Source: Cerasicoccus sp. TK19100
Lineage (GTDB): Bacteria > Verrucomicrobiota > Verrucomicrobiia > Opitutales > Cerasicoccaceae
NCBI RefSeq assembly: GCF_027257155.1
Contig: NZ_JAPWDU010000006.1
Coordinates: forward strand, 1-64,000
Length of the DNA stretch: 64,000 nt
Reading direction: 5' to 3'
The notes beneath the pieces are model-generated. The model searched no databases. It worked only from the letters and a program-made list of their open reading frames with translations, and was not told the origin of the DNA. Positions 1-64,000 of this stretch are shown one piece after another. Made by a program: the position numbers and the translations under genes. How positions within the stretch are numbered: the first letter of the stretch is position 1; each line of letters starts with the position of its first letter.

Positions 1-2
1 AT

Positions 3-65
3 TGGACCGCAACTGCCGAGGATATTATCGCAAAGGTCGCACACCTATGTGCTAAACTTCGCTGA
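3..65 (+). pseudogene. C-terminal tail of an IS630-like transposase, cut by the window edge
   Basis: The third frame is open from the window start and ends with TGA at 63-65. It encodes WTATAEDIIAKVAHLCAKLR. A C-terminus of the form WTA-x-A-x-x-I-x-x-K is what I recall from IS630-family DDE transposases, where it closes the catalytic domain. Only 20 residues are inside the window, so whether the gene is intact cannot be judged; I list it here because only the tail is visible. The call is inference from a short motif. Confidence 0.4.
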
Positions 66-97
66 CAATACACTAGGTGGCTGACAGATATTTCTGG

Positions 98-715
98 TTA
101 CAGTAGCCCGGCCAGCTTCGCGAACGGGTCGTTGCGGGGATCTTCGTTCCAAATGTATTCAGCGTAGCGGGCGGCCTCACGCGCGGCGTCGATGCCCATG
201 ATTTTGGCAATCAAAGCAATGGCCATGTCCATGCCCGCGGTGACGCCGGCGCTGGTGAAGGTGTTGCCGTCCTCGACCCAGCGGGCTTCGGCGATCCACT
301 CCGTTTCTGGGCCCTGGGCGGTGGCCCAGGCGTAGGAGAGTTTGTTGGTCGTGGCGCGTTTGCCATCGAGCAGGCCAGCCTTGGCGAGCAGTCCGGCACC
401 AGTGCAAACGGAGCACACAAACTGCGCATTACCAGCCAGTCGGCAAAGCTCGGCGAGGAGGTCGGCGTTGTCCACTTCGCGTCGTGTGCCTTTGCCGCCG
501 GGCACGATTAATATGTCCACCGGGGCGGCGCTGGTGAGCGCTTCATCGGCCATGGCTGACGGCCCTTGTGCGCTGGCGATGGCACCCATACTTTCCGCGA
601 GCATGATGATTTCGAACTGCTCCGGGTAGCGTCCAAAAAATTCCAACGGGCCAAAGACATCGAGGATTTCGAAGCCCTCGAAGATGACCATGCCGACTCT
701 CAGTTTTTCCGTCAT
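98..715 (-). CDS. DJ-1/PfpI family protein (isonitrile hydratase/GATase1-like)
   Basis: This 205-residue protein has the DJ-1/PfpI fold pattern throughout. The N-terminal strand and helix hold GFEILDVFGPLEFF (residues 14-27), where E24 corresponds to the acidic residue near the active site. VPGGKGTRRE follows at 71-80. The nucleophile elbow FVCSVCTGAGLLAKAG places the reactive cysteine at C104. The AraC-linked and isonitrile-hydratase branches of the family share the DVFGP and CTGA motifs, but there is no DNA-binding domain here. Substrate is unknown; members include isonitrile hydratases, chaperones and glyoxalases. It lies 21 bp downstream of mgtE on the same strand, so the two are probably co-transcribed. 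Family is secure, activity is not. Confidence 0.85.
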   Translation of the reverse strand: MTEKLRVGMVIFEGFEILDVFGPLEFFGRYPEQFEIIMLAESMGAIASAQGPSAMADEALTSAAPVDILIVPGGKGTRREVDNADLLAELCRLAGNAQFVCSVCTGAGLLAKAGLLDGKRATTNKLSYAWATAQGPETEWIAEARWVEDGNTFTSAGVTAGMDMAIALIAKIMGIDAAREAARYAEYIWNEDPRNDPFAKLAGLL

Positions 716-720
716 CGTTT

Positions 721-737
721 ACTTTGTATTGCAGAGT
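721..737. repeat. Dispersed palindrome copy (ACTTTGCAAYRCAAAGT family)
   Basis: The sequence ACTTTGTATTGCAGAGT lies between mgtE and the DJ-1 gene. It matches, on the reverse strand, the near-palindromic 17-mer seen at six other sites in the window. Confidence 0.5.
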
Positions 738-2119
738 TAAAGGAGTATCCAGCTGCCGAGGCCAAGGAAGACCGCGAAGCCGACAATGTCCGTGGAGGCC
801 GTTAAAAACATTTGGCTGCTTTGTGCGGGGTCGAGGTTGAACTTGCGCAGCGTGATCGGGATCAACGCGCCGGCCAGGCCCGCATAGCTCATCGAGATAA
901 CCATGGCCAACAGGATCACGCCGGACACCGCCCACTCACCGGCGATCAGACCTACGGCGAGCGCCGCAGTCAGGCCGATCAGGATGCCACTCAGGCAGGA
1001 TTTGGCGGCTTCGCGGAGCAGGACTTTGCGCGTGTCGTTGTCTTCAAATTCACCCAAGGCGAGGGTGCGGATGACGATGGCCAGGGACTGTCCGCCTGCG
1101 TTGCCACCCAGGCTAGCGACGATCGGCATGCAGACGGCGAGGATCGTTAAGTGGCTGATCTGCTCCGCAAACATCGAGATGACGCCGCCCGCGAAAAACG
1201 CCGAAAGCAAATTAACGAACAGCCAGGGGCTGCGGCGTTTGACGCTTTCCAGAATGGGGTCGGAGAGGGCTTCGTCGCCACCGGCACCCATTGCCTTCTG
1301 GAAGTCTTCCGTCGCCTCCTGCTGGATAATGTCGATGATGTCGTCGTCTGTTACGATGCCCAGCAAGTGGTTGTCCTCATCGACGACGGGCAGCGCGTGG
1401 AAGTTGTGCTGCGCCATGATCAGCGTGACCTCTTCCTGGTCGGTCAGCACGTTGAGCACGCCGCGGACCTCGGTCTGCATAATGTCGCCAATGATGTCCT
1501 TGGTCTTGGCCATCACCAGGTCGCGCATGGAGACGATGCCTTCCAGGTGGTTCTCCGCGTCGACGACGTAAACGTAGTAAATGTGCTCCAGCTCCTCGTG
1601 GAGTGTGTGTAGGTGGTCGACGGCCTGGCGCACGGTCCACTCTTTGAAGACGGTGGCGACGTCGGTCGTCATGATGCCGCCCGCGGAGTCCTCCGGGTAG
1701 CTGATCAGCGTGCGAACGGTTTCCGCCGTCTCGGGGTCGATGCCCTTGAGGAGGCGGTCCTGATTGGCCTCCTCCATGTCGGCGACGATGTCCGCCGAGT
1801 CGTCGGGGTCGAGTGCCTCCAGGACCTGCACCGCGCGGGTCTGCCGCATGGCCTCGATGACCTCCGCGGCGTCCTCGCTGTCCATTTCGGAGAGAACCTC
1901 CGCGACACCTTCGATGTTGAGCAGCCGGAGCACAACGCGACGGTCGTCTACCGGTAGCCGCGTGAGCAAACGGCCAACCGTGTAGGGCGAGGTGCGCGCG
2001 AGCTTCTCTTTATCGAGCGCGTTGAGCGAATTGGCCTCGGCAAACTGCAGTAAGTCGTCCAGCGAATACTCGTCTGGAGATACCGGGCTTTCTGGGAAAG
2101 GCATGTCGGTTTGGCTCAT
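737..2119 (-). CDS. mgtE: Magnesium transporter MgtE
   Basis: This 460-residue protein has the full MgtE architecture. An acidic N-terminal superhelical domain covers about residues 35-140, followed by a CBS pair (about 145-280, with MTTDVATVFKEWTVRQAVDHL and the second CBS near ADQEEVTLIMAQ-type sequence) and a five-helix membrane domain from about residue 300. The pore signature PIVASLGGNAGGQS is present, as is the conserved Asp-Pro segment in the last third. In this family Mg2+ binding between the N and CBS domains closes the pore, so transport is self-regulated. The ATG is preceded by no obvious Shine-Dalgarno and I saw no M-box riboswitch upstream. It is the first gene of a probable two-gene unit with the DJ-1 gene. 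Confidence 0.93.
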   Translation of the reverse strand: MSQTDMPFPESPVSPDEYSLDDLLQFAEANSLNALDKEKLARTSPYTVGRLLTRLPVDDRRVVLRLLNIEGVAEVLSEMDSEDAAEVIEAMRQTRAVQVLEALDPDDSADIVADMEEANQDRLLKGIDPETAETVRTLISYPEDSAGGIMTTDVATVFKEWTVRQAVDHLHTLHEELEHIYYVYVVDAENHLEGIVSMRDLVMAKTKDIIGDIMQTEVRGVLNVLTDQEEVTLIMAQHNFHALPVVDEDNHLLGIVTDDDIIDIIQQEATEDFQKAMGAGGDEALSDPILESVKRRSPWLFVNLLSAFFAGGVISMFAEQISHLTILAVCMPIVASLGGNAGGQSLAIVIRTLALGEFEDNDTRKVLLREAAKSCLSGILIGLTAALAVGLIAGEWAVSGVILLAMVISMSYAGLAGALIPITLRKFNLDPAQSSQMFLTASTDIVGFAVFLGLGSWILL

Positions 2120-2209
2120 AGCGTCAGCGTCGGACTTAACACCATGACGCCCGATTCCTCAACTTCAAGCCAGCATCCTGCTGGACCGGAAGATTTGCGC
2201 ACTGCGAAA

Positions 2210-2408
2210 ATGGCGGATGATGGAATTGTGAATTGCGGATGCTTGGCGGATCGCGAACTTCCACGTTCGCTTACTATCTATGATTTAAAAATGATCCCGT
2301 GATTCGTGGGCCAATACTGCTGAAATTATTTTAGACAGATAGTAGGCGAACGTGGAAGTTCGCGATCCGCCATCTGCCATCCGCCATCTGTATCCGCCAT
2401 CCGCCAGA
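2210..2408. repeat. Composite intergenic inverted repeat: REPIN core inside heptad-repeat arms
   Basis: The 413-bp gap between mgtE and the TPR gene (2120-2532) holds no gene. It contains a 35-bp inverted repeat (2245-2279 and 2337-2371, 34 of 35 pairs). Each arm is itself a small hairpin, GCGAAC-TTCCAC-GTTCGC. The outer flanks carry runs of a 7-bp word: GGCGGAT/GGAATTG-like on the left (2210-2250) and GCCATCT/GCCATCC in the right arm (2368-2407). The two genes are divergent, so their promoters must lie here, but I could not assign them. Confidence 0.75.
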
Positions 2409-2532
2409 TATAAATTTGAATACTTTCGCGATTTTTGGCGTCTTAAATGGGGTAAATGAGGAACTTTGGGGGACGTCGGAATGCGTTTGCCTTATGGCGG
2501 GGTGTTCCTTCATTGTTTATGAGTATTATTGA

Positions 2533-5193
2533 ATGGCTGGATTGATACGCAGATTTACCCACCGCCTAGGCGGGGTGGCGACGGCGTTGCTTTTGTTGGC
2601 GACGTCGGCTATGCGGGCGCAGGAACAGCCGGAAAATGCGAACGCGGCCCAGCCTGTGGCATCACTCATGGACGCCGCGCCGGTGAAGATGATTTCCGAC
2701 TGGCCGGAGTGGCGCATCAAAATGCTGGCGGGCGACGACGCGCTCCAGCTTGGTCTGCCGGGCCTCGCCGAGGGCTTTTACCGCAGTGTGCTGGATGGTA
2801 ACCCCGACTTAAATGCGGAGGCCAAGGCGCTGCTGCAGGTTAAAATCGCCTCCGCGCTGATTGCCCAACGGCGCTTCAGTGAGGCCAAGGATATTCTACC
2901 GCCCGAAGAGGGGCCGGTGGCACCGGCCGTGGTGCTGCGCCGTGCGATCCTCGCCTATCATGACGGGCGTCTGGCCGAAACGGCAAATCTGCTGCAGCGG
3001 CTCCAGCCGTCGAGCCTGAGCTTGGCGGATCAGCCCTGGTATTACCTGCTGCGCGGCATGGAACTGCGGGCGCGGGACGACCAGCCGGGCAGCACGGCAT
3101 CGCTTGAAGAGGCGCTGGTGCGGTCGGTTTCTCCGGCGCAGACTGCCCAGATCGAGGCCGTGATCCTGAAGGGGGCCGTGATGGCCGAGCAAGACGATTT
3201 GGAAACGCTCAAGGTGCTCCAGCGCAAGGTGGAGGAGACCCGTGGTGCCCGGGCTGGATTTGACTTTGCCCGCCAGATGGCGGTGGTGCTCGACCGGCTG
3301 AATCGCAAAGACGAGGCGATTGCCGTGCTGCGCGACCAGATGAGCATGTTGACCGATCGGGAAAAAGCTGAGGCGGGGCAAATGCTGCTGCTGATCGGCC
3401 TGATTTCCGGCCGTGATTCCGCCCGTGGGCAACTGGCTTTTCGTGAAATTCTCGGGGGCAAGGGCGAGGCGGATACCCAGCGCCTGGCGCTGTATTTGCT
3501 GGCCGCATCGGCGTCCCAGCCGGGTGAGACGCGTGACGCCTTCCGCCGGACGCTGGACGAGCTGATCGCGCAGTCGGGTAACCCCCTATTGGACGAGCTG
3601 CTGATGATGCGTGCGCGGCTGAATCTGGAAAGTGGTGACGCCGTTGGCGCGGAGGCCGACGTCCGCCAATTGATCGAAAATTACCCGGGCTCGCCCCTGC
3701 TGGACGATGCCTTGTGGCTGCGCGCCTACATCGCCTGGCAGGATGGCCGTTACCGCGGGGCGGCGGAGTCCCTGGGACAGATTCGCGACCGGATGGAGCC
3801 CGGCCCAACGCGCGTTCGCATCGGTGAGCAGATTGGTGACGTGCTTTTCTTGAAGGGCGACTACGCTGCGGCGGCAGACATGTATTCGGGTGTGCTCAGC
3901 GAAGACCGCGACTCCCTTTTCGACAACATGCTCTTTTATCAGGCGGTCCTGGCCAATACGTTGGCCGAGCGCTGGGAGAACGCTCAGGCGCTCCTGGACA
4001 ACCAGACGGACTATCCGCTGGATGTCCGCTGGCGCGCGGAATGGATCTACCTCGATGGCTTGCGCAAGGACGGCCAAGCCGCCAAGGCGCGCGATCGCTT
4101 GGCCGACTTGGTGCGACGCTTGCCCGTGCCGACCGACCAGGACCTCCGTTGGCGCATCCAATGGCTACAGGCTCGCCTGGCTTACGATACCGGTGCCTCC
4201 GCCCAGGCGGCGCAGCAGGCCCAGGCCTTGGCCCAGGAGGTGGAGCGCGCCGTGGCCCAGGAGGAGGGGTGGCCGGTCATTGGGCCGGAAATCGCCAGCC
4301 ATTTGCGTTTGTTGGAAGGGCAGGCCTTGATTCGCTCAGGCCAGCCGGATGAGGGCCTCGAATCGCTGGCCAAGCTCCGTGAAAATTATCCCGGCAGTGA
4401 TCCGGCGATTCTTTCTATATTAGAAGAGGCGCGTTATTTTGCGGGTAAATTCAGCGACGCCGAGGCCCAGCGTCGTCTGCGCGAGTTGGCCGACCGCTAC
4501 CGGGACAGCCCGCACGCTCCAGCCGCGCTTTACGAGGCAGCAATCCTCGCCGACCGGCAGGGGTTGGAGTCGACCCGCCGTGAGGCCATTGCCATTCTCA
4601 ATGACTTGATCACGCGCTACCCGTCGCACCCGCTCGTCTTCCGTGCACGCCTTTTGCAGGGCAATATCGCGCGCCAACTGGGCGACTTTGGCGATGCACG
4701 CTTGGTCTACGAAACCGTGCTCCGCGATTACGCGAACCACCCGGAAATTTATCTGGCCCAGCTTTACCGCGCCAACACTCTGCTGGCGCGCTCGGGGAAC
4801 GACCCGGCACTACTGGACGAGGCTCAGACCGGGCTGGAGCGGTTGGACAAAGAATCGGTGCCGATTGATGTCCGCGTAGAGGCTGGCTACATGCTCAGCC
4901 GCATTCAGTTACAGCTCAACAACCCGCAACGCGCGGCCGAGACGCTTTGGCTGGTGGTTTCGCGTTACCTGCGCGACCCGTCCGCGGCCAACCAACTCGG
5001 CGCGAACGGCAAGTATTGGATGGCCCGTTGCTTGATCGAACTGGGGGACATCCAAGAGCGCGCGGGGAATGTTGAGGACGCCCGCGAGGTCTATTCGCTC
5101 ATTGGCAAATACGCCCTGCCGGGCCAAAATCTGGCCGCCGCCCGCCGTGAAAAACTTCGCCAACTCGCCGCCGCCGCCCCGGCACAAAATTGA
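2533..5193 (+). CDS. Large exported TPR-repeat protein
   Basis: An 886-residue protein with an N-terminal signal peptide (arginines, then VATALLLLATSAMRAQ; cleavage probably after A-Q near residue 31). Most of the rest is helical repeats of the tetratricopeptide type, for example the segments around LLDDALWLRAYIAWQDGRY, ALYEAAILADRQG and VLRDYANHPEIYLAQLYR, typical of outer-membrane/periplasmic TPR scaffolds. It starts an operon with a small exported protein, ExbB, ExbD and a TonB-like protein, so it is probably the periplasmic partner or cargo adaptor of that energised complex. Similar TPR-ExbB-ExbD operons occur in other Verrucomicrobia and Bacteroidetes by my recollection. No enzyme motif is visible. 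The ATG at 2533 lacks a clear Shine-Dalgarno. Confidence 0.8.
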   Translation: MAGLIRRFTHRLGGVATALLLLATSAMRAQEQPENANAAQPVASLMDAAPVKMISDWPEWRIKMLAGDDALQLGLPGLAEGFYRSVLDGNPDLNAEAKALLQVKIASALIAQRRFSEAKDILPPEEGPVAPAVVLRRAILAYHDGRLAETANLLQRLQPSSLSLADQPWYYLLRGMELRARDDQPGSTASLEEALVRSVSPAQTAQIEAVILKGAVMAEQDDLETLKVLQRKVEETRGARAGFDFARQMAVVLDRLNRKDEAIAVLRDQMSMLTDREKAEAGQMLLLIGLISGRDSARGQLAFREILGGKGEADTQRLALYLLAASASQPGETRDAFRRTLDELIAQSGNPLLDELLMMRARLNLESGDAVGAEADVRQLIENYPGSPLLDDALWLRAYIAWQDGRYRGAAESLGQIRDRMEPGPTRVRIGEQIGDVLFLKGDYAAAADMYSGVLSEDRDSLFDNMLFYQAVLANTLAERWENAQALLDNQTDYPLDVRWRAEWIYLDGLRKDGQAAKARDRLADLVRRLPVPTDQDLRWRIQWLQARLAYDTGASAQAAQQAQALAQEVERAVAQEEGWPVIGPEIASHLRLLEGQALIRSGQPDEGLESLAKLRENYPGSDPAILSILEEARYFAGKFSDAEAQRRLRELADRYRDSPHAPAALYEAAILADRQGLESTRREAIAILNDLITRYPSHPLVFRARLLQGNIARQLGDFGDARLVYETVLRDYANHPEIYLAQLYRANTLLARSGNDPALLDEAQTGLERLDKESVPIDVRVEAGYMLSRIQLQLNNPQRAAETLWLVVSRYLRDPSAANQLGANGKYWMARCLIELGDIQERAGNVEDAREVYSLIGKYALPGQNLAAARREKLRQLAAAAPAQN

Positions 5194-5226
5194 GATTGGC
5201 TACAATTAACCTTTCCGATCGCACTG

Positions 5227-5763
5227 ATGAAATTTCTCCTATTCTCAATCCTGCTTACGGTTACTGGGCTTGGTGCGCAGCAGCTCACGCCGACCCCATT
5301 GACCGCTGAGGATTTGGCGGCGGAGCGCGGGGTGCGGTATCATAGTTTTGAAATCAAGTATCCGCAGACGCCGGAGCAGATCAGCTACGACCTCGTTCTA
5401 TATAGAGACGGGAAAATCGACCGCATCCTGGATGGCAATAGTTTCAGGCTAAAGCAGTCGACGCGCAATCCGGACCGTGTTGTCGTGATGGTGGGGCAAC
5501 CCGTAGACGGGGAAACGCCCATTACCTTGCGTGCCCAGCATACCGCCTCGCGGATGAAAGTCCGTTTCAAGGCGGATGAAGAGATGATGCACTGGGCAGG
5601 TCAACCGAAGCTAGACGAGAAAAACCGGGTTCTGTTGTCATTTGCGCCTTATGACCCCATGGGCCCTGCTGAGTCCATTGGTGCGGAAAATTCCACGCCG
5701 GAGGGCGCGTATTGCGCATTAGTTTTGCAGATCACGCCGGAGTATCCGAAAGAAGAGTCCTGA
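5227..5763 (+). CDS. Small exported protein of unknown function in the Exb operon
   Basis: A 178-residue protein with a clear signal peptide (MKFLLFSILLTVTGLGAQ, cleavage near residue 18). The mature part is rich in beta-type sequence with no recognised motif. It starts 33 bp after the TPR gene and ends 3 bp before the exbB start, so it belongs to the same transcript. A periplasmic accessory role in the Exb/TonB-like complex is inference from position only. Confidence 0.75.
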   Translation: MKFLLFSILLTVTGLGAQQLTPTPLTAEDLAAERGVRYHSFEIKYPQTPEQISYDLVLYRDGKIDRILDGNSFRLKQSTRNPDRVVVMVGQPVDGETPITLRAQHTASRMKVRFKADEEMMHWAGQPKLDEKNRVLLSFAPYDPMGPAESIGAENSTPEGAYCALVLQITPEYPKEES

Positions 5764-5766
5764 CCA

Positions 5767-6495
5767 ATGCAGTATTTTGACTTATCGCTGATTGAAAAAG
5801 GCGGCCCGATTATGTGGCCGTTGCTGGCTCTTAGCCTGTTGGGTTTTGTGTTCTTCGTGGAGCGCGCGCTGTATTTGCACCGTGGGCAGATCGCGGCCAG
5901 CACGTTTGTTGACGGCATCAAAAACCTGGTCCGCAAGCAGCGCGTGCTGGAGGCGCTGACCGTTTGTGAGGAAACGCCCGGGCCGACGGCAGCCATCGTC
6001 AAAGCCGCGCTGATGAACTTCGACCGCCCCGAGGCGAAGATCCGCTCGGCGGTGCAGGAGGCGGCGATTATTGAAATCCCCGCGTTGGAGCGCCGTATTG
6101 GCACGATTGCCGCGATTGCCAAGGCCTCGCCGATACTCGGCCTGCTGGGCACCGTCGTCGCGCTGATGCAGGCTTTCTCCGTCATGCAGTCTGAGGGGCC
6201 GTATGCGAACGCCTCGATTTTTTCCGGTGAGATAGCCGAAGCGCTGATCACGACCGCCACGGGCCTCGCCATCGCCGTGATGGCCTACCTGGCGCACCAC
6301 TTTCTCTACGGCCGCGTGCGCGCACTGGTGCACGACATGGAGTGGGTGGCCAACGAGATCATGCAGTTCCTGATGCTCGACTTGCCCGACGAAATGGCCG
6401 GGCAGGAGGCTACCAGCGAGACCGGCATCGAGGACCCGTTCATCCCTTCGCAGGAAGACGACGAACAGAAAACACCCGCCGAGAAAACCACCTAA
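5767..6495 (+). CDS. exbB: MotA/TolQ/ExbB-family proton channel
   Basis: A 242-residue inner-membrane protein with the three-helix ExbB/TolQ pattern. The first helix is at about residues 17-37 (WPLLALSLLGFVFFVERALYL). A cytoplasmic stretch follows, with the family-typical LERRIGTIAAIAKASPILGLLGTV-type segment forming helix 2 (about 98-125). Helix 3 contains ALITTATGLAIAVMAYLAHHFLYGR (about 158-182). The conserved threonines in ITTATGLA are proton-path residues in ExbB/TolQ. The C-terminus is a charged tail. It is followed by exbD 27 bp later, and together they would use the proton gradient to energise the downstream TonB-like protein or the TPR protein. Confidence 0.92.
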   Translation: MQYFDLSLIEKGGPIMWPLLALSLLGFVFFVERALYLHRGQIAASTFVDGIKNLVRKQRVLEALTVCEETPGPTAAIVKAALMNFDRPEAKIRSAVQEAAIIEIPALERRIGTIAAIAKASPILGLLGTVVALMQAFSVMQSEGPYANASIFSGEIAEALITTATGLAIAVMAYLAHHFLYGRVRALVHDMEWVANEIMQFLMLDLPDEMAGQEATSETGIEDPFIPSQEDDEQKTPAEKTT

Positions 6496-6522
6496 ACCTC
6501 CACGCTTCCACACTACGAAGTA

Positions 6523-7020
6523 ATGTCCCTCGTTCAGCCATTGGATTTGCAAAGCCGCCTGCGCACCCCGCCTACGGGCGCGGATGTGGCGGCGCTGTTC
6601 GACATCCTCTTGATAGTGGTGATGATCTCGCTGTTGGGATCGCGGTTTGTATTTGCGCCGGGTAGCACGGTTGCGCTGGAGGACTTGCAACTGCCCGAAT
6701 CGCGTTTTGCCCAACTGGCCGGTGTCCCGACGGTGGACGTGTTGACGCTGCTACAGGACGACCGCGTGATCTACGATGGCCAATTCATGACGGCGGAGGA
6801 CTGGTCCCTCGGCTTGGAAGAGGATTTGGTCGAGGTGCGCCGCTCAAATAACGCCATTTTGTTAATCAAGGCCGATGGCCGCATCAGCTTGCAGGCATTC
6901 CTGCGGATTTCTGACCGGGCGCGGCAGGCGGGCTACACTCGCGTGCAAATCGCTGAGCGCCCGGCTAAGGCCACCAAGGAACTGCAATCGACGCGTTCGG
7001 CCAGCGGTTCGCAGTTCTGA
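6523..7020 (+). CDS. exbD: ExbD/TolR-family biopolymer transport protein
   Basis: A 165-residue protein with one N-terminal transmembrane helix (about residues 21-42, containing AALFDILLIVVMISLLGSRF) and a periplasmic ExbD/TolR domain. The helix holds the aspartate of FDILLI, the conserved proton-carrying residue of the family. The domain ends with IKADGRISLQAFLRISDRARQAGYTRVQIA, the usual strand-helix-strand of ExbD. It overlaps the following gene by the stop/start pair TGATG, which indicates translational coupling. Confidence 0.88.
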   Translation: MSLVQPLDLQSRLRTPPTGADVAALFDILLIVVMISLLGSRFVFAPGSTVALEDLQLPESRFAQLAGVPTVDVLTLLQDDRVIYDGQFMTAEDWSLGLEEDLVEVRRSNNAILLIKADGRISLQAFLRISDRARQAGYTRVQIAERPAKATKELQSTRSASGSQF

Positions 7021-7781
7021 TGGACGCCGCGCCAACAGCCGCTCGCTCGACCCGCGCTGAGCCAAATATCTGGCGTAATCCCATCGCGCTGTGGGCGCTG
7101 GCATTGGGGGTGGTGGCGCATTTTGCGGGCTTTTTCGCCTTCAGCATCAATCTGCCGCCCGACGAAGCCGCCGAGCCTCTGCCGCCGGAAATCTACTTTA
7201 CCGGGGCCAACGAACAGCTGGACCAGCTGATGCAGGAGCAGTCCGAGCTGCTGGATTTTGAGCCGCTCTTTCTGCCAACCACGCGCAATGCCTCGGTTTA
7301 TTTGGACTGGGATCAACTCGTTGAGCGGACGGAGCCGTTTACGCCATTGCCGGCGCGGTTGTTGATCAGCGAGGACCGTTTTCCGGATGTCGCCAACGAT
7401 ATTGAGGCTCCAGTGGCGGACCCGGCCGAGATGTTGGAGCGCGATACGGCGGGCAATTTTGGTGCCTTTGGGCAAATCGCCGACAACCAGCCGATCCTGA
7501 CGGAGCGTGCGGGCAGGGTGGAGGTCTATCGGGAAGGGGAGCCGCAAATCGCTCTACAAAAGAAGCTTACGAAAGGCGTCGTCGATGAGGCCGTGAATAA
7601 TTTGAGCGGCGTGCTCGAGTGGCGGCTCATGGTTGGGCCTGCTGGGGTCGTGGGTCAGCCACTGATGGAGCGAAGCAGCGGGCTCGAAGGCGTAGACGCG
7701 GCGGCGGCGGAATATTTAATTGAAGAAATTCCACAATGGGGCTTGGCACCGGGCTATTATCGTGTTGTTATCGGCCCTTAA
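7020..7781 (+). CDS. TonB-like energy transducer
   Basis: A 253-residue protein with a short cytoplasmic N-terminus, one transmembrane helix (about residues 22-42, IALWALALGVVAHFAGFFAF), a periplasmic spacer and a C-terminal region that resembles a degenerate TonB C-domain. In the last 70 residues one sees a strand with VGPAGVVGQPLMERSSGLEG, then VDAAAAEYL and PQWGLAPGYYRVVI, matching the TonB order strand - SSG - helix with paired alanines - strand. The proline-rich linker of classical TonB is missing. The start overlaps exbD by one base. TonB-like is inference from topology, order and context. Confidence 0.6.
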   Translation: MDAAPTAARSTRAEPNIWRNPIALWALALGVVAHFAGFFAFSINLPPDEAAEPLPPEIYFTGANEQLDQLMQEQSELLDFEPLFLPTTRNASVYLDWDQLVERTEPFTPLPARLLISEDRFPDVANDIEAPVADPAEMLERDTAGNFGAFGQIADNQPILTERAGRVEVYREGEPQIALQKKLTKGVVDEAVNNLSGVLEWRLMVGPAGVVGQPLMERSSGLEGVDAAAAEYLIEEIPQWGLAPGYYRVVIGP

Positions 7782-7794
7782 ATTCGTTTTTCCC

Positions 7795-7828
7795 GACCTG
7801 GCCAAAATCAGGTCGAAAAAATAATTTA
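7795..7828. other. Stem-loop after the Exb operon
   Basis: A perfect 7-bp stem CGACCTG/CAGGTCG (loop GCCAAAAT) sits just after the TonB-like gene. It has A-rich sequence 3' and T-rich sequence 5', so its terminator polarity is towards the minus strand, where no gene converges. Its function is unclear. Confidence 0.35.
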
Positions 7829-7875
7829 AATTTTAATTGACGGAGAGGAGTCTGCTTAGCAATCTCGCCAGCTTT

Positions 7876-7910
7876 CCGTTTTTTCCCCGATTGGGAGGGA
7901 ACGGTTTTTA
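7876..7910 (+). terminator. Intrinsic terminator or leader attenuator just before tRNA-Thr
   Basis: CCGTTTTTTCCC and GGGAGGGAACGG can form a 12-bp stem (three G-U pairs) with a 5-base loop, followed by TTTTTA. The tRNA starts 3 bases later. It may stop read-through from the Exb operon, or sit in the leader of the tRNA-tuf transcript. No strong promoter lies between it and the tRNA; a weak TTGACG box is at 7837-7842. Confidence 0.55.
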
Positions 7911-7912
7911 AT

Positions 7913-7988
<76 letters not shown>

Positions 7989-8031
7989 TTCCAGTCTAGC
8001 TTCCTTCCACACACACACACGAACATCAAAC

Positions 8032-9222
<1,191 letters not shown>

Positions 9223-9244
9223 GTTTCTCAAATTTCCAACCTTC

Positions 9245-9303
9245 GCCGGAAGCTCGAAAACGGGCTTCCGGCTTGGTTGTTTTAACAACAATTTCAATTT
9301 TTT
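9245..9303 (+). terminator. Terminator region after tuf
   Basis: A perfect 9-bp stem GCCGGAAGC/GCTTCCGGC (9245-9253 with 9264-9272) is followed by TTGGTTGTTTT. A second small stem GTTGTT/AACAAC (within about 9276-9290) precedes a T-run that ends at 9303. tRNA-Trp begins 5 bases later, so termination is either partial or tRNA-Trp has its own promoter. Confidence 0.6.
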
Positions 9304-9307
9304 TCGT

Positions 9308-9383
9308 AGGGCGATAGTTCAATTGGTAGAGCAGCGGTCTCCAAAACCGCAAGTTGGGGGTTCGACTCCCTCTCGCCCTGCCA
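9308..9383 (+). tRNA. tRNA-Trp (CCA anticodon)
   Basis: A 76-base cloverleaf. The acceptor AGGGCGA pairs with TCGCCCT, the D-arm is TAGTTCAATTGGTAGAGCA, the anticodon stem GCGGT/ACCGC has loop CTCCAAA with anticodon CCA, and the T-arm contains GGTTCGACTCC. The 3' CCA is encoded. It sits between tuf and secE, the usual place. Confidence 0.96.
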
Positions 9384-9392
9384 CTTTTCAAT

Positions 9393-9486
9393 AAGTTCGA
9401 AAGTTCGAATGTTGTTGGTTCGAAAGTCATAAATTCCTGACGATCGGACCAACTTTCGAACCTTCAAACCTCCATACCTTCGAACT
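9393..9486. repeat. Octad-word inverted arms between tRNA-Trp and secE
   Basis: The left arm (9393-9427) is built from GTTCGAAA/GTTCGAAT words. The right arm (9447-9486) is built from the complementary CTTTCGAA, CCTTCAAA, CCTCCATA, CCTTCGAA in exact 8-base steps. The arms pair imperfectly around a loop of about 19 bases. The right arm ends 13 bases before the secE ATG. Confidence 0.75.
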
Positions 9487-9499
9487 GCTAAATACCACC

Positions 9500-9703
9500 A
9501 TGGCTAACCCATTTGCCAAGATTCGTCTTTTCTACAGCGAAACGCTGGTCGAACTCAAGAAGTCCCAATGGCCTAACGGCAAGGAACTGCGTGAGTTGAC
9601 TGCGGTGGTGTGCGTAGGTATTGTTATCATTGGCGCATTCATCGCACTGGCGGACTTTGCGCTTTATAATTTTGTTGCGCTGTTCACCAAGCTGGCCGGC
9701 TAG
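9500..9703 (+). CDS. secE: Preprotein translocase subunit SecE
   Basis: A 67-residue single-helix SecE, the usual size for the short bacterial form. An amphipathic helix containing VELKKSQWPNGKELRELT precedes one transmembrane helix (about residues 35-58). The WPN segment is the conserved cytoplasmic motif that clamps SecY. It is followed by nusG after 44 bp, as in most bacteria. No Shine-Dalgarno is visible at the ATG. Confidence 0.95.
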   Translation: MANPFAKIRLFYSETLVELKKSQWPNGKELRELTAVVCVGIVIIGAFIALADFALYNFVALFTKLAG

Positions 9704-9747
9704 TTGCCGCCGCTTCCCCTTAATTTTTTCCAACCGGTCCTTGTTTC

Positions 9748-10326
9748 ATGCCTAACCCAATTCAGTTGAGCGAACTTCAGTGGTATGCCGTCCAAACGCT
9801 TTCCAACCAGGAAGCGAAGGTTAAGCGCTACCTTGATAAGTTCATCGAAATTGAAGAGATGGGCGAGCACATCAAGGAAGTGTTGATGCCGACCGAGACC
9901 GTTACCGAGGTCAAGTCCGGCAAAAAATACACCAAGCAGCGCAAGCTCTACCCGGGCTACGTCTTCATCCACATGCGCGTGTATGATGATCACGGCAAGG
10001 TGCTGCAAAAGCCCTGGTACTTCGTTCGCGGGGTGCAAGGCATCATCGGTTTCATCGGCGGCGACAATCCCACTCCGCTCAAGCAGGAGGAGATCAACCG
10101 CATTCTCGACCAGGTCAAGCAGGCCGAAGGCCACGAAAAACCCAAGGTCGAATACGAAGTCGGCGAAGAAGTCAAAATCACCGACGGACCCTTTCTCAAT
10201 CTCACGGGCCGTATCGACGAGGTCGATCCGGAGCGTGGCAAACTCAAAGTTTCTGTATCCATCTTTGGCCGCTTTACGCCGGTCGAGCTGGAATACTGGC
10301 AAGTCGAACGAGCGGAAGAGTCCTAA
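9748..10326 (+). CDS. nusG: Transcription termination/antitermination factor NusG
   Basis: A 192-residue protein with the NGN domain at the N-terminus (QWYAVQTLSNQEAKVKRYL near residue 10) and a C-terminal KOW domain (EEVKITDGPFLNLTGRIDEVD followed by the IFGRFTPVELEYWQVE strand). NusG binds RNA polymerase and links it to Rho or to ribosomal S10. It sits in the conserved secE-nusG-rplK order. The start ATG lacks a Shine-Dalgarno. Confidence 0.96.
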   Translation: MPNPIQLSELQWYAVQTLSNQEAKVKRYLDKFIEIEEMGEHIKEVLMPTETVTEVKSGKKYTKQRKLYPGYVFIHMRVYDDHGKVLQKPWYFVRGVQGIIGFIGGDNPTPLKQEEINRILDQVKQAEGHEKPKVEYEVGEEVKITDGPFLNLTGRIDEVDPERGKLKVSVSIFGRFTPVELEYWQVERAEES

Positions 10327-10381
10327 GCGGCGGCCACCCTGGCTATCGCAAAAGGCATTCGCTAATACCGCATAATATACA

Positions 10382-10813
10382 ATGGCTAAGAAAAAAGTAG
10401 TAGGACAGATTCGTCTGCAGCTGCCCGCCGGCGCCGCCAATCCCGCACCGCCCGTCGGTCCGGCTCTCGGTGCGCATGGTGTTAACATCATGGGCTTCTG
10501 TAAGGAATACAATGCGAAGACGAAGGACCAGGCCGGCCTTATCCTGCCGGTGGTGATCACGGTTTACGCCGATCGCTCCTTCACCTTCATCCTCAAGAGC
10601 CCGCCTGCCGCGGTTCTCTTGAAGAAAGCAGCGGGAATCGCCAAGGGCTCCGGTGTGCCGAACAAGGACAAGGTCGGCAAGGTGACCAAGAAGCAGATTC
10701 TCGAAATCGTCGAAACCAAGAAAAACGACCTCAATGCATCCGATCCGGAGCAGGCTGCCCGCATGATTGAAGGCACCGCCCGTTCGATGGGCATTGAAGT
10801 CATTGAAGGCTAA
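10382..10813 (+). CDS. rplK: 50S ribosomal protein L11
   Basis: A 143-residue L11 of normal length. The N-terminal domain has [21 protein letters not shown], and the C-terminal rRNA-binding domain ends with [13 protein letters not shown]11 forms the GTPase-associated centre with 23S rRNA. It ends 17 bp before rplA, with which it forms the classic L11 operon. Confidence 0.98.
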
Positions 10814-10830
10814 CCCAGGAGATAACACCC

Positions 10831-11526
10831 ATGTCAAAATTATCCAAACGCATGGCCGCGGCGCGCGAAGGCGTCGATCTCACCAAGGCCTACACCCTCG
10901 ACGAAGCTGTTGAGACGCTCAGCAAGTTCCCAACTGCCAAGTTCGACGAAACCATTGAAGTTTACGCCCACCTCGGCGTCGACCCCCGCCAAACCACTCA
11001 AATGGTTCGTGGCACGGTCGCTCTGCCGCACGGTAGTGGTAAGCAAGTTGTCGTAGTCGTCTTCACCGAAAACCCCGATGAAGCCAAGGCTGCCGGCGCA
11101 GAATACGCTGGCCTCGATGACCTGATTGAAAAGGTCCAGGGCGGCTGGCTCGACTTTGACGTCGCTGTCGCCACTCCGGGCGCGATGAAGGAAGTGCGCA
11201 AGGTTGCGCGCGTTCTTGGTCCCCGTGGCATGATGCCCAACCCGAAAACCGGCACCGTGGGCGACGACGTCGCTTCCATCGTGCAGGAAGTTAAGGCTGG
11301 TCGCGTCGAATACAAGATGGACAAGACTGCCAATGTGGCCGTTGTCGTCGGCAAGCGCTCTTTCTCCAACGACAAGATCCTGGAGAACGCCAAGACCGTC
11401 ATTGACAGCCTCAGCAAGTCGAAGCCCGAAACCTTCAAGGGCGGTGTGTTCTTGAAGAGCCTCACCATCAGCTCAACCATGAGCCCGGGCGTCAAAATCG
11501 ACGTCAAGGCAGCTCAAAATAACTAA
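10831..11526 (+). CDS. rplA: 50S ribosomal protein L1
   Basis: A 231-residue L1, the usual length. It includes the conserved LGPRGMMPNPKTGTV segment near residue 130 and the C-terminal FKGGVFLKSLTISSTMSPGVKID. It binds 23S rRNA at the L1 stalk and in many bacteria also represses its own operon by binding mRNA. A clear AGGAG Shine-Dalgarno lies upstream of the ATG. The following rplJ starts 13 bp after its stop. Confidence 0.98.
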   Translation: MSKLSKRMAAAREGVDLTKAYTLDEAVETLSKFPTAKFDETIEVYAHLGVDPRQTTQMVRGTVALPHGSGKQVVVVVFTENPDEAKAAGAEYAGLDDLIEKVQGGWLDFDVAVATPGAMKEVRKVARVLGPRGMMPNPKTGTVGDDVASIVQEVKAGRVEYKMDKTANVAVVVGKRSFSNDKILENAKTVIDSLSKSKPETFKGGVFLKSLTISSTMSPGVKIDVKAAQNN

Positions 11527-11539
11527 GGAGGCGCCGAAC

Positions 11540-12061
11540 ATGAGACCAGAAAAGCAATACCTAGTTAAGGAAGTTTCCGACTACCTCGCCAAGAGCGAAT
11601 ACGTCTTCCTGACCGACTTCAACCGCCTCACCGTGGCGGAAACCGCTGAGCTCCGTGGCCAGCTCGCTGCGCAAAACGCCGAGTTCCACGTGGTCAAGAA
11701 CAGCATTCTGAACACCGCGATCAAAGAGCGTGAAATGCCGGCTGTGGACGACGTCCTCGAAGGCCCGACCGCGATTGTCGTAGGTGGCCCGAATCCGTCC
11801 GAAGTGGCCAAGGTCCTGATGAAGTTCTTCAAGGACAAGGAAAAGGTCGAAGTCAAGAAGGGCCTCCTCGGTGAGCAAAGCCTGACCAAGGACCAAGTCG
11901 AAGAACTCTCGAAGCTCCCGAGCCTCGACGAGCTTCGCGCGAAGTTCCTCAGCCTGCTCAACACGCCTGCTTCGCAGACTGTTCGCGTCCTTATCGCTGG
12001 CCCGCAAGGCCTGCTCAACGTGCTCCAAGCCAAGGTCGACAAAGACGGCGGCGCGGCGTAA
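11540..12061 (+). CDS. rplJ: 50S ribosomal protein L10
   Basis: A 173-residue L10 that anchors L7/L12 dimers to the ribosome. The N-terminal part has EYVFLTDFNRLTVAETAELRGQL and the centre FHVVKNSILNTAIKE; the C-terminal helix binds L12. It is only 13 bp from rplA, with a strong AAGGAGG Shine-Dalgarno, so the long L10 leader known from E. coli between rplA and rplJ is absent here. Confidence 0.97.
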   Translation: MRPEKQYLVKEVSDYLAKSEYVFLTDFNRLTVAETAELRGQLAAQNAEFHVVKNSILNTAIKEREMPAVDDVLEGPTAIVVGGPNPSEVAKVLMKFFKDKEKVEVKKGLLGEQSLTKDQVEELSKLPSLDELRAKFLSLLNTPASQTVRVLIAGPQGLLNVLQAKVDKDGGAA

Positions 12062-12174
12062 CCAATATCACTTTTTACCTCCCGGTAAGAAACCAAAACA
12101 AACATCCAAAGAACCGCTCAGGGGGATACGTCTCTTAAACCGCCGTTCGGCGACCTGTCATTCAAGGAAACATC

Positions 12175-12558
12175 ATGTCAGACATCACCAAAGATCAAGT
12201 TATCGAATGGCTGAGCAATCAGTCCGTTCTCGAAGTTGCCGGTCTCGTTAAGGACCTCGAAGAGAAGTGGGGCGTAAGCGCCGCTGCTCCGGTTGCTGTC
12301 GCCGCTGGCGGTGGCGCTGCTGCTCCAGCTGAAGCCGCAGAGGAAAAGGACGAGTTCGACGTCATTCTGAAGGCCGCTGGCTCCAACAAGATCGCCGCCA
12401 TTAAGGCTGTTCGCGAAATCACCGGTCTTGGCCTCAAGGAAGCCAAGGAAATGGTTGAAGGCGCGCCGAAGGCCGTTAAGGAAGGCGTATCCAAGGAAGA
12501 AGCTGCTGAGCTCGAAAAGAAGCTCAAGGACGCTGGCGCCGAAGTCGAAGTCAAGTAA
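12175..12558 (+). CDS. rplL: 50S ribosomal protein L7/L12
   Basis: A 127-residue L12. An N-terminal dimerisation domain is followed by an alanine-rich hinge (near residues 36-58) and the C-terminal domain with [19 protein letters not shown] and [18 protein letters not shown] that recruits translation factors. The 113-bp gap after rplJ is larger than usual; it contains a small CGCC/GGCG stem and an AAGGAAA ribosome-binding site. Confidence 0.98.
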
Positions 12559-12615
12559 CTCAATTACGTTTTTCAGGAAGCAGAAATTTGTTTCACGCAT
12601 CCTTTATTTCCGCAG

Positions 12616-12655
12616 GCAAGCGGGCTCGCCAAAAGGCGGGTCCGCTGTCGGCGTT
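12616..12655 (+). other. Imperfect stem-loop after rplL
   Basis: AGCGGGCTCGCC and GGCGGGTCCGCT around an AAAA loop pair at 10 of 12 positions. It lies about 60 bases after rplL, followed by GTCGGCGTTTTCTAG. It may be a weak terminator or a processing structure in the rplL-rpoB gap. Confidence 0.4.
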
Positions 12656-12678
12656 TTCTAGCTCACGTTAGTGACGCT

Positions 12679-12721
12679 CGCCGACAGAGCGTTGGAAAAG
12701 CACTCCAGCGCTCTGTCGGCG
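12679..12721 (+). promoter_or_regulatory. Strong hairpin between rplL and rpoB (attenuator/processing site candidate)
   Basis: Bases 12679-12696 and 12704-12721 are complementary at 17 of 18 positions with a 7-base loop. There is no T-run after it, only GTCGTTTCAACC. In E. coli a partial terminator and an RNase III site lie in the same gap and set the ribosomal protein to polymerase ratio. The structure is seen; the role is inference. Confidence 0.6.
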
Positions 12722-12780
12722 GTCGTTTCAACCGCAACCATCAAGGTTAACCGAACAACACCAGTCCCATCAGAAGCACC

Positions 12781-16605
<3,825 letters not shown>

Positions 16606-16608
16606 GGG

Positions 16609-16710
16609 AAATTCAAAATGATAAATGCAAAATGATAAAACCACCGAGACCTTGTCTGACGGTTTCATCAAAGTAGCTTTTTTTAATTTTTAATTTTGAA
16701 TTTATAATTC
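16609..16710. repeat. Heptad-word inverted arms between rpoB and rpoC
   Basis: The left arm (16609-16636) is four exact heptads: AAATTCA, AAATGAT, AAATGCA, AAATGAT. The right arm (16678-16710) has the complementary pattern in 7-base steps (TTTTTAA, TTTTTAA, TTTTGAA, TTTATAA). They flank a 41-base non-repeat loop. The right arm ends 15 bases before rpoC. Confidence 0.8.
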
Positions 16711-16725
16711 TTCCGAAGGAAAACA

Positions 16726-20889
<4,164 letters not shown>

Positions 20890-20918
20890 GTCGGTCGATA
20901 CGATCCGCAAAAATTTAC

Positions 20919-20954
20919 ACGGCGCTTCCGTTTTTCGGGAGCGCCGTTTTTTTT
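20919..20954 (+). terminator. Intrinsic terminator of the rpoBC transcript
   Basis: A perfect 12-bp stem ACGGCGCTTCCG/CGGGAGCGCCGT (one G-T pair aside) with a TTTTT loop is followed by a run of eight T. It lies 30 bases after the rpoC stop. Confidence 0.9.
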
Positions 20955-20960
20955 GTGGTT

Positions 20961-21049
20961 TAGTTGGGAGTTGTGAGTTTCGAGTTCCCGCCGGTCTGAT
21001 TTCAGTTCTTTAAAAACTCCCAACTCGTAACTCGAGACTCCCAACTAAA
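20961..21049. repeat. Heptad-word inverted arms after rpoC
   Basis: The left arm is TAGTTGG, GAGTTGT, GAGTTTC, GAGTTCC in exact 7-base steps (20961-20988). The right arm (21013-21049), read on the reverse strand, is TAGTTGG, GAGTCTC, GAGTTAC, GAGTTGG, GAGTTTT. The loop is about 24 bases. It uses the same words as the site at 55583-55694. Confidence 0.8.
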
Positions 21050-21122
21050 ACTTTTTTTGCTAGTCAATGGCGGCGCGGGCTTTAGGTTAGGTGATAAATA
21101 CCATCCTTAAACTGATATCACC

Positions 21123-21683
21123 GTGAGCGATTTACCCTTACCCAACTCGGACGCACAAGATGAACTGCAGGACTTCTTCTCTCAGGAAGAGTTTTTGGCT
21201 TTCTTTAATTTCTACCAGCCTGCGCCCGGAGGTAAACGGACCCTGGAGGGGCTTTGCAAGGTAGCTCGCCCGCAGGCCGGCTCCCAAAGCGCTCGGGTTA
21301 ACTACCTTTGCCTGACCTTCATCGTCGATACGCCGACCGAAGAGCTAGAGAAGCTCGCCGAGACAACCATCGACAAGCTCAAGGTCTCGTCGTTTAAGAT
21401 GCAGCTGCCCGCGTTGCAGTCCATCACTTCGGTGCCGGCCAGCATGCGCCACAGCGAGAACTACGTCCACCAAATGGACCTGATTTTCAGCAAGAGCTTT
21501 GCGATCGATCCGCGCGAAGTCGTGCCGGTGCTCCTCTTTACCTTCCGCAGTGTGACCGGCCTCAAGACCGAGGCACCTCAGTGGTGGGACGAGGCATCGC
21601 TCAAGGCACCGGCTCCCAGCGAAACGGAAAAAGCCAACTGGGGCAATCGCATCAAGGCCCTCTGGAAGGCTGTTGGCGGCTAG
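21123..21683 (+). CDS. Conserved-looking protein of unknown function
   Basis: A 186-residue soluble protein starting at GTG. It has no signal peptide, membrane helix or recognised motif. The acidic N-terminus DAQDELQDFFSQEEFLAFFNF is followed by a mixed alpha/beta stretch. Codon use fits the neighbouring housekeeping genes, and the reading frame is free of interruptions, so I take it as real. It lies between two heptad-repeat sites. Confidence 0.6.
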   Translation: MSDLPLPNSDAQDELQDFFSQEEFLAFFNFYQPAPGGKRTLEGLCKVARPQAGSQSARVNYLCLTFIVDTPTEELEKLAETTIDKLKVSSFKMQLPALQSITSVPASMRHSENYVHQMDLIFSKSFAIDPREVVPVLLFTFRSVTGLKTEAPQWWDEASLKAPAPSETEKANWGNRIKALWKAVGG

Positions 21684-21686
21684 GGG

Positions 21687-21799
21687 AATTCAAAATTCAA
21701 AATTTAAAATGCAAAATTCAAAAAAGTCATCTCGATTCCCTTCCGGTAAGTTCCAGTTGATTGGCTTTTTGCATTTTAAATTTATCATTTTGAATTTCC
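21687..21799. repeat. Heptad-word inverted arms before the HspQ-like gene
   Basis: The left arm is five heptads, AATTCAA, AATTCAA, AATTTAA, AATGCAA, AATTCAA (21687-21721). The right arm (21765-21799) is complementary, and its end touches the start codon of the HspQ-like gene at 21801. The words match those between rpoB and rpoC. Confidence 0.8.
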
Positions 21800-21800
21800 A

Positions 21801-22160
21801 ATGATTGCGCCGCGGGAGGCATTTGAGGAAGGCGGCGGGTCCGAGCCGTTATTTGAGGCGGGCGATTTGGTGAAACACCGTCGCTACGGCTATCGTGGTG
21901 TGGTCGTGCATCGCGACGACTCCTGCCAGGCCTCGGAGGTATGGTATCAAAAGAACCAGACTCAACCCGACCGCGAGCAGCCCTGGTATTACGTGTTGGT
22001 CGATGAATCCGACCAGACTACCTATGCCGCGCAAAGCAGCCTGGCACCCGATGATGACGACTCCTGCGTCATGCACCCGTGGGTGAACTTGTATTTCAAG
22101 GGCTTCGACGCTGGCAAGTATCAGCGCAACGACAAGCCTTGGAGCACAGAAGAGCAATAG
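21801..22160 (+). CDS. HspQ/YccV-like heat-shock (hemimethylated DNA-binding) protein
   Basis: A 119-residue protein. The core FEAGDLVKHRRYGYRGVVV (residues 15-33), QPWYYVLVDES (near 60) and HPWVNLYFKGFDAGKY (near 92) match the YccV/HspQ domain, originally described as binding hemimethylated DNA and later as a heat-shock protein that affects Lon substrate choice in enterobacteria. No Shine-Dalgarno is possible in its usual form because an AT-rich repeat arm abuts the ATG. Confidence 0.85.
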   Translation: MIAPREAFEEGGGSEPLFEAGDLVKHRRYGYRGVVVHRDDSCQASEVWYQKNQTQPDREQPWYYVLVDESDQTTYAAQSSLAPDDDDSCVMHPWVNLYFKGFDAGKYQRNDKPWSTEEQ

Positions 22161-22165
22161 CCACG

Positions 22166-22576
22166 CTACTCTGGATGCCAGTGTAAGGGCTGGTCGTTGA
22201 GCACGTTCCAGAGGTTGTTGGCGATCAGCACGCCCACGGCGATAAATGAAATCAGCCACGCCGGTGCGAGCGCAAACAAGCCGATCAAGGCCGCGCCACT
22301 TCGGGCGTAAAATAATGCAAAGACGCACCCGAGAGTTGCCCCCAATTGCAGGGTAAGGACTGCGCTCAATACCGGGTAATAATACGCCAGCACGGCCTCG
22401 CGTAGTGCAATGGGATAGCCGCCGTCGTTAGTCCAGAAGGCGGGCGTTTCTTTCAGCACGGTTAACGCCAGACAGCCGACGGTGACGCCGAGCCAGAGCA
22501 CGCCGATCGCCAAAACCGTCAGGCATAAGGCGAGGGGAGTGGTATCGTCGTGCCGATGCCGGCTATTGTCGGACAT
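22166..22576 (-). CDS. Small integral membrane protein of unknown function
   Basis: A 136-residue protein with three to four predicted transmembrane helices: LALCLTVLAIGVLWLGVTVGCLALTV near the N-terminus, VLSAVLTLQLGATLGCVFALFYA and ALIGLFALAPAWLISFIAVGVLIANNL near the C-terminus. It converges with the HspQ-like gene, whose stop is 5 bp away. I recognise no family. Confidence 0.65.
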   Translation of the reverse strand: MSDNSRHRHDDTTPLALCLTVLAIGVLWLGVTVGCLALTVLKETPAFWTNDGGYPIALREAVLAYYYPVLSAVLTLQLGATLGCVFALFYARSGAALIGLFALAPAWLISFIAVGVLIANNLWNVLNDQPLHWHPE

Positions 22577-22680
22577 GGGTCAAAGCATGACCTTGCGGGC
22601 AGCCTAAATCAATGCCGGATCGTTGCTCATATAAGACCTCTTTGCCGCTATTTCCTCAGGAGCAGCATCGACACAAAAAA

Positions 22681-22709
22681 ACGACTGACCCGCGTTATGG
22701 ATCAGCCGT
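22681..22709 (-). terminator. Terminator of the DNRLRE PEP-CTERM gene
   Basis: Read on the minus strand, ACGGCTGATCC and GGGTCAGTCGT form an 11-bp stem with one wobble pair and an ATAACGC loop, followed by TTTTTTTG (22673-22681). It lies 28 bases after the gene. Confidence 0.8.
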
Positions 22710-22736
22710 CTGGAAAAGTTTGAATGGTTCAGCCAA

Positions 22737-23480
22737 TTAGGCGCGGCGGCGGCGCAACAGGATGACGGCACCACCCATGGCGGCCGCGATCAGTGCGAAG
22801 TCCGATGGCTCGGGAACCGTAGCGAACTCGAGCGTCGGTTGGTAGGCGGTGGTTGGATTCTCGCGTGAGCCGAAACCATACTCAGTGGTATCGCTCCAAG
22901 AGATCATCAGCGTCACGGTGTTGTCGGCTTGAACGAAGTCGCCCAGGCTGGCAATGGTCACGGTGTAAACTTTGCCGACATTGGAATTGTATTGGTTATC
23001 GAAGGCCTCGATAAGCGTGGTGGTGCTGGCATCGAAACCGGTGTCAACGTTGGTCGTGCGGTCGTTGCCCGGCGCGTTGTTCCAGGTGAGAGCGGTTTGA
23101 TCCCAGTCGGTGCCGAGTTCGCTGCCAGTGGGCGTGAAACCGGAGTTCAGGCCGTAGAAATAGAAGGTTCGGTTACCGTTTTGGTTGGCCGCGCGGAAGC
23201 TGATCGTGGCGGTGAAGGTTGCTTCAGCGTTCAGGTCGGCATTGAGGCCGGTGAGGTCAAACTTCAGGTAGGCCTTGCGAACATTGTCATTGTTGGTGGC
23301 ATTGTCGGAGCGCACACGAAGGTCTTCGCTGATGCCGCCGCCCTGCACCGTGTCGGGTTGACCGTCGCGGACGTAGCCGTCGTCGATTGTGGTAATGATC
23401 ACGGCTTGAGAAAGAGCCGCCGAACCAGTGAGAAGTGCCGAGGCGAATGCCAAGCTGCGGAAGTTTATGAGGGTAGTCAT
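22737..23480 (-). CDS. DNRLRE-type PEP-CTERM exported protein
   Basis: A 247-residue secreted protein with signal peptide (LAFASALLTGSAALSQA, cleavage near residue 26). The body is beta-rich with DGYVRDGQPDTVQGGG and DLRVRSDNATNNDNVRKAYLKFDLTG, typical of DNRLRE domains found in extracellular and carbohydrate-linked proteins. The C-terminus is a PEP-CTERM sorting signal: VPEPSDF, a hydrophobic helix and RRRRA, processed by exosortase. A 10-bp inverted repeat covers the start codon (see 23478-23555). Confidence 0.85.
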   Translation of the reverse strand: MTTLINFRSLAFASALLTGSAALSQAVIITTIDDGYVRDGQPDTVQGGGISEDLRVRSDNATNNDNVRKAYLKFDLTGLNADLNAEATFTATISFRAANQNGNRTFYFYGLNSGFTPTGSELGTDWDQTALTWNNAPGNDRTTNVDTGFDASTTTLIEAFDNQYNSNVGKVYTVTIASLGDFVQADNTVTLMISWSDTTEYGFGSRENPTTAYQPTLEFATVPEPSDFALIAAAMGGAVILLRRRRA

Positions 23481-23555
23481 GCTATGTGGGTCTTTGAGTG
23501 AAGATTACAAGGGACATTGCCGCTTGTTATGAGGTTTATTAAATAACATAGCATG
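23478..23555. promoter_or_regulatory. Inverted repeat covering the start codon of the DNRLRE PEP-CTERM gene
   Basis: CATGCTATGT (23478-23487) and ACATAGCATG (23546-23555) are perfectly complementary with 58 bases between them. The proximal copy contains the gene's ATG. The distal copy includes a TATGTT box that could be a -10 element. Either an operator pair or an mRNA fold hiding the start is possible. Confidence 0.35.
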
Positions 23556-23677
23556 AAAGGCCGAAGATTGAACATTTCCTTGGTTTAATCTATTCAACAG
23601 GGCGCTTGGCGCGCTTAACTTAGACAACCGCGCGACCGCGCTTGATCGGCATCCTTACGTCTGAATGCGAGATACTT

Positions 23678-24853
23678 CTAGAATGAATACTCCCGGCGAA
23701 ACTGCGCCGGTGTTTTCCCGGTTGCTTCACGGATCATGCGGTTGAGCTGAGGTTGGTCGCTCAGGCCGCAGCGTAACGCCACTTCACTGAAGGGTAGATC
23801 ACTGTTGCTCAATAACTTCTTTGCGTGGTCCAGGCGCAACTCACGCAAGACCTCCGTAGGCGGCTTGTCCAGAATCTCATTGAAACGGCGGATCAAGGTG
23901 CGCCGGGATACCCGGGCCGATGCGGCAATCATGTCCACCGAAACCGACTCGTGGAGGTTGGCCTGCATGTAGTGAACCGCCGCTTCCACCACGGGATTCC
24001 GGTGCGCAGTCATGGAGCTCGAAGCCCGCTCATGGATTTGGAAGCCTCGCGTTAGCATTCGCAAGGGTGGGGCCTTTCCGCGAACAAACTCTGCGATCTG
24101 GCGGGCCGCCAGCCGCCCGATTTCCTGGTAATCGATGTGGATGTGGGACAGCGCGGGTTTCGAAAATTCGCAAATGTAGTCGTCACTTCGCACGCCGAGG
24201 ATGCTGACGTCCCGGGGGATTTCCAGTCCGGCTATTTTACACGCCTGGCACACCCGCCAGGAGTGGTGGTCATCGGGGGCAAACACCGCGCAGGGCAGCG
24301 GCACGCTTTTTAAATATTCCGCTAGGGCCGTCAGTTGCTCGTCGAGGCGGACACCTTTGCCGCCGGGCTGCCAGACGTCCAATTGAAAGACGTGGCATTC
24401 CATCCGCAGGCTTGATGCCGCTTCCATCGAGGCATCGCGGAGAACCAAGCTGTGGGGCGTAAAGTAATCGCCGCAGTGGAAATACTCAATCCGGCGATAG
24501 CCGCGAGCGGCAAAAAACTCACAAGCCAGCCGGGCAATGCCAACATAATCAGGCCCAATCCACGGAAAATCTTCCAGGACCAGAGCCTCCGGACCCACGG
24601 TGATGGTGGGCATCTTATTCTGGCGAATGAGGTCGATCGATTCTTGCCGCACACCGGTGATTGAGCCATCCGTCTGCGCTAGCATCTGCTCACGAGTCAA
24701 TCCACGCGGGAGGTGAAACCACGGGTACATGACCACGTAGTCCAGATCAGGCTGCACACGACTTTCCTGAAAAATGCCTGACGCCACCTGCGTAAGGTAG
24801 CTCTTACCCTGCGGATCGAATCCCAGAGCGACCTGATAAGAATGCTTTGCCAT
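23678..24853 (-). CDS. XylR-type transcriptional regulator (sugar-binding domain + AraC HTH)
   Basis: A 391-residue protein from the ATG at 24853 (MAKHSYQVALG); an upstream in-frame TTG at 24895 is less likely. Residues about 1-270 resemble a LacI/periplasmic-type ligand domain: the central CAVFAPDDHHSWRVCQAC, DVSILGVRSDDYICEFSKPALSHI and YQEIGRLAARQIAEF are the usual landmarks. The C-terminal 110 residues are an AraC-type double helix-turn-helix with SRRTLIRRFNEILDKPPTEVLRELRLDHAKKLL. This is the XylR layout, common in Verrucomicrobia next to glycan-use genes. It is divergent from the LamG gene and likely controls it and the sulfatase. Confidence 0.88.
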   Translation of the reverse strand: MAKHSYQVALGFDPQGKSYLTQVASGIFQESRVQPDLDYVVMYPWFHLPRGLTREQMLAQTDGSITGVRQESIDLIRQNKMPTITVGPEALVLEDFPWIGPDYVGIARLACEFFAARGYRRIEYFHCGDYFTPHSLVLRDASMEAASSLRMECHVFQLDVWQPGGKGVRLDEQLTALAEYLKSVPLPCAVFAPDDHHSWRVCQACKIAGLEIPRDVSILGVRSDDYICEFSKPALSHIHIDYQEIGRLAARQIAEFVRGKAPPLRMLTRGFQIHERASSSMTAHRNPVVEAAVHYMQANLHESVSVDMIAASARVSRRTLIRRFNEILDKPPTEVLRELRLDHAKKLLSNSDLPFSEVALRCGLSDQPQLNRMIREATGKTPAQFRREYSF

Positions 24854-24903
24854 GCGCTTGGCACAAATCTTCAAAAAAATGTCCCAGAGCGTCAATATTT
24901 TGC

Positions 24904-24929
24904 GCCACGTAATTTGCTAGTATTGTGGC
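24904..24929. promoter_or_regulatory. Candidate operator between the XylR-type regulator and the LamG gene
   Basis: GCCAC and GTGGC form a 5-bp dyad with 16 bases between them, midway in the divergent gap. It is an obvious place for the regulator to bind, but a 5-bp dyad is weak evidence. Confidence 0.2.
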
Positions 24930-24970
24930 ACCCTAACCCCGAAATACCCTCAACCCACAAGATATCTGTT

Positions 24971-25819
24971 ATGAACTCCTTTGCCTACGCTGCCTTAGCC
25001 AGCACTTTCAGCCTGGCCGCTACTGTCTCCCACGCGACCCTGACCGCTTACTGGGACTTCGAAGACGGCCTCGCTGCAACAAGCACCGACATGTCGATCT
25101 CCCCCTTCACGACCAGCGAAACTTTCCCTACGGGTAGCTCCATCGTCGCTGGTGGCGTAACCGGCTCTAATTTTTCCTACCACAGCACGGGCGCGAATGG
25201 CTCGTTTATCAACACCAATGTCAGCGGCACCTCGATGGGCATTACCGGCAGCGGTAGCAAAACACTGGTTGCCTGGGTGAAGAGCGACACCGTAGGGGCC
25301 TGGAACAACGGCGACCGCTATGGCATCCTCAGCTACTCACCCGATGGCGGCAGTGGCAGCGGCGACAGCCTGAGATTGTTGATCGATGAGAATGCGGGTG
25401 GTTTACGTTTCGAGGTCAGCGCTGGCTTTATTGCGCTAAGCCAAACGAATCTGGACGATGGCAACTGGCACATGCTCGCCGTCGTGATCAACGCCGGTGA
25501 CACCGTGGGCGATGTCGATCTATACCTCGATGGCGAATTCCTCGCTCACGATTCTTCCGGCACGCCCACGCGCTTTATCAATACCGGAACGTCGGCGACC
25601 CCTGGCAACATCGCCAACATGGCCATTGGCGCGACTCAGAACACCGTGGGCGGTGGCGCAGATGCCTTCAAGGGCCAGATCGACGGCGTGCGGGTTTACG
25701 ACGAAGCATTAAGTGAAGTCGCTTTGGACAATATTTACACCACCGTTCCAGAGCCGCAGACTTATGCGCTCGTAGGTGCCATCGGCTTGGCGGTCTTCGT
25801 ATTGCGCCGCCGCAAGTAA
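24971..25819 (+). CDS. LamG-domain PEP-CTERM exported protein
   Basis: A 282-residue secreted protein from the ATG at 24971 (MNSFAYAALASTFSLAATVSHA signal peptide). The frame is open further upstream but the signal peptide fixes this start. The body is a concanavalin/LamG fold: YWDFEDGLAA at the N-terminus and DGNWHMLAVVIN with DGVRVYDEALSE near the C-terminus are LamG hallmarks. It ends with VPEPQTY, a hydrophobic helix and RRRK, the PEP-CTERM signal. The sulfatase starts 8 bp after its stop, so they are co-transcribed. A glycan- or matrix-binding role is inference. Confidence 0.85.
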   Translation: MNSFAYAALASTFSLAATVSHATLTAYWDFEDGLAATSTDMSISPFTTSETFPTGSSIVAGGVTGSNFSYHSTGANGSFINTNVSGTSMGITGSGSKTLVAWVKSDTVGAWNNGDRYGILSYSPDGGSGSGDSLRLLIDENAGGLRFEVSAGFIALSQTNLDDGNWHMLAVVINAGDTVGDVDLYLDGEFLAHDSSGTPTRFINTGTSATPGNIANMAIGATQNTVGGGADAFKGQIDGVRVYDEALSEVALDNIYTTVPEPQTYALVGAIGLAVFVLRRRK

Positions 25820-25827
25820 TTCCTCCC

Positions 25828-28800
25828 ATGAGCAATGTTATCTGGCGCTGGTCCCTTGGGCTGGCGCTTTTACTTTCCTGTCCCCTGTTGCAGGCAGCGG
25901 ACGCGCGTCCAAACATCGTGGTCATCCTGGCTGATGACCTCGGCTGGGCCGATGTCGGCTTCCAGGGGCAGACGAAAACCTTGACGCCCCGCCTCGATGC
26001 TTTGGCTGAGCAAAGCCTGCGGTTTGAGAGCGCGTATTGCCCGGCATCGGTTTGCGGTCCCACCCGCGCGGCGCTGCTTTCCGGCTTTCACAACGGCCAT
26101 ACATTCGTCGATCGCAATGGCGACCTTGCGGGCTTTCGCGCCGAGGATGTGTTTTTCACCCAGCGCCTGCAAGCGGCGGGCTATACCACGGGAGCCTTCG
26201 GCAAATGGGGATTCGGGGCGGACCGCGATGACCACTTATCGGCCCCCGAGAGCGTGCCCTCCGCCAAGGGCGTGGATGAGTTTTACGGCTACCTGAGCCA
26301 CAGGGCCGCGCACGACTACACCCCGCCGCAACTCTGGCGCACGGATGAACTCGCGGCATATGGCATCGCGCCAGAGCCGTACTCTGGCGTCTATTCGCAC
26401 GATGATATTTCGGCTGAAGCGGTGAACTTCATTCGCAACCATGCGGGGGATGAAGAGCCATTTCTGCTTTATGTGCCCTTTACGATTCCACATTTCGATT
26501 TGGATGACATCGCCAGTTTGCCCGGCTATTTTGATGCGTATGCCGACGTGCCCGGAGCGGATGGCTGGACGGACAAAGCAAAGAAATTTGCCGCCATGGT
26601 CACCCGGATGGACGCCTCGATTGGAGAGCTGATCGACGCGCTAAAAGACCCTGATGGCAATCCGGCCACCGACGACGGCATTGCTGAAAACACGCTCATC
26701 ATCTTTTCGTCCGACAACGGTCCGACGCCGGAAGACAACACGCCGATCAACTTCTTCGATGGCAATGGCATCTACCGCGGGGGCAAGCGAGACCTCTGGG
26801 ATGGCGGCGTCCGCGTGCCGCTGATCGCCTGTTGGCCAGGCGTCATTGAGCCGGGTGTGTCGCCGCGTCTTGTGGACTTAACGGACATCGCGCCGACGCT
26901 CGCTGAGCTGGCCGAAACGACGATGCCTCCGGGCCATGATGGCATATCGCTCGTGCCGCTGCTAACCGGTTCCGGCGAGCAAAAGCCCAAGCCCTATGCC
27001 ATCTTCGAACACCACGAAGGCGATGGGCCCGATAGCGATTCCAAGGACCCGCGTTGGGCCATCCGCCGCGGCGATGACAAGCTGATTAAATTCGCTGATG
27101 GCACGCGCTGGCTTTACGACCTCAGCGTCGATCCCGGTGAAACAACCCCCATCGACAACGTTTCGTTGATCGATGAGTTGACTGCCATTGCGCTCGCCGA
27201 GCAAGTGGAACAAGGCAATGCCTACACGGTGGAGTATCGCCAATGGGTCGGCATAGATGGCGATTATTTTCATACCGCCGCGAACTGGAATCCCATTGGC
27301 GTGCCTGCCGAAAACTGGTCGGCTTCGCTCGTTAACAATGACGCCACAGACGCGAGTGCGCTGCTGCAAAGTGGCGTAGCTGTGCTCGGTTTGGAAGTCG
27401 ATGGTGTGACGCATACGCAGACGTTGCAACTGGCACCTAGCGCGATGCTCGATGCACGTAATGAGCTGCGTATCGGTGCCCGTGGCCGCGTCCTACTGGA
27501 TCGCGCGGACCTTGTCACGAATCGTTGGGTGGACATTCGCCCCGGCGGTGAGCTGCGTGGCGTGGGCAACATCACCGGCACGGTTTACAACGAAGGCGTC
27601 ATCGAGGTAAGTGATGGCTCGACCAGCACCCCACCACCCGCAGTCGACACGGGAGAAATCACCGCGCTGACTTTCGATTTCACCGGTGTGCAAAACCAGG
27701 CCATTCAAGCCGCATCCGCGCAAAGCGAATACGTCCAGTTGGCGGCTGGCTTAAGCTACGGTGCCGGTGTCGCTGAGGCCAACGCGGCAACGAATGCCGG
27801 AGATGAATTTAACCTGAACGGCTTCGAAACATCGTCGCTCAGCCAGGCCATGGCACAAGGTGATTACCTAAGCTTTGCATTGCAAAGTATGCCCGGCATC
27901 GAGATGGCCCTGCGCTCCGTGACTTTTCAACTTTGGCGCAATGGCGCGAACGCCGCCACCGACTACGCGATCACGACATCACTGGATGGGCATAGCTCGG
28001 CCTTGGCCACACTGAGCCTCAACAGTGGCGACACCGCCACACATGCCTTGACCGCCAGCTGGCTCGCCACCGCGACCACTGAGCCCGTGGAAATCCGGCT
28101 GGTTGCCTGGAATGCCGTGAACAGCGGCAACACACATTTCAACGCCTGCACCACTACGGCCAACTTTGCCACTGCCGACGAGCCGCCGAGTGCTGACAAG
28201 GTGCTCGCTGTCGAGGGGGACTGTTTTATCTTACCCGGTGGCGCGCTGCGCATGGTCATTGATGGGCACGGCGTTGCTGGCGTCGATTATCCGCAGCTCA
28301 GCGTGAGCGGGCAACTGCGCGCGGCGGACTGCATACTCGCGATTGAATTGGATGCGTTCACCCCTGCGCTTGACCAGGTTTTTCAGCTCTTGCTGGCCGA
28401 CACGCTCGATGCCGAATTCCGGGTGTCGCTACCCGCGCTTCCCGACCACCTGGCTTGGGACACGACCGAGCTAAATAGCCACGGCCGGCTTGAGGTAATT
28501 GCGCGGCCCGACTTCTCCTCATGGATCAATGGCTTCCCGTTTGCGCCTGGTGAAAACGGCCTGGATGACGATCCTGAAAACGACCAAGTGACCAATCAAT
28601 TTGAATACCTCACCGGAGGCTTACCCGATGTTTCTGATGGCCCGAACTGGTTGACGCAATGGATCGTCAGCGCAGACAAACGCCATTTGCAGATTCAGTT
28701 CACGCGTCCGGAAAATCGCTCTGATCTGCCCCTGAGCGGCGCAGTTTCCGATGACCTCCAGCAGTGGTCTCCGGCCGCGCTTTCCATCACGAATCTTGGC

Positions 28801-28887
28801 AACGGCATGGAGTCCGTCGTGATCACCGATCCGGTTGCATTGGAAGACGCGCCCAACGCTCGCTTTATCCAATTGAGATCCGAGTAA
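25828..28887 (+). CDS. Secreted sulfatase with long C-terminal extension
   Basis: A 1019-residue protein. A signal peptide (SLGLALLLSCPLLQA) is followed by a type I sulfatase domain to about residue 470. It opens with RPNIVVILADDLGWADVG, giving metal-binding aspartates. The formylglycine signature is ASVCGPTRAALLSG with the modified cysteine at C76, and FSSDNGPT lies further on. Residues about 480-600 look like a pectin-lyase-type beta repeat (DGDYFHTAANWNPIG and later turns). The last 100 residues hold the GENGLDDDPENDQVTNQFEYLTGG motif common at the C-terminus of verrucomicrobial secreted enzymes. It would remove sulfate from a sulfated polysaccharide. Needs a formylglycine maturase elsewhere. 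Confidence 0.88.
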   Translation: MSNVIWRWSLGLALLLSCPLLQAADARPNIVVILADDLGWADVGFQGQTKTLTPRLDALAEQSLRFESAYCPASVCGPTRAALLSGFHNGHTFVDRNGDLAGFRAEDVFFTQRLQAAGYTTGAFGKWGFGADRDDHLSAPESVPSAKGVDEFYGYLSHRAAHDYTPPQLWRTDELAAYGIAPEPYSGVYSHDDISAEAVNFIRNHAGDEEPFLLYVPFTIPHFDLDDIASLPGYFDAYADVPGADGWTDKAKKFAAMVTRMDASIGELIDALKDPDGNPATDDGIAENTLIIFSSDNGPTPEDNTPINFFDGNGIYRGGKRDLWDGGVRVPLIACWPGVIEPGVSPRLVDLTDIAPTLAELAETTMPPGHDGISLVPLLTGSGEQKPKPYAIFEHHEGDGPDSDSKDPRWAIRRGDDKLIKFADGTRWLYDLSVDPGETTPIDNVSLIDELTAIALAEQVEQGNAYTVEYRQWVGIDGDYFHTAANWNPIGVPAENWSASLVNNDATDASALLQSGVAVLGLEVDGVTHTQTLQLAPSAMLDARNELRIGARGRVLLDRADLVTNRWVDIRPGGELRGVGNITGTVYNEGVIEVSDGSTSTPPPAVDTGEITALTFDFTGVQNQAIQAASAQSEYVQLAAGLSYGAGVAEANAATNAGDEFNLNGFETSSLSQAMAQGDYLSFALQSMPGIEMALRSVTFQLWRNGANAATDYAITTSLDGHSSALATLSLNSGDTATHALTASWLATATTEPVEIRLVAWNAVNSGNTHFNACTTTANFATADEPPSADKVLAVEGDCFILPGGALRMVIDGHGVAGVDYPQLSVSGQLRAADCILAIELDAFTPALDQVFQLLLADTLDAEFRVSLPALPDHLAWDTTELNSHGRLEVIARPDFSSWINGFPFAPGENGLDDDPENDQVTNQFEYLTGGLPDVSDGPNWLTQWIVSADKRHLQIQFTRPENRSDLPLSGAVSDDLQQWSPAALSITNLGNGMESVVITDPVALEDAPNARFIQLRSE
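27873..27888. repeat. Dispersed palindrome copy inside the sulfatase gene
   Basis: CTTTGCATTGCAAAGT lies in the coding sequence of the C-terminal extension. It matches the 17-mer ACTTTGCAAYRCAAAGT on the reverse strand. Confidence 0.5.
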
Positions 28888-28924
28888 GCGAATTGCATAG
28901 CCCGGCTATGCTTTGCGCAAAAAA

Positions 28925-28954
28925 CAGCCCTGGCAGATCACTCCGCCAGGGCTG
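28925..28954 (-). terminator. Terminator between sulfatase and beta-helix genes
   Basis: AGCCCTGGC and GCCAGGGCT form a perfect 9-bp stem with a 10-base loop. On the minus strand the stem is followed by TTTTTTG, so it terminates the beta-helix gene; it may also stop the sulfatase transcript. Confidence 0.8.
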
Positions 28955-28998
28955 GTAAAGAATGCTCTTGGCATTAAGCCAAGCGCCGCAAGTGGTGT

Positions 28999-31575
28999 TT
29001 ACTTTTCGACGATTTGGAAGGCGTTGATACCGGTGCGGCGGCCGCAGGTGCCACGCAGCTTGAAGGAGCTGGCCGTTTGGTCGCGGAAGACGACAAACTC
29101 TTCGCCGTCGACTGCGGTGCCAGTGGTGGTGGCCGTCGATTCTTCATAGGTGCCGTCCCACTCGTGATCGGTGTCGAGCATGTAGCGGGTTTCCTGAGTA
29201 GTCCAGGTTCCGCCAACATCGGTTTGGAACTCGACCTTCATTTCGGCGGGGACGGTTTCGCCCGTTTTGCGTCCACCCCAGTAAACATAGACGTCGTAGG
29301 TGGCGTAGGGGATGTCGGTCACGGTGGCGGCCGTGGAGGAGGCGTTGCTCATCGCCCGGGTGCCACGCATCAGCAGCGAGTCCGCCTCGTAGGGGGCGCT
29401 GTAGGTCGGCGTGGCGTTGGTGTAGTAGTAGGGCGTGTTGCTAAACGAGATGTCCACGCTGGTTGCAGTGCCACTGTCGTCGACCACATCGGTCAGGGTT
29501 TCGTTGTTCGCGGTTGTGTTGTTCCAGTTGGGCATCGGGATGTAGCCAGCCACATCGGTCGAGGCGAGCTCGGCGCCGGCGTTGGCGAGGTTCATGCCAA
29601 TGGTGTCGCCCACGACGAGAACTTCCTCGGTGTTCTCTACGATTTGGATCGCGTTAAAGCCGGTGCGGCGGTCGCAGGTGCCGCGGATTTTAATGCTGTC
29701 CAGCGTGACGTTGCGGAAGACCACGTATTCGTTGCCATCGGTGGCGACGCCGCTGGTGGTGGCGGTGGACTCATTGTAGGAGCCGTCCCACTGGCGGTCG
29801 GTGTCGAGCATGTAGCGGGTTTCCTGGGTTACCCAGCTGCTGCCATCGTGGGCCTGCAGCGCGATGGACATCTCTGCCGGAACCGGTTGGCCCGAGCTGT
29901 GGCCACCCCAGTAAACATAGACGTCGTACTTCTCGTAAGGGATTTCGTAGAAGGCCGCGGCGGTCGAGCTGCCATTGCTGATAGCGCGGGTGCCGGTCAT
30001 CATCTTGGCATCGTCGTCGAGCGGGGCCGACTGCGCGGGCGTGGAATTACTGTAGTAAAACGCCGTGTTGGTGAAGTCGACATCCGCCGTGGTGGCAGCA
30101 CCGGTGTCGTCGGTCAGGTTGGTCAGCGACTCATTGTTGACGGTGGTGTTGTTCCAGTTGGCAACGGGGAGGACGCCGACCACATCCGTTGCGGACAGGA
30201 TCGTGTTGACGCTGTCGGACAGATTGACGCTGATCACGCCAGCAGTGGCCGGGGGGGTGGCCGCGCCGGAGTAGTAGCCCTTGGTGTCGGTGTAGGTCTG
30301 GCTGTTCATTGCGTTGCCAATGCCGTTCCAGGTGTCGCTGGCGTTGACAAAGTCGGGGTCGGTTCCGCTGCCGGGGCGGTAGGTGACGGTGCCCGCGCCG
30401 AGCGTGACCGAGCCGGAGGTGAAGCTGCCGGAAGCGCCGCTGAAGGACAGGATGCTGTCGGTAAAGCTCAGGCTGCCGCTGCCGTCTTCGTGGGCGGCGG
30501 TGCCAGCGTTACCGTGGAAGGTGAAGTTGGACAAAGTCGAGCTGCCGTTTTGAGTCCACACGCCCGAGCCGGTTTCGTCGCCCGCCGGGGTGCCGGTGGA
30601 GCGGCGATAGGGGAACGTGGCCACGCAGTTCTCCAAAGTCTTAGTGGTGTGCCAGAGGCGGTAGCCGCGGTAGTTGGCCACGGATACGCAGTCGACAAAA
30701 GTGGCGGCGGCCTTGATGTCGTAGCCGGCGTCTTCGTTGTTCAGCGAGATGCAGCCAATAAACTCCGTGGTGCCGCTGGTGTTGCCCTCGACCACGAAAC
30801 CGTCGCCGTTCCAATAGCTGATGCCCTGGTTGTTCCGGCGGTTGTCCATAGCCACGCAGCCGTCGAAGACGACGTTGGAGTTGGCCGTGCCACCGTTATA
30901 CACGACGAAGCCGAAGGGGAAACTCTCAGCATGGTCCCACCAACTGGTGTCACCAGCGGTCATATCGGCCAGGCAATCAATGAAGGTGACGTTGTCGCAA
31001 CCACGGTCGAGGCGATAAGCGTGCTTGGTGTATTCCTGCACAGTGAGGTTCTCGAAGGTCGCGTTGTCCACGTAGCTCAGGTAAACACCATGGCGCACGT
31101 TGTGGATCTTGATGTTGCGGAAGGTGACGTGGTTGGCCGTGTCGGAGTTGGTGTTTTTAATACCGTAGCGCACGTGGCTGAGCTCCAGATTTTCGACGAC
31201 CCAGTAGTCGCCCTTAACCGTGATGATCTGCCATTTGCCGTTGTCCGGGTTCGTGCGTGTCCAAGTGGGGTCACCGCTAAAGTAGGGCAGGCCGGAGCCG
31301 GTATCGACGCCGATGATGGATTTGGGCGAGCCGGCAGAGCCGTTACTGGCCAGGCTGAACGAGGAGGAGCCGTAGTCCCCGGAGCCGAGATACAGAGTGT
31401 CACCGGGGCCCATCGTGGTGTTGAGGGTGGTGGCGAGTTCGGTCTTGGGGAGGGCGTTGGCCCAGTCTGAGCCGTCTTGGCTGCTGGCACCGGTTGGCGT
31501 CATGTAGTAGTCAGCCGCGTTCAATTGCGTAAGCGCCGCCAGGGACAACGCCACGGTGAGGAGTCTATTTTTCAT
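28999..31575 (-). CDS. Secreted right-handed beta-helix protein with duplicated C-terminal module
   Basis: An 858-residue exported protein (signal peptide MKNRLLTVALSLAALTQLNA). Residues about 22-400 are a parallel beta-helix: DTLYLGSGDYG, ENLELSHVRYGIKNTNSDTANHVTFRNIKIHNVRHGVYL-type turns and repeated NVTFIDC/NVVFDGC, as in pectate lyases and alginate lyases. The C-terminal 410 residues are two tandem copies of a ~207-residue module (about 445-651 and 652-858), sharing VANWNNTT/MPNWNNTT, YDVYVYWGG, ETRYMLDTD and the terminal RTGxNAxQIVE; the second half resembles golvesin C-terminal-like domains. Likely a polysaccharide lyase or binding protein; catalytic residues not identified. Confidence 0.75.
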   Translation of the reverse strand: MKNRLLTVALSLAALTQLNAADYYMTPTGASSQDGSDWANALPKTELATTLNTTMGPGDTLYLGSGDYGSSSFSLASNGSAGSPKSIIGVDTGSGLPYFSGDPTWTRTNPDNGKWQIITVKGDYWVVENLELSHVRYGIKNTNSDTANHVTFRNIKIHNVRHGVYLSYVDNATFENLTVQEYTKHAYRLDRGCDNVTFIDCLADMTAGDTSWWDHAESFPFGFVVYNGGTANSNVVFDGCVAMDNRRNNQGISYWNGDGFVVEGNTSGTTEFIGCISLNNEDAGYDIKAAATFVDCVSVANYRGYRLWHTTKTLENCVATFPYRRSTGTPAGDETGSGVWTQNGSSTLSNFTFHGNAGTAAHEDGSGSLSFTDSILSFSGASGSFTSGSVTLGAGTVTYRPGSGTDPDFVNASDTWNGIGNAMNSQTYTDTKGYYSGAATPPATAGVISVNLSDSVNTILSATDVVGVLPVANWNNTTVNNESLTNLTDDTGAATTADVDFTNTAFYYSNSTPAQSAPLDDDAKMMTGTRAISNGSSTAAAFYEIPYEKYDVYVYWGGHSSGQPVPAEMSIALQAHDGSSWVTQETRYMLDTDRQWDGSYNESTATTSGVATDGNEYVVFRNVTLDSIKIRGTCDRRTGFNAIQIVENTEEVLVVGDTIGMNLANAGAELASTDVAGYIPMPNWNNTTANNETLTDVVDDSGTATSVDISFSNTPYYYTNATPTYSAPYEADSLLMRGTRAMSNASSTAATVTDIPYATYDVYVYWGGRKTGETVPAEMKVEFQTDVGGTWTTQETRYMLDTDHEWDGTYEESTATTTGTAVDGEEFVVFRDQTASSFKLRGTCGRRTGINAFQIVEK

Positions 31576-31942
31576 GGGAACAAGCGATCGCCCATTGCGC
31601 TAAAAATACGCGCCGGGAGACCAGGGATTATTTAGGGTTAAAACTGCGGGTAGGAAACAAAGATGCCCCCGAGCTTAAGCCACAGGACGAAATGCCCCAA
31701 GTGCTTGCCGAGTGAACCTATTAAGCATCGCCGTGCTTTTGCAGTGCCTCTAAACATCGATTCCTAGCACTTATCCGGTCTTGTTTGGCGCGCCTTGCGA
31801 CTGTGTTTGCTGAGCAGCATCGAAGGGGGGCAGCCTGGGGTCTCTCGGTGCGGGCGGCGATGTCAGTCGAATCTATCGGCGACCGTAGTCGTGCACGATT
31901 GTCGAGCCTCTGGCGGCCTGATATGAGCCACGACACCAACAA
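31576..31942. other. Intergenic stretch without recognised genes
   Basis: About 370 bases between the beta-helix gene start and the leuA terminator. Short open frames on both strands (31721-31942 minus, 31785-31979 plus) have arginine-rich low-complexity translations and no start signals. I see no gene, tRNA or repeat. The beta-helix promoter should be at its 31.6-kb end. Confidence 0.5.
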
Positions 31943-31944
31943 AA

Positions 31945-31970
31945 ACGGCCAGACCTTCCAGTCTGACCGT
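31945..31970 (-). terminator. Terminator of leuA
   Basis: On the minus strand ACGGTCAGAC and GTCTGGCCGT form a 10-bp stem (one wobble pair) with a TGGAAG loop, followed by TTTTTG. It lies about 34 bases after the leuA stop. Confidence 0.85.
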
Positions 31971-32003
31971 TTGCTGTAATTCGAATTTAATTGAAACGCA
32001 GCT

Positions 32004-33761
32004 TTACGCCCTTAAGCGATTATACGCGCTGACGAGGGCCTTGAGGCCGGCTTGCTCGATGCTGGGGTCCAGGCCGCAGCCCCAGACGGATTGGCCGTCC
32101 TGCTCGCTGACGATTTGCACGTAGGCGGCGGCGTCGGAGGCGGAGCCATCCGTTAAGGCGTGGCTGCGGTAGTCCGTTACCTTGAAGTCTTTCAAGCCTT
32201 CCTTTTCCAAGGCGTGGGCCAGGGCGTTGATCGGGCCGTTGCCGAAGCCTTCGGTGACGATCTTTTTGCCTTCGAAGTTCAGCGAGAAAGTCCACCCGTA
32301 TTCATTGCCACGCTTGGCGCGCTGGTGGACGAGTTCGCCGTCGTCGTTGGCGGCTTCGACGTGGGTCTCGTCGTGGTCACGCAACTTCAGCGGGCCTTCG
32401 CGGTTAACGAACTCCTTGAAAAAGGCGTCGCGGATTTCGTCGATGTTCAGCTCGCGGCCCTGCTCGTCGGCTTGCTTGCCAACGAGGGTACCGACCTCCG
32501 GGTGCATCGACTTGGGTAATTCCAAGCCATGTTCGCGGTCCAAAATGTAGGCCACGCCGCCTTTGCCGGATTGGCTGTTGATGCGGATGATAGCCTCATA
32601 GTTGCGGCCGATGTCCTGCGGGTCGATGGTCAGGTAGGGCACGGCCCACTCGATTTCGTCCTTGGATTTGCCGGTGTCCTTCTCGGTCTTTTTAATGATG
32701 TCCATGCCCTTCTTGATGGCGTCCTGGTGGCTGCCGGAGAAGGCGGTGAAGACCAGCTCGCCCGCGTAGGGATGGCGCTCATGCACGTCCATGCGGGTCA
32801 GGCGCTCGTAGACCATGCGGATCTCGTCCAGGTTGGAAAAGTCCAGGCCGGTCTCGATGCCGTGGCTGTTCAAGTTTAAGGCGACGGTGACGATGTCCAG
32901 GTTACCCGTGCGCTCGCCGTTGCCGAAGAGGGTGCCCTCGACGCGGTCCGCGCCAGCCAACATGGCCAGCTCGGTGGCGGCGGTGCCGGTGCCGCGGTCG
33001 TTGTGGGTGTGCAGGGACACGTGGACCTTGTCGCGCAAGCCGTCGGCCTTCAGTTGATTGCAGAACCACTCGATCATGTCGGCGTGGACGTTGGGCGTGG
33101 CCCATTCGACGGTGGCGGGCAAGTTCAGGATGATGGGCGACTCCTGCGTCGGCCCCCAGATTTCGGTGACGGCCTTGCAGATGTCGTACGCGTAATCCAG
33201 CTCGGTGTCGGAGAAACTTTCCGGCGAGTATTGGAAGAGGATTTCGTTATCCGTGACCTCGTTGGCCAACTGGCGGACCAACTGCGCGCCCTCAACGGCG
33301 ATGGCCTTGATCTTCTCCTGGCTCGCGTTGCTGAAGGTTACTTTGCGTTGCAAAGGTGAGGTGCTGTTGTAGAGGTGCACGATGGCGCGGGGCACGCCTT
33401 CCAACGCCTCGAAGGTACGGCGGATCAGGTGCTCGCGCGCCTGGACCAGGCACTGCACGGTGACGTCGGCCGGGATTAAATTCTCATCAACCAGTCGGCG
33501 GAAGAAGCGGAACTCAGTATCCGACGCCGAGGGGAAGCCGATCTCGATTTGCTTAAAGCCGATGCGGCAGAGCATTTGGAAATACTCCAGCTTTTCCTCG
33601 ACGCTCATCGGGATGGCGAGGGCCTGGTTGCCGTCACGCAAGTCAACGCTGGCCCAGATGGGCGCGCGCTCGATATGGTTGTCTGGCCACGTGCGGTTGG
33701 GCAAGCGGGTTTCGAACTTCTCGTGGAAGGGTCGGTATTTACGCAATGATGCGGTTTTCAT
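32004..33761 (-). CDS. leuA: 2-isopropylmalate synthase
   Basis: A 585-residue enzyme from the ATG at 33761 (MKTASLRKYRPF); the frame extends further upstream but this start fits the family. It condenses acetyl-CoA with 2-oxoisovalerate in the first committed step of leucine synthesis. The catalytic TIM barrel opens with DLRDGNQALAIPMS and contains the metal-binding SLHTHNDRGTGTAATE. The C-terminal LeuA allosteric domain (about 440-585) includes GPINALAHALEKEG and DGSASDAAAYVQI, where leucine binds for feedback inhibition. The length and IERAPIWASVDLRDGNQ opening match the longer, yeast/actinobacterial-type LeuA. An upstream Leu-rich leader and terminator suggest attenuation. Confidence 0.95.
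   Translation of the reverse strand: MKTASLRKYRPFHEKFETRLPNRTWPDNHIERAPIWASVDLRDGNQALAIPMSVEEKLEYFQMLCRIGFKQIEIGFPSASDTEFRFFRRLVDENLIPADVTVQCLVQAREHLIRRTFEALEGVPRAIVHLYNSTSPLQRKVTFSNASQEKIKAIAVEGAQLVRQLANEVTDNEILFQYSPESFSDTELDYAYDICKAVTEIWGPTQESPIILNLPATVEWATPNVHADMIEWFCNQLKADGLRDKVHVSLHTHNDRGTGTAATELAMLAGADRVEGTLFGNGERTGNLDIVTVALNLNSHGIETGLDFSNLDEIRMVYERLTRMDVHERHPYAGELVFTAFSGSHQDAIKKGMDIIKKTEKDTGKSKDEIEWAVPYLTIDPQDIGRNYEAIIRINSQSGKGGVAYILDREHGLELPKSMHPEVGTLVGKQADEQGRELNIDEIRDAFFKEFVNREGPLKLRDHDETHVEAANDDGELVHQRAKRGNEYGWTFSLNFEGKKIVTEGFGNGPINALAHALEKEGLKDFKVTDYRSHALTDGSASDAAAYVQIVSEQDGQSVWGCGLDPSIEQAGLKALVSAYNRLRA
33340..33355. repeat. Dispersed palindrome copy inside leuA
   Basis: ACTTTGCGTTGCAAAG lies within the leuA coding sequence and belongs to the ACTTTGCAAYRCAAAGT set. 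Confidence 0.5.
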
Positions 33762-33840
33762 GACAAAGGTTATACAAGTAAGGTTGTTCACGGGCCTGCC
33801 AAGCGCTAATCCGCGCACAATCCAGGCAGGCAATGAAAGG

Positions 33841-33858
33841 AAAAACGGCGAGTCGCCG
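33841..33858 (-). terminator. Attenuator terminator in the leuA leader
   Basis: On the minus strand CGGCG-ACT-CGCCG is followed directly by TTTTT, a minimal intrinsic terminator 80 bases before the leuA ATG and about 74 bases after the leader ORF stop. Between them a second perfect stem ACGGGGA/TCCCCGT can form (33878-33895). Confidence 0.5.
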
Positions 33859-33931
33859 GAAAATGTTTTTTGCTGAAACGGGGAACGCTCCCCGTGGCCT
33901 CATCGGGCCATGAAAAAATTGCTAGTCCCCC

Positions 33932-33979
33932 TCAGGGGAGAAGCTTGGCGGCCGCTAGGTTGGTGAAGGCGCGCAACAT
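33932..33979 (-). CDS. Candidate leucine leader peptide (leuL-like)
   Basis: A 15-codon ORF, MLRAFTNLAAAKLLP, lies 170 bases upstream of leuA on the same strand. Four of 15 residues are leucine and two Leu codons (CTT CTC) sit next to each other just before the stop. The CTCCCC at its end can pair either with GGGG directly after the stop or with the 5' arm of the next stem, as in classical attenuators. Too short to be found by ORF length; the call rests on position, composition and the terminator that follows. Its ATG lies about 100 bases from the divergent thioredoxin gene. Confidence 0.4.
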   Translation of the reverse strand: MLRAFTNLAAAKLLP

Positions 33980-34081
33980 GATGGTGTTGGTAATACGCCC
34001 TTGACGGTGCGGTTGTCAAGCGTCGGTTGGCGCGTTGCAATCGCGGTGTAAGGAATGCCGGCCGCGTGCGACACATACTGC

Positions 34082-35074
34082 ATGAAAAATATCGTGAAAC
34101 TGTTGGCCTTGCTGGCCGCGCCTCCGTTGCTGGCGATCACGCTGCAGCCGGGGCAATACCGTGAACTCGGGAACGTGCGTTGGGAGCGGGACTACGGCTC
34201 CGGCCTGGCGCAGGCCCAGAAGCAGGACAAGCCCGTCTTTCTGCTCTTTCAGGAGGTCCCGGGCTGCGCTGGCTGCCAGGCTTTTGGGCAAAATACGCTG
34301 AGTAATCCGCTGATCGTCGATGCGATTGAGGAGGCGTTTGTGCCGGTGGCGATCTTTAATAACCAGGGCGGTGCCGACCGCGAGGTGCTCGAAAAATACA
34401 ACGAGCCGGCCTGGAATTATCAGGTCATCCGCTTTGTCGACAGCGAGGGCAAAGACATCCTGCCGCGTGAGGACAACGTATGGACCGACGCCGCAGTGGC
34501 TGCCCGCATGATCGAGGCGCTGGAACAGTATGGGCACCCCGTGCCAGACTATTTGCGGACTGTTGCCTGGCAGGGGCAGCCGGGCTTGCAGACCGCGACC
34601 TTTGCCATGTTTTGCTTTTGGGATGGCGAGTCCAAGCTGGGCGCGATCGACGGAGTGACGCACACTGAGGCGGGTTGGCTGGATGGCCACGAGGTCGTCA
34701 AGCTGCGCTTCGATCCGGAAGTCGTGAGCTTTCTGGAGCTGTCGGAAAAGGCCTCGCGCCTGGGCTGCGATCAGCGCATCTATGCGCCGGATCAAGCCTC
34801 GCTGGAGACACTGCCCGCCATGCTGCAGCGCAAGGCGACGGTGTTCGTGGAGGCCGATTACCGGCGCTCCCGTGAATCTGACCAGAAGCGTCAGCTGAGG
34901 CGTCTGCACTTCACTGAGATCGAGCTCAATGCCGGTCAGCAGACAAAGATCAACGCCGCTTTGGCCACGGGCAATCCGCAGGATATTATCCGCTGGCTGA
35001 GCCCGACTCAACTGGCCAAGCTGCGTGGCGAGCCGGACCCGCAATCACTGCCGCACGCCATTGCGGCGCAGTGA
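34082..35074 (+). CDS. Exported VPGC-type thioredoxin-like protein fused to an MsrA-like domain
   Basis: A 330-residue protein from the ATG at 34082 (MKNIVKLLALLAAPPLLA signal peptide). The first half is a thioredoxin-like fold with EVPGCAGCQAFGQNTLSN, the CxxC at C62 and C65. The VPGC motif recalls the VPGUxxT (seleno)protein family, where the first position is selenocysteine. The second half has the order of peptide methionine sulfoxide reductase A: TATFAMFCFWDGE (C178 at the MsrA GCFW position), IDGVTHTEAGWLDG, then HEVVKLRFDPEVVSFLELSE. So it may link periplasmic thiol chemistry to methionine sulfoxide repair. Activity of the MsrA-like half is uncertain because the first glycine of GCFW is Phe and other motifs are shortened. 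Confidence 0.7.
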   Translation: MKNIVKLLALLAAPPLLAITLQPGQYRELGNVRWERDYGSGLAQAQKQDKPVFLLFQEVPGCAGCQAFGQNTLSNPLIVDAIEEAFVPVAIFNNQGGADREVLEKYNEPAWNYQVIRFVDSEGKDILPREDNVWTDAAVAARMIEALEQYGHPVPDYLRTVAWQGQPGLQTATFAMFCFWDGESKLGAIDGVTHTEAGWLDGHEVVKLRFDPEVVSFLELSEKASRLGCDQRIYAPDQASLETLPAMLQRKATVFVEADYRRSRESDQKRQLRRLHFTEIELNAGQQTKINAALATGNPQDIIRWLSPTQLAKLRGEPDPQSLPHAIAAQ

Positions 35075-35109
35075 TGAAATATCCTCGGTTCTTATTAATT
35101 GGCGTCTCG

Positions 35110-35190
35110 ATGTAGGGCTCGCGTTTGCGCGATGCAGCCATTGCCTCTTGGCCAGCAGGTTGCGGCATCGCGCGAGCGCGAGCCCTACAT
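35110..35190. repeat. REPIN-like inverted repeat after the VPGC gene
   Basis: Arms of 26 bases (35110-35135 and 35165-35190) match at 24 positions around a 29-base loop. Each arm contains a GGGCTCGCG...CGCGA dyad. It lies between two convergent genes, a typical place for REP pairs. Confidence 0.7.
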
Positions 35191-35217
35191 TCCAACTATT
35201 TTGCTGGTGGATATCGC

Positions 35218-36186
35218 CTACTGAGCTGCTTCGGCGCTGACCGGGTCGACGATGATCTCCTGCCGCCCGGTGAACTTGATGTGGTCGGCACCAGGGCCGT
35301 CTTCGATGAAAAAGAGCGAGTAGCCATCCATCATCGCGCGGACGATCAGCTTGCCGTGACCGGGGACTTGGAAGGAGCCGTCGTCCTCGGTGTAGGCGGT
35401 TTCGAGTGCAGTCTTATAGAGCTCGATCTCGATGTCGGGCGAGAGCTCGGCTTGCAGGCGTTCCCAGGTTTTCTCGGGGCTGGCCATCTGGGCCTGCGCT
35501 TGCGCGGCTTGGGCACTGAGCATCACCTGGTTGCGACGGGCTGTATCGTAAACGTCGATCACGCTCTGGTAGTTCATGAAATACTCGTTGAGCGCAGCGA
35601 GCCAGCGAATGTCGGCCCGCGCCTGGATGCCTTCCTCGCCGGGTTTCTCGGCCAGCTTTTTGAGGGTTTCGTGGTCCTCGCGCATTTGGGCGGAGATTGC
35701 GTTGAGGCTATTGACGAGGTCGCTGACCTTGACCGCGCTGAAGAGCGGGATGTAGCGTTGGTAGAGCGATTCGCGGCTGGTAAAGTTTTTGGGTTCGCCG
35801 TTGTCGCCGTAAAACTCGGTGGTTACACGCGCCGGATATTGCTTCTGTAGCTGCTTGATCTGCGCGGTGATTTTCTCGTTGTCCTCGGCGGATACGACGG
35901 CGTTTGCATCGGCAGTCTCGTTGGTTTCGGGGTGCAGGTAGGCGTCGAGTCCTTGCTGCTGGCGCGTTACCATTTCATAGACGCGGTTGGGCACAAAGCC
36001 GACGCAGATGATCTCAATCACCGGTTCGACGCGATCGGGCAGGTCGACGAGCTCCAGCTTGCCGATGGTGGCGGCCTGGGACTTTGCCGGTTCGGGTGCC
36101 TTGGCGGGGGCGGGTGGGGCAGACTTTTCGCCGCAGCCGCTTAGCAGCGCGACGGCAAAAATAAGGAGCGGGGGAAAGAACCTCAT
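35218..36186 (-). CDS. Lipoprotein of unknown function
   Basis: A 322-residue protein from the ATG at 36186 (MRFFPPLLIFAVALLSGCGEK). The lipobox LLSGC gives a lipid-modified cysteine near residue 18. A proline/alanine-rich linker (about 20-40) follows, then a domain with long helices (ENEKITAQIKQLQKQYPARV, NALNAISAQMREDHETLKKLAE-type) and a C-terminal beta-rich part with DDGSFQVPGHGKLIVRAMMDGYSLFF. I recognise no family. It is anchored in an envelope membrane. Confidence 0.7.
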   Translation of the reverse strand: MRFFPPLLIFAVALLSGCGEKSAPPAPAKAPEPAKSQAATIGKLELVDLPDRVEPVIEIICVGFVPNRVYEMVTRQQQGLDAYLHPETNETADANAVVSAEDNEKITAQIKQLQKQYPARVTTEFYGDNGEPKNFTSRESLYQRYIPLFSAVKVSDLVNSLNAISAQMREDHETLKKLAEKPGEEGIQARADIRWLAALNEYFMNYQSVIDVYDTARRNQVMLSAQAAQAQAQMASPEKTWERLQAELSPDIEIELYKTALETAYTEDDGSFQVPGHGKLIVRAMMDGYSLFFIEDGPGADHIKFTGRQEIIVDPVSAEAAQ

Positions 36187-36360
36187 GGCGCGATTAAATG
36201 ACCAGCCCATTGCCTGCGCAATCAGAATTAAGCATTTTTGAGGGCAACGGATTGCTTGGACTTGTTATCATGTCCTCGATAGGTTGAAGGCTACACCGTG
36301 CACCTCTAGAGGATTACCGCGCCGAGGAATTGGCGGTAACTGAGCATTGGTGGCAGGATA

Positions 36361-36511
36361 TGGAGTGCGCCAGAGGACTGGCGTTATCGGATTTTTCGTA
36401 TGCCTGAGTAGTTGCCCTGGGTAATCCAACACAGGCTGCGTTAGGCTGGATTCATTGCGGTGTAGCCGTTGGCGCAAAATGCTCAAAGCGCCAGAGGGCT
36501 GGCGCACTCCA
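36361..36511. repeat. REPIN: paired REP sequences related to the RAYT flanks
   Basis: TGGAGTGCGCCAG...CTGGCG at 36361-36383 and its inverted partner GCGCCAG...CTGGCGCACTCCA at 36488-36511. Each is a hairpin with a short loop. They are the same REP as the copies flanking the RAYT gene at 41 kb, making a 151-bp REP doublet. Confidence 0.75.
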
Positions 36512-36512
36512 A

Positions 36513-36547
36513 ACTTTGCAATAAAAAGTAACTCTGCATTGCAAAGT
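36513..36547. repeat. Two adjacent copies of the dispersed palindrome
   Basis: ACTTTGCAATAAAAAGT (36513-36529) and ACTCTGCATTGCAAAGT (36531-36547) stand next to each other directly after the REP doublet, in opposite orientation. Confidence 0.5.
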
Positions 36548-36578
36548 AAGTTGAAGGCTTCGCTGTTTGAGACACAAA

Positions 36579-36604
36579 AAAGCCCGGGACGATGCCCGGG
36601 CTTT
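36579..36604 (-). terminator. Terminator of the large PEP-CTERM gene
   Basis: AAAGCCCGGG and CCCGGGCTTT form a perfect 10-bp stem with a 6-base loop. On the minus strand TTTTTTGTG follows. It lies 24 bases after the gene. Confidence 0.88.
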
Positions 36605-36627
36605 GAAAAAGTATTGTGGTGCTGGGA

Positions 36628-38619
36628 TTACTTACGGCGGCGGAAGTAAACCACGGCTCCCATGACGCCAGCAAAGAGCAGCGCGTAGGTGGAGGGCTCC
36701 GGAACGGCGGAGACTTGCCACTTGGTTTGCCCACCGTCGAGGACGGCCATGAATTCGTAGCCAGTGTTGCTGGAGTCGAGCACGCGGTCGGCAAAGACGT
36801 TCCAAAGCGCCGTCATGTCACCGTCGCCGAAGAACGAATCCACGATGCTGCCCATGCTGAGGACTGCGCCGGTGTTCAAGTCGAGCGTGCCAGTTGCATC
36901 GATATTCAGCGCGGTGAGGATTTGCACGATTTCGCCGTTGGTGCTCAGCGTGCTGTTTTCGCCGATGTTAACTGTGTTCGCGACAAACTGCTCACCGATC
37001 TTGTCGAGATTGGCATCACCGGTGGCGGTGTTGTCATTGAGGTAGTTGTTGACGAAGGATACGTTGGCGAGGTCGCCGGTCGTTCCGACGTTAAAGGTGT
37101 CAACACCCCACGAGCTGGAGCTCATGTTGGTAACCGAGCTGGCATCGGCAATTTCGAAGGTTGCACTGTCGCCCGTCATGGTGAGGGTGGAGTTCTTGAG
37201 GTTATCGCGGGTGGAACCGACTACGCGCACATCCCAGCTACCGCCGAGGTTGACGTCTGCGCCAGTTGCGCCGCCATCAATGCTCATCTTGTCATTGGCA
37301 AAATTGCCGCTACCGCCGGCAGGGGCTTCGGGGCCACGACCATTCGGCGCTTCCATGAGCACGTCTCCGCCAATATTCACCGTGCTGCCTTCGACTAACA
37401 GAAGAAGGGGTTTCGGGCCGTAACTTACGCTAGATGAGCCAGCGTCATCGACGAAGTGAACGCCGTTGGCAACGTCCAGGTTAAAGCCGGCCATATCTAG
37501 AATTTGACTGTCGGAATTGCCCGCATCATTGCGGAATCTTAAGCCATAGTCGGAGGCGTATGGATCGCCAGCGCCATCAAAATCAACCACTGCTGCGGCA
37601 AAGCTGAGGTCATCCGTTGCGTTGATGCGTTGGTCGCGACCGGAGGTGCCACTGCTATTCATCCAAAGGCTGCCATAGGTGCCACCATGCATGCGCATGG
37701 CGGTCGTGGCGCTAGCGCCGGTGCTTTGGTTGCCGTTGATGCGAATGTTCAGCGCGCCCAAGTTATCGAGTCGTCCGCCGTCGATAGATTCAACCACATA
37801 CTTACCTGCAAAGCCTGATGCACCGACAGAGCCGGACATATTGATGAAGGAGGTGGCATCCGCGATCCAAGTCTGATCGCTGCGAACATCTAAGTGAACG
37901 CCACCGAGGCCAATGACCCCTGTGTCGCGCTGTCCGGCGTTGTTCAAGGTGATGGTCGCGCCAACGCCCGTGAAGCGCATTTGAGGCGCGAGGGTGTTGG
38001 TTTCATTCTCAGTGGTAACATTGCCGTTAATATTGATGTTACCCGTTTTGTTGTTGGTATTGGCGGCAAAAGTCTGATCGCCCGTAATATTCAATACCGT
38101 GGAATTATTGGGTGAGCTGTCGCCAATTCCCAATTCGAAGAAGGACCAACTCATGCCTTCGTTGATGTCGAGTGAATCGATGTTCCAAGTGGTCCCGAAC
38201 GAATTGGTGCCAATTTGCAGGCGATTTGCATCACGACTGCCTGAAAGAGCAGAGCCAGATGCGACTATTTGCAAGCCGTTGGTGAGGTTCAGGCTTTTAT
38301 CGATGATGAGGGGACTGGTTTGAGTGTAGCCAGTAGGATCTTCATTTGATCGGAATATCAAACCCGATGGATCGAACAGGGTGTCGCTCGAATCGATGGA
38401 TATGCTACCCTGTAAGGTCGGGTCCCCCTGATAGTTGAAGATCGCGGTGTCGCCAGTTCCGGGGACGTTGCCCGTATCCCAGTTGGAGCCGAGCTCAACA
38501 TCGGCTGAGCTGTTGCTCTCACTGCTGTTCACGCCTTCCCAGGTGGTGTCGACGGCCGAAAGCGTTGTCGCCAAAGTCAGCGTAATGGGCGCAATAGTGC
38601 TTAGAGTGCGTTTTTTCAC
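36628..38619 (-). CDS. Large PEP-CTERM exported protein with beta-strand repeats
   Basis: A 663-residue secreted protein with signal peptide (LSTIAPITLTLATTLSAVD). The opening TTWEGVNSSESNSSADVELGSNWDTGNVPGTGDTAI-type sequence, rich in Trp, Asn and Gly, is the pattern at the start of autotransporter-like beta-helix repeats in Verrucomicrobia and Planctomycetes. The middle is low-complexity beta repeat. The end VPEPSTYALLFAGVMGA plus FRRRK is a PEP-CTERM signal. Probably part of the extracellular matrix or cell surface. The leader upstream (38.63 kb) has a few GGTTAGG/GGTTAGT words. Confidence 0.82.
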   Translation of the reverse strand: MKKRTLSTIAPITLTLATTLSAVDTTWEGVNSSESNSSADVELGSNWDTGNVPGTGDTAIFNYQGDPTLQGSISIDSSDTLFDPSGLIFRSNEDPTGYTQTSPLIIDKSLNLTNGLQIVASGSALSGSRDANRLQIGTNSFGTTWNIDSLDINEGMSWSFFELGIGDSSPNNSTVLNITGDQTFAANTNNKTGNININGNVTTENETNTLAPQMRFTGVGATITLNNAGQRDTGVIGLGGVHLDVRSDQTWIADATSFINMSGSVGASGFAGKYVVESIDGGRLDNLGALNIRINGNQSTGASATTAMRMHGGTYGSLWMNSSGTSGRDQRINATDDLSFAAAVVDFDGAGDPYASDYGLRFRNDAGNSDSQILDMAGFNLDVANGVHFVDDAGSSSVSYGPKPLLLLVEGSTVNIGGDVLMEAPNGRGPEAPAGGSGNFANDKMSIDGGATGADVNLGGSWDVRVVGSTRDNLKNSTLTMTGDSATFEIADASSVTNMSSSSWGVDTFNVGTTGDLANVSFVNNYLNDNTATGDANLDKIGEQFVANTVNIGENSTLSTNGEIVQILTALNIDATGTLDLNTGAVLSMGSIVDSFFGDGDMTALWNVFADRVLDSSNTGYEFMAVLDGGQTKWQVSAVPEPSTYALLFAGVMGAVVYFRRRK

Positions 38620-38747
38620 GTTAGGGTAATGGTTAGGGGTTAGTGTTAATCAAACGTTAATCATTCTGTTCGCCAAACGTGCTAGGGTCAATGGGTAAGA
38701 TTAATTATTAGCAATATCTATAGCGGAGGAACCTATTATAAATCTCG

Positions 38748-40838
38748 TTATTGACGCCGCAGATCGATTGTCCAGGTAGACTCCGGGGCAGTTTGTGCGA
38801 TTGCCGGATGCTTAATGACGGCGGGCTGGCTGAGGGGAACCCAGCGGGCTTGACGGCGGTGGTTTGCCTCGCTGTCAGTAGTGGGTAAGCCGTCGTATAG
38901 CGGGCCTTCGGGGTTCCAATAATGGTAGAGCGCGGCGGTGGTTTCCTTGCCCGTTTGCCACTGAATGGTGAGCGGAGATTGGATCAACACATGCGGGTGC
39001 AGTGCCGGATAAGCGCTAGCGCACTTGTAGCGCAGACCGATGACTGGCTGCCCGCCAACGTGCTGCCACGGGAGGGCAACGCCGTTGATCATTAGTTGGC
39101 CCATTGCCGCGAGCTTGGGGTCGCTGAGGGTAAACTCGAGCCGATCCGTGGAGTTATCCACCACGCGAACCGTTGACGCGCCCTGACTTTCCTCGGCCAT
39201 GAGCGGCCAGGCTTCGAAGGCTTGGCGGACGGTTAACTCGCCGCCGGGGATGCTCAGTTTACCAACGACGGGACACCGGAAATCGATCACCGGGCGCAGC
39301 CATTCCGGATCGTAGTCGATACCGGCCTTTTGTATATCGACGCAAATTTTTTCCAGATCCTCCAGCAGCATAGATGGCAGGAAATAGCGGTCGTGCAACT
39401 TCGGGCCGAAGCGGCGTAGCTTCTTGCGAAACGGCCGCTTGATGAGCATAGCGATGATGGCGCGAATGAAGAGCGATACGTTGGCCATCATTTCGGCGGT
39501 GGGCAGCGTCTCGAACGCGCGTAGCTCGACGATGCCAAGCTTACCCGTGGGCGATGAGAAATTCCAAAATTTATCCAGGCAGATTTCCGCGCGGTGAGTG
39601 TTGCCAGCGGCATCGGTCAGCAGGTTGCGGAAGAACTGGTCGAGCATTTCGGGCGAGGGCAGGTAGGAAAGTTTTTCCAAGCCTTCGCAGGCAGACTCGA
39701 GCTCGTAGAGCAGGTGCTCGGCACCTTCGTCGATGCGGGGTGCCTGGCAACCAGCTCCGACATACTGGCCGGTGAACAGATACGACAGCGCCGGGTGATG
39801 CTGCCAGTAGCGCAGAATGGAGGTAAGCAAAGTGGGCTCGTTGAAGAAGACATTCTCCTCTGGTGTGGGGCCGCCGAAGGCCAGATGTGAGCCGCCGCCG
39901 GTGCCGCGGATCGTGCCATTGAGGCTTCGCTTGGTGAGGTATAATCCAACGCGGTGCGCTGCCTCGGAGATCGCGCAAAAGGTGGCGTTGTATTCCTGCC
40001 AGGTCGATGCCGGCGGGAGGTTAACCTCCAGTACGCCGGGGTCCGCCGCGAGGCCGAGGCCGGTGGTTTCGCCGTTCGTGTTAAAGGGTGCATAGCCGCA
40101 GATGACGAGGTCGCGCAGGTCGAGCTTGACGCTCAGTGCTTCGAGCGTGGAGATCATCTGCTGAAAACCATGCCAGTCCAGCGGTGGCAGGAAGATTTCC
40201 AGCGCGCCGTTGCGGACCTCGATCGTGAGCGCGCGCTTAATGGCGTCGTCGGGCAGGTCACTCAGCGGCAGACGCAGGCCGATCGGGCTGTCTCCGGGAA
40301 TGAGGGGGACGGGGTGTGCGCGGTCAAAGGGCCAGGGTTTACTTTGCCATGCAGAGTTTTCGTAATCCAGTGGCAACACCCATCCGATGGTCTTCTTTTT
40401 CGCACCTTGCTCAGCGGCGGGTATGGGGGCGTTATCGATCGCCAATTGCTCGATCATGGCGCGCATGACGCGGGAGGCCTGAGCGGGCTGGTTGCGCCCG
40501 GCTTTGTCACCGAGTAAAAATCGCTTGGGCTCCGTCCAGAGATCACCATTCGCTTTGCGTTGCAAAGTTAACAGGTTCCAGCGAGGCAGTGGTTCTCCAG
40601 GATAGAGCTTGCCGAAGACCTGCATCACGAGACCGCCTTTGAAATGTGAGTGCAGAAGCTTGCCGGTGAGCTTTCGGGCAAAGCCGAGTTTTTCCGGGCC
40701 CATGGCGTCGTTATTCCACTCCGCGCCGGTGGGCATGTTGGGGACAAAGGTGGGCTCGCCGCCCATGGTCAGCGTTATACCTCGCTTGTCGAGGAGTGTT
40801 TCAATTTGTGCGGCGCAGTCGGTAGGTGTGTGGCTCAA
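38748..40838 (-). CDS. DUF2126 protein (transglutaminase-associated)
   Basis: A 696-residue cytoplasmic protein. ITLTMGGEPTFVPNMPTGAE (near residue 20), EKLGFARKLTGKLL and GLGLAADPGVLEVNLPPA with GTGGGSHLAFGGPTP (near 310) are landmarks of DUF2126, whose residues suggest a glutamine-synthetase-related fold by published analysis of amidoligases. In many genomes DUF2126 is the C-terminal half of a protein that starts with a transglutaminase domain. Here the two are separate genes, with a RAYT gene between them. Expected to act with the ATP-grasp/alpha-E protein; substrate unknown. Confidence 0.85.
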   Translation of the reverse strand: MSHTPTDCAAQIETLLDKRGITLTMGGEPTFVPNMPTGAEWNNDAMGPEKLGFARKLTGKLLHSHFKGGLVMQVFGKLYPGEPLPRWNLLTLQRKANGDLWTEPKRFLLGDKAGRNQPAQASRVMRAMIEQLAIDNAPIPAAEQGAKKKTIGWVLPLDYENSAWQSKPWPFDRAHPVPLIPGDSPIGLRLPLSDLPDDAIKRALTIEVRNGALEIFLPPLDWHGFQQMISTLEALSVKLDLRDLVICGYAPFNTNGETTGLGLAADPGVLEVNLPPASTWQEYNATFCAISEAAHRVGLYLTKRSLNGTIRGTGGGSHLAFGGPTPEENVFFNEPTLLTSILRYWQHHPALSYLFTGQYVGAGCQAPRIDEGAEHLLYELESACEGLEKLSYLPSPEMLDQFFRNLLTDAAGNTHRAEICLDKFWNFSSPTGKLGIVELRAFETLPTAEMMANVSLFIRAIIAMLIKRPFRKKLRRFGPKLHDRYFLPSMLLEDLEKICVDIQKAGIDYDPEWLRPVIDFRCPVVGKLSIPGGELTVRQAFEAWPLMAEESQGASTVRVVDNSTDRLEFTLSDPKLAAMGQLMINGVALPWQHVGGQPVIGLRYKCASAYPALHPHVLIQSPLTIQWQTGKETTAALYHYWNPEGPLYDGLPTTDSEANHRRQARWVPLSQPAVIKHPAIAQTAPESTWTIDLRRQ
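40553..40568. repeat. Dispersed palindrome copy inside the DUF2126 gene
   Basis: CTTTGCGTTGCAAAGT lies in the DUF2126 coding region and matches the ACTTTGCAAYRCAAAGT set. Confidence 0.5.
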
Positions 40839-40907
40839 TGGCGGTGGTGGTTGTGGGTTTTATGATGAAGGAACGAGAAGTTTTAGAATCTTGCGGTGGA
40901 ATGGCTA

Positions 40908-40939
40908 TGGAGTGCGCCAGCCCTCTGGCGCTTTAGCAT
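40908..40939. repeat. REP copy flanking the RAYT gene, downstream side
   Basis: A 32-base sequence whose core is a GCGCCAG-CCCT-CTGGCGC hairpin. It is an exact reverse complement of 41547-41578. Confidence 0.85.
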
Positions 40940-40969
40940 CTTCAGTAGAATGAATCGTGCCAACAAGCA

Positions 40970-41527
40970 TCATCTTGTTACTTCGAAGTTATCATCGACA
41001 GTTACTTGGTCGGTCGCGATTTCGTAAATCGTGCGTATCATCTCCTTGTCGGCTGTTGATTCAAACCAGGGGGCTGAGCACCAGGCATACTGGTTGGCGA
41101 CACGGACAAGCCCATGTTTTACCGCATTCTGATGAACGTAGTTTAATCGCGCCAAATATGATTTCTGATAAGTCAGGCGGGTTTCGCGAAAATTGTGCCA
41201 GACTTTGCGACCGCTTTCTCTATCAAGCTGGTTCACCCATGATGCTGTCTTTGCATGCAGCGTTCTCAACATGGCTGAAAGGGTGGCTGGATCCAACGGT
41301 GACTGAGCGACGAAATGATAATGATTCGAAAATACCGCCCATGCTTCAAGGTGCCAACCGTAATCATGTGTCAGTTTTAACAAGCCTCGCTGAAGCACAT
41401 CAAGTCTCTTTGAGTCTGCGAAAAAGTGCTGCTTGCGATAAGTTGCCGCTGTTACGAAATACGCACCTCGTTCTGTTAGCCTATGAACGGGAGCGTGGGG
41501 CCAGTTTATCTCCGGTTTGGAGGGCAT
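40970..41527 (-). mobile_element. RAYT (REP-associated tyrosine transposase) gene
   Basis: A 185-residue Y1-type transposase of the TnpA-REP family. The metal-binding motif is NHYHFV (H69, H71) and the catalytic tyrosine is in LNYVHQNAVKHGL (Y130). The N-terminal YFVTAATYRKQHFF is typical of the family. RAYTs handle single-stranded REP hairpins and are domesticated rather than freely transposing. It is flanked by a perfect 32-bp inverted pair of REP sequences (40908-40939 and 41547-41578), with another REP doublet at 36.4 kb. It sits inside the ATP-grasp/transglutaminase cluster, between the second transglutaminase and DUF2126, in the same orientation. Confidence 0.88.
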
Positions 41528-41546
41528 GATTCTTGTTTTGCGGAAA

Positions 41547-41578
41547 ATGCTAAAGCGCCAGAGGGCTGGCGCACTCCA
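41547..41578. repeat. REP copy flanking the RAYT gene, upstream side
   Basis: An exact reverse complement of 40908-40939, 20 bases upstream of the RAYT start. Together they bracket the gene. Confidence 0.85.
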
Positions 41579-41652
41579 TATCGTAGCTTTGCTCTTTGCA
41601 ACAATTTGAGTTAACGGAGGAAATAGTTGTTTAATTGCAGCCAGTCAGAGCT

Positions 41653-42549
41653 TCACACCTCTTCCAGACTCAGTGCGATTGCCATTTGCGAAGTGACGGG
41701 CTCGCCGCCTTTGACGAAGAATTTTCCCTGAATCGGGTTTACGCACTTGGGCTCGTGGGCGACGGCGGAAGGGATGAAATATTCGTTGGTCAAAATGCCG
41801 TTGGTTGGATCGAAGCCTTTCCAGCCGGCACCGGGCAGGAAGACTTCCGCCCAGGCGTGCATTGAGCCAACGGCGCGATTAAAAAGGTGTTCCTCGCCGT
41901 TGGCGGTGTTGGCCGGCGGGTCGAAAAGGTAGCCGCTCACGAAGCGCGAGGCCAAGCCAAGGTGGCGGCAGGCGGCGATGAAGAGCACGGCCATATCGCG
42001 GCAAGAGCCGAGGCGTAGCTCCAGGGTTTCGTTGGGGGATTGCACGCCTTCTTCGTCACGGCGCGAGTAGGCGATATCGCGGTGAATGGCTTGGTTGATC
42101 CCGGAGAGAAATTGCACGATGTCGTGGTGGTGGTTTACGTCGGGAATCGCCAGGTAAAGCCAGTCTAGCACCTTGTGGCTGTGCGGGATGATCGCCGGGT
42201 CGAGGTAAGGCGACAGCGCGTGCGCCTCGTGCGGAAGGTAACGAAACGGATAGGTCGTTGCATAGGGCTCAAGAATGAAGTCGAACGGGTTATCCTGTTC
42301 GACATCGATCAGCATTCTGCAGTGGAAATCGATCTGTGGCGTCTCCTGTAAGCCAAAGTTTGCGACGAGGACGATGTTGTTATTGCAGTCACGCACCCAG
42401 CGTTGTTTCGACTCAATTGACGTCGTCAAATCAAAGGATTCGACGCGGATTTTATGGCTGTCGCGGGGGCGAAGAAACAGGTGGTGCTCGCTGAAGCTGA
42501 CAGGCTTCGAGTATTGGTAACTGGTTCGATGATCGATGGAAATTCTCAC
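41653..42549 (-). CDS. Transglutaminase-like protein (second of pair)
   Basis: A 298-residue protein of the transglutaminase/cysteine-protease superfamily with the N-terminal beta domain typical of the bacterial group. The catalytic triad is in view: C183 in LGSCRDMAVLF, H231 in MHAWAEVFLPG and D247 in GFDPTNG. The GTG start overlaps the TGA of the upstream transglutaminase, so the two are translationally coupled. It is paralogous but only moderately similar to its neighbour. In such clusters these enzymes are thought to act as peptidases or amidases on peptide-linked products of the ATP-grasp enzyme. Confidence 0.88.
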   Translation of the reverse strand: MRISIDHRTSYQYSKPVSFSEHHLFLRPRDSHKIRVESFDLTTSIESKQRWVRDCNNNIVLVANFGLQETPQIDFHCRMLIDVEQDNPFDFILEPYATTYPFRYLPHEAHALSPYLDPAIIPHSHKVLDWLYLAIPDVNHHHDIVQFLSGINQAIHRDIAYSRRDEEGVQSPNETLELRLGSCRDMAVLFIAACRHLGLASRFVSGYLFDPPANTANGEEHLFNRAVGSMHAWAEVFLPGAGWKGFDPTNGILTNEYFIPSAVAHEPKCVNPIQGKFFVKGGEPVTSQMAIALSLEEV

Positions 42550-43421
42550 GCTTCGACTTGGGCGGTTCGAGTTAAGGATACCATGACCTGCAACTGCTGG
42601 TCGAGTGCTCCTTTATAAGTGCCACGCATAGGGGCGACATCGTTGTAGTCGCGGCCGACGGCGACTTTTACGTGCCGTTCGCCAGCGGCTTGGTTGTTCG
42701 TGGGATCGAGGCCCCACCAGAAACCGCCGGGCAAAAATACTTCGATCCAGGCGTGGCTGGCGGCGGCGCCGATCAGCTTTGGGTCGGTCTTTTCCGGATC
42801 GTAGGCCTCGATGTAGCCGCTCACGTAGCGCGCTGGCAAACCGTGGCTGCGCAGGATGGAGAGCATCAAGTGCGCGAAGTCCTGGCAGACGCCTTTGCGG
42901 TTTTTAATGACATCTTCCAGCGGCGTGGAAATGTCCGTCGCGCCGGGTTTGTATTCAAAGGTTTTGAAGATCCAGGTGTTGAGGTCGAGTAGCGCCTTGC
43001 CGATTTCCATTGAATCGCGGAAGAAGACTTTGCGTAGTTTTTTGCGGGCCGGAGCCAGTGGTACGAGTTCGGAAGGCTGAAGGTATTCGAAGAGGCGGAA
43101 CAGCGTGCTGTTGTAGATTTGCCGTGCCTCGCCAATGGGTGTTTCCAGCACGGCGGGTCGTGGCTGGCAGGGAAATGTTTCCACCTCGGCAACCGACTTT
43201 ACGCTGACCTCGCTATGGCGAAACGGAATCGAAAAGAACTCCACATGATTGCCAAAATAATCGAGGTAATGATCGGCGCGCACTTCCGGTTCGATAACGA
43301 GCTCGCGGCTGATGATCTTCTGCGCCTCGCTGTCGCGCGGCCACACCCGCAGCTCCGCAAACGACTCCGAGGCTGGTGCCGCATAGCGATACGTGGTGGT
43401 GTGACTGACTTTGAAGTGCAT
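42546..43421 (-). CDS. Transglutaminase-like protein (first of pair)
   Basis: A 291-residue transglutaminase-superfamily protein with a Bact_transglu_N-type beta domain (HFKVSHTTTYRYAAPASESF), then the catalytic core: C179 in KGVCQDFAHLML, H223 in SHAWIEVFLPG and D239 in GLDPTNN. It overlaps the next gene by 4 bases. The upstream gap to the ATP-grasp gene (123 bp) contains a heptad-type inverted repeat, so transcription across the cluster may be modulated there. Confidence 0.88.
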   Translation of the reverse strand: MHFKVSHTTTYRYAAPASESFAELRVWPRDSEAQKIISRELVIEPEVRADHYLDYFGNHVEFFSIPFRHSEVSVKSVAEVETFPCQPRPAVLETPIGEARQIYNSTLFRLFEYLQPSELVPLAPARKKLRKVFFRDSMEIGKALLDLNTWIFKTFEYKPGATDISTPLEDVIKNRKGVCQDFAHLMLSILRSHGLPARYVSGYIEAYDPEKTDPKLIGAAASHAWIEVFLPGGFWWGLDPTNNQAAGERHVKVAVGRDYNDVAPMRGTYKGALDQQLQVMVSLTRTAQVEA

Positions 43422-43428
43422 GGTGGAG

Positions 43429-43542
43429 AAAGTTCGAAAGGTTTGTAAGGTTCGTAGGTTCGTGAGGTTTGTAAAGAGGTGGTGATCGATCTATTTAGCC
43501 TTTCGAACCTACTAACTTTATGAATCTTCCGAACCTTTTTGA
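43429..43542. repeat. 8-9-base-word inverted arms between ATP-grasp and transglutaminase genes
   Basis: The left arm (43429-43477) contains AGTTCGAAAG, GTTTGTAAG, GTTCGTAG, GTTCGTGAG, GTTTGTAAAG in 8-9-base steps. The right arm (43498-43542) has the complementary CTTTCGAA, CCTACTAA, CTTTATGAA, TCTTCCGAA. The loop is about 20 bases. The words resemble those before secE. Confidence 0.75.
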
Positions 43543-43544
43543 AT

Positions 43545-46112
43545 CTACGATTCAAATAAAGTGGGCGAGCGGGCGTAGACGAATTGGTGGCTGAAAAAGA
43601 CGTCTTCGAGGTTCTCGTGGATCTGCTCGACTTCCTTGGTTAGCGCGGTGAGTTGTTTCTTAATATATTCCGGATGAACGCGTGGGTGCTCTTCAGCTTC
43701 TTCCGTGCCACCAGCGTCGAGGCCGGGAACGGGGGAGGGGAACATCTGCGTGATCGGGAGCGCTTCCAGATAGTCGATAAGCGCATCGAAATTGGCGACA
43801 ACGCCTTCGCCGACATCGCGCTCACCCGAAATGCTGAGCGTGCCGAGTGCATAACGGACATTGCGCAGGCAGAAGTTGACCGAGCTCGGGTTGTTCGGGC
43901 TGAGTAACAGCAGTCGCGCCACACGGTCCAAGTATGCACGCGAACGATATTCGCGGCGATAAGCATCAAGGGAGGCGTTCAGGCGCAGCAGGGCGGTTAG
44001 GTCGGTGCTTTCCTCATCATCGATGCGGTAGAGCTCGGCGGCGCGGGGCAGGGCGACTTCCAGCAAATACAGCACACCCAGTGCGCGCTCCAGGAAGCCG
44101 CCAATGCGGTAAAATTGCCAGGCGTCGTCGTGGAGCATCGTGCGTTCGGCCAGGCCCTGGAAACGGGCGGCCTCGCTGACGACGCGGTCGCTGACTTCGC
44201 GCAGTTGCGAACGCGAAATACGGGCGCGTGATTGATTGTTTAAATAGATGACCAGCTCGCGCAGTGTCTGCCAGCACTCCGGGCTGATCGCACCGCGGAC
44301 TGCCCCGAGGTTGAACTGGGCCGAGAGCACGCATGCGCTGACTGATGCGCTTTCGTTCGGGTCGAGCACGAGCTGCGTGGAGAATTTTAAGGTGTCGCGC
44401 GGCGGGCGTTTGCGTTTGGCGTATTTCTGCTGACCGGTGGCGGCGGCGACCGCTTGCAGCAGCGGCCAGTAGGCCTGCTGGTCCATGAGCCCCAACTGGT
44501 CCCAACGCAGGTTTTCCAAGGTATTAAATTGGCGGGCGGTGTTTTCGGCGCGGCTCAGGTAGCGCCCCGCCCAGTAGAGGGACTCCGCCGTGCGGCTGCC
44601 GATGGAAATGCGTTCGCCGGTGATGGTGGGCGTGGTCGGCGCATCGCGGTCGATCACGGCCTCGGCGGGTGCCCAAGTGTCCTTCATGCCCTCGGCGTTG
44701 ATTGATAACCGGCCCGAGCGGTGGTGCCGCGAAGTCTGCCGGGTCAGGCCGCCGGGCAGCACGACGGGTTCGTCGCCCAGGATGAAAAACGCGCGCATGA
44801 ATACCGTGTGCGGGCTGAATTCACCCCCGCTGAATCGGGGCAGCTGCGATGGCGAAATGATTGGCTGGGCGATGCAATACTCTGGATGGTGCTTGGCCAG
44901 GCGGGCAATGTCCGCCGGGGTGTCGAGCTGGCCCTTCCAGCCAAGGCGTTTACGCAGTGAGGCATGGTCCTGCACCGGCTTAAGAAGCATGGAGTCCATG
45001 TTCTCGGCCACGAATGAACGTTGGTCGTGGTCGCTCAGGTGGTAGGTTGGCGCGGTGGGCAGGATGGCGCGACGGCCACTGTAGTAGCCGATAATGCGGT
45101 CACTGTAGCGTAGGATTGCGCGGTTGTCCGCGACGCCGGCACCGAGCGCATTGACAATGGACACGTTACCCTTGCGCAGGACATTGACCAAGCCCGGCAC
45201 ACCTTCGAAGGCACCGCTGGAGGGCGTCGCGACGGGGTCGACGGTGGCGCTCTCGATGCGGCGGTAAATGACGTCGATGCGCTCCAGGCCACGTATGGTT
45301 TTCAGGTAAACATAACTGTCGCGGACGAGCAAGTCGGCCGGGCGAACGACGGAGATGCCCATGTGCCGGGCCAGGAAGCCTTCCTCGAACAGCGTTTGGC
45401 TGGTTTCGCCGCGGGTCAGCAGCACGATGTTGGGGTTGGAAACGTCGGTCTGCGCGCGGAGGGCCTCAGCTAGATAGGTGGAAAAGGAGGCCACCGGAGC
45501 AACGTTCATCGTGGCGAACAGTTCGGGAAACGCCTGTGCCAGCAGGCGGCGGTTCTGCAAAATGTAGGAGACGCCAATCGGGGTCGCGAGTTGGTTTTCC
45601 AGCACCTGCCACTCGCCATCGGGCATGCGCACGAGATCGAAGGCCCCCGTGAGGCAGTAGCGGTTGTCGTGGGATTCGATTCCGGAAAACGAGCGATGAA
45701 AGGCTGGATCACGCAGGGGGAGCTCGAACGGGATGACGCGCTCACTCAGGATTTTCTGCTCGTGGTAAATGTCGCTGATGTAGGCGTTGAAGGCCTCGGC
45801 GCGCTGGATGACGCCGCGGGAGATCAAATCCCAATCCTCAGGGGAGATGACGCGCGGAAAAAGATCGAGCTTCCAATCGATACCATCGCGGATGCGCTCG
45901 CCGGGCAGCGCGAATTGGATGCCCAGCTCGGCGGCGGCGCGGTCGAGGCGCTGCTGGCGGGACTTCAGCTCATGGGCGCTGCAGTTGTTGAGGGCTTCAA
46001 CGATGGCCTTGTATTGGTCGCTAACTCCGTCCGCGCCAAAGGCTTCGTCCCGTTCGGACGGGTCGTATTCGCGAAAGTGATTGGCCTGATCGACGCGTTG
46101 GAGCATGAGCAC
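43545..46112 (-). CDS. Circularly permuted ATP-grasp + alpha-E domain fusion
   Basis: An 855-residue fusion of two proteins that are separate in many bacteria. Residues about 60-480 are the circularly permuted ATP-grasp domain (DUF404/DUF407): RIRDGIDWKLDLFPRVI, GAFDLVRMPDGEWQVLENQLATPIG-type, VALLTRGE-like NIVLLTRGE and LVNVLRKGNVSIVNALGAGV. From about residue 503 the alpha-E (DUF403) domain starts with ISIGSRTAESLYWAGRYLSRAENTARQF and is all-helical. Published comparative work places this pair with transglutaminases and DUF2126 as a putative amidoligase system that ligates amino acids or peptides. First gene of the cluster. Confidence 0.88.
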   Translation of the reverse strand: MLMLQRVDQANHFREYDPSERDEAFGADGVSDQYKAIVEALNNCSAHELKSRQQRLDRAAAELGIQFALPGERIRDGIDWKLDLFPRVISPEDWDLISRGVIQRAEAFNAYISDIYHEQKILSERVIPFELPLRDPAFHRSFSGIESHDNRYCLTGAFDLVRMPDGEWQVLENQLATPIGVSYILQNRRLLAQAFPELFATMNVAPVASFSTYLAEALRAQTDVSNPNIVLLTRGETSQTLFEEGFLARHMGISVVRPADLLVRDSYVYLKTIRGLERIDVIYRRIESATVDPVATPSSGAFEGVPGLVNVLRKGNVSIVNALGAGVADNRAILRYSDRIIGYYSGRRAILPTAPTYHLSDHDQRSFVAENMDSMLLKPVQDHASLRKRLGWKGQLDTPADIARLAKHHPEYCIAQPIISPSQLPRFSGGEFSPHTVFMRAFFILGDEPVVLPGGLTRQTSRHHRSGRLSINAEGMKDTWAPAEAVIDRDAPTTPTITGERISIGSRTAESLYWAGRYLSRAENTARQFNTLENLRWDQLGLMDQQAYWPLLQAVAAATGQQKYAKRKRPPRDTLKFSTQLVLDPNESASVSACVLSAQFNLGAVRGAISPECWQTLRELVIYLNNQSRARISRSQLREVSDRVVSEAARFQGLAERTMLHDDAWQFYRIGGFLERALGVLYLLEVALPRAAELYRIDDEESTDLTALLRLNASLDAYRREYRSRAYLDRVARLLLLSPNNPSSVNFCLRNVRYALGTLSISGERDVGEGVVANFDALIDYLEALPITQMFPSPVPGLDAGGTEEAEEHPRVHPEYIKKQLTALTKEVEQIHENLEDVFFSHQFVYARSPTLFES

Positions 46113-46272
46113 ATGAAATAATCGACATTCTCACGGCTAAGCACAAGGCGGATTCCGGAGAAAAATTGAATCAGTTTTTAGCAGCTTTATCTTTTTTGAT
46201 TTTTGGCAAAAGATCACGGTGCGAAATGCGGAAGGGTCCCTTCATGCCTACTGAGGCATGGCTGAATATCTT

Positions 46273-46426
46273 TAGAGCACTTTCACTTTAAGTAGTCCGC
46301 TCAGGTGGGAGCTCAAATGAATGCAGCGGAAGGCGGAGCCGATTGAGCCCGCTTTGCTCCTCGCGCCTTGATGAACACACAAAATCACAACGGCCTGAAC
46401 AGACTATTTAAAGTGAAAGTGCTCTA
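46273..46426. mobile_element. MITE-like element with 25-36-bp terminal inverted repeats
   Basis: The ends TAGAGCACTTTCACTTTAA...GTC (46273-46297) and its complement (46402-46426) match at 24 of 25 positions, and the match continues more weakly to about 36 bases (GTC then CTCAGG/TTCAGG). The 154-bp element has no coding capacity. It lies in the 408-bp gap upstream of the ATP-grasp gene, which otherwise holds nothing I can name. No clear target duplication beyond TA is visible. Confidence 0.65.
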
Positions 46427-46520
46427 GCTCCGGGTCAGGTATATATCTGACTGGGGCTCAGGTGTTTTCGCGCGCTGAAAAATTTGCTCTGGTGGGGATG
46501 GTAGTCTAGATTGTTGCTTT

Positions 46521-47438
46521 GTGGAAAATGAGATTTACGTCATTCTGCGCAAGAAGCAGCGCGATTATGATAACGAGGCCATTGCGGCGAGTCGCAACGT
46601 CAACTGGGTGACGCGCGTCATGAATAAGTTGCCCGGCGATATCCGGGAAAACTGCACGGTGCGGCCGGTGCAAGTGAATGACGTAGAGCAAGACCTGGTA
46701 GTGTTTTATGACCGCTGGGCACCGGGTGAGCCGCTGTCGTTGTCTGGTTTTGGGGTGGACTCAAAACAGCGGCCAGCATTACCGATTGAGCCCGAGGAGC
46801 GACATTTTGAAGAGCTGGTGCTCGATCAAGAGCCCGCGCACCTTTTGCCCAAGCGTAAGGAAGCCGCAGCCAAGCCCAAGCCGAAACCGGCCGAGCCGGT
46901 TAAGCAAACGGAGGAGCCAGCGCAAGAGCCGCCGCGTAAAAAACGCCGCATCATGGCCCTGGGGCTGGCTTTCGGTGCGTGGGTTTTTCTGCTGGCGGTA
47001 ATCCTCGCAGCCGCGCAGATGAAACCCACGGTGCTGGAGATCGATGCGCGTTTACCGGATGGGCTACAGTTCCCGTTCTCTTATGAGGCACCCAAATTTA
47101 TTGAGCATGCCGGTTGGTTGTACTTTGAAAGCGGGTTGACGCGATCTGCCTTTAAGCGCGCGCATGACACGATTCCCTGGATGGTCATTGCGCAGGATGA
47201 GACCATGAACGTGGTCAATCCGGCGGTCTTCGATTTAAAATCACACGAGCGCGGCGGATTTTCCTTTGCCTCTGGCTTGGGCGATGTGGACCGCTGGCGT
47301 CAGGAGCATTTTATCGTTATCAACGACGGCTACTTCGCCACATGGTCGGATGGTTCCAAGCTGGTGTATGATGTCAGCTCAGATCGGATTTACGGCAGAG
47401 TCCGAGTGGAAGTGGCCCGCGAGTTGTTCGGTCGTTGA
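46521..47438 (+). CDS. Membrane protein of unknown function with charged linker
   Basis: A 305-residue protein starting at GTG. The N-terminal ~110 residues are cytoplasmic with no known domain. A Lys/Pro/Glu-rich linker (about 112-150, PKPKPAEPVKQTEEPAQEP) precedes one transmembrane helix (about 154-172, LGLAFGAWVFLLAVILAAAQ). The outer C-terminal domain of about 130 residues has beta-type sequence with GWLYFESGLTRSAF and FIVINDGYFATWSDGS. The layout resembles an anti-sigma or assembly protein, but no motif supports either. Its 3' end overlaps the convergent pilin-operon gene by 60 bases. Confidence 0.65.
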   Translation: MENEIYVILRKKQRDYDNEAIAASRNVNWVTRVMNKLPGDIRENCTVRPVQVNDVEQDLVVFYDRWAPGEPLSLSGFGVDSKQRPALPIEPEERHFEELVLDQEPAHLLPKRKEAAAKPKPKPAEPVKQTEEPAQEPPRKKRRIMALGLAFGAWVFLLAVILAAAQMKPTVLEIDARLPDGLQFPFSYEAPKFIEHAGWLYFESGLTRSAFKRAHDTIPWMVIAQDETMNVVNPAVFDLKSHERGGFSFASGLGDVDRWRQEHFIVINDGYFATWSDGSKLVYDVSSDRIYGRVRVEVARELFGR

Positions 47439-47912
47439 GACGGGGCCGGGAATCGAGCACGAGAAGCCGCTCATCGAGAGCTGGAACCGCCCGGCGAGCA
47501 GGTCGCCATCATCGATCATTGCGTCGAGCTCGGCGACGCGGGTCAGCATTTCCTCGTCGAAGTCTTGGAATTGGACTTCGAGGCGATAGATAATGCGCTG
47601 GCCGTCGTGGCTGACGCGCCAGTCTGCATAGGTGTTATCGAAGGCACCTTGCTCATTCAGGTAAAAGCGAACGATGGGAGGCGTCTCCTCTTGAACGCCA
47701 AAAATCTGGCGGTCCGAGCAGAATGACTTCACATTGTGATAACCGCGGTAGGCGCTCTGCACCCAGTCTTCCCGGTCCTGATGCGCGTGGCTCATTTTGC
47801 CAACCATGGCAGTCGCTACGCCTGCGGTGATGGCGATTAATAAAGTGAGCCCCATGGACACGAGTTGCTTGCGGTCCTGAAGATTTTTTACGGGTGTAAG
47901 AATGCGCGTCAT
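47379..47912 (-). CDS. Membrane-anchored protein, last gene of the pseudopilin operon
   Basis: A 177-residue protein with one N-terminal helix (about residues 18-37, LVSMGLTLLIAITAGVATAMV) and a periplasmic domain (RIIYRLEVQFQDFDEEML). It has no type IV pilin signature GFTLxE. It starts 14 bp after the PilX-like gene. Its 3' end overlaps the convergent upstream-strand gene by 60 bases (47379-47438). Function unknown; probably part of the same machine. Confidence 0.65.
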   Translation of the reverse strand: MTRILTPVKNLQDRKQLVSMGLTLLIAITAGVATAMVGKMSHAHQDREDWVQSAYRGYHNVKSFCSDRQIFGVQEETPPIVRFYLNEQGAFDNTYADWRVSHDGQRIIYRLEVQFQDFDEEMLTRVAELDAMIDDGDLLAGRFQLSMSGFSCSIPGPVSTTEQLAGHFHSDSAVNPI

Positions 47913-47926
47913 CGCAGGTTCCTTTC

Positions 47927-49270
47927 TTAAGGCGTGTAGGTGGTGAGTGATCCCGGCGTAGTGAGCGGGTAGCGGTCGGCGGCGGCGGTTAACTCACGCC
48001 ACTCGAGCATTTGGTAGGTGTTTTCCGGTGCAAAGTCCTTGAGGGACTCGTCGTAGTGAAAATCGTAGTTGCCGTTAATGGTGATATTGTGGGCCACGGC
48101 GGCACCGTAAAAAACGCCAGAGCTACCGCCACCCTTCAGGCTCAAGCTGGCGTTGGGCGCGTAAATAATGGCTGCAAGCGCGCCGTTGCCGTGGAGGTCC
48201 AGACTCTGCAAATTATTGTTGGACTGGTTGGTGCCGTAGATCTGAAGATTCTCCGGCTTGCCGTTGATGTTGACGATGCCGTTGCCACCAATGTCCATCT
48301 CGTCATCGACGTAGATGGTGAGTTTGGAACCGTCTGGGACATAGATGCTGCCGCGGACTTTTAAGTCGTCATCCAGCACCATGGTGACGTCACCGTCGAC
48401 GGTGAAAGCGAAGCCATTGGGAACGTAGAAATCATGGAAATGGTAAACGGTTTCCGTTCCACTGCTGCCAAGGGTCCAGGAGGTAATGGTTGTCGTCGCC
48501 CCCGCAGTGCTGGGGGTGGTGACGTCAGGGAACTCCGCATAGAAGTCACGGGCGACGCGGCTGGGATCGATCTTTTGGCCCTTCGGTGTATTGAAACCGG
48601 TGATGGAGCCCTGTGTGCCGACTTTGGGCTGAGCGCCGCCAGTGGATACGTAGCCCAAGACGTCGGCGTTCTGAATGATTACGGAATCGACCTCGACACT
48701 GGTGCTAGCGACCGAGCCGCCATCGTTGCGGTTGTTCGTGGGGTCATACGCGCCGTTGGTGCTGAAATAGGAGTCGACGTTGACCTGGTTGCCGTTGAAG
48801 CGCAGTTGGTTTTTGGCGGTAAGGCCGTTGGCAAACATGCTCCGGTAGCCGAGGCGAATGTAGAGCTGCTTCTCCACGCTCCCGCCGGTGACGCCCACTT
48901 CGCTTCCGGTGGCGATCCAGATATTGGAGCTTTGCTGGGTGTCGGCGTAAACGTAGATTTTATCCGTGGAGCTGTTCGTCGGCGTGTAGGCGCGGTAATA
49001 GCGGTCGATGGCAAGCTCTGTCCAGCCGGTCCAATCGTCGTTATTGATGGCCCAGATCGCTTCCTCGGCACCCATCTCGGCGAGATTGATCGACTGCTGT
49101 AGAGCGAATGTGCGCTCGGAGAATTTCATTTCCTGCACCGCGTTGCGCAGGTATAAAGTGACGGTGCTAACGATGACCAACGCGAGCAACAGCACGGAAA
49201 TAACCACCGATCCCTTTTCGGCGCGACGGCCCGCGGTGGCGTATTGGCGATGATACTGGCGTGGTTTCAT
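47927..49270 (-). CDS. PilX-like protein
   Basis: A 447-residue protein that opens with AEKGSVVISVLLLALVIVSTVTLYL, the N-terminal helix of PilX-type minor pilin proteins, and EMKFSERTFALQQSINLAEMGAEEAIWA. The rest is a large beta-rich domain with LHGNGALAAIIYAPNASLSLKGGG and GVFYGAAVAHNITINGN near the C-terminus, the pattern of the beta-helical tail found in PilX-like proteins of other bacteria. It follows two prepilins and completes a minor-pilin set; it starts 2 bp before the upstream stop. Confidence 0.78.
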   Translation of the reverse strand: MKPRQYHRQYATAGRRAEKGSVVISVLLLALVIVSTVTLYLRNAVQEMKFSERTFALQQSINLAEMGAEEAIWAINNDDWTGWTELAIDRYYRAYTPTNSSTDKIYVYADTQQSSNIWIATGSEVGVTGGSVEKQLYIRLGYRSMFANGLTAKNQLRFNGNQVNVDSYFSTNGAYDPTNNRNDGGSVASTSVEVDSVIIQNADVLGYVSTGGAQPKVGTQGSITGFNTPKGQKIDPSRVARDFYAEFPDVTTPSTAGATTTITSWTLGSSGTETVYHFHDFYVPNGFAFTVDGDVTMVLDDDLKVRGSIYVPDGSKLTIYVDDEMDIGGNGIVNINGKPENLQIYGTNQSNNNLQSLDLHGNGALAAIIYAPNASLSLKGGGSSGVFYGAAVAHNITINGNYDFHYDESLKDFAPENTYQMLEWRELTAAADRYPLTTPGSLTTYTP

Positions 49271-49272
49271 GG

Positions 49273-49818
49273 TTAGCTGCTGACGCGGTGATTGCGCAGA
49301 ACGAATTGGGCGGAAATGATGTGGTTGGTGTTCTTGCTGCTGAGGACTGTGCGCTCCATCATGGCCTCAATCTGCACACGCTTGGTCTCGATCGGGTTGA
49401 CGGTGTCCTGGCCCCGGAAGGTGAAGAAATTCATGTCGAAGGCGGCGACGTCGTCCAAAATGATATCGCGAACGCCCGAGCCCTCTTGCCGGTAAATAAC
49501 ACCAGCGCTGCTGCTGTATGTGTAGCTGATCGTTTTTTTCGAACCGTCGGAGGTGATGGTTTGTATGGTCAGCGCCGTGTCGCTAACGCTATCGACGGTG
49601 ACTGCGGAGCGGAGGTCACGGGCGAACAATTCGAGCATGATGCGGCTTTGCTCATTCATGTCCTGATAGTTAACCAGGGATGTCGAACTGCGTGACAGGG
49701 CGACCAGCGAGCTGGTGGCGATGCTCACAAAAAATCCCATGACGGCAGTCACCACCAGAACTTCCATGAGGCTGAAGCCCCGGCGACGATTCTTAGAGCG
49801 TACGGTAGTAGTAGTCAT
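49273..49818 (-). CDS. Pseudopilin with type IV prepilin leader (PulJ/PilW-like)
   Basis: A 181-residue prepilin. The leader NRRRGFSLMEVLVVTAVMGF has the G|FSLxE cleavage site for prepilin peptidase near residue 14 and the invariant glutamate at +5. The C-terminal domain is beta-rich (RIMLELFARDLRSAVTV). It overlaps the upstream prepilin by 26 bases, so the pair is translated together. Confidence 0.88.
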   Translation of the reverse strand: MTTTTVRSKNRRRGFSLMEVLVVTAVMGFFVSIATSSLVALSRSSTSLVNYQDMNEQSRIMLELFARDLRSAVTVDSVSDTALTIQTITSDGSKKTISYTYSSSAGVIYRQEGSGVRDIILDDVAAFDMNFFTFRGQDTVNPIETKRVQIEAMMERTVLSSKNTNHIISAQFVLRNHRVSS

Positions 49819-50224
49819 AGAGTCCGTCCTTTGAAAATCCGGTTAACATCGATTTGTCGCGCGAGCGGCCGCTGTTTTGCCAACTGGCAGTAATGGTCAC
49901 GATCACGCGGTCTGTTCCGTTGGCTTGGATTGTGCGAATGAAGCTGTAGCGGTCGCGGTAGGAGCTTGCCAGGGCACCATCAAGCGTGATGGATTCCTTG
50001 GCTGGAAGCGCTGAAATGTCGGTCCAGTTAAGTGTGCGCATGCGCTCGATCTCGGATTGGAGCAGCTGGGTGACGCGGGCCTGATCCCGGGCTTCCTCCA
50101 CGATATCGAAGCCAGTCTTCATTCCGCTGAAGGCTCCCGCAAAAATAATACCGGCCAAGGTCATGCCCACCATCAGCTCGACCAGAGTGAAGGCGTTTAA
50201 TTTACTGCCGGTTGACCATTTCAT
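49793..50224 (-). CDS. Pseudopilin with type IV prepilin leader (PilV/GspI-like)
   Basis: A 143-residue prepilin with LNAFTLVELMVGMTLAGIIFAGAF at the N-terminus: FTLVE with cleavage after Ala (rather than Gly) by this reading, and Glu at +5. The size and helical N-terminus fit a minor pilin of the PilV/GspI type. It is the first gene of the operon, with a 567-bp AT-rich region upstream. Confidence 0.85.
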   Translation of the reverse strand: MKWSTGSKLNAFTLVELMVGMTLAGIIFAGAFSGMKTGFDIVEEARDQARVTQLLQSEIERMRTLNWTDISALPAKESITLDGALASSYRDRYSFIRTIQANGTDRVIVTITASWQNSGRSRDKSMLTGFSKDGLYDYYYRTL

Positions 50225-50791
50225 GACTATTATTTTACGAATAAAAGCCTTATTACGAAGCGCAATTATTGGCTCGTTATTACTTTTTCGTCATGTAGTC
50301 CTACCGTCGACTAGTGGATATCACTGAATTTGGCAATTAGGGATGCTGTATTGGGGTATAATGGCCCTGATTTTTAAGTTGTGTAGATGTGCGAAACCCT
50401 TTGATGGAACGGGTTTCGGCGTATAGTAGTATTTTGATTTAGGTGGTAAGTATATCTACTGAACCCACCTCTGGGGCTATTGCTTTATTGTTTGGGCAGT
50501 ACGCCCTAGGTTAAATATTAAAGGGCCTTAGGCTAATTTTACGTATGTGGAGTTAGAACTTCATGTTTAGCGTATTTGTAGCCGATATGCTGATTGTGTG
50601 TAGTTAGTAATAGCGATTTTTTTATGAGATACTGATCGGCGAGTAGTGAATCTGTGGTGACCGAAAACTGATTGTGATAAACCGATCAAGGCCTCTGTCG
50701 CGGATAGTTCAGGGCGGGGCCTAGGGCGAACGGACATTCAACTTTCAGTAAATTTGCCCCAATCAGGAGACAAAATGAATCGCAGTTGACC
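50225..50791. other. AT-rich intergenic region upstream of the pseudopilin operon
   Basis: This 567-bp gap has lower GC than its surroundings and no recognised gene. A perfect 8-bp hairpin CGAAACCC/GGGTTTCG lies at 50392-50418, a TATAAT hexamer at 50357-50362 on the plus strand, and a GGGC...GCCC dyad near 50490-50502. I looked for a cyclic-di-GMP riboswitch because pilin operons often have one, and did not find its conserved bases on the minus strand. A small RNA or an old insertion is possible. Confidence 0.4.
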
Positions 50792-51334
50792 TTAGCGAGA
50801 CGGGTACAGCCAGCCGTGAAAGGCCTTGGCGAGCGCGGGCATGACGAGGAAGGTCATCAGTGCGGAGATTACCGGGACGGTGCACAGCAGGCGCAGCCAC
50901 ATAGGCAAATCGCGCACGAGCGGCATCATGAAGAAGAAGACCACGTTGAGCGTCGGATAAACGCCCAAGAACGCTAGAAGAAACATCTTCCATTTGGGCG
51001 GTGGGGCCATGTCTGGGGGAGAGAGATCTAGCCATGGCTCCATCCCGCTGATTTTGCGGATTTTCTGTTCCGTGACCAACTCACTAACGCGGTTGTAGAG
51101 CGCCTTCTTTTCGGGGGAGTTACACCAGCGTGAAAAATTCTCCGCAGAGTCGAAGGTGAAAACGACTTCAAATTCGCCAGGGTGATTCCCGTCCTCGGAT
51201 TCGATACTGCGGCTCGTCACAAACCCGGGAAATTGCGACGATGCCTCCCGTACATCGCGTAGCCACTGTTCGAGCTCGGCTTCCCGGCCGGGTTTGGCGG
51301 TTCGGGAGACAAAGACAGTGACGGGTTCGGGCAT
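50792..51334 (-). CDS. ABM (antibiotic biosynthesis monooxygenase-like) domain membrane protein
   Basis: A 180-residue protein. Residues about 1-105 are an ABM/DUF4188-type ferredoxin-like fold (VTVFVSRTAKPGREAELEQWL, FPGFVTSRSIESEDG). The C-terminal part has two to three helices (FLLAFLGVYPTLNVVFFFMM, LLCTVPVISALMTFLVM). Fusions of this kind are common and of unknown role; some are linked to quinone or oxidative chemistry. The start codon lies 6 bases from a heptad-repeat arm. Confidence 0.82.
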   Translation of the reverse strand: MPEPVTVFVSRTAKPGREAELEQWLRDVREASSQFPGFVTSRSIESEDGNHPGEFEVVFTFDSAENFSRWCNSPEKKALYNRVSELVTEQKIRKISGMEPWLDLSPPDMAPPPKWKMFLLAFLGVYPTLNVVFFFMMPLVRDLPMWLRLLCTVPVISALMTFLVMPALAKAFHGWLYPSR

Positions 51335-51339
51335 GTTGG

Positions 51340-51478
51340 GAGATTAAAGTGGGCAAATTAAAAATTAAAGAACAGAGCGTCTGGCAAGTGGAGTAAAGCT
51401 GGCTTCACCACTTTTGCTCCGGTCATACAGATGCGTTCCGCAAATCTTTAATCTTTAATTTGCTCACTTTAATCTTCG
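51340..51478. repeat. Heptad-word inverted arms between ABM gene and lysC
   Basis: The left arm (51340-51372) reads AGATTAA, AGTGGGC, AAATTAA, AAATTAA in 7-base steps. The right arm (51441-51478) is its complement with CTTTAAT, CTTTAAT, TTGCTCA, CTTTAAT. The two agree at about 29 of 33 positions. The loop of about 68 bases is unrelated. This is the best-paired member of the family. Confidence 0.82.
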
Positions 51479-51485
51479 GCGCGTT

Positions 51486-52700
51486 TTACGCGCCGAGTCC
51501 GAAGCCGTCGTGGGCGGCTTGGGTGGCCTTAGCGGCGTCTTCCAGATCGATGGCGACGGAGATGCGGATTTCCGACGTGGAGATCATCTGGATGTTCACG
51601 TTGTGCTTGGCGAGGATGTCGAACAACGTTGCGGCAACGCCAGCATGGCTGCGCATGCCCACGCCCACCACGGACAGCTTGGCGATGTCGCCGGTGTAGT
51701 TGACGGTGCCGCCGCCGATTTCAGCGAGGACCTTTTCCACGGCTGTAGTGGCACGGTGGACATCGTCCTTGGGCACGGTGAAGGTCAGATTCGCCGCGCC
51801 GCCGCGACCAACGTTCTGCACGATCATGTCGACGATGACGTTAGCTTCGCCGAGCGCTTTGAAAACGCGGGCTGCCGTGCCGGGCTTATCCGGCAGGTCG
51901 CTAACGGTGATCTTGGCCTGGTTCTTATCCAGCGCGACGCCGCTGACGACGACGTCTTCCATGGAGGGGACTTCTGCTTTCACGATGGTTCCGGGTTGGT
52001 CATTAAAACTGCTGCGCACTTCGAAGATGACGCCATGCTTCTGCGCAAACTCCACGGAGCGCGCCTGCATGACCTTGGAGCCCATCGAGGCGAGCTCCAG
52101 CATTTCTTCATAGCTGATTTCGTTAATCTTACGGGCGTTGGGGACGACGCGGGGGTCGGCGGTGTAGACGCCATCCACGTCGGTGAAAATCTGGCAAAGG
52201 TCGGCCTTGAGCCCCGCGGCCAGCGCCACGGCGGAGAGGTCGCTGCCTCCACGGCCCAGCGTGGTGATCTCGCCCTGGTCGTTGCGACCCTGGAAGCCGG
52301 CCACGATGACGACTTCGCCCATGGCGAGGCGCTCATGGATATCGCCGCCGGTGATGTCGATAATGCGGGCGCGGGTGTGTTCACCATCGGTGACAAAGCC
52401 GGCCTGGTGGCCGAGGCGGGATACGGCGGGCTGGCCGAGGGCGTGGAGCGCCATGGCGGTCAGTGCGATGGTTTCCTGTTCGCCGCAAGCCAGCAGCATG
52501 TCCATCTCGCGCTCAGCGGGCTGGGGGTTAATCTGTTTGGCGCGATCCACGAGCTCGTTGGTCACGCCACCGCGGGCGCTGACAACCACGACGACCTGGT
52601 GGCCCTGGTCGACGAAGCTCTTGATGCGGCGCGCCACATTCTGGATGCGGTCCACGTCCTTCACGGAGGTGCCGCCGTATTTTTGCACAATTAACGCCAT
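51486..52700 (-). CDS. lysC: Aspartate kinase (lysine-sensitive type by family)
   Basis: A 404-residue enzyme from the ATG at 52700 (MALIVQKYGGTSV); the open frame extends 17 codons upstream but this start matches the family. It phosphorylates aspartate, the first step toward Lys, Thr, Met and diaminopimelate. The kinase core shows KYGGTSVKDVDRI, SARGGVTNELVD, GFQGRNDQGEITTLGRGGSDLSAVALAA and DVDGVYTADPRVV. The last ~150 residues hold two ACT domains (GVALDKNQAKITVSDLPDKPG and VVGVGMRSHAGVAATLFDILA), where end-product amino acids bind. No lysine riboswitch is visible upstream. Confidence 0.95.
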   Translation of the reverse strand: MALIVQKYGGTSVKDVDRIQNVARRIKSFVDQGHQVVVVVSARGGVTNELVDRAKQINPQPAEREMDMLLACGEQETIALTAMALHALGQPAVSRLGHQAGFVTDGEHTRARIIDITGGDIHERLAMGEVVIVAGFQGRNDQGEITTLGRGGSDLSAVALAAGLKADLCQIFTDVDGVYTADPRVVPNARKINEISYEEMLELASMGSKVMQARSVEFAQKHGVIFEVRSSFNDQPGTIVKAEVPSMEDVVVSGVALDKNQAKITVSDLPDKPGTAARVFKALGEANVIVDMIVQNVGRGGAANLTFTVPKDDVHRATTAVEKVLAEIGGGTVNYTGDIAKLSVVGVGMRSHAGVAATLFDILAKHNVNIQMISTSEIRISVAIDLEDAAKATQAAHDGFGLGA

Positions 52701-52907
52701 GGGATTTTTTAGAAGCCGATAAGAAAACACGAATCCAGCCGGTTGTTTCAATACTAAAGAGGCGGCCGTGTTGATTGCGAAAAAGATGAGCGCGGCAGTG
52801 TGATCAGGGAAGGATACGAATACCCTTTATAGTGTCATAGTTCGTAGTGTTATTTGCTTGCTAGTTGTTGGTTTGCGTAAAATCTCGATGCAAACGAGAA
52901 ATATCCT

Positions 52908-53531
52908 ATGCAAATTTTCACTAACCCCAAGGGCATCTTTGAAACACTTTTGGCGCTTGGTCCCGACTACATCGTAACCGCCAATCCAAGGGACGCCGAG
53001 CTGACTTCGGCGGCAGGGGCGCTTCAGCGGGACGCCGCCAATTTGCCAAAAGGTGCCAAAGTCATTCCCTTTGGGACGATCAAGCGCATCCAATATAACG
53101 AGAAAAAGCCGGATGAGCTGGATATCTCTTACAAAGTTGGCAAAGAAAGTAAATCGGCCAGCTTCAGCTTCGTATCTGACGATGAATTGGTGGCGGTCTA
53201 CAGCCAATTGAAGCAGAATTTGTCGGGATTTACTGAAAAGCGGCAGGAGCTGAATGCCGTGACGGCTGCGATTAAGCCACTAATCTTCACGGTGTTTTTT
53301 GCGGCGGTTACGTACGGATTTTTCCGTGGCGCTCAGGATCTAGCCAGTGGCGCTGATGCGGACACTTCCGGGCGTCGTGGTCTCATCAAAAAGGTGTTCG
53401 TTTGGCTGTTGGAGGTGCTTGGGCCGATAGGGGTGCTGATCGTGGGCGGTATTATCGTTGCCCTCTGCATTGTCTCACTGGTCAAGCGCGTGGGCAACCC
53501 GCCAGTGTTTGTTTCTCTGATTAGGCAGTAG
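52908..53531 (+). CDS. Membrane protein of unknown function with a PH-like N-terminal part
   Basis: A 207-residue protein. The first ~110 residues are soluble, with KVIPFGTIKRIQYNEKKPDELDISYK-type sequence that resembles a bacterial PH-like domain by strand pattern. Two transmembrane helices follow (AAIKPLIFTVFFAAVTYGFF and GPIGVLIVGGIIVALCIVSLV). It is divergent from lysC. I recognise no family. Confidence 0.6.
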   Translation: MQIFTNPKGIFETLLALGPDYIVTANPRDAELTSAAGALQRDAANLPKGAKVIPFGTIKRIQYNEKKPDELDISYKVGKESKSASFSFVSDDELVAVYSQLKQNLSGFTEKRQELNAVTAAIKPLIFTVFFAAVTYGFFRGAQDLASGADADTSGRRGLIKKVFVWLLEVLGPIGVLIVGGIIVALCIVSLVKRVGNPPVFVSLIRQ

Positions 53532-53597
53532 CCTTGCGCCTTGCTAGGACGCTAAAAATCACTGCGGCCTGATTGGCCAAGCTCGATGGAAAGTGCT

Positions 53598-54602
53598 CTA
53601 GATGCTTGATTTCCGCACGACGAGTTCGGGGGCCAGCTTGAGGGATTCGACCGGTTCGCCTTCCATGAGCTTTTCGAGCATATCCACGGCGAGGCGGCCA
53701 CGCTGAGCGAATTTCTGGTCGATACTGGTCAGTGGCACGCTGCAAGTTTCGCAGAAGGGGGAATTGTCGATACCGGTGATTTTGACATCGCCCGGGATGC
53801 TGACACCGCGGCTGAGCAGCTCATTGATCGCGTAAACGGCCTGGGTGTCGGACTGCGCACAAATGCCGTCAATTTCGACCCCCGATTCGAGCGCACCGAT
53901 GAGCGCGCCACGGGCGGTGGAGCCGTAAAAGCCCTCCTGGCCGTGGGGCATGCCAAAAATGAGGCGTTCGTTGACGGGGCGGCCGGCTTCCTCCAAGGCG
54001 CGGCGGTAGCCATTGGTGCGCTGCGGCATGGTGTCGAAGGTGGCGATGCTTTCGCAGCCCTGCTCGATCAAGTGCTTGGTGCTGAGGTAGGTCGTGTTCT
54101 CTTCGATCAGGCCGACGTTGGGGATCTTTTCATGGATCGGGTTGCTGAAAGTGCTGACGAGCTTCAGGCCTTCCTTTTGTAGCTTAAGCAACTCGGGGAC
54201 CGCCTCAATGTGGTAAACGCCGCTGAGCACAACGCCGTCGACCATGCCGGTGTGCAGGTCTTGCAGGCGCTGAATGTAGTCGTCATATTCGGTGACGAAG
54301 TTGAGCATCATGCGCAGGTTGTGTTTGTGCGCAGACTCCGCCATCCCTTCCAGGGTGTCTTCGGTGATCGTGGCCCCCTTGGAGCCGATGCGATGCAGAA
54401 AGACGCTGATGGCACCCTGGCGCTTGGCCAGGAGGGCGATCGAGTTAAAATTCCGCTTATAGCCGAGCTCTTCGGCTTTGGCCTTAATGGCTTCGATCAG
54501 TTCCTTGCGGGCACCGGTGGTGCCCAGCTTGTCGTTGATGACTTTGGAAACGAGGGATACGGAAACGCCGACTTCGTCAGCAATATCTTTCAGGCTGGCC
54601 AT
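53598..54602 (-). CDS. LacI-family transcriptional regulator
   Basis: A 334-residue LacI regulator. The N-terminal helix-turn-helix is SLKDIADEVGVSVSLVSKVINDKLG (residues 3-27). The ligand domain includes LVSTFSNPIHEKIPNVGL, YRRALEEAGRPVNERLIFG and PGDVKITGIDNSPFCETCSVPLTSIDQ. It represses or activates a sugar-use operon, but no target gene is adjacent. It is followed on the chromosome by an unrelated membrane gene. The last bases overlap GAAAGTGCTCTAG, which matches one end of the MITE-like element at 46 kb. Confidence 0.9.
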   Translation of the reverse strand: MASLKDIADEVGVSVSLVSKVINDKLGTTGARKELIEAIKAKAEELGYKRNFNSIALLAKRQGAISVFLHRIGSKGATITEDTLEGMAESAHKHNLRMMLNFVTEYDDYIQRLQDLHTGMVDGVVLSGVYHIEAVPELLKLQKEGLKLVSTFSNPIHEKIPNVGLIEENTTYLSTKHLIEQGCESIATFDTMPQRTNGYRRALEEAGRPVNERLIFGMPHGQEGFYGSTARGALIGALESGVEIDGICAQSDTQAVYAINELLSRGVSIPGDVKITGIDNSPFCETCSVPLTSIDQKFAQRGRLAVDMLEKLMEGEPVESLKLAPELVVRKSSI

Positions 54603-54773
54603 AGGGGGTTATTGAATGGGTTCAATTTGAGGTTTGTGGATGAGGCAATCCGAACAGCATTCAGGAGGGGAGGGGTGCTGTTACCAATTGGCTTACTCGA
54701 AATATTAATCGCTGTATCAATTGATCTGGCAAGCTTGGAGTTATTTGATTTGGCGTGAAATGGGTACGCAAAA

Positions 54774-54800
54774 AACGCCGGCCATGAAGACCGGCGTTTT
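54774..54800 (-). terminator. Terminator of the RRM protein gene
   Basis: On the minus strand AACGCCGGT and CCGGCGTT around a TTCATGG loop form a stem of 8-9 bp followed by TTTTTTG. It lies about 100 bases after the RRM gene and can also work in the other direction. Confidence 0.8.
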
Positions 54801-54905
54801 AAAATCTATTCGGAAAGGATGTTGGTTGGCGACGACCCTTGCCGGGCCGTCAGCCTCGTAAAACAGCTGTCTTGAGCTGGAATTCTGGAAAGCTCGTAAG
54901 CTGTC

Positions 54906-55376
54906 TTAGAAGGAGCGACGATCACGACCGCCGCTGGAGCCGCCGCGTTCACGCTTGCGAAAACCGCCATCGTCGCCGCCACGGTAGCCACCGCCACCGC
55001 CGCCGTCACGACTGCCACGGTAACCACCGCCGCCGCCGCCGCCGTCGCGACCGCCACGGAAGCCACCGCCTCCGCCGCCTCGCTTGAAGCCGCCGCCGCC
55101 ACCGCCGCCGAAGTCACGACGCGGGGGTCGTTCTTCACGTGGGCGTGCAATGTTTACCTTAGCGGGACGACCGCCAATTTCTGCGCCGTTGAGTGCTTCA
55201 ACAGCTGCGTTTGCTTCTTCTTCGCTCTCCATGGAGACGAAGGCGAAGCCTTTGGAACGGCCGGTTTCGCGGTCGATGATGACTTTTGCCGAAGTAACTT
55301 CGCCATGGGCACCAAAAATGCCCATTAGCTCGTCATCGGTGAGATCGTAGGGAATATTCCCAACGTAGATGTCCAC
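54906..55376 (-). CDS. RRM-type glycine-rich RNA-binding protein
   Basis: A 156-residue protein from the GTG at 55376 ([11 protein letters not shown]). A longer open frame continues upstream, but the RRM begins at this start and the upstream sequence is not protein-like. RNP2 is IYVGNI (residues 3-8) and RNP1 is KGFAFVSM (42-49). Residues about 89-156 are an Arg/Gly-rich tail ([12 protein letters not shown] and similar, with RGG-like repeats). Such proteins in cyanobacteria and Bacteroidetes bind mRNA and are cold-induced. The 5' leader has two small hairpins (55401-55430 and 55451-55465). Confidence 0.88.
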
Positions 55377-55582
55377 TGTCTTGATTCTTTTCTTGTTCAG
55401 CGCCGGAGGATAACGAACTGGATTCCGGCGCCCCGAACCAAGCTCACGATGGGTGATTCTCACCCTTGAGTCTTTTGCCGAGTAACGGTGCCCGGTTTTT
55501 TGCCACGCACCTTTCCCAGTAAAAACGCCTGTGTGTATGGGACATTTAAATGCCACTTGCAAGAAAGAACTATATTACGGAG

Positions 55583-55694
55583 TAGTTACGACTTCTCAGT
55601 TACGCGTGCTGAGTTTCGAGTTGCGCGTTGGAAAGCGAGAGCAGAGCTACCTCTTCAATGCGCAACTCGTAACTCGAAACTCACCAACTGATAC
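55583..55694. repeat. Heptad-word inverted arms before the GPP34 gene
   Basis: The left arm is seven heptads in a row from 55583: TAGTTAC, GACTTCT, CAGTTAC, GCGTGCT, GAGTTTC, GAGTTGC, GCGTTGG. The right arm (55660-55694), read in reverse, has CAGTTGG, TGAGTTTC, GAGTTAC, GAGTTGC. The GAGTT words match those after rpoC. The loop is about 28 bases. Confidence 0.82.
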
Positions 55695-55741
55695 TAAAAA
55701 AGAGCTTTCCGCCGCCGGGCAAAATCGTTTCACTGCCGACC

Positions 55742-56392
55742 ATGACATTTGCCGAGCAGCTACTAATACTCGCCCTGGACCCGAAAACCGGAAAATTTCA
55801 CGCCCTTCCGCGCAAGTCGCTGGAGATCGGCCTTGCCGGCGCTTTCCTGATGGAAATGACTTTCCGCAACATCATCGACTCCGATGCGGAGAATGTCATC
55901 GTGCTGCAGGAGTCCTACCCACAGCGACCGTTGCTCAACTCCGCTCTGCAAGTGGTGCGCGAGGGGGACAAGGAAGTGCCGCTGCGCAAGGCAATCGGTC
56001 GTCTGGCGTTGCAGGGTAAGTTGCTCGTTTCCAAGACCTTGGAGCGCCTTGTGGAGGAAGAAGTCCTCGACAAGAAGGACAAGGTGTTTTTCGTGCGCAA
56101 GCTCAAGGCCCCCGTTTATCCGCAGGCGGACGACCGCCCCCGCGCCGATGTGGTGAACCAGATCCGCAGCCTGGTGCTGAACCCGGAAGAGATTCCCAGC
56201 CCGGAAGAGGCCGCTTTGTTGGCACTCGTCGAGGCCTGCCGCCTCCAGCGCAAGATTTTTACCGAAGAAGAGCGCGACGATTTCGAAGCCCGCTTCCAGC
56301 AACTCGCCGCAATGGACCTCGTGGGCATCGCCATCGTGGACGCGGTCCGCGCCGCCCGCGATAAGGAGTTGCTCGACCTCGCGGCTGACTAA
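55742..56392 (+). CDS. GPP34 (Golgi phosphoprotein 3-like) family protein
   Basis: A 216-residue soluble protein. The opening TFAEQLLILALDPKTGKF, EIGLAGAFLMEMTFRNII, and later LLVSKTLERLVEEEVLDKKDKVFF match the helical GPP34/GOLPH3 family. Eukaryotic members bind phosphatidylinositol 4-phosphate at Golgi membranes; the role of bacterial ones is not settled. It stands alone between the RRM gene and tilS, preceded by a heptad-repeat inverted pair. Confidence 0.82.
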   Translation: MTFAEQLLILALDPKTGKFHALPRKSLEIGLAGAFLMEMTFRNIIDSDAENVIVLQESYPQRPLLNSALQVVREGDKEVPLRKAIGRLALQGKLLVSKTLERLVEEEVLDKKDKVFFVRKLKAPVYPQADDRPRADVVNQIRSLVLNPEEIPSPEEAALLALVEACRLQRKIFTEEERDDFEARFQQLAAMDLVGIAIVDAVRAARDKELLDLAAD

Positions 56393-56484
56393 TTTCCTCC
56401 CATCCCCTGTAAAACATTCGCCAAACGGCGTCGCTGCTTCGGCTGGTGTCGCAATTTTTGGCTCCCTGCGCATAGTCTTACATC

Positions 56485-57906
56485 GTGACTGATTGGTTCC
56501 AACAAGCACTGCGCCTCGCCGACCTCTGGAAGGAGGAGCCCCTGCACCCCGCCGCGATCCATGTGATCGAGCAGTTTAAGGTGAGTTGGGGCGTTGCTTG
56601 TTCGGGGGGGGCGGATTCGCTTGCGCTGCTGCTGCTGTTGTGGGCGCGCTATCCGCAGCGTCGGGGCCGGCTGCGTGTGTTGCATTTTAACCACGGATTG
56701 CGCGGCGCGAATGCGGATGCGGATGCCGAATTCGTGCGCGTGGTCGCCAATGGCCTGGGTTTGGAGTTCCGGCTGGGCCGGGCTGATTTTTCCCCTGGCA
56801 CCAAAGTGGGCGAGGGAGAACTGCGCGCGGCGCGGCTGAAGTTTTTCTCGGAGGCGGATTGCGCGGTCGTTTGCCTGGGCCACCACGCCAACGATGTTGC
56901 CGAGACCCAGCTCATGCGGCTGACTCGCGGTTCGGGTGCTGAGGGTTTCGCGGCCCCGCGTCCGGTGAGCCAGCCTGCGCGCAATAGCCCCGTCCACCTG
57001 CGCCCGATGCTGGAGTGGTCGCGCGAGGCGATTGTCGACGGCTTGCGCCAATTAGAGATTCCGTGGCGTGAAGACGCCAGCAACCAAACCGGTGACTACT
57101 TCCGCAATCGGATTCGCCACCAGGTCTGGCCCGCGCTTCAGGAGGCGAGCCATGGCGACGCCCTGCAAGGCGCGATCCGCGCACGCCAACTTTTAGAAGA
57201 AGACGCCGATGCCCTCGACTCGTGGCTGGAGGCAGTCTATCCGGCCAAAGAGCACAAGGAACACCTCGCGCCCAACGGCCTGCGCGGCAAACCCAGGGCG
57301 CTCTGGCGCCGGGCGCTGGTCCGCTGGCTCGCGCGGATGGGACTGCTGGAGAATTTATCCGCTGGAGCCGTGGATGACCTGCTGCTGAGCTGGATTGAGG
57401 AGTCGCCGCTTCGCTTCAGCGTGGGCAAGGGAAAGTTTCTCGTGGCCGACGACCATGGCGTCATCCGTTTGCGCTTGGATGAGCGGGCACCGAGCTGGCG
57501 AGCGCATTCGCTGACGCCGGGCTCCGGTTTGGCCTTGCCTGATGCCGGCCTGCTGATGTGCCACCGGGCCAGCCTGGATGACAGCCTCAATGCGCAAATC
57601 CGCAGTGGCCAATTTTCCGAATACGAGCGCGTTTATTTGAATCTGGCTTCCCTCGATGATGAGCCGTTGACCGTGCGCCTGTGGCAGCCGGGCGACCGTT
57701 ATCGCCCACTCGGTAGCCCGGGCATGCGCAAGCTCCAGGATTGCTTCACCGACCGGAAAATTCCCGAAAGGGAACGAAAGCGCCTGCCCGTGGTCTGTGA
57801 TAGCCACGGAGCCATTCTTTGGGTCCCCGGATTGCCCCCAAGTGAGAGCGCCCGCATCGTATCGGCGTGCAAAACGGCTCTAATGTTGACTTACCGGGGA
57901 ATCTAG
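56485..57906 (+). CDS. tilS: tRNA(Ile)-lysidine synthase
   Basis: A 473-residue enzyme starting at GTG (TDWFQQALRLADLW). The PP-loop ATPase motif is ACSGGADSLALLLLLW with SGGADS near residues 40-45. HFNHGLRGANADADAEFV, CLGHHANDVAETQLMRL and the C-terminal TilS domain with LWQPGDRYRPLGSPGMRKLQDC follow. It adds lysine to C34 of the minor tRNA-Ile so that AUA is read correctly. The length is on the long side, as in many TilS with both C-terminal domains. ftsH follows after 29 bp, a common bacterial order. Confidence 0.95.
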   Translation: MTDWFQQALRLADLWKEEPLHPAAIHVIEQFKVSWGVACSGGADSLALLLLLWARYPQRRGRLRVLHFNHGLRGANADADAEFVRVVANGLGLEFRLGRADFSPGTKVGEGELRAARLKFFSEADCAVVCLGHHANDVAETQLMRLTRGSGAEGFAAPRPVSQPARNSPVHLRPMLEWSREAIVDGLRQLEIPWREDASNQTGDYFRNRIRHQVWPALQEASHGDALQGAIRARQLLEEDADALDSWLEAVYPAKEHKEHLAPNGLRGKPRALWRRALVRWLARMGLLENLSAGAVDDLLLSWIEESPLRFSVGKGKFLVADDHGVIRLRLDERAPSWRAHSLTPGSGLALPDAGLLMCHRASLDDSLNAQIRSGQFSEYERVYLNLASLDDEPLTVRLWQPGDRYRPLGSPGMRKLQDCFTDRKIPERERKRLPVVCDSHGAILWVPGLPPSESARIVSACKTALMLTYRGI

Positions 57907-57935
57907 GTGATTATTGATACTCTTTTTACCTGTAA

Positions 57936-60065
57936 ATGAGCGAGAACGACGAAAAACGCGACGACGCGCAAAAAAATCCGCCGCCAGGGTCATTTCATCC
58001 GAAAATGATCTTCATTTGGCTGGCAGTAATCACTGCGATCGTCCTTCTGTGGCGCCTGTCGCCCGGTCAGCCGACCGGTGCAGAGCAACTGACCGTATCC
58101 GAACTGATTCGCAAGGCCGAAAACGGCGAGCTGAATGAGCTTTACCTGAAGGAGGACCCCAGCGGCGGCCGTCAGTGGTACTCCATGTGGGGCACGCTGA
58201 AAAACCCGAATGCCAAGGTGGACACCACTGCTGATGAAGCTGCGGACACCAAGGGATCGACGGATTTGGCCAAGGATGAAGGTTCTAATAAGAATAACAA
58301 TATCCCCACGACCGCGAAGGATGACGACCTTATCCAGTTTACCTGTTCGGGTAAGTTGACTGACTCGCGTTATGATTTGCTAACGAGCCCGGACGCGCCG
58401 TACAAGGTCGTCGCCAAGCCGGCCAGCACCGTGATGATGGAGATTCTGGTCAATCTGTTGCCGTTCCTGATCATCATTGGCCTGATTTATTTCCTCTTTG
58501 TTCGCCAGCTCAAGATGGCTGGCAAGGGCGCGATGTCCTTCGGCAAGAGCCGCGCGAAGCTGCTCACCCGCGACAAGGATCGCTTCCTCTTTAAGGACGT
58601 GGCCGGTTGCGACGAGGCCAAAGAAGAAGTCTCCGAAGTGGTGGACTTCTTGAAGGACCCGAAGAAATTCCAGAAGATCGGCGGTAAAGTGCCCAAGGGC
58701 GTGCTCATGGTGGGCCCTCCTGGCACGGGTAAAACCCTGCTCGCCAAGGCTGTGGCCGGTGAGGCAGACGTGCCGTTCTTCTCCATTTCCGGTTCGGACT
58801 TCGTGGAAATGTTTGTCGGCGTGGGTGCCGCACGTGTTCGCGATATGTTCGAGCAAGGCCGCAAGAACGCGCCGTGCATTGTCTTTATCGACGAAATCGA
58901 CGCCGTCGGTCGCCAGCGTGGTGCCGGCTTGGGCGGCGGTAATGACGAGCGCGAGCAAACGCTCAATTCGCTGCTGGTTGAGATGGACGGTTTTGACGGC
59001 CATGAAGGCATCATCATCATCGCGGCGACGAACCGCCCGGACGTGCTCGACAAGGCGCTGCTGCGCCCCGGTCGTTTTGACCGCCAAGTGTTGATCGACC
59101 TGCCGGACCTCAAGGGCCGCGAAGAAATTCTCCGCGTGCACGCCAAAAAGATCAAGATGGCGCGCGCCATTGATTTGACCCGGGTTGCCCGCAGCACAGC
59201 AGGCTTCTCTGGCGCGGATTTGGCCAATCTGCTCAACGAAGCAGCCCTGGTTGCTGCGCGTTACGACAAATCTGAAGTCGAAGCCGCCGACATCGAGGAG
59301 GCGCGCGACAAAATTGCCTACGGTCGTGAGCGTCGCAAGCTCATGGACGAGGAGGATAAGCGCTCCACTGCCTTCCACGAAGCGGGCCACGCGCTCGTTC
59401 AAGCCGTGCTCAAAAGCAAGAACCACGAGTTGCACAAGGTGACGATTCTGCCGCGTGGCCGAGCCCTCGGCATGGCCATGCTCACGCCGACCAAGGAAGT
59501 GCTCGGCGAGACCAAGAACGACATCCTTAATTTCATCTGCTGCTGCATGGCTGGCCGCATCGGCGAAGAGCTCGAAACGGGTGATTTCTCCAGCGGTGCC
59601 TCCAGTGATATCAAGCAGGCCACCCGCGCCGCCCGCACCATGGTGTGCGATCTTGGCATGAGTGATCTTGGACCAATCGCTTTGGGTGAAAACCAGGAAC
59701 ATATCTTCCTGGCCAAGGAGATCACGCGCAATCAGGACTACTCCGAGGAAACCGCCCGCCGAATCGACTCCGAGATGCAGAAGATTCTCACCTCGCAATA
59801 CAAGCGTGCGGAGCAGATTATCGAAGAGCACCGGAAGGCGCTCGAAGGTATAGCCGAAGCCTTGCTTGAATACGAGACGATCGACGGTAAGCACGTCCAC
59901 GAAATCCTCGAGTTTGGCGAACTGCGCTCTCCGGTGATCAACAACACCACGCCTCCGCCCGAAAAGGAAGAGGAGCCAGAGAAGCCCGCCAAGAAGTCCA
60001 AGCCGAAGGAAGACGACGGCGACGAAGGTCTCCCTGGAGCCGCACCAGCCGGCATGCCCGCCTAA
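57936..60065 (+). CDS. ftsH: ATP-dependent zinc metalloprotease FtsH
   Basis: A 709-residue inner-membrane AAA+ protease. The first transmembrane helix is at about residues 25-44 ([19 protein letters not shown]), then a periplasmic domain with a low-complexity insert ([19 protein letters not shown], about 107-125), and the second helix at about 173-192. Walker A is GPPGTGKT near 259, Walker [14 protein letters not shown] near 316, SRH with [18 protein letters not shown], and the zinc motif HEAGH near 481. The C-terminal tail is rich in Lys, Glu and Pro. It degrades misassembled membrane proteins. It follows tilS closely and ends with a strong terminator. Confidence 0.97.
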
Positions 60066-60075
60066 GGTGCTCTAA

Positions 60076-60092
60076 ACTTTGCAATACAAAGC
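60076..60092. repeat. Dispersed palindrome copy after ftsH
   Basis: ACTTTGCAATACAAAGC lies 11 bases after the ftsH stop and partly overlaps the 5' side of the terminator stem. It belongs to the ACTTTGCAAYRCAAAGT set. Confidence 0.5.
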
Positions 60093-60119
60093 CGCTGATT
60101 TTAGTCAGCGGCTTTTTTG
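60091..60119 (+). terminator. Terminator of ftsH
   Basis: GCCGCTGA and TCAGCGGC form an 8-bp stem with a TTTTAG loop, followed by TTTTTTG. The AraC gene converges from the other side and ends at 60101, inside it, so the same element may serve both. Confidence 0.85.
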
Positions 60120-60985
60120 TGTCGATTGCGCGGGCTTGCTTTGAGCTGGGATGGCGACAGTCCCCATTGATCCCGCAGCACGCGAAAGCATTGGGTGTAG
60201 CTGCCAAAGCCGGCCTCCAGTGCGGCTTCGGTCAGATTAAAACGCTCGCCCTCAATGAGGGTCGCGAAGCGGCGAAGGCGTTGCTCATTGCGGTAGGCGC
60301 TCATGGTCTGGCCCAGTTGCTGTGAAAAGATTCGGCTCAGATGCTCGTAGGAGAGTCCGGCATGGGCGGATAGCGAAGTCAGCGACTCGATGGTCGGGTC
60401 GTCATTGATCTGCATGGCAGCGCGGAAGACGGCGGGGTGCAGAGCATCCTCGGCTGGCTGTTGGGCGCTTGCGCTTTGCGTGTGTTGCCAGGCATCGAGT
60501 AAGAGCAAGGGCAGGGCGGCGTTACTGCGATCGAATTGACCGGCGTCGGCTAGAGTTTCGATTTCCGAGAATAGGTTGACCAATGCCTGTGTTTCGGTGG
60601 GCAGCAGGTGGGCGACGGTCTGATGCGTTGCCGGGCGATGTGCGCTGAGCAATGGCCGGTTCTCGGGCTGTCGGCAGGTTTGCCGTAAAAGGCTGGGGCG
60701 AAAGATGGCAATCCACATTTGGAAGTCTGGAGTTGCCCGGTGCATGGCGTGGTCTTGCTCGGGGAACAGCCAAATCAACCCGCCAGGTTTCAAGGGGATC
60801 AGTCGTCCCTCGCTCAGGTACTCGCCTTGGCCGGCAATGCAGAGGTTTAGCTCCAACTCGACATGGATGTGGGATGGTTTCGGCGCAAATGGACGCTCGG
60901 CCTGGTAGAGCCAGCTTTTGCCTTTCAAAGAGCGGTCCAGGTGCAGGCGTTCCCTGAGCTTTCTGGAATGGCTGATTTGCGGCAT
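60101..60985 (-). CDS. AraC-family transcriptional regulator
   Basis: A 294-residue regulator. The N-terminal cupin part has HVELELNLCIAGQGEYLSEGRLIPLKPGGLIWLFP (an arabinose-binding-type beta barrel). The C-terminal AraC HTH covers the last ~100 residues with SLTSLSAHAGLSYEHLSRIF and FNLTEAALEAGFGSYTQCFRVLRDQWG. Divergent from a PhyH gene 104 bp away, the likely target. Such AraC/PhyH pairs are frequent in Verrucomicrobia and Planctomycetes by my recollection. Confidence 0.9.
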   Translation of the reverse strand: MPQISHSRKLRERLHLDRSLKGKSWLYQAERPFAPKPSHIHVELELNLCIAGQGEYLSEGRLIPLKPGGLIWLFPEQDHAMHRATPDFQMWIAIFRPSLLRQTCRQPENRPLLSAHRPATHQTVAHLLPTETQALVNLFSEIETLADAGQFDRSNAALPLLLLDAWQHTQSASAQQPAEDALHPAVFRAAMQINDDPTIESLTSLSAHAGLSYEHLSRIFSQQLGQTMSAYRNEQRLRRFATLIEGERFNLTEAALEAGFGSYTQCFRVLRDQWGLSPSQLKASPRNRHKKAAD

Positions 60986-61089
60986 ATCAAAAAATGCAAT
61001 ATATATCCGATCGAATGAAAAGCATTATTGGTGCTAATCGGGTATGATGCGGGCCTGAAACCAGTTAAATTCAACAATCTATTTGCTTT

Positions 61090-61923
61090 ATGAATACCTC
61101 ACCCGTTTCCGAGCCAAGCCAGACCAAGCTTAATCGCCTCACTTATGATCAAGTTACGCAATACTACGACGAGGGCTATTGCGTGCTGGAAAACGCCTTG
61201 AGCGAGTCGCAACTGGAGCTGTTGCGCAGCCGGTGCATGCATATGATCGACCAGTATGACGCGGAGATGGATCGGCGCGGCGTTACCGAAATGAGCCTCC
61301 ACCGGAAAGGGGCGCGCTACTTTACCGGGCATCCCTCGCTGATCTATCCGGAGCTCTACGATTTCATTTTTTCTGAGGTGATGCTGGATAGTTTGCGAAA
61401 GATTTTGGGCCCGGATGTCTACATTGCCCATGAGCAATACGTGGTGAAAATGGCGGCATCGGACAGCACCTTCGCCTGGCATCAGGACAGCGGTTACGTC
61501 GGCCGCGAGCACGACCCGTATGTGACTTGCTGGATTGCTTTGGACGATGTGCATGAGGACAACGGGCCAGTATTTTTACTGCCGTTCTCCGAGTATCCGG
61601 AGTCGCGTGAAATCATCCCGCACGAGATCGTAAAAACGCCCAATGGCGGTCATGAGCGGGTGGGTTATCATGGAGATAAAACCGGGCTTTGCATGACCTG
61701 TAAGGCTGGCTCAATTGTGTTTTTCACCAGTCGCACATTCCACTGCAGCGGTGCGAATAAGAGCAATGACATGCGCCGCGTTTACCTGATCCAATACGGC
61801 AAAGAACCGCTGAACCGCGATGAGTGCGCCCTGCGACATGGTCGGCCGGTGGGCGAGCGCAAGCCCGATCCGGATTTCCTGCGTCGTGAGTTTGAGCGCA
61901 TGAAGCACGAGCTGAAAGACTGA
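61090..61923 (+). CDS. Phytanoyl-CoA dioxygenase (PhyH) family protein
   Basis: A 277-residue Fe(II)/2-oxoglutarate-dependent oxygenase of the PhyH family. The facial triad appears as H131 and D133 in FAWHQDSGYVG and H218 in SRTFHCSGANKSND, with the 2-oxoglutarate arginine in MRRVYLIQYG (R229 or R230). PhyH paralogs in marine bacteria hydroxylate diverse small molecules; the substrate here is unknown. Probably controlled by the divergent AraC regulator. Confidence 0.9.
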   Translation: MNTSPVSEPSQTKLNRLTYDQVTQYYDEGYCVLENALSESQLELLRSRCMHMIDQYDAEMDRRGVTEMSLHRKGARYFTGHPSLIYPELYDFIFSEVMLDSLRKILGPDVYIAHEQYVVKMAASDSTFAWHQDSGYVGREHDPYVTCWIALDDVHEDNGPVFLLPFSEYPESREIIPHEIVKTPNGGHERVGYHGDKTGLCMTCKAGSIVFFTSRTFHCSGANKSNDMRRVYLIQYGKEPLNRDECALRHGRPVGERKPDPDFLRREFERMKHELKD

Positions 61924-62025
61924 GCCGCAATCCGAACGTGGCAACGCCAGGTAATCGCCGTCGCGACACGCCCGCCCGATATCGATTCTTGCTTCATGCG
62001 GTCGTGAGGGTTTAGCGTGCGTGTT

Positions 62026-62778
62026 ATGAAATCCCACGTTGTCTTGTTTGCTTGGTTCTTTGCGGTAACGCTGTCCCACGGGCAGCTGGAGAAATACTTC
62101 CCGACGGACGAGGGTGTTGTCTGGGAATATGACGTCACCAAAACGCGCACCTATGTGACGCCGCAGGGCGAACAGCAGGACTCCCTTACCGGCACGACGA
62201 CGGAGTCCTACCAGCCTAATGCCTACCCGGAACTTGGCATTGAGGGAGCGCGCATGCTTCAGCAAAATATTTCGCAAAAAAGTCAGCTGTCCGGCGGTGA
62301 ATCCCACGACACGCTTAATACGGTCTTTACCGTAGACGGCGGTAAGGTGCTCATGCATGCGCAGTTGCAAGATGGCGCGGAGCTCACGGAGGCAAACAAG
62401 ATCACTCCGGCGGCGTTGATGATCGATTTCGACAAGGTTGCTGCTGGTGAGTTATACACTACCAATGTGTCGATGCAGGGCATGAGCATGGAGGTCTCGG
62501 TGTCGGACTATGAATACGTCACGCTAGACACAGCGCTGGGTGAGCTCGAAGACGTGCTGCTGGTAAAAACGGTTGGCAGCATCACGGGCGCTATCGAAGC
62601 GGCTGGTCAGAAAATGGATATCAGCAATGGCAAGATTACCGAGCAAATCTGGTGGGCACCGGGCGTCGGATTGGTCAAGCAGGAGCAGCACATGGAGATG
62701 TCTCTCGGGATGAACGGTCAAGTCGTCGTGACGACGATCGAGGACAAGACAAAGACGCTGAGCGCGATGAAAAAGTGA
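62026..62778 (+). CDS. Exported protein of unknown function
   Basis: A 250-residue protein from the ATG at 62026 (MKSHVVLFAWFFAVTLSHGQ signal peptide, cleavage near residue 20); an in-frame GTG three codons upstream is possible. The mature part begins KYFPTDEGVVWEYDVTKTRTYV, a pattern seen in secreted proteins that start with a WxYxV strand, and continues with long beta strands. No catalytic motif is visible. It ends 6 bp before the convergent marC. Confidence 0.7.
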   Translation: MKSHVVLFAWFFAVTLSHGQLEKYFPTDEGVVWEYDVTKTRTYVTPQGEQQDSLTGTTTESYQPNAYPELGIEGARMLQQNISQKSQLSGGESHDTLNTVFTVDGGKVLMHAQLQDGAELTEANKITPAALMIDFDKVAAGELYTTNVSMQGMSMEVSVSDYEYVTLDTALGELEDVLLVKTVGSITGAIEAAGQKMDISNGKITEQIWWAPGVGLVKQEQHMEMSLGMNGQVVVTTIEDKTKTLSAMKK

Positions 62779-62784
62779 TGGCTT

Positions 62785-63468
62785 TTAGGGGGCGACGATA
62801 TTTCCCAGCAGCCCCGAGTTGCGGATGCCGTTGAAGATAAATTGCACGGAGACCGCCGCGAGCAGTAGGCCCATCAGCCGTTTTGTGATGCGCAGAATCA
62901 GCGGGCTGAGCCACTTGCCGCCAATCGCGGCAAAGCGGAATATCGCGTAGCTGGCCCCGGCCACGCTGACAATTGCCAGCCCAAGCATTGCGTATTGCAT
63001 CCAGCCAGCTGCCTTGCTCTGCAACAGCACCGCGGTGGAGATCGAGCCCGGGCCGGAGATCATCGGTATCGCCAGTGGGGTGATCGCAATGTCGTCCTTG
63101 CGCATCCCGGCAGCCTTGTCTTCGGGGGTGATCACGGCAACGGGCGCGGGATCTTTTCCCAGAACCATTTCGATTGAGATAAGTAAAATTAGCAGACCGC
63201 CCGCTGTTTGGAATGCGGCCGAGGTGATGCCCAGCGCATTAAAAAGTAATTGCCCCATGACGGCGAAAAACAGCAGCACGCCGCCCGCCAGCGTGCAGGC
63301 CAGTTTGGCCATGGCAATGCGTTCCTCGGCCGTGTTGTCCGGGGTCATCCCCAGAAACAGCGGCACTGTCGAGATCGGCGAGATAATCACGAAGAGCGAT
63401 ACGAAGGCGAAAAGGAAATATTCTATGGCGGCCACGTTTACATATAAACACACTGCCTCGCCCGGCAT
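62785..63468 (-). CDS. MarC-family integral membrane protein
   Basis: A 227-residue six-helix protein from the ATG at 63468 (MPGEAV); starting at a GTG at 63435 is also possible and closer to family size. EYFLFAFVSLFVIISPISTVPLFLGMT, RIAMAKLACTLAGGVLLFFAVMG and ITPLAIPMISGPGSIST match MarC. The MarC name is historical; a role in drug resistance was withdrawn, and the function is unknown. Confidence 0.88.
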   Translation of the reverse strand: MPGEAVCLYVNVAAIEYFLFAFVSLFVIISPISTVPLFLGMTPDNTAEERIAMAKLACTLAGGVLLFFAVMGQLLFNALGITSAAFQTAGGLLILLISIEMVLGKDPAPVAVITPEDKAAGMRKDDIAITPLAIPMISGPGSISTAVLLQSKAAGWMQYAMLGLAIVSVAGASYAIFRFAAIGGKWLSPLILRITKRLMGLLLAAVSVQFIFNGIRNSGLLGNIVAP

Positions 63469-63536
63469 CAAGGGTAAGCCGAAAAACCGTAAGCATGCTG
63501 CATTGCAACTGACCGGAGGCATGCTACAGTAATCTC

Positions 63537-63941
63537 ATGACAGACGCCCATGGGGATAGCCAAGCCGTTGAATTACCTGGCCTGCGCGTGGTGATCGACC
63601 GCGTGGTTTACCAGACGATCGAAGAGCCTAGCGACGGCCGTGAGCACGCATTTATTTACTTCATTACGATTGAAAATCTGTCGGATCGCGCTGTTACCCT
63701 GTTGGGGCGAAAGTGGGTGATTGATCACGCCGATGGCACCAAGCTGGTTGTGGAGGGCGATAAAATCGTCCAGCAAACGCCGCACCTTGCGCCGGGCGAA
63801 AGCTTCTCCTACAACAGCTACCATGTGAGCGATCAGAGCGCCGCCGCCGAGGGTGCCTTCCACGGGCTCGACGAAATGGGCGGGCCGATTTTTACGCGAA
63901 TTCCGCGCTTTGAGATGAACATTCCTCTGGGATTAAATTGA
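63537..63941 (+). CDS. apaG: ApaG-domain protein
   Basis: A 134-residue ApaG. The immunoglobulin-like fold is visible in AFIYFITIENLSDRAVTLLGRKWVI and FSYNSYHVSDQSAAAEGAFHGL. The loop that usually reads GxGxxG before LxPGE is VEGDKIVQQTPHLAPGESF, so the glycines are partly lost. ApaG is linked to Co2+/Mg2+ efflux phenotypes in enterobacteria, with unclear biochemistry. The start is 14 bp from the divergent marC frame. Confidence 0.88.
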   Translation: MTDAHGDSQAVELPGLRVVIDRVVYQTIEEPSDGREHAFIYFITIENLSDRAVTLLGRKWVIDHADGTKLVVEGDKIVQQTPHLAPGESFSYNSYHVSDQSAAAEGAFHGLDEMGGPIFTRIPRFEMNIPLGLN

Positions 63942-64000
63942 GCACAACATCACAGAATCCGCCATCGACTCCGACGGCAAACGGGCCACAATCGGCCCAC
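63938..64000 (+). CDS. Possible start of the next gene (partial)
   Basis: A TTG overlaps the apaG stop (TTGA) and opens a frame that runs to the window end without a stop, reading MSTTSQNPPSTPTANGPQSA onward. A low-complexity Thr/Pro/Ser N-terminus is plausible for a membrane protein, but 21 codons are too few to tell. Listed because overlapping stop/start pairs are used elsewhere in this window. Confidence 0.3.
   Translation, partial: MSTTSQNPPSTPTANGPQSAH

Follow-up and report, generated by a model that had tools for sequence, protein, structure and literature searches.

RAYTs have been described as single-copy, vertically inherited genes that do not copy themselves. The closest described systems are the REPtrons of E. 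coli, Pseudomonas, and Stenotrophomonas, in which one gene encoding a TnpA-REP protein of the HUH/Tyr type lies beside REPs and inverted pairs of REPs (REPINs) are dispersed. The published REP foot is GT[AG]G, with some variants (PMC3116915, PMC6006769, PMC3733652, PMC8266576, PMC2817692). REP families are also described in the same phylum (Verrucomicrobia), as the GTAG repeats of Opitutus terrae (PMC3733652).

The locus analysed here lies in a 64,000-nt stretch of DNA from Cerasicoccus sp. TK19100 (the window) and shares with these systems the HUH/Tyr protein, the one gene beside REPs, and the dispersed inverted REP pairs. Its REPs have perfect 7-bp stems and the foot GGAG (GGAG or GGAC in the family), in contrast to the GT[AG]G foot of the E. 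coli, Pseudomonas, and Stenotrophomonas REPtrons (PMC6006769) and the GTAG/GTGG foot printed for O. terrae (PMC3733652). This GGAG/GGAC-foot system is a new form of the REP-RAYT system. GGAG as the start of a word was not found in PMC3733652, PMC8266576, or PMC2817692, and neither GGAG/GGAC REPs nor a deletion scar of a RAYT was found in literature titles and abstracts outside subscription journals and preprints. With this foot one could also test a published rule by which the cleavage dinucleotide depends on the foot (PMC8266576); under that rule CT would go with a foot ending in AG and GT with one ending in AC.

The RAYT site and its gene boundary

The TK19100 site is a minimal REPtron, in which one RAYT is flanked on both sides by single REPs oriented as in a REPIN; it is located between genes in a co-directional cluster. 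The relevant features of the window are as follows.

36362-36510, no strand assigned: REPIN formed by two inverted REPs, the left arm having the loop AGGA and an altered 3' end
38748-40838, minus strand: short, unfused DUF2126 gene, 696 aa
40906-40939, plus strand: downstream REP of the RAYT, whose GGAG foot is at 40909 and whose inner tail is TTTAGCAT
40921-41561, no strand assigned: 641-nt stretch whose removal yields the exact C. maritimus palindrome, with 8 equivalent junctions arising from the 7-nt GCGCCAG repeat
40970-41527, minus strand: RAYT gene, 185 aa, HUH motif NHYH at residues 68-71, inferred catalytic Tyr130 with Asn134
41547-41580, minus strand: upstream REP of the RAYT, an exact inverted copy of the downstream one, with its GGAG foot at 41577
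41653-42549, minus strand: transglutaminase gene, 298 aa, upstream neighbour of the RAYT

A first-pass annotation had described the RAYT as bracketed by perfect inverted REPs of 32 bp. The bracketing and the exactness hold, since TATGGAGTGCGCCAGCCCTCTGGCGCTTTAGCAT (40906-40939) is the exact reverse complement of 41547-41580 and both belong to a family that is repeated across the genome; the length measured is 34 bp, and under looser matching the arms extend to 45 nt at 91%. Both REPs read TAT-GGAG-T-hairpin-TTTAGCAT, where the hairpin is GCGCCAG-CCCT-CTGGCGC, as earlier described, with a stem of 7 bp and the loop CCCT. Folded as single-stranded DNA, it reaches -9.4 kcal/mol (z -3.27). The ends of the RAYT open reading frame are 30 and 19 nt from the REPs.

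The predicted protein scores 82.3 bits against the REP-associated tyrosine transposase model NF047646, barely above the cut-off of 80, and 25.7 bits against Pfam Y1_Tnp (cut-off 23); its best solved chain is 4er8, a TnpA-REP (E 8.7e-05). Residues N68, H69, H71, Y130, and N134 are kept in all 63 aligned relatives, and the HUH motif and the catalytic tyrosine would have the role described for them in RAYTs (PMC6006769). By printed motif signature alone, the protein resembles TnpAY1 subclass 2.8 (PMC6006769, Table 1) in NHYH, in a W followed by H (W[YH]), and in Y-x-H-x-N; that subclass, in contrast, comes from Cyanobacteria and has canonical GT[AG]G feet (PMC6006769). Judging from its family, the RAYT would be a single-strand HUH/Tyr nuclease that reads the REP foot and hairpin and copies or moves REPINs in trans, and it would act in this way on these GGAG REPs.

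The first-pass annotation had proposed that the RAYT either split a once-fused transglutaminase-DUF2126 gene or settled in a gene boundary. The second proposal agrees with the position of the unit between the two genes, both of which are full length. A split is very improbable. A fused form does exist, also within TK19100, where the long DUF2126 protein (1168 aa, G000:C5) is fused to transglutaminase domains by Pfam; this protein, however, is an intact second paralog. Long DUF2126 proteins occur in 7 of the 54 genomes searched, and the fusion was read by Pfam in that of TK19100 alone. The short form (about 696 aa) is present in 12 of these 54 besides TK19100 and is unfused in every one. Ten of the 12 have their own transglutaminase gene directly upstream, across a gap of roughly 0-180 nt, its product 52-85% identical to that of TK19100; in G030 and G048 no transglutaminase was found within the 1.5 kb read. 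These separate genes argue that the RAYT split no gene, and the split was rejected. Relatives lacking the RAYT and having the same separate genes, equally spaced and with no junction scar, had been named as the finding that would refute the earlier reading; the separate genes were found, but so was a scar, in C. maritimus.

REPs and REPINs across the TK19100 genome

With up to three mismatches, the REP pattern has 47 and 48 matches on the two strands of the whole genome versus 4 and 7 for the reversed pattern, counts in which one hairpin may score twice, by both of its faces. The dispersed matches are thus not due to chance, and 28 of them are free of any mismatch. When the search was confined to the 64-kb window and to the hairpin, with three mismatches allowed, matches were no commoner than in shuffled sequence (10 versus 9.7), but the exact ones are the REPs of the RAYT family. 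Loci resembling REPs were read, and three-mismatch matches resembling chance were omitted. The genome-wide count that had been suggested as a check gave 45 REPs, which form 19 dispersed inverted pairs with short spacers (REPINs, 117-149 nt), the RAYT pair, and 5 others. The foot is GGAG in the two REPs of the RAYT and in nearly all of the genomic REPs read, so that they are not canonical REPs with a GT[AG]G foot 5' of the hairpin.

The additional REPs noted earlier near 36.4 kb are present as one REPIN with one arm changed. In that left arm (36362-36384) the loop is inverted, as a template switch within the hairpin would give. Whole REPINs are duplicated in tandem at two loci, L013 (G000:C4:151690-152155) and L016 (G000:C4:321849-322265), about 328 and 289 nt apart, respectively.

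The genome encodes seven other Y1_Tnp proteins, none less than 1.5 kb from any match to the REP pattern; six of the seven genes were read with 1.5-kb flanks, and single GGAG[CT]GC words occur near some. One RAYT thus accompanies this REP family, as a single close match in the genome, and it is apparently the sole RAYT there to adjoin such REPs, which bears on the earlier suggestion to check that only this RAYT is cognate. Scored against a position matrix built from other REPs, the inner ends of the RAYT unit were equalled by 0.05% and by none of 20,000 random window segments, and the outer ends by 0.29% and by none. Both ends are therefore REPIN-like inside and outside the hairpins, and the RAYT occupies the place of a REPIN spacer.

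Relatives of the RAYT and their REPs

Relatives of the RAYT are present at E <= 1e-15 in 58 of 384 genomes of the class and at E <= 1e-30 in 42 of 387 genomes of the phylum, two samples that overlap. Sixty-four RAYT loci were read, namely the best 62 class matches (E <= 1.2e-42, TK19100 included) together with G049 and G026; 15 weaker matches were left unread. In the RAYT tree, which has 63 rows and good support at 21 of 60 inner branches, host families are intermingled, a pattern suggestive of transfer and loss. Both flanks are shared only by G160 and G257, which are of the same genus, so that no conserved position is apparent among the 64 loci. Two plasmid records match the RAYT at 21-22% identity, and no phage record does.

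REPs number 115 in the 62 kb beside other RAYTs versus 9 in 83 kb farther out, and perfect 7-bp hairpins with any foot number 293 faces within 500 nt of RAYTs (62 kb) versus 39 in the 83 kb farther out. The commonest feet are GGAGT, on 62 faces at 23 RAYTs, and GGACT, on 59 faces at 20 RAYTs; GTAG or GTGG is the foot of a single face. When 6 of 7 stem pairs were allowed, 49 of the 64 RAYTs had REPs (27 with GGAG only, 11 with GGAC only, 11 with both) and 15 had none; at one of the 49 loci, L157, the hairpin is unlike the rest and may be due to chance. Stems show paired changes across 60 genome/stem combinations: pair 4 is G-C in 47, C-G in 12, and T-A in 1, and pair 6 is G-C in 43 and A-T in 15. 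The stem table was limited to stems with a GGAG foot and a GC start, and its first two pairs are therefore uninformative. In the scan behind that table, REPIN-RAYT-REPIN was the layout at 6 of 36 RAYTs and one REP on each side at 4 of 36. No double-foot REP was found within about 1.5 kb of the 64 RAYTs.

A link between RAYT residues and the G or C of the foot was also considered, using 46 of the 49 REP loci, with L129, which is missing from the alignment, and the tied L143 and L188 left aside. The best raw association was at position 45 (p 9e-07). At residue 111, which aligns with the Q that follows W in E. coli, 19 of 29 GGAG rows have H, against 2 of 17 GGAC rows. The link fails on the tree, where there are 9 foot changes and 6 independent pairs and no sign test reaches 0.05.

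The orthologous site in Cerasicoccus maritimus

Three congeners were compared, C. maritimus (G003), C. frondis (G001), and C. arenae (G002). No close RAYT was found in any of the three: the top match is 27% identical in C. frondis (E 3e-8) and 28% identical over 74 residues in C. maritimus (E 1.1e-4), and C. arenae gave no match. Pfam detects no Y1_Tnp in C. maritimus beyond two short frames (125 and 55 aa). Its genome is a draft of about 70 contigs, 97% complete, and since contigs C9 and C43 start near REPs, a RAYT may lie in a gap. The 44 REP faces of C. maritimus form 18 pairs, 6 singles, and one palindrome read on both strands, a count that leaves out 8 unread three-mismatch matches. C. 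frondis has one one-mismatch REP, at a site in common with a TK19100 REPIN, plus weaker matches; C. arenae has one match, at three mismatches; and the RAYT site holds no REP in either species. Four REPIN sites are common to TK19100 and C. maritimus, with spacers 51-74% identical, which indicates that the REP family is older than the split of the two. A clean empty target was sought in the congeners with the flanks of three REPIN loci, and none was found: the L001 spacer was too diverged from all three genomes, and the other two loci gave one-sided alignment at the matching place.

In C. maritimus, the ortholog of the RAYT site holds a perfect 34-nt palindrome, which is letter for letter what a 641-nt deletion between the GCGCCAG repeats in the window's REP pair would leave. 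The spacers flanking the site align on both sides, imperfectly. This palindrome is the sole double-foot REP among the REP matches with up to three mismatches in both genomes. With a foot at either end, it has the form that a central deletion between inverted REPs should produce, like the double-foot REPs of subclass 2.4 and the palindromes from REPIN collapse (PMC6006769); what differs in Cerasicoccus is that both states, RAYT pair and palindrome, are seen at one orthologous site. Pseudomonas REPIN excisions leave a different end (PMC3116915).

For the history of the site, we give about even chances to a unit bounded by REPs and bearing the RAYT having been present at this boundary before TK19100 and C. 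maritimus split, with its middle then deleted in C. maritimus. The deletion would have run between the hairpins, from one 7-nt GCGCCAG repeat to the other, and would have left C. maritimus with a double-foot palindrome and a REPIN population and with no cognate RAYT. Slipped-strand deletion between the hairpins would be enough for the junction; excision by the RAYT would be possible but unneeded. Loss of the unit is favored because the palindrome is the predicted junction between aligning spacers and is the only double-foot REP, because C. maritimus has no close RAYT yet has 18 REPINs, because the inner and outer ends of the RAYT unit score like REPIN ends, and because REPs are far denser beside other RAYTs. 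Against it, the C. maritimus genome is a draft in which a RAYT may lie in a gap, few RAYTs have the layout with single REPs on both sides, and a REPtron would not be expected to transpose as a unit (PMC6006769).

The same junction and flanks would result if the ancestor had been a plain REPIN that collapsed in C. maritimus to the double-foot palindrome, the RAYT having entered in the TK19100 lineage, and one-REP palindromes are expected from plain REPIN collapse (PMC3116915, PMC6006769). This history is possible but rather unlikely: the gaps of 30 and 19 nt between the REPs and the open reading frame are shorter than the usual REPIN spacer here, so that the RAYT would have had to enter almost bare, and RAYTs of this family commonly have REPs (39 of 64, or 49 of 64 with either foot). 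Loss of a RAYT-bearing unit and collapse of a plain REPIN both fit the site. An older palindrome into which the RAYT unit inserted in the TK19100 lineage is improbable. The junction is reversible in principle, but the insert must then carry matching half-REPs on both sides to give two complete REPs with REPIN-like inner tails, and there is no other double-foot REP in the two genomes or within 1.5 kb of the 64 RAYTs. We infer the direction of change at this site, as well as the content of the C. maritimus gap.

Extending the loss of a RAYT-bearing unit beyond this site, we tentatively suggest, at somewhat less than even chances, that a RAYT bracketed by single REPs is a REPIN-ended unit gained and lost whole, that REPINs are its internally deleted derivatives, that the C. 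maritimus palindrome is a fossil of such a loss, and that this RAYT lineage extends across the Verrucomicrobiota with a GGA[GC] guide foot that has switched several times between G and C. In a published model of REPIN persistence, RAYT loss and gain appear only in an elementary appendix (PMC8049555). The C. maritimus footprint is a natural case for asking what becomes of repeats once the driver gene is gone. The four Cerasicoccus species look like a natural series, from a RAYT with many REPs (TK19100), through no close RAYT with many intact REPs and a scar (C. maritimus) and no close RAYT with a REP remnant (C. frondis), to almost nothing (C. arenae), which makes the fate of a repeat family after loss of its driver testable.

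Other repeats were seen in these genomes. A second, purine-rich repeat of the GGAAAAAGATTAAAGGAAAAAG type forms inverted pairs around REPINs in C. maritimus, TK19100, and C. frondis (L101:1859-1892 and 2079-2110, L029, and L124), with many further matches in TK19100. Five identical three-mismatch matches in C. maritimus (CGAGTGCGCCTGGCGCCTGGTGC, at C3:42497, C8:9188, C12:12867, C13:74764, and C40:6208) perhaps represent another repeated element. In the window, a MITE-like repeat at 46273-46426 has 33-nt inverted ends (TAGAGCACTTTC...) 88 nt apart, with a related copy at 53555-53601 and matches in two C. frondis loci. At 20959-21049 and 55607-55686 lie two short inverted repeats that resemble each other (GAGTTTCGAGTT ... 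AACTCGTAACTCG type), and an inverted repeat at 2244-2372 has 36-nt arms that are 97% complementary and 57 nt apart.

Follow-up and report, generated by a model that had tools for sequence, protein, structure and literature searches.

PF05635 (annotated as 'four helix bundle protein' or S23p) is widespread in bacteria but, to our knowledge, has no assigned function; for heptanucleotide repeats, likewise a common class, no cause has been agreed upon. Solved structures of the family are 2gsc and 2rld. The closest described systems are the intervening sequences (IVSs) of 23S rRNA genes in Leptospira, Coxiella and others, which, like the heptad elements reported here, are hairpins with complementary ends that carry a PF05635 ORF in sense orientation in the loop. 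The Coxiella IVS is described as selfish; it ends in inverted repeats, carries an S23p ORF of the PF05635 family and is excised by RNase III (PMC4990558). Like the IVP-bearing elements described below, it has 5' heptameric repeats, with two to three tandem copies of GACAGAT (degenerate GACAGAA) located 5' of S23p and a copy number that varies among strains (PMC4990558). The encoded intervening-sequence protein, IVP or S23p, has been described mostly from 23S rRNA insertions. It is homologous to the DGR accessory protein Avd (PMC10053308). Unlike the 23S IVSs, the heptad elements are located in spacers between protein genes, occur many times per genome, mostly lack an ORF and have arms composed wholly of degenerate heptads, whose words vary by locus and species.

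Several other repeats share part of this anatomy. The short tandemly repeated repetitive (STRR) heptamers of cyanobacteria likewise lie in spacers, and GGGAACA, a word flanking IVP genes there, is dispersed hundreds of times; however, STRRs are reported to repeat an almost unchanged word in direct orientation, whereas the arms analysed here are inverted pairs of degenerate words. The TAACTGA repeats of Beggiatoaceae (PMC4679880) are also spacer heptamers, often located beside start codons, but they represent a single fixed word in direct orientation, with no inverted arms or link to IVP reported. Hairpins maintained by template switching (PMC8794818) similarly show concerted change in both stem arms, but are ordinary RNA genes rather than tandem heptad arms.

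Heptad-arm sites in the window and in spacers genome-wide

The window comprises 64,000 nucleotides of contig NZ_JAPWDU010000006.1 from Cerasicoccus sp. TK19100 (genome G000; G001, G002 and G003 denote sister species and L-numbers fetched loci). The initial annotation had proposed eight inverted heptad-arm sites, and all eight were confirmed on reading the sequence (Table 1). At each of them, a left run of 4–7 related words is matched by a right run consisting of the reverse complements of such words. The site placed at 2210-2408 does have heptad arms but is not a simple arm pair, being a composite with a second inverted repeat inside. The proposed step of 7 bases, sometimes 8–9, was found as a period of 7 accompanied by 8 and 9, although the GTTCGAA sites step mainly by 8. 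The suggested skeleton RRRTTNN fits many word families but not all of them, as GGCAGAA, GGTCGGA and GTGCTTGG were also found; the more general rule is that the 5' arm is G-rich and purine-rich.

Table 1. Inverted heptad-arm sites of the window, with their words, surroundings and RNA fold scores
Feature	Coordinates	Strand	Words or arms	Surroundings	Fold z
Composite site	2203..2410	.	outer heptad arms TGGCGGA/ATTGCGGA opposite TCCGCCA words; inside, another near-perfect long inverted repeat (GCGAACTTCCACGTTCGC)		
ORF-less element	9390..9488	.	GTTCGAA, period 8	tRNA-Trp (9308-9380) left, secE (9500-9703) right	-5.7
ORF-less element	16609..16710	.	AAATTCA/AAATGAT	fills rpoB-rpoC spacer	
ORF-less element	20959..21049	.	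GAGTTNN	3' of rpoC	-5.3
ORF-less element	21684..21800	.	AAATTCA/AAATGCA	from stop of ORF 21123-21683 to ATG of YccV-like gene at 21801	-6.2
ORF-less element	43428..43543	.	GTTCGTA	flanked by codirectional (-) genes, CP-ATPgrasp/Alpha-E and transglutaminase	-7.3
ORF-less element	51338..51480	.	arms AGATTAAAGTGGGCAAATTAAAAATTAAAG		-10.9
Flagship ORF-less element	55583..55694	.	GAGTTNN		

RNA folding of the seven simple sites yielded z values from -1.6 to -10.9 and was unremarkable only at 16606-16712. Thus, as judged from the folds and the excess of inverted words, the window sites have complementary ends that form a long stem, as in 23S rRNA IVSs. They adjoin protein or tRNA genes and do not lie inside 23S rRNA. 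None of the eight contains an IVP ORF in the loop; IVP-bearing elements elsewhere in the genome share their arm words. No Rfam family matched at any of the sites, the only Rfam hits being two tRNAs.

A scan of 864 kb of G000 gave 73 scanning windows with kd of at least 15 and ki of at least 60, compared with 1 in a Markov shuffle. For the gap test, spacers of 40–600 bp between genes predicted by our own simple gene caller were each compared with 200 dinucleotide shuffles. Direct- and inverted-word counts were both significant (p ≤ 0.01) in 25 of 354 gaps in G000 (~7%), 25/320 in G001, 16/251 in G003 and 1/93 in G002, whereas no shuffled gap passed both counts at this threshold in any of the four genomes. 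The lack of an excess over shuffled sequence, named in the initial annotation as a refutation, is therefore not what emerged (25/354 real gaps vs 0 shuffled). Given the shuffle-tested excess in three of the four species and the single gap in G002, the pattern is real, genome-wide and shared within the genus, but uneven among species. The lag spectrum had its maxima at 7, 8 and 9, with multiples at 14, 16 and 21. Sites fill their spacers, the first paired word starting a median of 10 nt past the end of the left gene and the last ending 11 nt before the right gene. They are rare between divergent genes (4 of 76 called sites vs 199 of 942 other gaps; Fisher p 0.0003), the flagship site at 55583 being one of the few exceptions.

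IVP/S23p genes between heptad arms

In a long gap of G003, an ORF located between heptad arms was assigned by Pfam to 23S_rRNA_IVP (PF05635, E 8e-19). PF05635 members numbered 6 in G000, 9 in G001, 8 in G003 and 2 in G002. Several word families of G000 were each seen both with and without an IVP gene, namely GTTCGAA (L186, with GTTCGTA/GTTCGAA words in the IVP flanks), AAATTCA (L304, with AAATTCA words in the flanks and a downstream gene that reads like atpG), AGATTAAAGTGAGC (L173) and GTGCTTAGTGCTTGG (L301, with flanks GTGCTTAGTGCTTG matching the ORF-less L052 6516). The arm of the IVP-bearing element at L173 (G000:C7:34651), AGATTAAAGTGAGCAAATTAAAAATTAAAG, is identical in 31 of 32 bases to an arm of the window site 51340-51478. 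For the GAGTTNN words, no IVP-bearing partner was found. In G001, the ORF-less GGCAGAA elements L094, L148 and L165 and the IVP-bearing L169 have their word order in common, with E values of 1e-18 to 1e-21 for pairs of the ORF-less elements and down to 4e-14 against L169; most simply, these are copies of one element. The initial annotation missed that the arms are probably the ends of an element that has a protein-coding IVP/S23p form, present in G000 itself. At L093 4421-4820 (G001), several copies of one AGATTAAAGTGAGC arm set adjoin each other, apparently by tandem duplication of the element.

A heptad arm (the left arm at L173) is translated as the N-terminus of IVP (MKIKVSKLKIKV...) at L173, L195, L185 and L172, so that word changes alter the protein too. 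For the 6 IVP loci present in at least two sister species, each best match was the positional ortholog, as would be expected of stable, old locus lineages; recent movement of the IVP gene was not seen. At L173/L195, the IVPs of G000 and G001 are 95.7% identical and have the same words, while those of G000 and G003 are 79.8% identical and have other words. IVP divergence and word change thus tend to run together, a possible sign that the protein and the arms coevolve. A comparison in trans was mixed: for AAATTCA/GAATTAT, G000 vs G001, the ORF-less words equalled the IVP arms of their own species in 8/8 cases, but they did not match them for GTTCGAA in G001 or AAATTCA in G003. A species-wide match of ORF-less words to the species' own IVP arms, holding in some families and failing in others, is therefore not claimed. 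A simple dependence of arm density on IVP dose was likewise weak: the gap counts were 0/62 and 0/54 in two genomes without IVP, and 0/51 (G006) and 5/36 in two genomes with 8 IVP copies each, some of the latter 5 gaps being attributable to GC-rich chance.

Among relatives within the order, after correction of strands, the flank test gave p ≤ 0.05 in 18 of 25 loci of the genus and in 11 of 20 others. Weak PF05635 relatives beginning with MSNFFPHE, which were used as a negative control, had no arms. This relative is conserved at L194, L310, L314, L193 and L315 and is probably a housekeeping paralog.

For a broader survey, 84,980 species genomes were scanned with a typed generic IVP consensus sequence, yielding 80 loci from Cyanobacteria, Bacteroidota, Patescibacteria, Nitrospirota, Planctomycetota, Alphaproteobacteria and others. 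In 49 of the 80 loci, the 120 bp flanks before and after the IVP gene qualified as inverted-word partners at p ≤ 0.01 (58 at p ≤ 0.05), compared with 2/65 for neighbouring genes in the same loci. Permuted flanks reached p ≤ 0.01 in 9 of 108 cases, so that the nominal p values are somewhat too small (liberal). Across phyla, the IVP arms were dominated by a lag of 7, which ranked best in 78 of the 109 arms that were scored; heptameric repeats beside the S23p ORF, the IVS trait reported for Coxiella, were thus found here as well. The 5' arm was G-rich in 57 of 58 IVP arm pairs. Reversed polarity, with the pyrimidine-rich arm first, was observed at L308, L309 and L192, where the IVP genes lie beside an SDR-like gene. 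The gene upstream of IVP was on the IVP strand in all 64 loci with arms, compared with a split of 30 vs 10 in loci without arms. No 23S motif was detected in the fetched IVP loci. In three cyanobacterial genomes, the word GGGAACA, which flanks IVP genes in cyanobacteria, produced 242, 440 and 315 pattern matches, while its reversed control produced 3, 0 and 0.

Word change at fixed positions

Filled and empty sites were found at orthologous loci of the sister species. The spacer orthologous to 55583 contains GGCAGAA words in G001 and GGTCGGA words in G003 and is empty in G002. Between rpoB and rpoC, G001 has GAATTAT words, and the element is missing in G002 and G003 (short empty spacers). At two neighbouring loci, orthologous spacers carry GTTCGAA words or GTGTGTA words among the sisters. 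Comparison of filled with empty sites by eye revealed no clear target-site duplication; the ends vary in sequence, and no transposase lies between the arms. Poly-G tracts of 8–12 bases were noted in several spacers of G002 (L123, L125, L121), at positions where the sisters have heptad elements or nothing.

Arms of the same species formed 43.9 word pairs, vs 24.0 after swapping of arms between species, and own arms exceeded swapped ones in 31 of 37 comparisons, which share loci and are not independent events. The conclusion of the initial annotation that architecture is conserved while words drift is borne out: orthologous spacers retain the element, and both arms switch words together. Since they do so, local copying and inverting of words is a fair reading of the data; as probable members of an element family, however, the sites would not be free-standing products of a mutational process. 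Loci within a species resemble one another beyond expectation (permutation p 0.008 overall and 0.0016 for AAATTCA-type loci). At the GTTCGAA loci, inspection by eye showed no clear pairing between the variable positions of one arm and those of the other, so that complementarity concerns words more than single positions.

Proposed element family and rival explanations

The window hairpins probably belong, as intergenic members without an ORF, to a family of elements that in their complete form contain an IVP/S23p gene (PF05635). A complete element would consist of a G-rich degenerate heptad arm, a four-helix-bundle IVP/S23p gene and a complementary C-rich heptad arm, and the 23S rRNA IVSs would be the known members of the family. 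The anatomy of the Coxiella IVS is the same as that of the IVP-bearing heptad elements. The element would be promoterless and transcribed by read-through from the upstream gene. Its RNA is predicted to fold into a 20–27 bp stem that could be cut by RNase III, as in 23S rRNA, and such cutting would leave an element between genes with little harm. The heptad arms would lengthen and shorten by slippage at 7 nt, and template switching between them would carry changes across, so that words drift while complementarity is kept. The simplest guess is that IVP binds its own hairpin RNA.

The same mutational steps might suffice by themselves. In this case, there would be no element, and arms would form and persist locally by 7-nt polymerase slippage and template switching in spacers free of coding constraint. 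Concerted word change within a locus is consistent with such a process, template switching is able to make and mend hairpins (PMC8794818), and PMC4679880, citing Mrazek 2007, states that heptanucleotide repeats are more frequent than any other class in many genomes and names polymerase slippage as their proposed source. We regard this explanation as unlikely, because it leaves unexplained the IVP gene between arms across phyla, the sense orientation in 64/64 loci, the words and word order common to unlinked loci, and the near absence from the sister G002. Selection by the host for RNA hairpins that act as terminators or as processing or stability elements, with periodic words pairing in many registers, appears distinctly unlikely. 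It would account for the strong folds, the scarcity of sites between divergent genes (Fisher p 0.0003) and the lasting complementarity of the arms; yet sisters that lack the sites at rpoB-rpoC, at 55583 and elsewhere show no replacement hairpin, no T-tract rule was apparent, and hairpins that enclose a protein gene are widely spread.

Spread in the manner of a retroelement, with a reverse transcriptase acting together with IVP as it does with Avd in DGRs, is suggested by the homologous folds of IVP and Avd (PMC10053308) and by the presence of a reverse transcriptase in G000, G001 and G003, but is highly unlikely: the G003 enzyme that was read belongs to a type XIII retron with a SWIM partner, and G016 and G012, with 10 and 2 IVP genes, have no RVT_1 match. 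On these grounds, a reverse transcriptase is not supported as a required partner. The type XIII retron (reverse transcriptase and SWIM protein) is located at L142 1633-5118 (G003); the RVT_1 matches G000:C3:788022 and G001:C31:1554 are reverse transcriptases of similar size, and none was found in G002. REP/REPIN elements moved by RAYT (Y1 transposase) resemble the heptad elements in combining small hairpins with a larger coding form, and PF01797 genes are present in 8 copies in G000 (one of them in the window at 40970-41527, - strand), 3 in G001, 2 (partial) in G003 and none in G002. However, REPINs are fixed palindromes associated with a Y1 transposase, and the RAYT genes read carry single non-tandem palindromes (GACGGGGGTTTCAACCCCCG, GCGCCAGAGGGCTGGCGC) in their flanks and no heptad arms. 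A REPIN/RAYT identity is thus largely refuted and, as an origin of the arms, extremely improbable. The Y1/RAYT gene of the window has one REP-like sequence inverted on either side (TATGGAGTGCGCCAGCCCTCTGGCGCTTTAGCAT). Decayed copies of one ordinary transposon, the other refutation offered in the initial annotation, were not found either: a transposase is lacking, the words vary, and the REP/RAYT sequences of the same genomes are unlike the heptad arms.

The sites are thus better explained as relatives of the known 23S IVS/S23p elements, the new feature being an intergenic, mostly ORF-less variant whose arms are rewritten in place. A search restricted to open-licence papers returned no report linking dispersed heptad arms with PF05635 genes. 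We would give even odds to a wider generalization, in which a single, very widespread class of selfish RNA hairpins built on IVP/S23p left behind, as products or as relics, the majority of the heptad repeats scattered through bacterial spacers, cyanobacterial STRRs among them. Its arms would be continually rewritten, species would possess drifting word 'dictionaries', and the 23S IVS would be a particular case in which the element settled in rRNA. With IVP genes sitting between heptad arms in near-fixed polarity and orientation, the protein family and the repeat class would share one testable explanation, this link would provide a reason for the existence of 23S rRNA IVSs, and the elements would constitute a natural system in which to watch the concerted evolution of hairpin arms.

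These genomes also contain other repeats. Chains of small palindromes spaced ~22 bp apart (AACAACAGTAGTGTTGTTGCC, AAAAGCCTAGTGCTTTTT) represent a different dispersed repeat, pieces of which are 78–93% identical elsewhere in the genome; they were seen at L028 11681, L032 10441, L039 13501, L041 11401, L046 17621 and L052 4361, as well as at L097 17181 in G003 and L153 4541 in G001. Spacers also contain long, near-perfect inverted repeats that lack tandem words (such as GGAGGGCGGTGCTTCGTCACCGCC), at L023 17985, L025 16411, L046 17435 and, in G003, L139 3270.
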